Counted from the first letter of the stretch, positions 1 to 34,142 are shown. The stretch: DNA of 34,142 nt from Anaeromyxobacter sp. (GCA_025360965.1 JANYBC010000070.1:1-34142); one strand, 5' to 3'. The notes: generated by a model from the letters alone, not told the origin. Program-made: numbers and translations.

Positions 1-165
1 CGCCACCAGCAGCAGGTCGGCCTCGGCCCTGGCCCCTTGCAGGTAGCGCAGGTGGCCGACGTGGAAGAGGTCGAAGATCCCGTTGGCCAGCGCCAGGGTC
101 TTGCCGGCCGCGCTGGCCTCGCCCCGCAGGGCCGGCAGCTCCTCGATCGTGATGCGCCTGGCCAT
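1..165 (-). CDS. hldC: D-glycero-beta-D-manno-heptose 1-phosphate adenylyltransferase (HldC/RfaE2), N-terminal part
   Basis: This is the first 55 codons of a gene that runs off the window. The translation begins [13 protein letters not shown] and contains [15 protein letters not shown], the GxFDxxHxGH nucleotidyltransferase signature of the cytidylyltransferase-like superfamily, at about residues 29-43. The enzyme adenylylates heptose-1-phosphate to make ADP-heptose for the LPS inner core. The ATG lies 4 bases after the hldA stop and an AGGAG abuts it, so translation is probably coupled to hldA. Kinase and adenylyltransferase are separate genes here, unlike the fused E. coli HldE. The identity is well supported by the motif and the neighbouring kinase, although only the N-terminus is visible. 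Confidence 0.88.
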
Positions 166-169
166 CTCC

Positions 170-1180
170 TCAGGGCCCCTGCATCTCGACGGCGAGCTCG
201 GCCCGCGAGACCGTGGCGGTGCCCGGCTTCTGCACCTGGAGCGCCCCGGCCACGTTGGCGAGCCGCGCCGCCGCCAGGGCGTCCCCGCCGGCGGCCAGGC
301 CGGCCGCGAAGGCCGCCGCCACGGTGTCCCCGGCCCCGGTCACGTCGACGGCGTCATGCCCGCCGTGGGCGGCGAGGTGGACCGCTGGCTGCCCCGGACG
401 GAAGACCGACATCCCGTGACGCCCCCGGGTCACCAGCAGCACCTCGCAGGCCACCTTGCGCAGCAGCGCGCGGGCGGCGCGCTCCAGGCCGCGGGGGGCG
501 GCCAGCGACAGGCCGGTGGCCGCCTCGAGCTCGACCTCGTTTGGCTTCACCATGGTGAGCCCCTTGAACTGCGTCAGCGCGTAGCGCGAGTCAACGCAGA
601 CCGGGACCCCGCCGTGGTGGACGCGCCGCAGGGCCTCGATCACCTCGGGGCCGGTCACTCCCGAGCCGTAGTCGCTGGCCAGCACCGACCCGGCGCGGCG
701 CCCCAGGCTGGCGGCCCGGGAGGCCAGCGTGCGGACCACCGCGGCCGGCAGCGGCTCGCGGGAGGCCCGATCGAGCCGGATCATCTGCTGGCGCCGGGTG
801 GAGCGGCCGCCGGCCAGGATGCGGGTCTTGGCCTCGGTGGCGCGTCCCTTGACCCGCAGGATGCCGCCCACGTCGATGCCCCCGCCCTCCAGCTCGTCGA
901 GCAGGGCGGTGCCGAGGGCGTCGTCGCCCACCACGCCGAGGGCCCGCACCTTGACGCCGAGGGCGGCCAGGTTCTGCGCGGCGTTTCCGGCGCCTCCCGC
1001 CTTCAGCTCCGAGGACTCGTAGCGGACGATCAGGACCGGCGCCTCGCGGCTGATCCGCTCGGTCTCGCCGAAGACGTACTCGTCCGCCACGAAGTCGCCC
1101 ACCACCACCACCTCGCTCGAGGGGAAGGCTGGCAGGAGCGCGGCGACCTCGTTCAGCGTGGGCGGGCGAAGCGCGGGCAC
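170..1180 (-). CDS. hldA: D-glycero-beta-D-manno-heptose-7-phosphate kinase (HldA/RfaE1), PfkB family
   Basis: The 336-aa protein is a PfkB/ribokinase-family sugar kinase that phosphorylates heptose-7-phosphate at C1 in the cytoplasm. Visible signatures are GGAGNAAQN at residues 62-70 (first PfkB motif, sugar-binding side) and DVTGAGDTV at 279-287 (second PfkB motif with the anion hole and catalytic Asp). The region around residues 210-215 (MVKPNEVE) is also typical of RfaE1. The start is GTG at 1180, which has only a weak Shine-Dalgarno sequence, 31 bases after the acyltransferase stop. It is followed 4 bases later by the adenylyltransferase gene, so the two consecutive ADP-heptose steps are co-transcribed. 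Size and motifs fit the stand-alone kinase domain. Confidence 0.92.
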
Positions 1181-1211
1181 CGGGGTTCCCTACCTCGCTG
1201 TCGGTGGGGCG

Positions 1212-2114
1212 TCAATTCGGGCGAGCGGGGGCGGTGGGGGCCTCCGCGGCGTCGGCCGGGGCGGCCGGCGGCCTGGTCTTCCAGCGCCGGTGCAGCCAGT
1301 ACCAGCGGTCCGGATGGCGCCGCACCCAGGCCTCCAGCTTGTCGTTGAGCAGCTGCATGAAGGCCAGGTCGTCGGCCTCGGGGTCGCCGCTGTCAAGGGG
1401 CGCCAGCGGACCCTCGATCACCACCCGGTGGCGGCCGTCGCCGAGCGGGACCGAGAGCACGAAGACCACCGCGGCCCCGGCGCGGCGGGCCAGGAAGGCC
1501 GGCGTCGAGGTGGTGGCGGCCGGGACGCCGAAGAAGGTCGGGAAGATGGGGTGGCCCACCTCGTTCTGGTCGTAGACGAACCCGAGCACCCGCTGCTCCT
1601 TGAGCGCCCGCAGCAGGGCCCGCAGCGTGTTGCCCCGGGAGATGATCAGGTCCTGGACCCCGGAGCGCTGCCGGGCCTGGTGCAGCAGGCGGTTGAAGAA
1701 GTTGTCGCCCATCTCGCGCGAGAGCTGGGTGATGGGGACACCGCGCCGGGTGTGGGCCGACGCCAGCAGGTCGAAGTTGCCGAAGTGTGCCGTGCAGGCC
1801 ACCACGCCCTTCCCGGCCGCCGCGGCCCGCTGGTAGTTCTCCCACCCCTCGTAGACGAAGATCCGGTCCAGCTCCTCGGGCGGCAGGGTCGGGACCCGGA
1901 GGAAGTCGGGGATCATCTGGCCGAGGTGGTCGTAGTTGGCGCGGGCGATCGCCACCCGCTCCGCCTCGCTCTTCTCAGGGAAGGCGAGCCGCAGGTTGTC
2001 GAGGGCCACCCGTCGGCGGATCCGCAGGGTCCAGATGAGCCAGCCGAGGAAGCGGCCAATGGCGGCGAGTACCGGGCGCGGGATCCGCCCCAGCAGGTCG
2101 AGCACGAAGTTCAA
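1212..2114 (-). CDS. lpxL: Lipid A biosynthesis acyltransferase (LpxL/HtrB family)
   Basis: The 300-aa protein belongs to the LpxL/LpxM lysophospholipid acyltransferase family, which adds a secondary acyl chain to Kdo-lipid A on the inner-membrane cytoplasmic face. It has an N-terminal hydrophobic anchor (about residues 12-30) and the catalytic HX4D motif as HFGNFD (His110, Asp115). It also has a conserved FVYDQN block and the family C-terminal signature WYWLHRRWKTRP. The last 20 residues are a low-complexity Ala/Pro tail. The ATG at 2114 overlaps the lpxK stop as ATGA. Whether it is the first (LpxL) or second (LpxM) acyltransferase cannot be told from sequence alone. Confidence 0.88.
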   Translation of the reverse strand: MNFVLDLLGRIPRPVLAAIGRFLGWLIWTLRIRRRVALDNLRLAFPEKSEAERVAIARANYDHLGQMIPDFLRVPTLPPEELDRIFVYEGWENYQRAAAAGKGVVACTAHFGNFDLLASAHTRRGVPITQLSREMGDNFFNRLLHQARQRSGVQDLIISRGNTLRALLRALKEQRVLGFVYDQNEVGHPIFPTFFGVPAATTSTPAFLARRAGAAVVFVLSVPLGDGRHRVVIEGPLAPLDSGDPEADDLAFMQLLNDKLEAWVRRHPDRWYWLHRRWKTRPPAAPADAAEAPTAPARPN

Positions 2115-3232
2115 TGTGGGTTCCCCGCTCTCCGTCGATCTCCGGCGAACAGCGCGGCGCCCAGCGCCGCCTCCAGCGCCGCTTCTCCCGCCAGGATCTC
2201 GGCCTCGATCCGTACCACCGCCAGGCGCGGCTCGGCGGCCACCTCCGGCGGGAGCTTCACGGCGTCCTTCTCGGTGGTCAAGATCAGGTCGGCCCGCGCC
2301 TGGTCGGCGGCGGCGCGGGCGTCGTCGAGGTCGGCGGCGGTGAAGCGGTGGTGATCCGGGTGGCGGCGCTCGGCCACCACCTCGGCGCCCAGCCCCTCCA
2401 CGGTGCGCCGGAAGGCCCCCGGGCGCGCCAGGCCCGAGAGCAGCAGCACCCGCTTGCCGCGCGCCGCGGCCAGCCCGCGCGAGCCGGTCAGGGTCCCGTC
2501 GAGCAGGTCGAGCGGGGCGTGGCGGGACTCGACCGGCTGCTTCCCGGTGCAGTCGAGGGCCAGGGCGCGGAGCCGCTCCAGCCGGCCCGGGTCGGCCTGG
2601 TCGACGCGGGAGAGCCAGACCAGCCCGGCGCGGCCGAGCGCGGAGTGCGGCTCGCGGTTCGGCCCGACCGGCAGCAGGTGGCCGTTACCGAAGGGGTTGG
2701 CCGCGTCGAGCACCACCACGTCGAGATCTCGGGCCAGGGCCCGGTGCTGGAAGCCGTCGTCGAGCAGCAGCGCGTTGGCGCCGTGGCGGCTGGTGGCCGT
2801 CGCCGCCAGCTCGGCGCGCCGCGGCCCGCAGAGCACCAGCACGCCGGGGAGTCGCCGCGCCAGCAGCACCGGCTCGTCGCCGCCCTGCTCCGCCGTGAGC
2901 AGGACCCGCTCGCCATCGGCCACCAGGCGCGCGTCGGCGCGGGTGGCGCCGTACCCGCGCGAGAGCACCGCCACCCGCCGGCCCCGGGCCGCAAGCCGGG
3001 TGGCGATGGCCAGCGTCACCGGGGTCTTGCCGGCGCCACCCACTGCCAGGTTGCCGACCGAGATGACCGCCGCGCTGGACTCGGACACTCCGAGCCAGCG
3101 GCGGTCGAACGCCAGGCCGCGCAGCGCCACCACGCCGCGGAAGGCCAGCTCGAAGGGGAGGAGCGGCGCCAGCGCGAGCCGCTGGCCGAGGCTGGTTGAG
3201 TGGGTCCACCAGGCCTGCTCCAGCGCGCTCAT
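2111..3232 (-). CDS. lpxK: Tetraacyldisaccharide 4'-kinase (LpxK)
   Basis: The 373-aa protein phosphorylates the 4' position of the lipid A disaccharide on the cytoplasmic side of the inner membrane. It shows the hallmark VGNLAVGGAGKTPVT block (P-loop GGAGKT at residues 65-70), then a DDGFQH motif and a C-terminal TTEKDAVKL motif, all typical of LpxK. An N-terminal amphipathic or hydrophobic stretch (about 20-40) is the usual membrane anchor. It overlaps the next gene by ATGA and starts 4 bases inside the end of the heptosyltransferase gene, which places it in the middle of a translationally coupled LPS operon. Confidence 0.95.
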   Translation of the reverse strand: MSALEQAWWTHSTSLGQRLALAPLLPFELAFRGVVALRGLAFDRRWLGVSESSAAVISVGNLAVGGAGKTPVTLAIATRLAARGRRVAVLSRGYGATRADARLVADGERVLLTAEQGGDEPVLLARRLPGVLVLCGPRRAELAATATSRHGANALLLDDGFQHRALARDLDVVVLDAANPFGNGHLLPVGPNREPHSALGRAGLVWLSRVDQADPGRLERLRALALDCTGKQPVESRHAPLDLLDGTLTGSRGLAAARGKRVLLLSGLARPGAFRRTVEGLGAEVVAERRHPDHHRFTAADLDDARAAADQARADLILTTEKDAVKLPPEVAAEPRLAVVRIEAEILAGEAALEAALGAALFAGDRRRAGNPH

Positions 3233-4221
3233 GCCAGCAGCTCCCGGGCCGCGACCAGCACCGCCTCGACCTCGAGGTGCTGCAGGCAGTCGTGGTGGCC
3301 GAGGGGGCAGCGCTCGCCGCCGTGGTTGGAGCAGGGCTGGCAGGCGAGCCCGAGGCTCAGGGCGCGGCCCGGCGGCGGCGGGGCCCAGCGAACCGTGCTG
3401 GTGGGGCCGAAGAGCACCAGCGCCGGGATGCCCTGGGCGGACGCGAGGTGGACCGGCCCCGAATCGCAGGCGATGAGCAGCTTCAGCTCGGCCAGCGCGG
3501 CCGCCAGGGCGTCGACCGGGAGCGGCGTCAGGTCGGCGTGCAGCGGCGAGCGGAGCGCCGCCCGGAAGGCGGCCACCGTCGCGGCGTCACCTGGCCCGGC
3601 CACCAGCACCAGCCCGTGGCCGGCCTCGTGGAGCGCGTCGGCGACCGCGGCGAACCGCTCGGGGGCCCAGCGCTTGGTGGCCCAGGTGGCCCCCGGCGCC
3701 ACGCCGACCAGGGGCCGACTCGAACCGGCCAGCAGCGCGCGGGCCCGATCCCGGGCTGCCGCCGGGATGGCGATCGCCGGCCGGCCGGGCTTCTCGACGC
3801 CGAGCGGCCGCAGCACCTCGGCGTAGAGGGCGGTGGCGTGGGCGCGCTGCAGCGGGAGATCCCGCCCGAAGAGCGCACAGAGCGCCTGCCAGCGGGTTCG
3901 CCGGCGGTAGAGGAGCCGGCGCGGCGCCGCCACCAGCGCCAGGTAGCGGCTCTTCACCTTCTCCTGCAGGTCGATGGCGACGTCGAAGCGGCCTCGCAGG
4001 CGGCGCGCCAGGGCACGCGGGCCGTCCTCCCCGGACCTGCCGAGCCGGTGCACCGCCGCGATGCCGGGGAGCCCCTCCAGCAGCGGCGCCGCCGCATGCG
4101 AGGTGACCCACTCGATGCGGGCCCCGGGGAAGCGTCGCCGCAGCGGCTCGATGACGCTGGTGGCCAGCACCACGTCGCCGAGCGCCGAGTAGCGGATGAC
4201 GAGGAGTCGCTCGACGCTCAT
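3229..4221 (-). CDS. ADP-heptose:LPS heptosyltransferase (glycosyltransferase family 9)
   Basis: The 330-aa GT9 protein transfers heptose from ADP-heptose to the LPS core. The N-terminal RLLVIRYSALGDVVLATSV is the usual acceptor-domain start. The C-terminal half has the donor-binding block IACDSGPVHLASAQG followed by LFGPTSTVRWAP. A Cys cluster near the C-terminus (CQPCSNHGGERCPLGHHDC) is common in WaaF-like members. The gene sits directly after waaA with an ATGA overlap, so it probably acts on the Kdo residue just added. Sequence alone does not separate WaaC from WaaF activity. Confidence 0.88.
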   Translation of the reverse strand: MSVERLLVIRYSALGDVVLATSVIEPLRRRFPGARIEWVTSHAAAPLLEGLPGIAAVHRLGRSGEDGPRALARRLRGRFDVAIDLQEKVKSRYLALVAAPRRLLYRRRTRWQALCALFGRDLPLQRAHATALYAEVLRPLGVEKPGRPAIAIPAAARDRARALLAGSSRPLVGVAPGATWATKRWAPERFAAVADALHEAGHGLVLVAGPGDAATVAAFRAALRSPLHADLTPLPVDALAAALAELKLLIACDSGPVHLASAQGIPALVLFGPTSTVRWAPPPPGRALSLGLACQPCSNHGGERCPLGHHDCLQHLEVEAVLVAARELLA

Positions 4222-5513
4222 GGCCGCCGGGCCCCTGGCGCCAGGCTCTGGCGCGGTAGCGCCGCCAGCATGTGGTCGACGTTGCGGGCGCTGGCGCCGC
4301 GGATGGCGGTGACGGCCCGCCGCGCCAGCACGCCGAGCTCGGCCAGCTGGTCGGGGCGGGAGAGCAGCTGGTCGGCGACGGTGAAGAGCTGCTCCGGGCT
4401 CCGCACCTGGAGCCCGCCGCGCCCCTGCAGCACCTGCACCGAGTCCTTGAAGTTCTCCATGTGCGGTCCGAAGAGGACCGGCTTGCCCTGCGCCGCCGGC
4501 TCCAGCACGTTCTGGCCACCGCGGGTGACGAAGCTGCCGCCCACGAAGACCAGCGAGGCCAGCCGGTAGGCGGCCGCCAGCTCGCCGATGGTGTCGAGCA
4601 CCACCACCGGGGCGTGCCCGGCCGCTGCCCCGGCGCTGCGCAGGCGGACGCCCAGCCCGGCCCCGGCCGCCAGCGCCATGATCTTCCCGGCCCGCTCCAC
4701 GTAGCGCGGCGCCACCACCAGCTGCAGCCCGGCGTGGCGCTCGGCGAGGCGGCGGTAGACCTCGATGAGCAGCTCCTCCTCGCCCTCGTGGGTGGAGCCG
4801 ACCATGAAGAGCGGCGCCCGGGGGTCGAGCCCCATCTCGACGCGCAGCGCCTGCTCCCGGCCCGGCGGCGGCTCGAAGACCAGGGCGTCGAACTTGGTGT
4901 TGCCGGTGGCCCAGACCCGATCTGGCGCCGCCCCCAGCAGCAGCGCCCGCTCGGCCTCCTCGTCGGAGCGCATCAGGAAGCAGTCGATGGCGCGCAGCGG
5001 GTTGCCGACCACCCTGAAGAGCAGCCTGTAGCTGGCCAGCTTGGCCGGGTTGAAGCGGCCGTTGGTCAGGGCGATGCGGGCCCCGGCCCGATGCGCGGCC
5101 CGGATCAGGCCAGGCCAGATCTCGGTGTACTCCAGCACCAGCAGGTCGGGGCGCAGCGCCCGCATGGCCCGCGAGGTGGCGCCCGGCAGGTCGTACGGAG
5201 CGTAGACCACCACGTCGGCCTCGGCCAGCTTGCTGCGCGCCATCTGCTGGCCGCTGTTGGTGATGGTGCTGACCACGATGCAGCAGCCCGGGACCCGCGC
5301 CTTGAGCTCCTTCATCATGGGCTGGAGCGAGAGCAGGTCGCCGGCGCTGGCGCCGTGCAGCCAGATGCGGGGCCGCCCGGTGCCGAGGTCGAGCGCGCGC
5401 CGGTAGAAGCCGAGCCGCTGCGGGATGCCGTGGCGCAGCTTGGGGTGCGTCAGCAGCACCGGCAGGGCCAGCAGGAAGAGCGCGACGCTGGCGATGGCGT
5501 AGAGGAGGTGCAC
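4218..5513 (-). CDS. waaA: 3-deoxy-D-manno-octulosonic acid transferase (WaaA/KdtA)
   Basis: The 431-aa GT30 protein attaches Kdo to lipid IVA at the inner-membrane cytoplasmic face. It has an N-terminal membrane anchor (about residues 3-22) and the acceptor-domain motif WLHGASAGDLLSL near residue 51. YTEIWPGLI lies near residue 130, and the C-terminal domain carries GGSFVTRGGQNVLEPAAQGKPV for CMP-Kdo binding. The residue that is normally the catalytic Glu in the (S/A)xGE motif is Asp here (ASAGD), and the usual ETE(L/I)WP block reads YTEIWP. The length is typical. The gene starts 15 bases after the PHP-domain gene and overlaps the heptosyltransferase start. Confidence 0.92.
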   Translation of the reverse strand: MHLLYAIASVALFLLALPVLLTHPKLRHGIPQRLGFYRRALDLGTGRPRIWLHGASAGDLLSLQPMMKELKARVPGCCIVVSTITNSGQQMARSKLAEADVVVYAPYDLPGATSRAMRALRPDLLVLEYTEIWPGLIRAAHRAGARIALTNGRFNPAKLASYRLLFRVVGNPLRAIDCFLMRSDEEAERALLLGAAPDRVWATGNTKFDALVFEPPPGREQALRVEMGLDPRAPLFMVGSTHEGEEELLIEVYRRLAERHAGLQLVVAPRYVERAGKIMALAAGAGLGVRLRSAGAAAGHAPVVVLDTIGELAAAYRLASLVFVGGSFVTRGGQNVLEPAAQGKPVLFGPHMENFKDSVQVLQGRGGLQVRSPEQLFTVADQLLSRPDQLAELGVLARRAVTAIRGASARNVDHMLAALPRQSLAPGARRP

Positions 5514-5528
5514 GGGGGGGGTGGACTT

Positions 5529-6659
5529 CTACTCGATCACCACGGGGTTGGTGAAGAGCCAGGGCCGGCCGGCTCGCGTCGCCACCGCCCGGTAGATCCC
5601 CGGGCCGCAGCCGCCGCCGCAGTCGAAGCCGAAGCCGCCGGCCTCCCCCCGCGCGCTGCCCACCACCGCCCCGCCGCGCCAGAGAATGGCCTCGGCGCCC
5701 TCGAAGGCTCCGTCGCCGGTGAGGCGCAGCCTGCCGCCGGGGGTCTGGGCGAGCCGCAGGTTGGAGGCCGGCGCCACGCCGTCGAAGACGCAGGAGGCCC
5801 GGCCGTCGAGCAGCGCCGCCAGCACCGCGCGGGCGTCGGCGGCGGCCTCACCGCTGGCGCGCACCGGGACGTGCATGCTGAAGGCCTCGAAGGCCGCCTG
5901 GTAGCTCGGGTAGCCGTGGGCGTCGGCCGAGCAGAGCAGCACCCGCGGGGGGGCCGGGGAGCCGTCCTGGCGCCGCGCCCGCGGTAGGTCCGGGCGCTGG
6001 GCGGCGTCGAGCACCGCCTCCTCCCGGTGCGTCTCGGGCACCAGGCCGACGACGGTCCGGGCGGCGTCGAAGGGGAGCACCAGCAGCCCGGGGAGGACCC
6101 TCCCCCAGCCGCGGCCCACGGTGATCTCGCCCCAGGAGGTGTCGTTGGAGACCACCTCGAGGCCGCGCCAGGGACCCCGCTCCCACCCGCTCCAGGGGCG
6201 CCGGGCGTGGAAAGGGTGCGCCAGCACTGACTCGCCGCCCAGCGCGGCGATGGCCTCGAGAGGCTCGCCGCCGCGCTCCTCGAGCGTCAGCACCCGGGGG
6301 AGGCCAACCGCCACCACGTGGCCGAAGCGCGTGGAGGCCTCCGAGGCCTCGATGACCAGCACGCCGTCATGCCACCCGGCGTCCTCGGGGGCGAGCACGT
6401 TGTGGTCGGTCACCACCACGAACTGGAGGCCGGCGGCGCGGGCCGCCTTGAGCACCTCGTCGAGGGTGCCGAGGCCGTCGCTGCGGGTGGTGTGGACGTG
6501 CCAGGCGCCGCGCAGCTCTCCGGCCGGAGGCGCAGGCCGAGGCGCCCGGGCCGGGCGGACCACCGCCAGCCCCCAGGCGAGCCAGACCAGCAGCCCCACA
6601 CCGAGCGCAAGCAGCACCCTGGGGCCGGCACCGCCGCGGCTCCGATCGATGGCCGTCAT
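5529..6659 (-). CDS. Membrane-anchored PHP-domain phosphoesterase-like protein
   Basis: The 376-aa protein has one N-terminal membrane segment (about residues 14-34) and a short Pro/Ala linker. A PHP (polymerase and histidinol phosphatase) fold follows, with metal-binding motifs HVHTTRSDG (near residue 53), VVTDHN (near 81), AHPFH in the middle and a later SADAHG. These are the usual His/Asp ligands of a trinuclear metal site, so the catalytic core looks intact. The C-terminal ~100 residues resemble a beta-rich accessory region and I do not recognise them. The topology suggests a periplasmic catalytic domain. The gene is wedged between msbA (ATGA overlap) and waaA, which hints at a role in LPS or phospholipid processing, but the substrate is unknown. 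Confidence 0.75.
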   Translation of the reverse strand: MTAIDRSRGGAGPRVLLALGVGLLVWLAWGLAVVRPARAPRPAPPAGELRGAWHVHTTRSDGLGTLDEVLKAARAAGLQFVVVTDHNVLAPEDAGWHDGVLVIEASEASTRFGHVVAVGLPRVLTLEERGGEPLEAIAALGGESVLAHPFHARRPWSGWERGPWRGLEVVSNDTSWGEITVGRGWGRVLPGLLVLPFDAARTVVGLVPETHREEAVLDAAQRPDLPRARRQDGSPAPPRVLLCSADAHGYPSYQAAFEAFSMHVPVRASGEAAADARAVLAALLDGRASCVFDGVAPASNLRLAQTPGGRLRLTGDGAFEGAEAILWRGGAVVGSARGEAGGFGFDCGGGCGPGIYRAVATRAGRPWLFTNPVVIE

Positions 6660-8494
6660 ACCGACGGGACCGCCGACGCGACGCCCCGCCCCTCCCCCTC
6701 GTAGATGGCGTGGAGCCGGGCGTACTCCCCGCCCCGGGCCAGCAGCTCGGCGTGGCGCCCCTCCTCGACCACCCGCCCCTGCGAGAGCACCACGATCCGA
6801 TCGGCGTTGCGGATGGTGGAGAGCCGGTGGGCGATCACCAGGGTGGTGCGGTGACCCGCCGAGCCGAGCCCCATGAGCTGCTCGAGGGCGCGCTGCACCT
6901 CGCGCTCGCTCTCGGCGTCGAGGGCGCTGGTGGCCTCGTCGAGGATCAGGATGGGTGCGTCCTTGAGGAAGGCGCGGGCGATGGCCAGGCGCTGCCGCTG
7001 CCCGCCGGAGAGCAGCGTCCCCTTCTCGCCGACCTCGGTGTCGTAGCCCTTCGGCAGCGCCATGATGAAGTCGTGGGCCTGCGCCATGCGGGCGGCCCGC
7101 TCCAGGCTGGCCTGGGCCAGGCCCGGGACGCCGTAGGCGATGTTGTTCCGGATGGTATCGCTGAAGAGCACGGTGTCCTGGGTCACCAGGGCCAACTGGG
7201 CGCGCAGGCTGCGCAGCGTCACCTCGCGGACGTCCCGTCCGTCGATGGTGATGCGGCCGCCGGTCGGGTCCCAGAAGCGCGGCAGCAGGTTGGCCACGGT
7301 GGTCTTGCCGCCGCCCGAGCCGCCCACCAGCGCCACCACCTCGCCCTTCTTGATCTCGAGCGAGAGGTCATGGAGCACGCCGGCCTCGCCGTAGGTGAAG
7401 TCGACCCCCTGGTAGCGGATGGCGGTCGTGAAGGGGGCCAGCGTGCCGGCCCCGCTGTCGGGCACGGCGGTCGGGGTGTCGAGGATCTCGAAGACCCGCT
7501 CGCCGGCCGCCGCCCCCTGCAGCGCCATCTGGCTGACCCGACCGAGCTGCTTGACCGGCTGGTAGAGCTGGATCACCGCGGCGATGAAGGAGAGGAGCTT
7601 GGCCGCCGGCAGCGCGCCGGAGACGATCTTCGGCCCCACCCAGGCGATGACCGCCGCCAGCCCCACCGCCGCCATCACCTCCATGAGCGGCGAGGAGAAG
7701 GCCCGCACCAGGAAGCTGCGCTTCTGGATCTTGAGCCACCTGCGGTTGGCCGCGCCGAACCGCTCCGACTCCCATCGCTCCATCCCGAAGGCCTGCACCA
7801 CCCGGATCCCGCTGACCGTCTCCTGCACCATCTCCGAGATCTGGCCGATCGAGGCCTGGCCCAGCTGCGTGGCCTTCTTGAGCCGCTTGCCGAGCCGGAT
7901 CACCGGGAAGAGCGTGATGGGAATGACGCCGAAGACCACCAGCGACATCTGCCAGTCCAGGTAGAAGAGCGTCGCCAGCATCACCACCACCGTCAGCCCG
8001 TCGCGGAGGTAGCTGGCGACGGAGTTGGTGATGGCGACCTCGATGGCGCCGATGTCGGCGGCGAAGCGGGACATCAGATCGCCGGAGTGCCGCCGGGAGA
8101 AGAAGGCGGGGGAGAGCACCAGCAGGTGGTCGAAGAGCGACGTGCGCAGGTCGACCACCACCCGCTGGCCGAGCATCCCCATCAGGTAGAACTGGCCGAA
8201 GGCGGCGGCGCCCTTGACCAGCGATACGCCCACGATCACCAGCGGGAGCACGGCCAGGATCTGGCCCCGATCGGCGGCCGCCAGCGACCCGGAGAGGCCG
8301 AGGCCCGAGGGGATGAACTTCTCCAGCGAGATGAACGAAACACCCTCGCCGGTGAAGAGGAAGGCGAGCAGCGGTCCCATCATGGTCGCATAGGCGGCGC
8401 TGGTCGCGGCGAAGACGACCATGCAGAGGATCGCGAAGGCGAACCGGGCACGGTACGGGGCGACGAAGCGGAGCAGGCGGAGATAGGTGTCCAC
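6656..8494 (-). CDS. msbA: Lipid A export ABC transporter, ATP-binding/permease (MsbA)
   Basis: The 612-aa half-transporter has a six-helix membrane domain (about residues 1-320) fused to an ATPase domain. The ATPase shows Walker A GGSGGGKT (391-398), signature LSGGQ (495-499), Walker B ILILDE (515-520) and the H-loop His in IAHRLST (about 556). A homodimer flips core-lipid A from the inner to the outer leaflet of the inner membrane. The start is GTG at 8494 with AGGA about 10 bases upstream. Its place immediately before the Kdo, heptose and lipid A genes supports a lipid A flippase rather than a drug exporter. It lies 55 bases after the EF-G-like gene, so it could have its own promoter or continue a longer transcript. 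Confidence 0.9.
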   Translation of the reverse strand: MDTYLRLLRFVAPYRARFAFAILCMVVFAATSAAYATMMGPLLAFLFTGEGVSFISLEKFIPSGLGLSGSLAAADRGQILAVLPLVIVGVSLVKGAAAFGQFYLMGMLGQRVVVDLRTSLFDHLLVLSPAFFSRRHSGDLMSRFAADIGAIEVAITNSVASYLRDGLTVVVMLATLFYLDWQMSLVVFGVIPITLFPVIRLGKRLKKATQLGQASIGQISEMVQETVSGIRVVQAFGMERWESERFGAANRRWLKIQKRSFLVRAFSSPLMEVMAAVGLAAVIAWVGPKIVSGALPAAKLLSFIAAVIQLYQPVKQLGRVSQMALQGAAAGERVFEILDTPTAVPDSGAGTLAPFTTAIRYQGVDFTYGEAGVLHDLSLEIKKGEVVALVGGSGGGKTTVANLLPRFWDPTGGRITIDGRDVREVTLRSLRAQLALVTQDTVLFSDTIRNNIAYGVPGLAQASLERAARMAQAHDFIMALPKGYDTEVGEKGTLLSGGQRQRLAIARAFLKDAPILILDEATSALDAESEREVQRALEQLMGLGSAGHRTTLVIAHRLSTIRNADRIVVLSQGRVVEEGRHAELLARGGEYARLHAIYEGEGRGVASAVPSV

Positions 8495-8549
8495 GGCGCG
8501 TGCATCCTAACGCCAATCGAACCGGGCCGCCCTGCTTCCCGGGGAGCGG

Positions 8550-10631
8550 CTACTTCTCCTCCTCGACCCCCTTCACCTTCCCCTCGGCGCGGCGCCGCTC
8601 GATGATCTTCTGGGCCAGCGGCGGCGGGACCGGGTCGTAGTGGGCCGGAGCCATCGTGAAGTAGCCGAGACCCTGGGTGAGCGAGCGGAGGTCGGCGTCG
8701 TAGGTCATGGCCTCGGCGTGCGGGCAGGTGGCGCGGATGGTGACGCCGCGGGCGGCCGGCTCCAGCCCCTGCACCCGGGCGCGGCGGGAGTTGAGGTCTC
8801 CCATGACCGGGCCGACGTACTCCTCTGGAACCCGCACCTCGAGCTGCATGACCGGCTCGAGCAGGATGGGCCGGGCCTCGGCCATGGCCTTCTTGAAGGC
8901 CATCGAACCGGCCACCTGGAAGGCCATGTCGGAGCTGTCGACGTCGTGGTAGCTGCCGAAGACCAGCTTGGCCTTGAAGTCGACCACCTGGTAGCCGGCC
9001 AGCGGTCCATTGCCGAGCGACCCGCGGATCCCCTTCTCCACCGAGGGGATGAACTGGCGCGGCACCGAGCCGCCCACGATGGCGTCCTCGAACTCGAAGC
9101 CGGCCCCGCGCGGCAGCGGCGAGAGCTCGACGTGGGCGTCGCCGAAGGCGCCGTGGCCTCCGGTCTGCCGCCTGAACTTTCCCTGGGCCTTGGCGGTGGC
9201 GGTGATGGTCTCCAGGTAGGCCGGTGACGGCGGCGAGAGCGTGATCTCGATGCCGTGCTTGCGCTTGACCCGCTCCACCGTGACCTCGATGTGGGCCTGC
9301 CCCATCCCCTGCAGCAACATCTCGCCGGTCTCCGGCGAGCGGACCAACTCCAGCGAGGGGTCCTCCTCGATGAGCTTGTGGAGCGCGGCCGCCGCCTTGT
9401 CGTCGCCGCCCTTGGCGTGGACCGCGTAGGCCACCGGTCGGGTGTGCTGCCTGAAGGCCGGTAGCAGGATGGGCGCCTCCCGATCACAGAGGGTGTCGCC
9501 GGTGTGGGCGTCCTTCAGCTTCACGAGCACCACGAACTCGCCGGGGCCGGCCTCGGCCACCTCGGCGGTCTGGGCACCGTCGGTGCGGAAGAAGTGGGAG
9601 ACCCGCTCCTCGGTGCGGGTCCGCGGGTTCATCAGCGAGGTCTCGGGCCGCAGGGTGCCGGAGACGACGCGCAGGTAGTCGACCCGACCGGTGAAGTGGT
9701 CGATGGTGGTCTTGAAGACCTGGGCGCAGAACGGGGCGTTGGCGTCGCCGGCCCAGAGCACCTCCTTGCCCGCCAGGTCGACGCCGGCCACCACCCGCTC
9801 GGCGGGCGACGGGAAGAGCAGCACCGCCAGCTCCAGCAGCTGCCGGACGCCGAGCCCGGTCTTGGCCGCCGTTAGGGCCACCGGCAGGAACCGCCCGGCC
9901 CGGGCCCCGGCCGCCAGCCCGCGCCGCAGCTCGGCCTCGGTGAGCGTCCCGGCGTCGAGGTAGTGGCCCAGCAGCTCGTCGTCGGCCTCGGCCGCGGCCT
10001 CCAGCATGCCGGTGCGCAGCGCCGTCGCCTCGGCCTGGAGCCCGGCCGGCACCTCGGCCTCGCGGAAGGCCCCGAAGACCTTGGGATCCGGGAGGTGGGC
10101 CTTCATGCTGATGAGGTCGACCAGCCCCTTGCAGCCGGGCCCCTCCCCGATGGGGAACTGGAGCGGCACCGGCTTCACCTTGAGCGAGGTCTCGATGTCG
10201 GCCAGGGCCTTCTGGAAGTTGGCCTGCTCATGGTCGACGCGGGTGATGATCCCGAGCGCGGGGAGGCCCGAGTCGGCCAGCACGTCGTAGGTCCGCTCGG
10301 AGCGGTTGTGGCACCCGTCGGCCGCCGAGATGGCCATCACGGCGCCGTCGGTGACCTGCAGCGCCCACTCGACCTCGGTGAGGAAGGCGGCGAAGCCAGG
10401 GCAGTCGAGGACATGGAAGCTGCGCCCTCCCTCGTCGAAGGACTCGGGGTGGAGGCTGAGCGTGAAGTTGCGCTTCTTCTCCTCGGGCTCGGCGTCGAGC
10501 CTGGCCGAGGAGCCGTCGGGGCTGGCGTGGCGGGGATCGGCGAGCCGGAGCAGCGCCTCCACCAGGGCGGTCTTGCCTGCGCCATCGGCGCCCACCATCG
10601 AGAAGGTGCGAATCACCCGGGGCGTGGCCAT
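8550..10631 (-). CDS. Elongation factor G-like translational GTPase (EF-G2 type)
   Basis: The 693-aa protein has the five-domain layout and length of EF-G, but its GTPase motifs are atypical. The G1 P-loop is GADGAGKT (residues 14-21) instead of the canonical AHIDAGKT, the switch-I region reads EEKKRNFTL, and G3 is DCPGF (76-80). G4 is TRVD (130-133) instead of NKxD, which may alter guanine recognition. Such EF-G-like paralogues are known in high-GC actinobacteria and myxobacteria and are not the main translocase. I chose the ATG at 10631 because AGGAGG lies 10 bases upstream, inside the alternative GTG-initiated extension (start 10652). The gene sits within a lipid A cluster, with no obvious functional link to it. 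Confidence 0.85.
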   Translation of the reverse strand: MATPRVIRTFSMVGADGAGKTALVEALLRLADPRHASPDGSSARLDAEPEEKKRNFTLSLHPESFDEGGRSFHVLDCPGFAAFLTEVEWALQVTDGAVMAISAADGCHNRSERTYDVLADSGLPALGIITRVDHEQANFQKALADIETSLKVKPVPLQFPIGEGPGCKGLVDLISMKAHLPDPKVFGAFREAEVPAGLQAEATALRTGMLEAAAEADDELLGHYLDAGTLTEAELRRGLAAGARAGRFLPVALTAAKTGLGVRQLLELAVLLFPSPAERVVAGVDLAGKEVLWAGDANAPFCAQVFKTTIDHFTGRVDYLRVVSGTLRPETSLMNPRTRTEERVSHFFRTDGAQTAEVAEAGPGEFVVLVKLKDAHTGDTLCDREAPILLPAFRQHTRPVAYAVHAKGGDDKAAAALHKLIEEDPSLELVRSPETGEMLLQGMGQAHIEVTVERVKRKHGIEITLSPPSPAYLETITATAKAQGKFRRQTGGHGAFGDAHVELSPLPRGAGFEFEDAIVGGSVPRQFIPSVEKGIRGSLGNGPLAGYQVVDFKAKLVFGSYHDVDSSDMAFQVAGSMAFKKAMAEARPILLEPVMQLEVRVPEEYVGPVMGDLNSRRARVQGLEPAARGVTIRATCPHAEAMTYDADLRSLTQGLGYFTMAPAHYDPVPPPLAQKIIERRRAEGKVKGVEEEK

Positions 10632-10641
10632 GGTCTCGCTG

Positions 10642-10647
10642 CCTCCT
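10642..10647 (-). promoter_or_regulatory. Shine-Dalgarno AGGAGG deciding the EF-G-like start
   Basis: On the minus strand AGGAGG lies 10 bases before the ATG at 10631. It is inside the coding part of the seven-codon-longer GTG-initiated version, which makes that longer start unlikely. Confidence 0.6.
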
Positions 10648-10689
10648 GCCACCGCGCTGCGCGGGGCGCTCTGGAACCTTCGCTCGAGT

Positions 10690-12381
10690 CTACTTGAGCT
10701 CCCCGAAGTCGTCCTGCCAGAACTCGAGCTCCCGGCGCGCCCCTGAAGGGCCCCGCTGCAACTCCCGCTTGCGCAGCTCGACGCGCTTGATCTTGCCCGA
10801 CACCGTCTTGGGCAGGTCGGAGAACTCCAGCCGGCGCACTCGCTTGTAGGGCGCCAGCCGCAGCCGCAGGAAGCGGAAGATCTCGAGCGCCAGGGCGCGG
10901 GTCGGCGCCAGCCCCGGCTTGAGGATGATGAAGGCCTTGGGGACCAGCCCCTTGACGTCGTCGGGGCTGGGGACGATGGCCGCCTCGGCCACCGCCTCGT
11001 GCTCGATGAGGGCGCTCTCCAGCTCGAAGGGCGAGATGCGGTAGTCGGAGCTCTTGAAGACGTCGTCGGCCCGGCCCACGTAGGTGATGTACCCCTCGGC
11101 GTCGCGGGTGGCGACGTCGCCGGTGTGGAAGTAGCCGTGACGCGTGACGAAGTCGTTGAGGTTGTCGTCGCCGTCGTAGCCGGCCATGATCCCGGTCGGG
11201 CGCGGCGAGAGCGAGATGCAGATCTCCCCCTCCTCGGGCGCCGAGTGGCCCTCCTCGTCGAGCAGCGCCACCTGGTAGCCGGGCAGCGGGCGCCCCATCG
11301 AACCGGGCTTGAGCAGCTGCCCCGGCGAGTTGCCGACCTGGGCGGTGGTCTCGGTCTGGCCGTAGCCGTCGCGGATGGTCACCCCCCAGGCCGCCCTCAC
11401 CTTCTCGATCACCTCGGGGTTGAGCGGCTCGCCGGCGCTGAGGACCTCGCGGAGCTTCACCGGGTACTTCGTCAGGTCCTCGAGGATCAGCATCCGCCAG
11501 ACGGTGGGAGGGGCGCAGAGGGTCGTCACCCGGTGGGTGGACAGCACCTCCATCAGCTTGCCGCCGTTGAAGCGGGCGTAGTTGTAGAGGAAGACGGTGG
11601 CGCCGGCGTTGAACGGGGCGAAGAAGTTGGACCAGGCATGCTTGGCCCAGCCCGGCGAGGAGACGTTCATGTGGACGTCGCCCTCCATGAGGCCGAGCCA
11701 GTACATGGTCGAGAGGTGGCCGACCGGGTAGCTGAGCTGGGTGTGGATCACCAGCTTCGGCTTCCGGGTGGTGCCGCTCGTGAAGTAGAGCAGGATGGGC
11801 TCGGCCGGGAGCGAGTCGCCGTGGGGAATGAAGGCGGGCCACTCGCCGTAGGCCTGCTCGAAGCTGGACCAGCCCGGCGCCGGCCCCCCGACCACGTGGC
11901 GCTGCCAGGTCCCCGCCAGCCCGCTGAACTTCTCGCTGCCGGCCTTGTCGGTGATGACGTGGCCGACCCGGCCCCGCTCGATCCGGTCGGCCAGGTCCTC
12001 GGGCGTCAGCAGCGACGAGGCCGGGATCACCGCCACCCCCATCTTCATGGTGGCAAGCATCACCTCCCAGATCTGGATGCAGTTGGGGAGCATCATCAGC
12101 ACCCGGTCGCCCCGCTTCACGCCGTGGTGGCGCAGGTACATGGCGACGCGGTTGGAGCGGTCGGCCAGCTGCGCGTAGCTGACCTTCACCTCGCTCCCGT
12201 CCTCCTCGACGAGGTGGACCGCGGTGCGCTCGTTCCCCTCGGCGATGACGTCGAACCAGTCGAGCGCCCAGTTGAACCGGTCCAGCACCGGCCAGGTGAA
12301 GTCCCGGTAGGCGGTGGCGTAGTCGGTGCGGTGCTGGATCAGGAAGTCGCGGGCGCGGCGGAAGATCTCGGTGGAGGACAT
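10690..12381 (-). CDS. AMP-forming acyl-CoA synthetase (ACSM/acetyl-CoA synthetase-like)
   Basis: The 563-aa adenylate-forming enzyme activates a carboxylic acid to an acyl-AMP and then an acyl-CoA. The P-loop is FTSGTTRKPK (about 200-209), where the usual Gly after TT is Arg. The A5-type motif DGYGQTET follows near residue 340. The C-terminal hinge region includes a TGD motif, and SGKIKRVELRKRE holds the catalytic Lys (about 530). Layout and the GMAVIPASS-like N-terminal block resemble medium-chain or aromatic acyl-CoA ligases, but the substrate cannot be assigned. The ATG at 12381 follows GAGGAG about 7 bases upstream. It lies between marC and the EF-G-like gene, all co-directional. Confidence 0.85.
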   Translation of the reverse strand: MSSTEIFRRARDFLIQHRTDYATAYRDFTWPVLDRFNWALDWFDVIAEGNERTAVHLVEEDGSEVKVSYAQLADRSNRVAMYLRHHGVKRGDRVLMMLPNCIQIWEVMLATMKMGVAVIPASSLLTPEDLADRIERGRVGHVITDKAGSEKFSGLAGTWQRHVVGGPAPGWSSFEQAYGEWPAFIPHGDSLPAEPILLYFTSGTTRKPKLVIHTQLSYPVGHLSTMYWLGLMEGDVHMNVSSPGWAKHAWSNFFAPFNAGATVFLYNYARFNGGKLMEVLSTHRVTTLCAPPTVWRMLILEDLTKYPVKLREVLSAGEPLNPEVIEKVRAAWGVTIRDGYGQTETTAQVGNSPGQLLKPGSMGRPLPGYQVALLDEEGHSAPEEGEICISLSPRPTGIMAGYDGDDNLNDFVTRHGYFHTGDVATRDAEGYITYVGRADDVFKSSDYRISPFELESALIEHEAVAEAAIVPSPDDVKGLVPKAFIILKPGLAPTRALALEIFRFLRLRLAPYKRVRRLEFSDLPKTVSGKIKRVELRKRELQRGPSGARRELEFWQDDFGELK

Positions 12382-12406
12382 GTCGGTCTCCTCGGTGGCG
12401 GTGCGC

Positions 12407-13075
12407 TCAGCTCTGCGGGAAGAACCCTCGCGGCCCGGCCAGCCCGGGCAGCCCCTCGCCCAGGCCGTCCATCATGAACTGGATGGCGATGGCGACCAGC
12501 AGCAGGCCGGCGGCCCGCTCCAGGATGGCGAGGGTGGTCTTGCCGAGCATCCGCTCGGTCCGGGCGGCCCCGGCCAGGATGAGCCAGGCCGCCGCGCAGG
12601 TGAGTGTGATGGCCAGCAGCACCGCCGCGGCGTGCCACCAGGGGCCGGTCCGGGCCCTGGCCATGAGCACGATGGCGGTGGCGATCGAGCCGGGGCCCGC
12701 CAGGAGCGGCATGGCCAGGGGCACGATGGCGATGTCGTCCTTGCCGGCCCCCTCCTCCACCTCGCCCTCGGTGATGCGCGTCTTCGAGGGCTGGGTGCGG
12801 AGCATGTCGAGCGCCAGCAGCAGCAGCACCACGCCGCCAGCCACCTTGAAGGCCGGCAGGCCGATGCCGAGGAGCTTGAAGATCCAGGCGCCGCCCAGGG
12901 CGAAGGCCGAGAGGATCAGCGCCGCGGTCACCGAGGCGCGCAGCGCCGTCTCGCGCCGCTTCTCGACCGAGTCGCTCCTGGTCATGGCGAGGAACATCGG
13001 CACCGCCGAGAGCGGGTCGACCACGAAGAAGATGGCCGAGAAGGAGACCAGGAAGGTGGCGAGGACCTCGTTCAC
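12407..13075 (-). CDS. MarC family integral membrane protein
   Basis: The 222-aa hydrophobic protein has about six predicted membrane helices. It carries the family N-terminal pattern FFVVDPLSAVPMFLAMT and a central AMPLLAGPGSIATAIVL, both typical of MarC/UPF0056. The molecular function of this family is not established, and the old link to multiple antibiotic resistance is not supported for MarC itself. The start is GTG at 13075. Longer in-frame readings extend into the preceding glycosyltransferase gene and have no membrane-protein character. No strong Shine-Dalgarno precedes the GTG. The gene lies 35 bases after the DPM1-like gene and 25 bases before the acyl-CoA synthetase gene. Confidence 0.85.
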   Translation of the reverse strand: MNEVLATFLVSFSAIFFVVDPLSAVPMFLAMTRSDSVEKRRETALRASVTAALILSAFALGGAWIFKLLGIGLPAFKVAGGVVLLLLALDMLRTQPSKTRITEGEVEEGAGKDDIAIVPLAMPLLAGPGSIATAIVLMARARTGPWWHAAAVLLAITLTCAAAWLILAGAARTERMLGKTTLAILERAAGLLLVAIAIQFMMDGLGEGLPGLAGPRGFFPQS

Positions 13076-13110
13076 GGAGCCGAAGATACCCGGGAACGCG
13101 GCCGGCGTCG

Positions 13111-13824
13111 CTACCAGCCGCTCAGGCGGATCGACCAGACCTTGCGGATGGCCTCGAGGACGATGCGGCGGGACATCTTGGAGTGGCCAACGCGCCGGTC
13201 GGCGAAGACGATGGGGATCTCGAGGACCCGGAAGCCGCGCCGCGCCGCCCGGTAGGTCAGCTCGATCTGGAAGGCGTAGCCGGTGCACTCGACGCTGGGA
13301 AGATCGATTGCCTCCAGCACCTCGCGCCGGAAGCACTTGAAGCCGCCGGTCAGGTCGCGCACCGTGAGGCCGAGGATGGTGCGTGCGTAGAGGCTGCCTC
13401 CTCTCGAGATGAGCTTGCGCAGCCGCCCCCAGTTGACGGTGCCGCCGCCCGCGACGTATCGGGAGCCGAGCACCAGGTCGGCCTGCCCGGCGGCCGCCAG
13501 CATGCCGGGCAGGTACCCGGGGTCATGTGAGAAGTCGCAGTCCATCTCCAGGATCAGGCCGTAGTCGCGGGCCAGCGCCCAAGCGAAGCCGGCCAGGTAG
13601 GCCCGCCCCAGCCCCTCCTTGCCGGCCCGGTGGAGCACCTGGACCCGCGGGTCGCGGGCCGCGATCTGGTCGGCCAGCTGGCCGGTGCCGTCGGGAGAGT
13701 TGTCGTCGATGATGAGGATGTCGAGTCCGGGGACCGCCGCCAGGATGGCCTCGACCATGGGCCCGAGGTTCTCCCGCTCGTCGTAGGTTGGAAGGCAGAG
13801 CAGCGCTCGGCGCCCGGTCGTCAT
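13111..13824 (-). CDS. Polyprenol monophosphate glycosyltransferase, DPM1-like (GT2)
   Basis: The 237-aa GT-A glycosyltransferase has LCLPTYDERENLGPMVEAIL at its N-terminus, IIDDNSPDGTG, and an EMDCDFSHDP metal/nucleotide-binding block. DLTGGFKCFRREVL and GYAFQIE follow, the standard order for dolichol- or polyprenol-phosphate mannose synthases. It has no C-terminal membrane helices, so it is the soluble type and probably makes a polyprenyl-phosphate sugar from a GDP- or UDP-sugar at the inner membrane. The ATG at 13824 overlaps the lpxB stop (ATGA), so it is likely translationally coupled and may serve lipid A or glycan modification. Donor sugar is not predictable. Confidence 0.88.
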   Translation of the reverse strand: MTTGRRALLCLPTYDERENLGPMVEAILAAVPGLDILIIDDNSPDGTGQLADQIAARDPRVQVLHRAGKEGLGRAYLAGFAWALARDYGLILEMDCDFSHDPGYLPGMLAAAGQADLVLGSRYVAGGGTVNWGRLRKLISRGGSLYARTILGLTVRDLTGGFKCFRREVLEAIDLPSVECTGYAFQIELTYRAARRGFRVLEIPIVFADRRVGHSKMSRRIVLEAIRKVWSIRLSGW

Positions 13825-14957
13825 GTCGCGATCACCTCCACCAGCTGCTGCGCCACCCGCTCCGGCGCCCCGGGCTCGCCCAGCCTGGCGCGCACCTCGA
13901 GCAGCCCGGCCAGCTGCTCGGTCCGGGCCGGCCCGTCGGCCATCACCCGCTCCAGCTCTGCGGCCAGCCGCGGCCCGGTGGCGGCGCCCTGGATCAGCTC
14001 GCGCACCACCTCGCGTCCCACCAGCAGGTTGACGAGCGAGTAGTGGGCCACCTTCACGAGCAGCTTGCCGATGACGTAGGTGAGCCCGGAGACCTTGTAG
14101 GTCACCACCATGGGCCGGTGCATCAGCCCGGCCTCCAGGGCCGAGGTGCCGCTCTTCACGAGGGCCCCGTCGCTGGCGCCGACCACCTCCTCGGTCCGGC
14201 CGTCCACCAGCCGGACCTCGAGCCCCGGGTGGGCGGCCAGGTGGTGCGCCAGCAGGGCGCGGTCGAGGGTGGGGGCCACCGGCAGCACGAACAGGGCGTC
14301 GGGGTGCTTGGCGCGGAGCCGCTCGGCCGCGTCGAGCATGGGGGGCAGCAGCCGGCCGATCTCCCCGGGCCGGCTCCCCGGGACCAGCCCGATGATGGTC
14401 CGATCGAGCGGCAGCCCGAGCGCCTGCCGGTAGGTCGGCGGCGGCGCCGGGAGCGGCCGCTCGGCGAACGGGTGTCCGACGAAGCGGGCGTTCACTCCCG
14501 AGCCGCGGTAGGCCTCGGGCTCGAAGGGGAGGATGCAGAGCATCCGGTCGACCACCTTGGCGATCGTGAAGGCGCGCCCGGGGCGCCAGGCCCAGATGGT
14601 CGGCGAGATGTAGTAGACCACCTTGATGCCGAGCTTCTTGAGCCTGGCCGCCAGGCGCAGGTTGAAGTCGGGGAGGTCGACCAGCAGGGCCACCACCGGG
14701 CGCCGGGTCTCGGCGGCCCTCGCCACCCCGTTGAGGATGGCGAGGATGCGCGGCAGGCGCGGCAGCACCTCGACCAGCCCCATGACGCTGATCTCCTCGG
14801 CCGGGTAGAGCGCCTCCAGGCCGGCGGCGCGCAGGGCCGGACCGCCGACACCGAAGGCCTTGACCCCCGGCAGGAGTGCCTGCAGCGCGAGCAGCGCGCG
14901 CGCCGCGTGGAGGTCCGCGCTGGCCTCGCCGGCCACGATGAGGATCTCCGCGCTCAC
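13821..14957 (-). CDS. lpxB: Lipid-A-disaccharide synthase (LpxB)
   Basis: The 378-aa GT19 enzyme condenses UDP-2,3-diacylglucosamine with lipid X to form the lipid A disaccharide. It begins SAEILIVAGEASADLHAARAL, with the conserved GExSxD acceptor block. It continues with FVGHPFAE near residue 165 and LVPGSRPGEIGRLLP near 235. KSGTSALEAGLMHRPMVV is the donor-binding glycosyltransferase-B motif in the C-terminal half. The start codon is GTG at 14957. It is the first gene of the long minus-strand cluster and diverges from the copper/redox module, with 128 bases between starts. Confidence 0.94.
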   Translation of the reverse strand: MSAEILIVAGEASADLHAARALLALQALLPGVKAFGVGGPALRAAGLEALYPAEEISVMGLVEVLPRLPRILAILNGVARAAETRRPVVALLVDLPDFNLRLAARLKKLGIKVVYYISPTIWAWRPGRAFTIAKVVDRMLCILPFEPEAYRGSGVNARFVGHPFAERPLPAPPPTYRQALGLPLDRTIIGLVPGSRPGEIGRLLPPMLDAAERLRAKHPDALFVLPVAPTLDRALLAHHLAAHPGLEVRLVDGRTEEVVGASDGALVKSGTSALEAGLMHRPMVVTYKVSGLTYVIGKLLVKVAHYSLVNLLVGREVVRELIQGAATGPRLAAELERVMADGPARTEQLAGLLEVRARLGEPGAPERVAQQLVEVIAT

Positions 14958-15085
14958 GAGCGGCTTTGTAGCACGGCGCCTGGCCGCCTGCCGCGCCGCG
15001 TCGCGTCGGCGGCTCCTGCGCCGAGACGCTGAACCCTCCTGGCCGCGGGGCGCTCCAAGAGGTGACCACCCGCCACGGAGTGCCC

Positions 15086-15498
15086 ATGTCCCGGACCCGG
15101 ACCCTGATCGCCCTCGTCACCTCGCTCGGCCTCGGCACCGCCGCCTGCTCACGGAGCGAGCCCGCCCCGCCACCGCCCCGCCGGTCCAGGCCGCCCCGGC
15201 GCCCGCCGGCGCGACGCCGACCACCTCGCTGCCGAAGCTGGTCTTCTTCATGAACCCGAACGGCCGCCCCTGCCAGCTGCAGGACCAGGTCCTCGAACAG
15301 CTCGCTCCATCGCTCCAGGGGCGCGCCGAGATCGTCCGCTTCCGCACCACCACCCCCGACGACCTCGCCGTGTTCGAGCGGTTTGGCATCCGCTCGCTTC
15401 CCCAGCTGGTGGTGACCGACGCCGCCGGGCGCGAGCTGCGCCGGGCCACCCCCGGCATCCTCGACGCCGCGCAGGTCCAGCAGCTCCTCTCCCGCTGA
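15086..15498 (+). CDS. Thioredoxin-like lipoprotein (apparent single-base frameshift)
   Basis: An N-terminal lipoprotein signal, MSRTRTLIALVTSLGLGTAAC, starts at ATG 15086 with GGAG 5 bases upstream. The mature domain (LPKLVFFMNPNGRPCQLQDQ and onward, ending at 15498) is in a different frame. The two halves join naturally if one base, probably a G, is missing in the CCCGCCCCGCCACC stretch near 15161-15174, giving a Pro/Ala linker. The C-terminal ~100 residues look like a thioredoxin fold with a single redox Cys (GRPCQ) and a cis-Pro region SLPQLVV. It precedes ccdA by 7 bases, so it may receive electrons from CcdA in the periplasm. The shift may be a sequencing error or a real lesion. Confidence 0.65.
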
Positions 15499-15505
15499 GG
15501 CGACC

Positions 15506-16153
15506 GTGGAGCTGAGCCTCTCATCGACGGCGCTCGCCTTCGGCGCCGGCCTCGCCAGCGTCCTGAGCCCGTGCGTCCTGCCGGTGGTCCCGCTCATCAT
15601 CACCGGGACCGACGACGAGCACCGCTGGCGACCTGCGCTGGTGGTCATCGGCCTGTCGGCCAGCTTCATCGCCATGGGGATCCTCATGGCCCTCTTCGGA
15701 GCCACGGTGGGGCCGCTCATGCCCGGGCTGGAGAAGGTCTTCGCCGCCTTGGTGATCGCCTTCGGCCTGCTGCTGCTGCTCGACGTCAACCTCTTCAAGC
15801 GGCTCACCTGGCTGCAGCGGGTCCAGGTGGCGGGCGGGAGCCGCTGGTCGGCGCTGCTGCTGGGCGCCAGCCTCGGGCTGGTCTGGATCCCCTGCGTCGG
15901 CCCGCTGCTATCGGCGGTGCTGGCCACCGTGGCCACCGACGGGGGGCTCGGCGCCGGCTTCCTGCTGCTGCTGGTCTACTCGGCCGGCTTCGCCGTCCCC
16001 ATGCTGGCGGTCGGCTACGGCTCGCAGGCGCTGCGGCGCCGCATCCGCGCCATCAACTCCCGGCCGCTGCTGGTGCGCTGGGGCTCGGGGCTGCTGCTGA
16101 TCGGCTTCGGCCTGGTGATCCTCCGCAAGGGGATGCTCTTCGCGGGGTTATGA
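15506..16153 (+). CDS. ccdA: CcdA/DsbD-like thiol:disulfide transmembrane electron transporter
   Basis: The 215-aa protein has about six membrane helices and the two redox cysteines of the CcdA family, in SPCVLP (Cys23) and WIPCVGP (Cys130). It moves reducing equivalents from cytoplasmic thioredoxin to periplasmic thioredoxin-like partners that keep apocytochrome c or copper sites reduced. The start is GTG at 15506 with GAGG a few bases upstream. The stop overlaps the ATPase start as ATGA. It is placed between a thioredoxin-like lipoprotein and a copper ATPase, and not far from multiheme cytochrome genes. That context suggests cytochrome c or copper-oxidase maturation. Confidence 0.88.
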
Positions 16154-18534
16154 TGGCTCCGATGCCCGACAGTTCAGCCCCGATCACCGCCGCACCTCCC
16201 GCCCCCCCGGCGCGCGACCCGGTCTGCGGCATGGAGGTCAACCCGAAGGCCCCCAAGGGCGGCCAGCACGATCACCGGGGTACCACCTGGTACTTCTGCA
16301 GCATGAAGTGCCTGGCGAAGTTCCAGGCCGACCCGGACGGCGTGCTCTCCCGCAAGCCGGGTGAGGCCGCCATGGCAGCGCCACCGGCCGCGCCGCCCGG
16401 CGCCGAGGTGGTCTGGGTCTGCCCCATGGACCCGGAGGTCCGCGAGAAGTCCCCGATCCCCTGTCCCATCTGCGGCATGGGGCTCGAGCCGCTGGTGGTG
16501 GGCGGGATGCCGAGCGCCGAGGAGCCGGCCAACCCCGAGCTGGCCAGCATGACCCGGCGCTTCTGGTGGGGGCTGCTGCCGACGCTGGCGCTGCTCGGGC
16601 TGGCCATGGGCGACATGGCCGCCGGGATGAGGCTGCAGCACGCCCTCGGCTTCCGCGCCTTCGCGCTGCTGCAGCTGGCCCTCTCGGCGCCGGTGGTGCT
16701 GGTCGGCGGCTGGCCCTTCTTCGAGCGGGCCTGGCTCTCGCTGCGCACCTGGAAGCTCAACATGTTCACGCTGATCGGGATCGGCACCGCCGCCGCCTTC
16801 CTCTTCAGCGGCGTGGCCACGGTGCTGCCGGCCGAATTCTTCCCGGCCGCCTACCTGGAGCATGGCTCGCCCCCCATCTACTTCGAGTCGGCCGCGGTCA
16901 TCATCGAGCTGGTCTGTCTCGGCCAGATGCTGGAGCTGCGGGCCAGGAGCCGCGTCTCCGGCGCCATCCGGGCCCTGCTGCGGCTGGCGCCGAAGACGGC
17001 CCGGCGGCTCGCCGCCGACGGGAGCGAGGCCGACGTGGAGGTGACCGCGCTGCAGGTCGGCGACCTGCTGCGGGTGCGCCCCGGCGAGAAGATCCCGGTG
17101 GACGGGCGGGTGGTCTCCGGCGCCTCGAGCGTCGACGAGGCGATGGTGACCGGCGAGCCGATCCCGGTGGAGAAGCGGGAGGGGGACCCGGTCACCGGCG
17201 CCACCGTCAACGGCACCGGCGGCTTCGTGATGCGGGCCGAGCGGGTCGGCGGCGACACACTGCTCTCGCAGATCGTCCGGATGGTGATGGACGCGCAGCG
17301 GACCCGCGCCCCCATCCAGCGGCTGGCCGACGTGGTCTCCGGCTGGTTCGTGCCGGCGGTGGTCCTCTCGGCGGTGGTCGCCTTCGCGCTCTGGGCGCTC
17401 TTCGGCCCCGAGCCGGCGCTGGCCCACGGGCTGGTGGCCGCGGTGGCGGTGCTGATCATCGCCTGCCCCTGCGCGCTCGGCCTGGCCACCCCCATGGCCA
17501 TCATGGTCGGCACCGGCCGGGGAGCCAGCGCCGGCGTGCTCGTGAAGAGCGCCGAGGCCCTGGAGCGGCTGGAGAAGGTGCGCGTGCTGCTGGTCGACAA
17601 GACCGGGACGCTCACCGCCGGCAGGCCGGCGCTGTCGGCGGTGGTGCCGGTCGCGCCCTTCACCGAGGCCGAGGTGCTGCGCCTGGCCGCGGCGCTGGAG
17701 CGCGGCTCGGAGCACCCGCTGGCCGCCGCGGTGGTGGCCGCCGCCGCCGCCCGGGGCCTGGACCCTGCCGAGGCCACGGGCTTCGAGGCCATCCCCGGCC
17801 GCGGCGTCCGCGCCAGCGTCGAGGGTCGCGCCGCCCTGCTCGGCACCCCGGCCTTCCTCGCCGAGCAGGGCGTCGACGCCGGCCCGTTGGCGGCCGCCGC
17901 CGAGCAGGCCCGCGCCGAGGGGGCCACCGCCATGTTCCTGGCCGTCGAGGGGCGGTTGGCCGGGCTGCTCACGGCGGCCGATCCCATCAAGCCGGGCGCC
18001 GCCGAGGCCCTCGCCGCGCTGCGCGCCGAGGGGCTGGAGGTGGTGATGGTGACCGGCGACGCCCGCACCACGGCGCTGGCGGTGGCCGCCAAGCTCGGCA
18101 TCACCCAGGTGGAGGCCGAGGTGCGGCCCGCAGACAAGGCGGCGGTCGTGAAGCGTCACCAGGCCCGCGGCCTCACCGTCGCCATGGCCGGCGACGGGAT
18201 CAACGACGCCCCGGCGCTGGCCGCCGCCGACGTCGGCATCGCCATGGGGACCGGCGCCGACGTCGCCATCGAGAGCGCCGGGCTGACGCTGGTGAAGGGG
18301 GATCTCGCCGGCATCGTCCGGGCCCGCCGCCTCTCCCGCGCCACCATGCGCAACATCCGGCAGAACCTCTTCTGGGCCTTCGCCTACAACGCCGCCGGCG
18401 TGCCGCTGGCGGCCGGGCTGCTCTTCCCGTTCACCGGCCTGGTGCTCTCGCCGATGATCGCCAGCGCCGCCATGAGCTTCAGCTCGGTGACGGTGATCGG
18501 GAACGCGCTCAGGCTGCGCTCCGTCAGGCTGTAG
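16150..18534 (+). CDS. Copper-translocating P1B-type ATPase with YHS and Cys-rich metal-binding domains
   Basis: The 794-aa ATPase has no classical HMA domain. Its N-terminus carries a YHS domain (residues 22-66; Cys26, Cys50, Cys54) and a heavy-metal-binding domain CPMDPEV...[10 protein letters not shown] (91-114). The core shows the CPC transport motif (439-441), TGEP (334-337), phosphorylated DKTGT (Asp483), SEHPL and GDGINDAP. Late helices with AYNAAG and AMSFSSV match the Cu+ P1B-1 signature. The start at 16150 overlaps the ccdA stop, so the downstream reading used by a longer ORF is excluded. It probably exports Cu+ to the periplasm for detoxification or oxidase assembly. It ends 4 bases before the convergent LOG-family gene. 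Confidence 0.9.
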
Positions 18535-18538
18535 CGCG

Positions 18539-19120
18539 CTAGGCGCTGGCCTTGTCGATGACCTGCTCCAGCGCCGGCCCGCGCCAGGCCTCGAGCGCGT
18601 CGAGCAGCGCCGCCGGCTCCTCGCCAACCAGCAGCAGCCGGCGATGGACCGGGCGCAGGAAGCCGGCGCTCACCGCCTGGTCGAAGAAGGTGGCCAGCGG
18701 CCGGTAGTAGCCGGCCACGTCGAGCAGGCCGATGGGCCGCGCGTGGAGTCCGAGCTGGGCCCAGGTGAGCACCTCGCTCAGCTCCTCGAGCGTCCCCATG
18801 CCGCCGGGCAGCGCCACGAAGCCGTCCGAGAGCTCGGCCATCAGCGCCTTGCGCTCGTGCATCGAGCCGACCACGTGGAGGTTGGTGAGCGAGCGGTGGG
18901 CCAGCTCGCGGATCTGGAGGACCTCCGGGATGACGCCGATGACCTCGCCGCCGGCGCCCAGCGCAGCGTCGGCGACCGCCCCCATCAGCCCGACCGAGCC
19001 GCCGCCGTAGACCAGGCCGAGGCCGCGGGCGGCCAGGGTGCGTCCCATGGTCCGGGCGGCCTCCAGGTAGCGCGGGTCGTTGCCGGGGGACGAGCCGCAG
19101 AAGACGCAGAGCCGTTTCAT
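18539..19120 (-). CDS. LOG-family (TIGR00730) nucleotide 5'-monophosphate phosphoribohydrolase
   Basis: The 193-aa Rossmann-like protein begins [13 protein letters not shown] and has [15 protein letters not shown] (37-51) and the catalytic signature PGGMGTLEE (105-113) of the Lonely-Guy/lysine-decarboxylase-like family. Members cleave cytokinin or purine nucleotides to free base and ribose 5-phosphate. The physiological role in bacteria is usually unclear. The ATG at 19120 is the only start that keeps the conserved N-terminus, and the much longer in-frame reading upstream runs antisense through the SpoIID gene. It converges with the copper ATPase gene. Confidence 0.88.
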
Positions 19121-19129
19121 GGTTGGACG

Positions 19130-19450
19130 ATGATACCGCGGGCGTGGCATGAAGCGCCGGTGCGCCTCTCCCGCCCTCGCGTCCTGCTCCGACTGGTGCT
19201 GCTGCTGGTCGGCGCCGGCTTCATGAGCTGGCGGGCCTGGGAGACGGCGCTGGCGGCCCGGGTGGCCGGGCTGGCGCCGGGGGACGCGCTGCTGCTCCAG
19301 CGGGTCGCCGCCATCGAGCTGCTGCTGGCGCTGCTGGCGCTCGGCGTTGCGGTGGCCGCCAGCCTCGCCCTGCGGCGGCGCCGGGCCCGTCACCGGCTCG
19401 GGCTGGTCGATCCGCCGCCCGGTGACGGCGCCGGCCGGCCCGGTCAGTAG
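19130..19450 (+). CDS. Small two-helix membrane protein, function unknown
   Basis: The 106-residue reading has two hydrophobic segments (about residues 20-35 and 60-82), separated by a short soluble part and followed by an Arg-rich tail [11 protein letters not shown] do not recognise a family. The ATG at 19130 is only 9 bases from the divergent LOG gene start, which leaves little room for a promoter. A GTG at 19160 is an alternative start. The stop overlaps the convergent SpoIID gene end by 7 bases. Membrane topology and lack of stops support a real gene, but the evidence is moderate. Confidence 0.5.
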
Positions 19451-21258
19451 ATCCGCGCCACCTCGGCGCCGGAGAAGTAGGCCCGCAGGATCTGGCGGTA
19501 CCCCTGCCCGGCCTCGGCCCGGCCCACCGCGCCCCACTGGCACATCCCTGCGCCGTGACCCCAGCCGCCGCCGTGCAGCACCAGCTCGTCGCCCTCGCGA
19601 TCGACGACGAACATCGCCGAGGGGAGGTTGCGCAGCAGCCGACGGATGTTCAGCTCGCCGGTGACGTCGGCGGCGCCGGCCGCCCCCTCGACGCGGATGA
19701 CCGTGGCCCGCCCCGAGACCCCGCGCGACACCACGGTGAGCCCGCGCACCTCGCCGAGGCCGAGCGGCTCGGCCAGCAGCTCGAGATCGGTCGGCGAGAA
19801 GCGGCGCTCCCAGCGGAACCGGTCCTTGCTGGCCGCGGCCGGCCGCTTGCACCAGGCGTCGACCGGGGCGGCCAGAAAGCGGCGCAGGGCCGAGTCGTCG
19901 CGCAGCTTCCCGGCCCAGGCCTCGCCGCCCTTCACGAGGTCGGGCTGGCCCCGCAGGCTGGCGCTCGGCGTGACCGGCCAGACCCGGTCGTTGTCCTCGC
20001 CGTGGCCGCCGCAGAGGGCCGAGTAGACGCCGTCGACCAGGGTCCGGTCGGCCTTGCCGAAGAGGGCCTCGCCGGCGGTGGCGCGGATGGCCTCGTCGGT
20101 GCGCGGGTGCTCGGCCCCGGCGCCGCGGTAGGCCTGGCAGTGAACCTCCGCGCAGATGACGTACGGGTCGGACAGGTGGCGGGTGCCGAGCTGGGCCAGC
20201 ACGTTGGAGCGGGCCGTCACCGCCTGCGCCTTGAGGGCCTCGAGGTGGGAGCGCGCCGGCATCTCGGCCGGCACCAGCCCGCGCAGCAGCTCCTCGAGCG
20301 GCACCACCGCCACCAGCGCCAGCCGGCCGCCGGCGTCGAGGGTGGCCACCAGGCGCGAGCGGTAGCGCCGCTCCTCGCGCGCCACCTTGCCGTCGAGGGC
20401 GTGCGCCACCGACTCGACCGCCAGCCCACCCTCTCCGATCGGCTCGATCGAGGCGGCCGAGTCGCCGGTGCCGAGCGGACCGGCCTCGCTGGCGACGTCG
20501 AGCCTGCCCCGCGGGCGCACCACCGCCTCGACCTCGAGCCCCGGCCGCTGCCCGGTGCGTGCCCGCAGCGCCTCGGCCTGGGCCTGCGCACCCCGCTCGC
20601 TCCGGTCCCCATCGGCCAGCAGCTTCTGGCGGCGGGTGTCGACGACACGCCCGGCGATGCCGTAGACCCCGCCGATGGTCCTGACCCGGACCGGCACCTG
20701 GCGCCCGCTCCAGTCGGCGCGCGCCGCCTCGATGGAGGCCCGGTCGGCCCAGGCCTCGTCGGCCAGCAGCGGCGCGTACTCGAGCTTCGCGGGAGTCGCC
20801 TCGCGGAGCCGCACCACCAGCCGCGTCCCGGCCGGCAGCTCGACGCTCGGGCCGGCCCGCAGGACCAGCCGCGCCCGCCCGATGGTCCGGACCACCAGCT
20901 GCTCCTGCCCCTCCATGAGCCGGATGGTGACCAGCGGCTGGCCACCGGCGCCGAACTCGAGGCGGTGACCCCAGAGCAGGTCGAGCAGGTCGCCGCCGCT
21001 GGAGGCGGCGGGCGGCGGCGTTGCATCGGGCGTTGGATCGGGTGGCGGCGTCGGCGGCGGGAGCGGCGCGGGGAGCGAGGGCTCGACGGCTGCCGCAGGA
21101 GCGGGAGCGGGCGGGGTCGAGGTCGGCTCGGGCGTGGCCCGGGCGGCCGAGTCTGGCGCGGCGCCGGCCAAGGCAGCGGCGCCGGCCAAGGCAGCGGCGA
21201 TGAGCAGCGTGAGGGTCCAGCGACGGCCGGTGGAGCCGTGACTCGAAGGCGATGCCAT
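19444..21258 (-). CDS. SpoIID/LytB domain secreted protein
   Basis: The 604-aa protein has an N-terminal signal peptide and a Pro/Ala/Thr-rich linker (about 40-90). After roughly 200 residues of beta-rich sequence comes a SpoIID domain. Diagnostic blocks are [20 protein letters not shown], then [22 protein letters not shown] and the C-terminal [20 protein letters not shown]. SpoIID proteins are lytic transglycosylases that act on denuded glycan strands. In diderms the domain is found in cell-wall remodelling proteins such as those of delta-proteobacterial lineages. The ATG at 21258 lies within a 6-bp stem hairpin, and an 18-bp tandem repeat encodes part of the signal peptide. Confidence 0.87.
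21161..21196. repeat. 18-bp perfect tandem repeat, two copies
   Basis: Two exact adjacent copies (21161-21178 and 21179-21196) encode a duplicated Ala-Leu-Ala-Gly-Ala-Ala unit in the hydrophobic core of the SpoIID protein's signal peptide. Copy-number change would stay in frame and alter only signal-peptide length. Confidence 0.8.
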
Positions 21259-21266
21259 TCGGCATC
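21251..21266 (-). promoter_or_regulatory. Hairpin over the SpoIID-gene start codon
   Basis: GATGCC and GGCATC form a perfect 6-bp inverted repeat with a 4-base loop. The ATG at 21258 falls at the loop and stem edge of the mRNA. It could hide the start codon, but it may also be chance. Confidence 0.35.
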
Positions 21267-21344
21267 ACCGTAGCGCGCGGCTCCGTCACCCAGGTCCGGC
21301 CGAAACCCCCATGTGGAGATCCCCGAATGATCACGGCAGCTTTC

Positions 21345-21372
21345 TTGACCGGGATCGATCGGGTGATATCAC
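21345..21372 (+). promoter_or_regulatory. Putative sigma70-type promoter for a leaderless zinc-ribbon gene
   Basis: TTGACC (21345-21350) and TATCAC (21367-21372) are separated by 16 bases. The -10 ends only 7 bases before the ATG at 21380, so transcription would start at about the A of the ATG, and no Shine-Dalgarno is visible. The -10 lies inside the perfect 12-bp palindrome GGTGATATCACC (21362-21373), a possible operator. Confidence 0.45.
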
Positions 21373-21379
21373 CAGCGGC

Positions 21380-21766
21380 ATGGAAGCGGTCGAGTGCACG
21401 CACTGTCAGGTGACCATGACCAGCTGGTCCACGGCGGGAAGCCGGGTCAGCTACTTCCAGTGCCCGCTCTGCACCCGGACCTATTGCTCACAGTACGACG
21501 AGGTCTTCCGGGCCCGCGCCGGGGCTCGCCGCATCGGCGTGCCTGTCCAGCAGGCGGCGCCGACCACCCTGCCGATGGCCAGCCTCGAGGTCCAGCGCTG
21601 GGCCATGGTCCGGGCCAGGGCCGCGCGCTGGTTCGATCGGGTCGAGGCCGACGAGCGGCTGGTGGCCCGCGCCCTCCCTCAGGCCCGGCCGCCTCAGCGG
21701 CTCGAGCCGCGCCCGGCCCCTTCGGCGCGGGCGCTCGCCGCCGCCCGCCCGGCCCGCCAGAGGTAG
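21380..21766 (+). CDS. Small C4 zinc-ribbon protein, function unknown
   Basis: The 128-aa protein begins [10 protein letters not shown] and has a second pair in [11 protein letters not shown], giving CX2C-X20ish-CX2C, a probable zinc ribbon within the first 45 residues. The remainder is Arg/Ala-rich, with a helical stretch near residues 70-95, and I do not recognise it. An in-frame ATG at 21311 would extend the protein by 23 residues. The shorter start is preferred because a promoter-like element ends just 7 bases upstream of it. The 3' end overlaps the convergent SpoIIM-like gene by 73 bases, so the last ~24 codons are shared antisense and the true C-terminus is less certain. Confidence 0.6.
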
Positions 21767-22725
21767 GTCCACGCGGCCACCGCCAGGCCGAGGCCGAGCC
21801 CGACCCGGGCCGGCAGCGGGAAGCGGCCGGCCGGCGAGACGGTCGCCTCCACGGCCGCCACCAGCAGCAGGAGCGGCGCCACCAGCGCCAGGATCCGGGC
21901 CGCCTCCCGGCCACGCCGCGCCAGCGCCTCCCGGCGCGGCCACTCTCCAGGGGTCACCAGGCCGGCGGCGAGCACGAAGCCGGCCTGCCCGGCCAGCACC
22001 AGGGCGCTCAGCTCGACCGGCCCGTGGGCGGCCACGAAGCCGGCCAGGCCGGGACCGAGCCCGGCTCGCCAGGCGGCCACCAGCACGGCGCCGAGCAGCG
22101 CGCCGTTCCCGATGAGCAGCAGCGCCGTCCCGACGCCGCCGGTCAGCCCGAGGGCGAAGCAGAGGGCGGCCACCGAGAGGTTGTTGCGGGCGATGGCCCC
22201 GCCGGCCAGCCCGGGCGCGGCGGTGAGCAGGTCGTCGGTCCAGAGCCGCCTGGCCGCCAGCGCCTCGCGCACGCCGGCCGGGACCAGCCAGGCGAAGCCC
22301 TCCGGGTCGAGCGCGGTCGCCAGCGCACCGAGCAGCAGCCCGCCCAGCATCAACCCGGCGGCCAGCGCCAGCGCGCCGCGGTGACCGACCACCTCGGCCG
22401 GCCCCTCGCTGCGCAGCAGCGCCACGGCCCGGTCCCAGCCGCCGCGCCGCCTCCGGTAGAGCGCGGCGAAGGAGCGGGCCGCCAGCTGCGCCAGGTAGCC
22501 CTCGGCGTCGGTGCCGGGGAAGCTGGTGCGAGCCAGCGAGAGGTCGCCGAGGACCCGCCGGTACTGCCGGTCCAGCTCCTCCACCTCGGCCACGGTGAGG
22601 CGGCCGGCGCCGACCTGCTCCACCAGCGCGCCCAGCCGCTCCCAGCCAGCCCGCCGGGCCCGGACGAAGCCGGCGACGCTGCGCGGGCGGCTCGCGCCCC
22701 CCCGTCCCGGGGCGGGGTCGCTCAC
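21694..22725 (-). CDS. SpoIIM-like (stage II sporulation protein M family) membrane protein
   Basis: The 343-aa protein has a soluble helical N-terminus (about residues 1-100) with the typical DLSLARTSFPGTDAEGYLAQL block. Five or six membrane helices follow, with conserved ARNNLSVAALCFALG and a HGPVELSALVLAGQAGF segment. This is the layout of the SpoIIM/DUF95 family in non-sporulating bacteria. It starts with GTG at 22725, overlapping the RDD gene's TGA as GTGA. SpoIIM-like and RDD genes often sit together in proteobacteria and myxobacteria near MoxR-type loci, but their joint function is unclear. The longer in-frame reading upstream has no membrane or family features. Confidence 0.82.
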   Translation of the reverse strand: MSDPAPGRGGASRPRSVAGFVRARRAGWERLGALVEQVGAGRLTVAEVEELDRQYRRVLGDLSLARTSFPGTDAEGYLAQLAARSFAALYRRRRGGWDRAVALLRSEGPAEVVGHRGALALAAGLMLGGLLLGALATALDPEGFAWLVPAGVREALAARRLWTDDLLTAAPGLAGGAIARNNLSVAALCFALGLTGGVGTALLLIGNGALLGAVLVAAWRAGLGPGLAGFVAAHGPVELSALVLAGQAGFVLAAGLVTPGEWPRREALARRGREAARILALVAPLLLLVAAVEATVSPAGRFPLPARVGLGLGLAVAAWTYLWRAGRAAASARAEGAGRGSSR

Positions 22726-23477
22726 GCCTCCTCCGCAGCGAAGGCGTGGAGCGCCTCGAGGAAGGGCTCGGCCTCTCCAGGGGGTGGTGGGCCGAGGCCG
22801 GCCCGGGCCGACAGCGTGGCCGCCAGCCGCTCCGCCAGGCGGGCGCGCGGCGCCGCCTCGAACCCGGCGCGTCGCCGCAGGAAGTCGAGCAGCCGCTCGA
22901 AGTCGGCCGGCGCCAGCAGGTCCGGTGCCCTCCCCTTCAGCACCCTCCAGCGCGCCTCGACGGCAGGCGCCGCACCGTAGCGCGAGAGGTCGAAGTGCCG
23001 CTCCTGCACCACCAGCGTCCCGGCCACCAGGTCGCCGAGCCGCTGCCGGCGGGAGCCGAGCGCCACCGCCAGCACCGCAGGCGCATAGCCGAGCGGCAGC
23101 TCCACCACGCGCAGCGCGTTGCGGACCAGCGACTCGCCCAGGCCGACCGGGGCCCCGTCGAGCCGGACCACCCGCAGCCCGAGGGCCCGCTTGCCCGGGG
23201 TCTGGCCGTCCCAGGCCACCTCCCAGGCCACGTCCCAGCCCCACCCGGCCGCCAGCACCGCCGCGACCAGCAGCAGCTGGCCCACCCAGGAGAGCCCCTG
23301 CACCTGCCCCAGCAGGTCGCCCCAGATCGAGTAGACGAACAGACCGATCATCCAGCAGAGGAAGACGGCGAGGAGATCGAGCAGCGTCGCCAGCCCACGG
23401 GCCCCGACCCCGGAGAGCGGCAGCGAGAGCGCCACCTGCTCCGGCGTCTCCACCCTCCAGTGGTCCTCGCCGGGCAC
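22722..23477 (-). CDS. RDD family membrane protein
   Basis: The 251-aa protein begins with a short soluble segment, then shows the RDD-domain pattern. A first helix has Arg-Gly near GVGARGLATLLDLLAVF, a second helix follows, and later comes WDGQTPGKRALGLRVVRLDG, a strong RDD family signature. The C-terminal ~90 residues are soluble and Leu/Arg-rich. The start is GTG at 23477, 10 bases after the stop of the 71-aa gene, and its end is coupled to the SpoIIM-like gene. RDD proteins are implicated in transport, some as Na+/H+ antiporters, but a specific role cannot be assigned here. Confidence 0.85.
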   Translation of the reverse strand: MPGEDHWRVETPEQVALSLPLSGVGARGLATLLDLLAVFLCWMIGLFVYSIWGDLLGQVQGLSWVGQLLLVAAVLAAGWGWDVAWEVAWDGQTPGKRALGLRVVRLDGAPVGLGESLVRNALRVVELPLGYAPAVLAVALGSRRQRLGDLVAGTLVVQERHFDLSRYGAAPAVEARWRVLKGRAPDLLAPADFERLLDFLRRRAGFEAAPRARLAERLAATLSARAGLGPPPPGEAEPFLEALHAFAAEEA

Positions 23478-23487
23478 GGGCCTTGGC

Positions 23488-23703
23488 TCAGCCGCGGACC
23501 ACGGCCCGGTTCTGCTCGCGCAGCTCGTTGACGGCGTAGATGCCGTGGGCCCAGAGGACCCCCTGGGTGAAGCCGAACCAGCGCATGGCCCGCTCGCGCT
23601 CGCCGAGGTCGAGCGCCTGCTGGATCTCGGAGCACATCCAGGCGGCGTGCTCGAGCCGCTCCTGGTAGGCCTTCACGACCTGCTTCACCTGCGCGTCGAT
23701 CAC
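23488..23703 (-). CDS. Conserved-looking 71-aa protein, function unknown
   Basis: The 71-residue protein is largely helical and charged, with no membrane segment. It contains an AAWMCSEIQQALDLGERERAMRWFGFTQG-type stretch (about residues 18-46, quoted in part) followed by VLWAHGIYAVNELREQNR. GTG at 23703 is chosen because AGGAG lies 6 bases upstream. A longer in-frame ATG at 23766 would add 21 residues without a Shine-Dalgarno. It leads a probable operon with the RDD and SpoIIM-like genes. I do not recognise the family, but amino acid composition is normal for a real gene. Confidence 0.62.
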   Translation of the reverse strand: MIDAQVKQVVKAYQERLEHAAWMCSEIQQALDLGERERAMRWFGFTQGVLWAHGIYAVNELREQNRAVVRG

Positions 23704-23709
23704 GGCGTG

Positions 23710-23714
23710 CTCCT
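23710..23714 (-). promoter_or_regulatory. Shine-Dalgarno AGGAG deciding the 71-aa gene start
   Basis: AGGAG sits 6 bases before GTG 23703 on the minus strand, an ideal spacing that favours the short start over the upstream ATG. Confidence 0.6.
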
Positions 23715-23814
23715 GGTCTCGGGCTGGTGGCCTGCACGATAGCAGCAGCGCCAAGGCCGGCTCCACCGGATCGACGAGGCGTGGTATCTAGCGACCGCGA
23801 CCTGCGGCCGGCTC

Positions 23815-23886
23815 GAGGCGCTAGCTCAATGGTAGAGCATTGGCCTTTTAAGCCAGTGGCTGTGGGTTCGAGTCCCACGCGCCTCA
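23815..23886 (+). tRNA. tRNA-Lys (anticodon TTT)
   Basis: The 72-base cloverleaf is complete. The acceptor stem GAGGCGC/GCGCCTC is perfect, the D-stem is GCTC/GAGC, and the anticodon stem TTGGC/GCCAG closes loop CTTTTAA with anticodon TTT. The T-stem GTGGG/CCCAC closes TTCGAGT. The discriminator is A and CCA is not encoded. A TATCTA at 23785-23790 could be a -10 element, but no good -35 is visible. Confidence 0.95.
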
Positions 23887-23912
23887 CTCTTTCCCGCCGC
23901 GCCGGCACCGGC

Positions 23913-24797
23913 TCACCAGCGCCGCAGATCGAGGACCACCGGGCGGTGGTCCGAGGCGGCCGCCACGTCGGGGCCGTCGGCCACCCAGCCGGCCACCCTG
24001 GCCTCACGCTGCCCGGCCCGCAGCGCCAAGTGGTCGAGCGCCTCGTGCCGCCGCCCGTCGCTCCAGGTCCAGGCCGCGGGACCGGTCCGCCACGCCGTCC
24101 CCGCCGCGCCCCCAGCGCAGTCGAGCCAGGCGCCGTCGCCGAAGAGCGGCTCGAGCGCCGCCGCGTCGGCCCCGTCGTTCAGGTCGCCCCCCACCAGCAC
24201 CAGCGCCCCGGGCTCGGCCGCGACCGCCGCCTCGGCCAGCTGGCGCAGCCTCGCCGCCTGCACCCGCCGTCGCTCCCCGGTCGGGTCGGAGAGGTGCGAC
24301 GAGAGGTGCGTCGCCAGCAGGATGAGGCGCGCTCCCCCCGGCTCCACCGCCGCCTCCACGGCGTCGCGCGGCCAGAGCCGGCGACCATCGGGGGCCAACT
24401 CGCCGGAGTGGCCCAGGTAGCGGGTCACCGGCCAGCGCGACAGGAGCCCCACCTCGATGCCACGCGGGTCGTTCCCCTCCAGCAGCCTGGCCTCGAGGTG
24501 ACCGGTCCTGTCGGCCAGGCGGCGCAGCAGCCCGAGGTGCTCGACCTCCTGCAGCAGGACCACGTCGGCGTCGAGTTGCCGCAGCACCCTCGCCGCCGCC
24601 TCGAGCCGGGCCTCGACCTTGCCGGCCGGGATCGCCGGCGCGCTGTCGCCCGGATCGGCCACCTCGTCGAAGAGGTCATGGACGTTCCAGGTCACCACGC
24701 GCAGCAACGCCGGAGGGTCCGCGGAAGCGCCGGGGGTCCGCACCGCGGACGGCCCGCAGCCGCAGAGGGGCAGGAACAGGAGGGCGAGGGTGCGCAT
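23913..24797 (-). CDS. Endonuclease/exonuclease/phosphatase family lipoprotein
   Basis: The 294-aa protein has a short lipoprotein signal, MRTLALLFLPLCGCG, with the likely lipidated Cys at 14. An EEP (DNase I-like) fold follows with the expected catalytic blocks: VVTWNVHDLF (about 34-43), LLQEVEHLG with the metal-binding Glu, LATHLSSH, VGGDLND and the C-terminal ASDHRPVVLDL. The fold hydrolyses phosphodiesters in nucleic acids, phosphoinositides or sphingomyelin. An exported lipoprotein version could scavenge nucleic acid or lipid phosphate. It lies 43 bases downstream of the beta-barrel gene and may be the last gene of the cytochrome operon, though functionally unrelated. Confidence 0.85.
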   Translation of the reverse strand: MRTLALLFLPLCGCGPSAVRTPGASADPPALLRVVTWNVHDLFDEVADPGDSAPAIPAGKVEARLEAAARVLRQLDADVVLLQEVEHLGLLRRLADRTGHLEARLLEGNDPRGIEVGLLSRWPVTRYLGHSGELAPDGRRLWPRDAVEAAVEPGGARLILLATHLSSHLSDPTGERRRVQAARLRQLAEAAVAAEPGALVLVGGDLNDGADAAALEPLFGDGAWLDCAGGAAGTAWRTGPAAWTWSDGRRHEALDHLALRAGQREARVAGWVADGPDVAAASDHRPVVLDLRRW

Positions 24798-24840
24798 CCG
24801 CCCGGGTGGTGCAAGCGACGGCCCAGCCCCAAGCGAACGA

Positions 24841-26475
24841 TCAGTAGAGCGAGTAGACCGAGACCAGTGCGTTGACGCCGATCGGGATCGAGCCGCCACC
24901 GCCGCCGCTGACGTCGATGGCGCTCCTCGTCAGCAGCGAGAGGCGCAGGCCGAGGTGGCGGGTCAGCTCCTTCGAGCCCGAGACGTAGAGGCTGAACTCG
25001 TCCTTGTCGGCCCCGAGGTTGGCCTGCTGGTTCCAGCTGAGCCGGCCGATGAGCCGCACCGACTCGACCGGGCGGGCCACCGCCTGCAGCCAGGCGGCGC
25101 GGCCGGTGAGCCAGCCGAGCTCCTCCTGGTAGCCGGCCGAGAGCGAGACCCTGGGCGTGAAGAAGCGTGGCACGCTCACCTCCGGACCGGCCCAGCCTCG
25201 CTCCAGCCCGGAGGCCACGTCGCGGGCACCGCCGCCGGAGATCCCGGCGCGCACCAGGCCGAAATCCCAGGAGGCGTTGACGTCGGCGTGGCGGGAGCGG
25301 CCGGCCCAGGCGAGCGGCGTGAAGGTCTGTGGGGTGAGCAGCTCGCTGTAGTCGAAGGCGCCGGAGATGGAGAGGCGGGCCACCGGCCGGAAGGCCGCCT
25401 CCAGCCGCGCCCCGTCGAGCCCGCCCGGCGAGTGGATCGTGCCGCCGAAGCCGAAGCGGGCGTCGGCGAAGAGGTCGAGCCAGGCCCCGGAGTGGGCCGA
25501 GCCGCCCGCCTGCATCTCGACGCGATCACCCAGCTCGGGTGAACGGACCAGCGCCAGCCGCCCCTCCTGGTGGACCAGCACCCCCTGCCCCAGCTTGCCG
25601 TCCCAGCCCCAGAAGCCGCCGGCGGTGCCGCGCGTGGTGGTGGGGGAGCTGGTGTCGGGCTGCGGCACCAGGCCGCCGAGCAGGCCAGCCGTGAAGGCGC
25701 CGCGGCGCCAGCTCACCGTGGCGCCGTCCATCGAGGTGGCGCCCGGGACGTTCCAGGCCAGCACGCGTCCCGCCGAGATGGAGATGGGACGGCTCTCCGG
25801 CGCCCAGGTGAGCTGCGCCTGCCAGACCACGATGCGGGCCTTGTCGGCGGGCAGGAAGACGGCCCCGGCCGGCTGCGCCGACCAGTACTCGGCCCGCAGG
25901 TCGACGTCGGCTGTGAAGGGACCGAGCGGGGCGCCGTGCAGGGCGGCGTCGACGCGATCGGTGTGGTAGGCGCCGAGGCCGCTGCTCCACCAGCTGACGT
26001 CCGAGAAGACGAACTCGCCGAAGCCGTCGCGCGGCGCCTCGAGCGGCCGGAGCGCCACCGGCTTGGCCTTGGCCTCCACCAGCGCCACCTCGGCGCTGGC
26101 GACCCGCTCGGCGCGCTGGGCAAGCTCCTCGTCGCTCGGGAGCGGCGGGAGCGTCACCACCTTGACCTCGGCGGCGGCCACCCGGGTCAGCTGGACGCTG
26201 TCCCCGGGGTGGGCGCCGACGCCATAGCAGGTGGCGTGGCTGGAGGAGACCGACTCGACCGCGCAGAGCACGGCCTCGGCGCCGCCGCGCACGAGCGACA
26301 ACACCTGGCCCACCTCCAGCCCCTGGTCGGCCCCGGCGTCGAGGTAGGCCCGCGTCCCCGTCGCCTGGACCACGTGGGCCAGCCCTGGGGTCCGGACCTG
26401 CGCCGGCGGCGGCGTCTCGAGCGGACTGGCCGGGGTGGTGGCGGCGAGCGCCAGGGCGAGGAGCGAGGAGAGCAT
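24841..26475 (-). CDS. Predicted outer-membrane beta-barrel protein of the cytochrome operon
   Basis: The 544-aa protein has an N-terminal signal peptide and a small domain (about 30-110) rich in short strands, similar in pattern to FlgT-like or SH3-like modules (AYLDAGADQGLEVGQVLSL). A short coiled-coil-prone stretch follows (DEELAQRAERVASAEVALVEAK region). Then come ~390 residues of alternating hydrophobic and polar strands with many Trp/Tyr/Gly, typical of a 16-strand-or-so barrel. The C-terminus is YSLY, with the terminal aromatic used by BAM substrates. The ATG lies 2 bases after the multiheme lipoprotein stop, so they are probably translationally coupled. By context it may be the porin sheath of a porin-cytochrome conduit, analogous to MtrB or PioB, although I see no clear sequence similarity to those. 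Confidence 0.68.
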   Translation of the reverse strand: MLSSLLALALAATTPASPLETPPPAQVRTPGLAHVVQATGTRAYLDAGADQGLEVGQVLSLVRGGAEAVLCAVESVSSSHATCYGVGAHPGDSVQLTRVAAAEVKVVTLPPLPSDEELAQRAERVASAEVALVEAKAKPVALRPLEAPRDGFGEFVFSDVSWWSSGLGAYHTDRVDAALHGAPLGPFTADVDLRAEYWSAQPAGAVFLPADKARIVVWQAQLTWAPESRPISISAGRVLAWNVPGATSMDGATVSWRRGAFTAGLLGGLVPQPDTSSPTTTRGTAGGFWGWDGKLGQGVLVHQEGRLALVRSPELGDRVEMQAGGSAHSGAWLDLFADARFGFGGTIHSPGGLDGARLEAAFRPVARLSISGAFDYSELLTPQTFTPLAWAGRSRHADVNASWDFGLVRAGISGGGARDVASGLERGWAGPEVSVPRFFTPRVSLSAGYQEELGWLTGRAAWLQAVARPVESVRLIGRLSWNQQANLGADKDEFSLYVSGSKELTRHLGLRLSLLTRSAIDVSGGGGGSIPIGVNALVSVYSLY

Positions 26476-26477
26476 GT

Positions 26478-27989
26478 CTAGTTGTTGGGGATGGCGTTGT
26501 GGCAGCTGGTTGCGCAGCTGGCGGTGCTGCGAATCGGCGGCGACGGGAAGGTGAAGTTGACCGCCGGATAGGGCTTCTCGGACGCCGGCCTGGTGGTGGC
26601 GTGGCAGCTGATGCAGCCGGCCGGGTAGTGGTCGATGCGGCCATAGCCGGAGTCACCTCGGGAATGGGCGGCGACCCTGTTCACCTGCGAGTCGGCGTGG
26701 CACTTGAGGCAGTTGGGGCTGGTCAGCGGCACGGTGCCGGTGAGCGCGTGGCCGGCGTAGAGGTTGAGGATGGCGATGCCGCCGACGGGGCCGTGCCTGG
26801 TGCTGAACCCGGCGATGGCGTTGTGGCAGGTGGCGCACTGCAGCGACGTGAGGTCGGTCCTCACCCCGGTGCCGTGGCACTGGGCGCAGGAGAGCCCGGC
26901 GTGCTTGGTGCCGGAGGCGCGGGGGAAGAGCAGCTCGTGGTTGGCCGGCGCCCCGCTTGCCCCGTCCTTGTGGCAGACCAGGCAGCTGTCGGAGAGCTGC
27001 GGCCCGGCCCAGAGGGCGTTGAAGCCTGCCACCGAGGTGTGGAGCGGCGCCAGCGACGCGGCGCTGCCGTGGATGGCGTTGACGCCTGCCACCGCCCCCA
27101 CCACCACGTCATGGCAGCCGACGCAGGTGGTGGCCTTGAAGTCGGCGACGAAGGTCCTGGGCGGCGTGGTCTTGTTCTGGTCGTGGCAGGTGAGGCAGGC
27201 GCCGCCGGCCGCGCCGGAGTGCGCCCCGCTGCCCACCGTGAACCCGCTGGCGCCGGTGGCGTGGGCCGCCACCCGGACCAGGACCTTGCCGTCCTCGTGG
27301 CAGCGCGCGCAGAGCAGCGACGAGGCCTGGACGGCGGCCGGGGTGGTGCCGTTCCTGACGTAGTCGGGCACCTTGCCGGCGTGGGCCGCGTCGGTCGGCG
27401 CGTCGCTGTGCGGGTGGCAGGATGAGCAGCCGAGCTGCGTGCGATCGCCGGCGACGACGTGGCAGTCGGCGCACCTGGCCACGATGGTGCCGGCCGCGTT
27501 CTGGTGCGGCAGCACCAGGCGGGCGGCGTGGTCGACCCCGATGCCGTTCTGGTGGCAGTGGTGGCAGGCGGCGTCGAGGCTGGTGACGCCGGCGGCGTAG
27601 CCGAGGGTGTTGGCGTTGGCCACGGTGGCGTCGAACCCGTTGCTCCCGGTGACGCCGTTGGCGTTGTGCCAGGCGCTGAATCCGGCCAGGGTGCCGTCAT
27701 GCTGGACGCCGCTCTTGAGCGTCACCGCATGGCAGTTGGTGCAGGTGAAGACCTTGAAGGAGTCGGAGGGGACCGACGTGGTGGCCGAGGTCTTGACGGC
27801 GTGGCAGGCGTTGCAGTCGGCCAGGGCCTGACCCGCCTGGGGACCGTGGGTGTCACCCACGGCGATGGGGAAGTGCTTCGCGTGGGCGACCGCGTCCGGC
27901 ATGGTCAGCCAGGGCGCTTGCCAGGACGTACCGCCACAGGCGGCGAGGAGCAGTGAGGCGGCGGCGATCGACGGGAGCTGGAGCTTCAT
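26478..27989 (-). CDS. Multiheme c-type cytochrome lipoprotein (13 CXXCH plus one CX3CH)
   Basis: The 503-aa protein has a lipoprotein signal with lipobox LAAC (Cys18), then thirteen CXXCH haem-attachment motifs. These include CNACH, CTNCH, CHHCH, CADCH, CSSCH, CARCH, CLTCH, CVGCH, CLVCH, CAQCH, CATCH, CLKCH and CISCH. At the very C-terminus Cys492-His497 reads CATSCH, a CX3CH motif. Additional His residues are scattered between motifs as candidate distal ligands. Lipidation implies anchoring to the outer membrane (periplasmic or cell-surface face). ATGA overlap with the 10-heme gene upstream, and 2 bases to the barrel gene downstream, indicate co-production. It is a candidate terminal or barrel-inserted cytochrome of an extracellular electron-transfer system. 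Confidence 0.9.
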   Translation of the reverse strand: MKLQLPSIAAASLLLAACGGTSWQAPWLTMPDAVAHAKHFPIAVGDTHGPQAGQALADCNACHAVKTSATTSVPSDSFKVFTCTNCHAVTLKSGVQHDGTLAGFSAWHNANGVTGSNGFDATVANANTLGYAAGVTSLDAACHHCHQNGIGVDHAARLVLPHQNAAGTIVARCADCHVVAGDRTQLGCSSCHPHSDAPTDAAHAGKVPDYVRNGTTPAAVQASSLLCARCHEDGKVLVRVAAHATGASGFTVGSGAHSGAAGGACLTCHDQNKTTPPRTFVADFKATTCVGCHDVVVGAVAGVNAIHGSAASLAPLHTSVAGFNALWAGPQLSDSCLVCHKDGASGAPANHELLFPRASGTKHAGLSCAQCHGTGVRTDLTSLQCATCHNAIAGFSTRHGPVGGIAILNLYAGHALTGTVPLTSPNCLKCHADSQVNRVAAHSRGDSGYGRIDHYPAGCISCHATTRPASEKPYPAVNFTFPSPPIRSTASCATSCHNAIPNN

Positions 27990-28876
27990 CTGACACCCCT
28001 ACCCAGCGGCGCCAGCCTCGGCGCGCCGGTTGAGAAGCTGTGACACGAGTAGCAACGATCGTTGCTCGGCGCGAAGCCCGGGACGGACGGGTGCTCCGCG
28101 GGGTTGTGGCACCCGGTGCAACTGGCGGCCGGCGTGGCCGTGCAGGTGAGCGGTCCGGCCGGGATGGGCGGCACGCCGGAGGCGTGGCAGGTCTTGCAGG
28201 AGATCCCGGCGTGCTTGCCCGAGCTGATCTGGAAGCAGGCGTCGTGGGCCTTCCAGGTGCCCGGCGTGAAGCGCCAGGTGGAGTGGCAGCCCCGGCAGTC
28301 GGTGCCGAAGTTGCCGGTGTGCGGGACGGCGGCGGTGGCGGTCCCGTCGTAGTTGGCCTGGTGGCAGGCGATGCAGGCGGTGGTGGGGCGGGAGAAGGCC
28401 CGGTCGCGCCGGTCGCCGTGGCACTGCTCGCAGGGGATGACGGCGTGCCGGCCGGTGAGCGGGAAGCTGGTCCGGCGGTGGGCCTCGGGGCCGAAGCTGG
28501 CCTCCTTCCACGAGCCGGTGTCATGGCACCGATCGCAGCGGGCCCCCATGCGGCGGGCGTGGACGTCGCGGTGGCAGGCCGAGCAGGCCTTGGCCACCGG
28601 CTGGTCGAAGCGTCCGCCCAGGTGGCACGACTGGCAGGTGACCGCGAGGTGGCGGCCGGTGAGCGGGAAGCCGGTCCGGTCGTGGGCGAAGGTGACCTGC
28701 TTCCAGTCCGCGGCGGTGTGGCAGGCGCCGCAGCGGGTCTCGGCGCCGGCGTGGCTGCCGGGGCGAGGGGCGAGATCGATGGCGTTGGTGGCGGCCGGGG
28801 CCGGCGTCGGCCTGGCCGTCGCGGCAGCCTGGGCGGACTGGGCCGCCAGCAGGAGGGCCAGGAGCGTCGCGGTCAC
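27986..28876 (-). CDS. Periplasmic decaheme c-type cytochrome
   Basis: The 296-aa protein has a signal peptide ending near AQSAQA and ten CXXCH motifs: CGACH, CQSCH, CSACH, CDRCH, CEQCH, CIACH, CRGCH, CKTCH, CTGCH and CYSCH. Two copies of a module with the shape WK..F.(H).....FPLTGRH....C..CH appear in its first half and match modules in the upstream 20-heme protein. The start is GTG at 28876, overlapping the upstream TGA. In-frame sequence further upstream is antisense-like and lacks a signal peptide. The signal lacks a positively charged N-region, which is unusual. It is probably soluble in the periplasm, bridging inner- and outer-membrane components. Confidence 0.9.
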   Translation of the reverse strand: MTATLLALLLAAQSAQAAATARPTPAPAATNAIDLAPRPGSHAGAETRCGACHTAADWKQVTFAHDRTGFPLTGRHLAVTCQSCHLGGRFDQPVAKACSACHRDVHARRMGARCDRCHDTGSWKEASFGPEAHRRTSFPLTGRHAVIPCEQCHGDRRDRAFSRPTTACIACHQANYDGTATAAVPHTGNFGTDCRGCHSTWRFTPGTWKAHDACFQISSGKHAGISCKTCHASGVPPIPAGPLTCTATPAASCTGCHNPAEHPSVPGFAPSNDRCYSCHSFSTGAPRLAPLGRGVR

Positions 28877-30693
28877 GGCTGGTACCCCTTGAAGGAGCCG
28901 CGGTGGAAGTCGGCGTGGCACCCCTCGCAGGTGAGCGGCAGCGGCTTGTAGCGCTTCACCGTCAGGCCCTTCCCCACCGTGACCGGCAGGTGGCACTTCT
29001 CGCAGGCCAGCGGCTTGTGCTTCCCCTCCAGCTTGAAGCGGGAGTCGCGCTGGTGATCGAAGCGCAGGTTCTCCTTCTCCTTCCAGCTGACGGCGTCATG
29101 GCAGCGGGCGCAGTCGGTCCCCTTCCCGGGCAGCGCCAGCTGGCCGGCGTGCACGTCGGCGTGGCAGCCGGCGCAGGTGACGGCGAGCGGCTTGTAGACC
29201 ATCGCGCCGCTCGGGCCCGGCCTGTGGCACGAGGCGCAGGCGGCCCTGGCGTGCTTGCCGGCCAGCGCGAAGCGGCTGTCCTTGGCGTGATCGAAGCGGA
29301 CCTTCTTCCAGGACTCGAGACCGTGGCAGGCGGTGCAGCCCTCGGCGTCGGTGCGCGCCTTGAACTGACCGCCATGCAGGTCGCGGTGGCAGGTTCGGCA
29401 GTCGCTGGCGCGGGGGATCTTGAGCAGCGCCAGGCTCGGCTTGATGGGCCGCTTCTGGACCTCGAGCCGCGCCTTGACCACCGCCGGCACCCTGGCCTCC
29501 AGCCGCGGGTCCTTGGGGTGGCAGGCGGCGCAGGCCACGGCGCGGTGCGCCCCCTCCAGCCTGTAGGGGAGCTTGTCGTGATCTTCGAGCTCGAAGCGGA
29601 CCGGCGTGAAGCCCTCAATCCCGTGGCAGCGCTCGCAGGTGCGGGTCGGTGCGGCCGCCCCTGCGGGCGGGGCTGCTGCCGGGTAGGCGATCTGCCCGAG
29701 GTGGGCATCGAGGTGGCAGTCGCTGCAGCGCTCGAACTTCATCGCCTTGAAGACCGCCTTCTCCTTGCCCCACGGCCCGTGGCAGGCCTCGCATCTGGCC
29801 GCCAGGTGGGCGCCGCGCAGCGGGTACCTGGTCTTCTCGTGGAAGGCCTTCTCCTTGGCGGAGCCGCGGAGCTTCTTCCAGTCCCCGGTCCCATGGCAGG
29901 ACTGGCAGTCGGGGCCGAAGCGGCCGAGGTGCGGGTCCTTGTGACAGCCGGCGCAGGTCTGGAAGGGGATCGGCTTGTACTTCGCGAAGAGGGCCGGGCG
30001 GACCGGCGGGGTGCGCGCGCCGAGCTCACCGGGCGGAGGGGCCGGCTGGTCGGCGTGGCACTTGAGGCAGGTGACCTTGAGGTGCTTCCCGTCGAGCTTG
30101 TAGGCGGTCCTGGCGTGATCGAAGCGGGGGAGCTTCCAGGTCTCGGCGCCGTGGCACCTCTGGCAGTCGGCGCCGAGCTGGCCGCGGTGCTCGTCGAAGT
30201 GGCAGGCGGCGCAGGCCGACGGCGCGCCCAGCAGGCTGTCGCGCCCCTTGGCGATGGCCTGGATCACCTCCGGATCGGCGATGTGGCGGGCGTCGTGGCA
30301 TTTGGCGCAGTCGGGCTTGCGGTGCTTCCCCTCCAGCGCGAAGCCGGTGCGGCCATGGTCGAAGCCCTTCTTCCCTCCCGGGCCCCAGTCGACCAGCTTG
30401 GTGTCGCGGCCGGTGTGCTCGTGGTGGCAGGCCTGGCAGCTCCGCTCCTCGGGCTTGAGCCGCCCGTGGAGCCCCTTGCCGGCCTTCATCCTGGCCTGCA
30501 CGTCCTTGTGGCAGGCGAGGCAGTTGTCGGGGCTGAGCTGCTCGCCGGCGGCGTGGCACCTGGTGCAGTTGGACAGCCCCTCCAGCGTGGCGTGCGGCCG
30601 GGAGAGATCGCCAGGCGAGAAGACGTCGGCGCCCGCGCCGGTGGCCCAGAGGATGAGCAGGGAGGCCGCGGCCCGATAGGGGGTGCGCATCAT
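28873..30693 (-). CDS. Periplasmic 20-heme c-type cytochrome
   Basis: The 606-aa protein begins MMRTPYRAAASLLILW, a signal peptide ending near GAGA, and then carries twenty CXXCH motifs spread evenly (about one per 29 residues). A repeated module F(D)H....(F/Y).L.GKH....C..CH occurs at least five times, giving a likely distal His before each haem, as in cytochrome c3/c7-type chains. The ATG at 30693 forms ATGA with the stop of the shifted-frame C-terminus of the oxidoreductase, which shows where the cytochrome really begins. A single uninterrupted reading that joins it to the oxidoreductase is misleading, because the joining ~90 codons lie antisense-like over a better reading frame. It is probably the main periplasmic electron wire or store. 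Confidence 0.9.
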   Translation of the reverse strand: MMRTPYRAAASLLILWATGAGADVFSPGDLSRPHATLEGLSNCTRCHAAGEQLSPDNCLACHKDVQARMKAGKGLHGRLKPEERSCQACHHEHTGRDTKLVDWGPGGKKGFDHGRTGFALEGKHRKPDCAKCHDARHIADPEVIQAIAKGRDSLLGAPSACAACHFDEHRGQLGADCQRCHGAETWKLPRFDHARTAYKLDGKHLKVTCLKCHADQPAPPPGELGARTPPVRPALFAKYKPIPFQTCAGCHKDPHLGRFGPDCQSCHGTGDWKKLRGSAKEKAFHEKTRYPLRGAHLAARCEACHGPWGKEKAVFKAMKFERCSDCHLDAHLGQIAYPAAAPPAGAAAPTRTCERCHGIEGFTPVRFELEDHDKLPYRLEGAHRAVACAACHPKDPRLEARVPAVVKARLEVQKRPIKPSLALLKIPRASDCRTCHRDLHGGQFKARTDAEGCTACHGLESWKKVRFDHAKDSRFALAGKHARAACASCHRPGPSGAMVYKPLAVTCAGCHADVHAGQLALPGKGTDCARCHDAVSWKEKENLRFDHQRDSRFKLEGKHKPLACEKCHLPVTVGKGLTVKRYKPLPLTCEGCHADFHRGSFKGYQP

Positions 30694-30965
30694 CAGTGGA
30701 GACCGTACCCCAGATAGAGGGCGACGAGGATATGGGCCGTGAGGGCCAGCACCAGGAAGACCGCCAGGGTGGCGTGGAAGAGCCGCCAGCTGCGCAGCAG
30801 CCGTTTGAGCGAGCCGTAGAAGCGGAGCTGCCAGCGCAGCCGGGTCAGCTTGATGAGCGCCGCCTGCAGGTCGGGGTAGACGTGAGGGTGCTGGAGGCGC
30901 CGTCTCAGGGCGAAGAGCCGCAGCCGGGTCGCCGCCACCTCGAAGGGGAAGCGGAGGAAGAGCAT
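30693..30965 (-). CDS. C-terminal b-haem helix of the oxidoreductase, in the shifted frame
   Basis: This 90-aa reading (ATG 30965) is Arg-rich, then has one membrane helix containing FHATLAVFLVLALTAH, a His-X13-His pair matching the pair in the preceding frame. It ends exactly at the ATGA that starts the 20-heme gene. I read it as the displaced C-terminus of the oxidoreductase (reading in through SGHSFLMLFLRFP). If the shift is real, it could instead be made as a separate small subunit from its own ATG. Confidence 0.6.
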   Translation of the reverse strand: MLFLRFPFEVAATRLRLFALRRRLQHPHVYPDLQAALIKLTRLRWQLRFYGSLKRLLRSWRLFHATLAVFLVLALTAHILVALYLGYGLH

Positions 30966-32913
30966 CAGGAACGAGTGTCCCGACCGGCGCGGTGAGGCGA
31001 TCCAGCAGGGCCGCGCCGCCGCTGGCCCCCTCCAGCTCGGGCGCCGCGAAGGCCCGCAGCCGCTCGAAGTTGCCGGTCAGGTCCTCCAGCTCCTCGGCCT
31101 CGTCGCCGTGGGCCGGGACCAGGCCGTAGATGTAGCGGCCGATGAGGCCGGTGGAGACCACCACCGCCAGCGCCGCGTAGGTGCCGCTGGCCAACTGGTT
31201 GTTCATCTGGAAGGCGGCGTGGAAGGCGATCACCAGCGGGCTCATGAAGCCGACGAAGGTGTGGAAGTCGAGCCAGCCCTTGATGTGGCCCCAGCCGGTG
31301 AGCGCGCGGCTCCGCTTGCGGACCGCATAGAAGAAGTTGGAGAGCATGAAGGCGGTGGCGACGATGCCGACGCCGTGCCCCCAGCTGCCCGCCGAGCGCA
31401 GCGACTTGTGGAGGGCCGAGAGCTTCCGCTCCGGGCGCGCCAGCGGGTAGTACTCCCAGCCCTTCCAGGCCAGGTAGGCCAGCACCGAGATCCCGGCCAC
31501 CGCGTAGAGGATGCGCAGGGCGAGGAGCCGCCGCCGCTCCTGCCTGTTCCTGGAGGCGCGGGGCCGCCTGCCCGGCTCCCCGATGATGGCGGGCCCGTAG
31601 GCGGGCGTCTGGGCGTGGAGCGCCTCTCCGTGGAAGCGCCGCATGGAGACGCCGACGCTGGCGAGGAACTCGACCGGCAACTCGCCGCCGATGTTGACGA
31701 TGACGAAGTCGTTGGGGAGGCGCACCGCCTTGCCGCCGGCGTCGAGGTGCACCGAGCCGTCGTCGACGGCTTTCACCTGGGAAGGGAGGAAGGCCGTGAT
31801 CTTCCCGGCGCCGATGAGCGCGGCGATCCTGGTGCGGTTGGCCTCGCGGCAGCTGGCGAACTCGGCGTTCCGGTAGGAGATGCTCACGGCGGCATTCGAC
31901 TCGGTGGCCAGCTGCATGGCCGCCTCGACGGCCGAGTCGCCGCCGCCGACCACCAGCACCTTGGCCCCGTTGTACTGCTCCGGCTCGGTGAGCGCGTAGA
32001 CCACCTTCTCGCTCTCCTCGCCCGGGACCCCCATCTTGCGGGGCGTGCCGCGACGCCCGATGGCCAGCACCACCTTGGCGGCGCTGATGGGGCCGGCGCT
32101 GGTCTTGACCGTGAAGCGGCCGTCGGCCCCCTCGAGCCCGGTCATCTTCACTCCCTGCTCCACGGTGAGCCCGGCCTTGTCGATGATCTTCTGCCAGCCG
32201 GCCAGCAGCTCCTCCTTGGTGATGAGCGCCTTGCCGAACTTGCCGACCAGCGGGAGGTCGACCGGCTCGGTCATGGCCACCTTGCGCCGCGGGTAGTGGG
32301 CCACGGTGCCGCCCACCGTCCCCTGCTCGAGCAGCCGGTGCTCCACGCCGTGGGCCTTGAGCGCCAGCGCGGTGGCCAGCCCGGCCGGGCCGGCCCCGAC
32401 CACCACCACCGTGGAGCCCTTGGGCGTGATCTCGGCCAGGTGGTCGGCGGCCTGGAGCCCCTGGGTCACGGCGTTCTTGATGAGGCCCATGCCGCCCAGC
32501 TCGCCGATGACATGGACCCCGGCGCGAGAGGACTCGAAGTACTGGTCGACCTCGGGCAGGTCGATGCCTCGCTCCAGCGAGCCGAAGACCAGCTTGATGG
32601 CGTTGACTGGGCACTCGGCGGCGCAGCGGCCGTGGCCGATGCAGTGGTCGGCGTGGATCAGCCTGGCGGCGTGGTCGATGATGCCGAGGATGTCGCCCTC
32701 CGGGCAGGCCTTGAGGCAGGAGAGGCTGCCGATGCAGACATCCGGGTCGATGATGGGGTGGAGCGAGCGGGCCAGGTGCTGCTTCTTGGCCACCTTCTGC
32801 TCGAAGACCTCGGCGTCCCGTCGCTGTCGCCGGCCGCGGCGGATGTAGCCGAGCGCGCCGCCAAGCAGCGCCACCGCGAGGGAGGAGTAGACGATCAGCG
32901 ATCCCTGGTCCAT
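30693..32913 (-). CDS. Inner-membrane Fe-S/FAD/NAD(P)/cytochrome b-type oxidoreductase (apparent frameshift near 30.98 kb)
   Basis: Starting at ATG 32913, the protein has an N-terminal helix (7-23) and two ferredoxin-like motifs (Cys60/66/70 and Cys91/97/101, each lacking the usual second Cys). An FAD Rossmann site VVGAGPAGLA follows (171-180), then a second nucleotide site VLVVGGGDSAVEAA (about 318) as in thioredoxin-reductase-like enzymes. Four or so membrane helices come next, with HTFVGFMSPLVIAFH, a His-X13-His b-haem pair. This frame then has no sensible end. Skipping one base near 30980-30990 leads into the frame of 30693-30965, which supplies a last helix with another His-X13-His pair and an ATGA link to the cytochrome gene. 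Likely role: exchange of electrons between NAD(P)H or ferredoxin, quinone and the periplasmic cytochromes. Confidence 0.75.
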
Positions 32914-33135
32914 GCGCTGCCCGTTACCTCGGAGACGTGTCCACGATCCATTTGCTACGCCCGGCCCGCCAGATTCTCACACTTCGCCGCGGGCCACCTC
33001 ATGCCGCCCCAGGGTGTGGACTCCCCTTGTATCCCGCCGGTCACGAGATCTCCATGGGACGTCTCGGTGACGATCTGTGACGGGGAAACGGGCAAGCGAT
33101 CGCTTCGCAGGCAGGCCGTCGGCGGTGAGCCGTCT
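32914..33135. other. Intergenic region between the electron-transfer operon and the tRNA-Glu genes
   Basis: About 220 bases hold no convincing ORF. The minus-strand promoter of the cytochrome operon should lie here, but I could not identify clear -35/-10 or sigma54 (GG-N10-GC) elements. Only a weak Shine-Dalgarno (GGGCAG) precedes the operon's ATG. A GAGATCTC palindrome sits near 33046-33053, with no assigned role. Confidence 0.4.
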
Positions 33136-33164
33136 TTGACACCGGCCCGGCCATTGGGTAGGAA
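33136..33164 (+). promoter_or_regulatory. Sigma70-like promoter of the tRNA-Glu pair
   Basis: A perfect TTGACA (33136-33141), a 17-base spacer and TAGGAA (33159-33164) lie just upstream of the first tRNA. The expected start site is at about 33171, one base before the mature tRNA 5' end, so the 5' leader would be almost absent. Confidence 0.6.
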
Positions 33165-33171
33165 CGCCCCC

Positions 33172-33246
33172 GACCCCATCGTCTAGAGGCCCAGGACGCC
33201 GCCTTTCTCGAGGCGGAAACCAGCGGTTCGAATCCCTGTGGGGTCA
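33172..33246 (+). tRNA. tRNA-Glu (anticodon CTC), with two apparent single-base insertions
   Basis: The acceptor stem GACCCCA/TGGGGTC, the D-arm (identical to the usual GTCTAGAGGCCCAGGAC) and the anticodon stem CCGCC/GGCGG are intact. The anticodon loop has 8 bases (TTTCTCGA) instead of 7, and the T-arm reads CAGCGG/CCCTG, where CAGGG/CCCTG would be perfect. Removing one T and one C gives a 73-base canonical tRNA-Glu(CTC), the normal length. The gene is therefore either damaged or carries two sequencing errors. CCA is not encoded. Confidence 0.75.
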
Positions 33247-33255
33247 CTGGTTTCA

Positions 33256-33327
33256 GGCCCCATCGTCGATCGGTCAGGACGCGAGCCTTTCAAGCTTGCA
33301 CGGCGGGTTCGATTCCCGCTGGGGTCA
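33256..33327 (+). tRNA. tRNA-Glu (anticodon TTC)
   Basis: The 72-base cloverleaf has acceptor GGCCCCA/TGGGGTC (one G-T pair) and a D-arm GTC/GAC. Anticodon stem CGAGC/GCTTG closes CTTTCAA with anticodon TTC, and T-stem GCGGG/CCCGC is perfect. The discriminator is A and no CCA is encoded. It lies 9 bases after the tRNA-Glu(CTC) gene and shares its promoter. Its 3' end is exactly where sequence composition changes and a radical SAM gene is cut off. Confidence 0.92.
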
Positions 33328-33961
33328 TCGTGGTGGCGGCGCGCAGCGGCAGGCCGGTGCGCTTGCGGGCGGTGCGGATGAGCGCCGCGAAATCGTCGCG
33401 CAGCGGCATCAACTCCAATTCAGATTTCGGCACGGGATAGCCGTCGCGCCCGCGCATGGTGATGTCGATATGGATGGAGATTTCCGTCAGCCCGCCCTTG
33501 ACCATCAGCGTCTCGAGCAGGCCGGGCTCCAGTCGGAAGCGGTCGCCGTGCGTCATCACCATCGGGATGACGCCGATCTGCCGGGCGTAGCGCAGGATGG
33601 CGGTGAGCTCCTCGACCGGCCGCAGGGTGACCTCGCCGTCGGTGATCTGCACATTGGCTTTGGGGCCCAGGTGTGCGCGCAGCGCGTCGAGCTGGGCCAG
33701 CACGCCGGCCAGCGGCATGTTGGGAATCTGGTTGGCCTCTTTACCGAGATAGCAGCCGGTGCAGGAAAAATCGCAGCGCGGGTTGATGCCGATGGTGGCG
33801 CCGCAGCCGGTGGATTGCCGGCCAAAGCCCTGCATGGGATAGTCGCGCAGCACCTGCGGAATTTCCCGCCAACGCGCATCAAGGATGGCGAGTTTCTCGG
33901 CATCCACGGGATGGCGCACGATGCGCCACAGGGATTTCAGTGAAAGCGGCTGGCCGTACAT
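33290..33961 (-). CDS. Radical SAM protein, C-terminally truncated at the tRNA-Glu junction
   Basis: The 223-aa reading starts MYGQPLSLKSLWRIVRHPVD and has the radical SAM cluster motif CDFSCTGC (CX3CX2C, about residues 63-70). A GE-like TDGEVTLRP follows (about 107-115), then a later TEISIHIDIT strand. It stops being protein-like after RAATTMT. The last nine codons are read antisense through tRNA-Glu(TTC), and the stop at 33290 lies inside that tRNA. Family members normally continue for at least 100 residues beyond this point. GC content and codon choice are lower than in the rest of the window. It sits just downstream of the DUF547-like gene end. Confidence 0.75.
   Translation of the reverse strand: MYGQPLSLKSLWRIVRHPVDAEKLAILDARWREIPQVLRDYPMQGFGRQSTGCGATIGINPRCDFSCTGCYLGKEANQIPNMPLAGVLAQLDALRAHLGPKANVQITDGEVTLRPVEELTAILRYARQIGVIPMVMTHGDRFRLEPGLLETLMVKGGLTEISIHIDITMRGRDGYPVPKSELELMPLRDDFAALIRTARKRTGLPLRAATTMTPAGIEPAVQA
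33322..33330. other. Composition and gene-truncation junction at the tRNA-Glu 3' end
   Basis: The radical SAM gene's ...ACGATGACC runs directly into the reverse complement of the tRNA 3' end (TGACCCC). The bases TGACC are shared by both sides. This is what a tRNA-targeted integration, a deletion or a chimeric assembly join would leave. Confidence 0.6.
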
Positions 33962-33995
33962 GGGAATTCTGAGTCGAAGCGTGGTGCCGCGCCGC

Positions 33996-34142
33996 TCAAC
34001 GCTTCCAATCGTTGAGTTTCCAGTCGTAATCGTCGTATTCGAAGCGGATTTTGCCGCCCGCAGCGGCTACTTGCTTTTGCTGTGCGGTGCTAAGATATTT
34101 TTTCACGAAGGCCTCGCCACCCCCGGCCCACTGGTCGAAATC
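33996..34142 (-). CDS. DUF547-domain-like protein, C-terminal fragment
   Basis: The last 48 codons of a gene entering from beyond the window end with FVKKYLSTAQQKQVAAAGGK and then DDYDWKLNDWKR. A C-terminal YDW(S/K)LN block after an FVxKYL helix is typical of DUF547 proteins. The sequence shares the lower GC and A-rich codon use of the adjacent radical SAM gene, 34 bases downstream. The biochemical function of DUF547 is unknown. Confidence 0.55.
   Translation of the reverse strand, partial: DFDQWAGGGEAFVKKYLSTAQQKQVAAAGGKIRFEYDDYDWKLNDWKR

Follow-up and report, generated by a model that had tools for sequence, protein, structure and literature searches.

Does a run of five genes in an Anaeromyxobacter genome encode a complete path by which electrons leave the cytoplasm and reach the cell's exterior and, if so, has such a path already been described? 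The genes occupy positions 24841-32913 of the minus strand of an Anaeromyxobacter sp. contig, and that whole contig (34,142 nucleotides, from a 3.83-Mb draft genome in 259 contigs) is the window analysed here. We suggest, with a probability of about 0.6, that the operon specifies a PCC3-like trans-envelope electron conduit equipped with its own cytoplasmic entry enzyme.

Gene content and haem motifs

An earlier note on this DNA, made from the sequence alone, had described five consecutive minus-strand genes. ORF calls and translations recover all of them, with the junctions it had claimed (TGATG, GTGA and ATGA, and one gap of 2 bases):

30693..32913, minus strand: oxidoreductase (OXR), predicted inner-membrane; N-terminal transmembrane (TM) helix, two 4Fe-4S motifs, FAD/NAD(P) module, five-TM di-b-haem domain
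28873..30693, minus strand: 20-haem c-type cytochrome, 606 aa; 20 CXXCH motifs, Sec signal judged by eye
27986..28876, minus strand: 10-haem c-type cytochrome, 296 aa, GTG start; 10 CXXCH motifs
26478..27989, minus strand: 13 (+1)-haem lipoprotein cytochrome; 13 CXXCH motifs and one CX3CH, LAAC/G lipobox
24841..26475, minus strand: predicted outer-membrane beta-barrel, a small N-terminal beta domain followed by about 22 strands (AlphaFold2, Foldseek)

The motif counts of the earlier note (20, 10 and 13, plus the extra CX3CH of the lipoprotein) hold as well. Their occurrence by chance is ruled out by shuffled versions of the proteins, which contain 0.1-0.2 haem motifs on average and 2-3 at most, and in a scan of the whole window no other frame carries two or more.

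The oxidoreductase and its interrupted frame

The oxidoreductase matches the Pfam families Fer4_10 (3.7e-11) and Pyr_redox_3 (9.5e-39), with a weak, sub-threshold match to Ferric_reduct, and hydropathy places one helix at its N-terminus and five at its C-terminus. Its nearest NCBIfam neighbour is the bacillithiol disulfide reductase YpdA, yet the score of 151.9 bits stands well below the cut-off of 339.9. The cofactor-binding features are as follows:

32608..32736, minus strand: two 4Fe-4S motifs, CIGSLSC...CP and CIGHGRC...CP (Fer4_10; coordinates hand-counted from the translation)
32380..32397, minus strand: FAD-binding GAGPAG (Pyr_redox_3, motif position)
31930..31959, minus strand: NAD(P)-binding VLVVGGGDSA (Pfam match, motif position)
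31219..31275, minus strand: first WX3HX13H b-haem motif (homologue comparison, motif position)
30732..30788, minus strand: second WX3HX13H b-haem motif, in the shifted frame

Both 4Fe-4S motifs have lost their second cysteine, which is replaced by Ser and His, respectively, in 57 of 60 homologues; the remaining three have Cys and His. The WX3HX13H motifs lie on helices 3 and 5 of the five, and both were present in all 20 homologues extracted. An AlphaFold2 model of the protein was of low confidence (pLDDT 65) and was set aside.

What the earlier note had missed is a frameshift near 30,975, by which the oxidoreductase is broken into two frames in this assembly. The N-terminal frame extends to about 30984 and, as assembled, continues into the frame of the 20-haem cytochrome to give a 1346-aa ORF, while the C-terminal frame runs from about 30983 to a stop at 30695-30693; the last b-haem helix thus sits in the other frame, which ends at 30693. 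In nearly all relatives the gene is a single open frame of about 730-750 aa, for which reason we reject a programmed frameshift and take the interruption to be either a mistake in the assembly or a lesion that arose recently. A genuine frameshift in a locus that is decaying in this genome would account for such damage to an otherwise conserved gene, but we consider this doubtful: no other gene of the operon is damaged, the draft genome is in 259 contigs, and a draft relative (L065) likewise has split frames in its operon.

The multihaem cytochromes

Among the 27 aligned homologues of the 20-haem cytochrome, 25 have 20 CXXCH motifs, the two exceptions being one cut out of a 30-haem fusion and the Emticicia homologue with 23 haems. 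Twenty-one histidines outside the motifs are at least 96% conserved in this alignment. The 10-haem protein has 10 motifs in all 28 homologues, together with nine invariant non-motif histidines and one conserved at 79%. About one extra conserved histidine per haem is the pattern expected of bis-His haems, and we regard these residues as candidate axial ligands. A Sec-like signal would make the 20-haem protein periplasmic. In three loci (L045, L088 and L091) the 20-haem and 10-haem proteins are fused into one 30-haem polypeptide with no internal signal peptide. The 10-haem protein scores 19.3 bits against the NCBIfam DmsE/MtrA family, for which the cut-off is 192.2.

The third cytochrome is far more variable. 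Across loci it carries 8 to 51 haems behind an N-terminal lipobox and an FPI...H stretch: 8-14 where it is one of the operon's genes, and 27-51 (29 being the commonest number) where a longer homologue lies next to the operon. In some loci (L048 and L050, for example) none was seen nearby. The extra CX3CH of the present protein (CATSCH, residue 492) corresponds, in the alignment with a same-genus orthologue, to a canonical CXXCH, and 14 haems are therefore likely to be the ancestral number. We propose that this lipoprotein is exposed at the cell surface.

The barrel

The product of the last gene has no Pfam or NCBIfam match at E 0.1, and a sequence search of the PDB was also empty; it was therefore examined by structure prediction. 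An AlphaFold2 model built on a 31-sequence alignment (pLDDT 84.2, pTM 0.65) has about 22 long strands following the small N-terminal domain, and Foldseek matched it to outer-membrane porins and ushers with probability 1.00. The accompanying TM-scores are modest (0.2-0.5 by query length), as expected because the barrel differs in size from its matches. The barrel assignment, which the earlier note had named as a point on which its reading could fall, thus came through structure modelling. No match to TIGR03509, the MtrB/PioB family, was found in the genome, in a search in which the controls were silent too.

Conservation of the gene set

Among 60 near relatives the oxidoreductase is found in 28 and the barrel in 25, largely in the same places, and across the phylum Myxococcota 56 of 195 genomes contain a match to the oxidoreductase. 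A contig scan yielded 38 myxobacterial loci, in 28 of which, by our own reading of the locus gene maps, the oxidoreductase, the 20-haem and 10-haem cytochromes and the barrel are adjacent. The other ten comprise four loci cut by contig ends, one without a detected barrel and five variants. Barrel and oxidoreductase therefore do keep company with the cytochromes, the second point on which the earlier note had staked its reading. Against it, a few oxidoreductase homologues have no multihaem partners nearby (L086 and L093). Protein distances of the four core genes, compared among themselves only, correlate at 0.80-0.95. Loci were detected in contigs of Anaeromyxobacter, a genus widespread in soil and the subsurface, and of other Myxococcota, and one of them belongs to the isolate A. 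oryzae Red232. Three further carriers of the gene set are, we presume, A. dehalogenans 2CP-C and 2CP-1 and strain Fw109-5.

Relation to known systems

The earlier note did not recognise the arrangement as a described system, and this can be upheld only in part. The plan of PCC3 is published, and consists of a porin, a variable extracellular multihaem cytochrome, a periplasmic one with about 21 haems and an inner-membrane protein with two WX3HX13H motifs (PMC5566968, PMC10734462). The inner-membrane protein of PCC3 and PCC4 has a distinctive signature, with five TM helices, WX3HX13H on TM3 and TM5, and SGXXG on TM4 (PMC5566968). Compared with that published description, the present locus has the barrel, a variable distal cytochrome (with a predicted lipobox), a 20-haem cytochrome and the listed order of components; its membrane domain has the five helices, both WX3HX13H motifs and an SGXXG-like TGXXG. 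The variable haem number also has a counterpart in PCC3, whose extracellular cytochrome carries 10-35 haems in the Gallionellaceae (PMC10734462). What differs is that the inner-membrane protein of PCC3 stands alone at about 300 aa, whereas here it is part of a fusion of about 740 aa with a 4Fe-4S/FAD/NAD(P) module; that a separate, conserved 10-haem cytochrome is added; that the barrel has about 22 strands rather than up to 42; and that the hosts are Myxococcota instead of the Alpha-, Beta- and Gammaproteobacteria reported for PCC3. PCC4 likewise combines a porin with several periplasmic cytochromes, one of them with 10 haems, the same inner-membrane motifs and, in subgroup II, an adjacent Fe-S gene, but it lacks an extracellular cytochrome, and the haem numbers of its cytochromes are 4, 5 and 10 (PMC5566968).

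Other comparisons are more distant. MtrCAB, MtoAB and PioAB share a decahaem wire and a barrel with this locus, and Mtr a surface cytochrome as well; the DmsE/MtrA score is nevertheless weak, the barrel belongs to another family and the operon has no entry protein of the CymA/NapC type. The Geobacter-type Pcc (OmbB-OmaB-OmcB) resembles it in pairing a barrel with periplasmic and surface cytochromes. In gene content and haem numbers, however, both that system and the Anaeromyxobacter pcc are unlike it, the published Anaeromyxobacter cluster consisting of two genes, for a porin and one cytochrome of 12-14 haems (PMC4245776). In the open-licence literature this two-gene cluster is the only Anaeromyxobacter porin-cytochrome system that we found described (PMC4245776), and we found there no description of the present arrangement in Myxococcota. 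Neither the fusion of an NAD(P)H entry module to the b-haem protein nor the 10-haem protein as a separate subunit appears in the system descriptions found in the same literature. Our verdict is that the locus probably encodes a PCC3-like conduit, apparently new in these two components. The entry enzyme itself recalls the membrane domain of NADPH oxidases and ferric reductases, in which a flavin donor lies on one side, helices 3 and 5 hold two b-haems through HX13H, and the acceptor lies opposite; it departs from NADPH oxidase in that its flavoprotein is of the YpdA/thioredoxin-reductase type with added 4Fe-4S motifs, and that the acceptor would be a multihaem wire.

Proposed route and alternative readings

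We propose that electrons from NAD(P)H would pass to the FAD of the pyridine-nucleotide-oxidoreductase domain and on to two 4Fe-4S centres, and that two stacked b-haems, held by the WX3HX13H motifs of TM3 and TM5, would then carry them across the inner membrane. From there they would reach the 20-haem periplasmic cytochrome and the 10-haem cytochrome, which by analogy with MtrAB may be seated inside the outer-membrane barrel, and would leave through the surface lipoprotein cytochrome (14 haems here) toward an extracellular acceptor, for which oxides of Fe(III) and Mn(IV), humics and a partner cell are candidates. This order of cofactors appears to be the simplest reading. The gene set, haem motifs, candidate ligands, synteny, predicted barrel, 20-plus-10 fusions and membrane-domain homology were computed here, and we infer from them a single assembled complex with NAD(P)H as donor, an outward direction, a surface-exposed terminus and an external acceptor. 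The synteny, conserved candidate haem ligands, predicted barrel, lipobox and fusions favour the conduit of the earlier note, with its unusual flavin/b-haem module for entry; two points qualify it, namely that its entry gene is frameshifted in the assembly and that its architecture was already in print as PCC3. The behaviour of the best-studied PCC3 host, Sideroxydans ES-1, counts against the conduit reading, both of its PCC3 clusters being downregulated on Fe(II) (PMC8788666).

As to how electrons would enter, we give somewhat less than even odds to an enzyme of one chain that would feed a continuous 30-haem wire out of the cell from cytosolic NAD(P)H, independently of quinones and in the manner of an NADPH oxidase, through atypical His/Ser 4Fe-4S sites; the locus would then encode a bacterial trans-envelope oxidoreductase acting between NAD(P)H and an extracellular acceptor. 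It is also possible, with a lower probability, that the conduit is the same and the b-haem domain draws on the (mena)quinol pool, the FAD/4Fe-4S part serving as a second entry or a regulator or taking electrons from ferredoxin or a thiol partner. The inner-membrane protein of PCC3 and PCC4 has no flavin module, and a quinone-active role has been put forward for it (PMC5566968); the split clusters described below devote a gene of its own to the FAD/Fe-S protein; and the Pfam match is to Ferric_reduct. These three points suit this reading. On the other hand, in most Myxococcota homologues the FAD/Fe-S module and the b-haem domain share one polypeptide, which implies electron transfer within the chain.

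Electrons leaving the negative cytoplasm from NAD(P)H travel in the favoured direction, and those going inward from Fe(II) to NAD(P) in the unfavoured one. A conduit that oxidises Fe(II), Mn(II) or some other donor outside the cell and brings the electrons inward is accordingly very unlikely to be what this locus encodes: PCC3 was found in genomes of iron oxidisers, where an inward role was hypothesised (PMC5566968), and multihaem conduits are reversible in principle, but on general thermodynamics electrons from Fe(II) would face a steep climb to an endpoint linked to NAD(P), and Anaeromyxobacter are known as reducers of Fe(III), Mn(IV) and U(VI) (PMC4319575). The least probable of the readings considered is that the cytochromes store electrons as a capacitor or buffer the redox state of the periplasm, beside a barrel that is an ordinary channel with no cytochrome inside. 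Storage has been suggested for the large cytochromes of A. dehalogenans (PMC2330069) and for PCC3 (PMC10734462), yet the synteny of the barrel with the 10-haem gene in nearly all loci and the lipobox of the distal cytochrome point back to a trans-envelope conduit. Such a conduit would be a complete and testable candidate route from cytoplasm to exterior, and if NAD(P)H does feed it, extracellular electron transfer would bypass the quinone pool.

Split relatives outside the Myxococcota

Two Acidobacteriota MAGs and the Emticicia oligotrophica (Bacteroidota) plasmid pEMTOL02 have versions with the parts in separate genes, which suggests that PCC3-like conduits are more widespread than reported. 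Plasmid searches for related clusters returned only that of Emticicia and small cassettes of the metal-resistance type. These split clusters encode a two-b-haem protein of 281-316 aa, an Fe-S/FAD protein of 440-463 aa as its own gene, a barrel and two cytochromes, one with 23 haems and the other with 20-40; relative to the approximately 21 haems of PCC3, the periplasmic multihaem cytochrome thus has 20 in the Myxococcota and 23 in the split versions. Profile comparison by hhalign of the oxidoreductase membrane domain with the stand-alone proteins of the Acidobacteriota and Emticicia clusters gave 99.9% (E 9e-37), and the barrel profile matched the split-cluster barrels at 98.1% (E 8e-14), which supports homology of both components with their split counterparts. 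The TGXXG on TM4 of the oxidoreductase is replaced by SGVVG or SGVIG in the split forms. A close relative of the Fe-S/FAD protein of one Acidobacteriota cluster (L099) occurs in 17 of 199 genomes of its host's phylum.

The oxidoreductase gene of the operon (30693..32913, minus strand) is frameshifted at window 30970-30985; it is otherwise conserved and is intact in relatives. In its 4Fe-4S motifs (window 32608-32736), Ser and His stand where the second Cys would be expected, and the substituting His was found in all 60 of the matched homologues.

The entire operon is present in the isolate Myxococcus sp. RHSTA-1-4 (L064), where the lipoprotein carries 11 haems; Myxococcus is known as an aerobic genus. 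Oxidoreductase-like frames of greater length (843-983 aa) occur at loci L086 and L093, in whose neighbourhood no multihaem cytochrome was found. Plasmid cassettes of Alpha- and Gammaproteobacteria (L101, L102, L104, L105, L136) combine a 2Fe-2S protein with a related membrane protein; most also include a small c3-type cytochrome and lack a barrel, and copper or heavy-metal genes lie close to several of them.

Other genes on the same contig as the operon include:

14860-16153, plus strand, thioredoxin-like protein and CcdA/DsbD-type cytochrome c biogenesis protein
33256-33327, plus strand, tRNA-Glu gene
33290-33961, minus strand, radical-SAM ORF

The 3' end of the radical-SAM ORF runs into the tRNA-Glu gene, and this ORF is possibly truncated or frameshifted.
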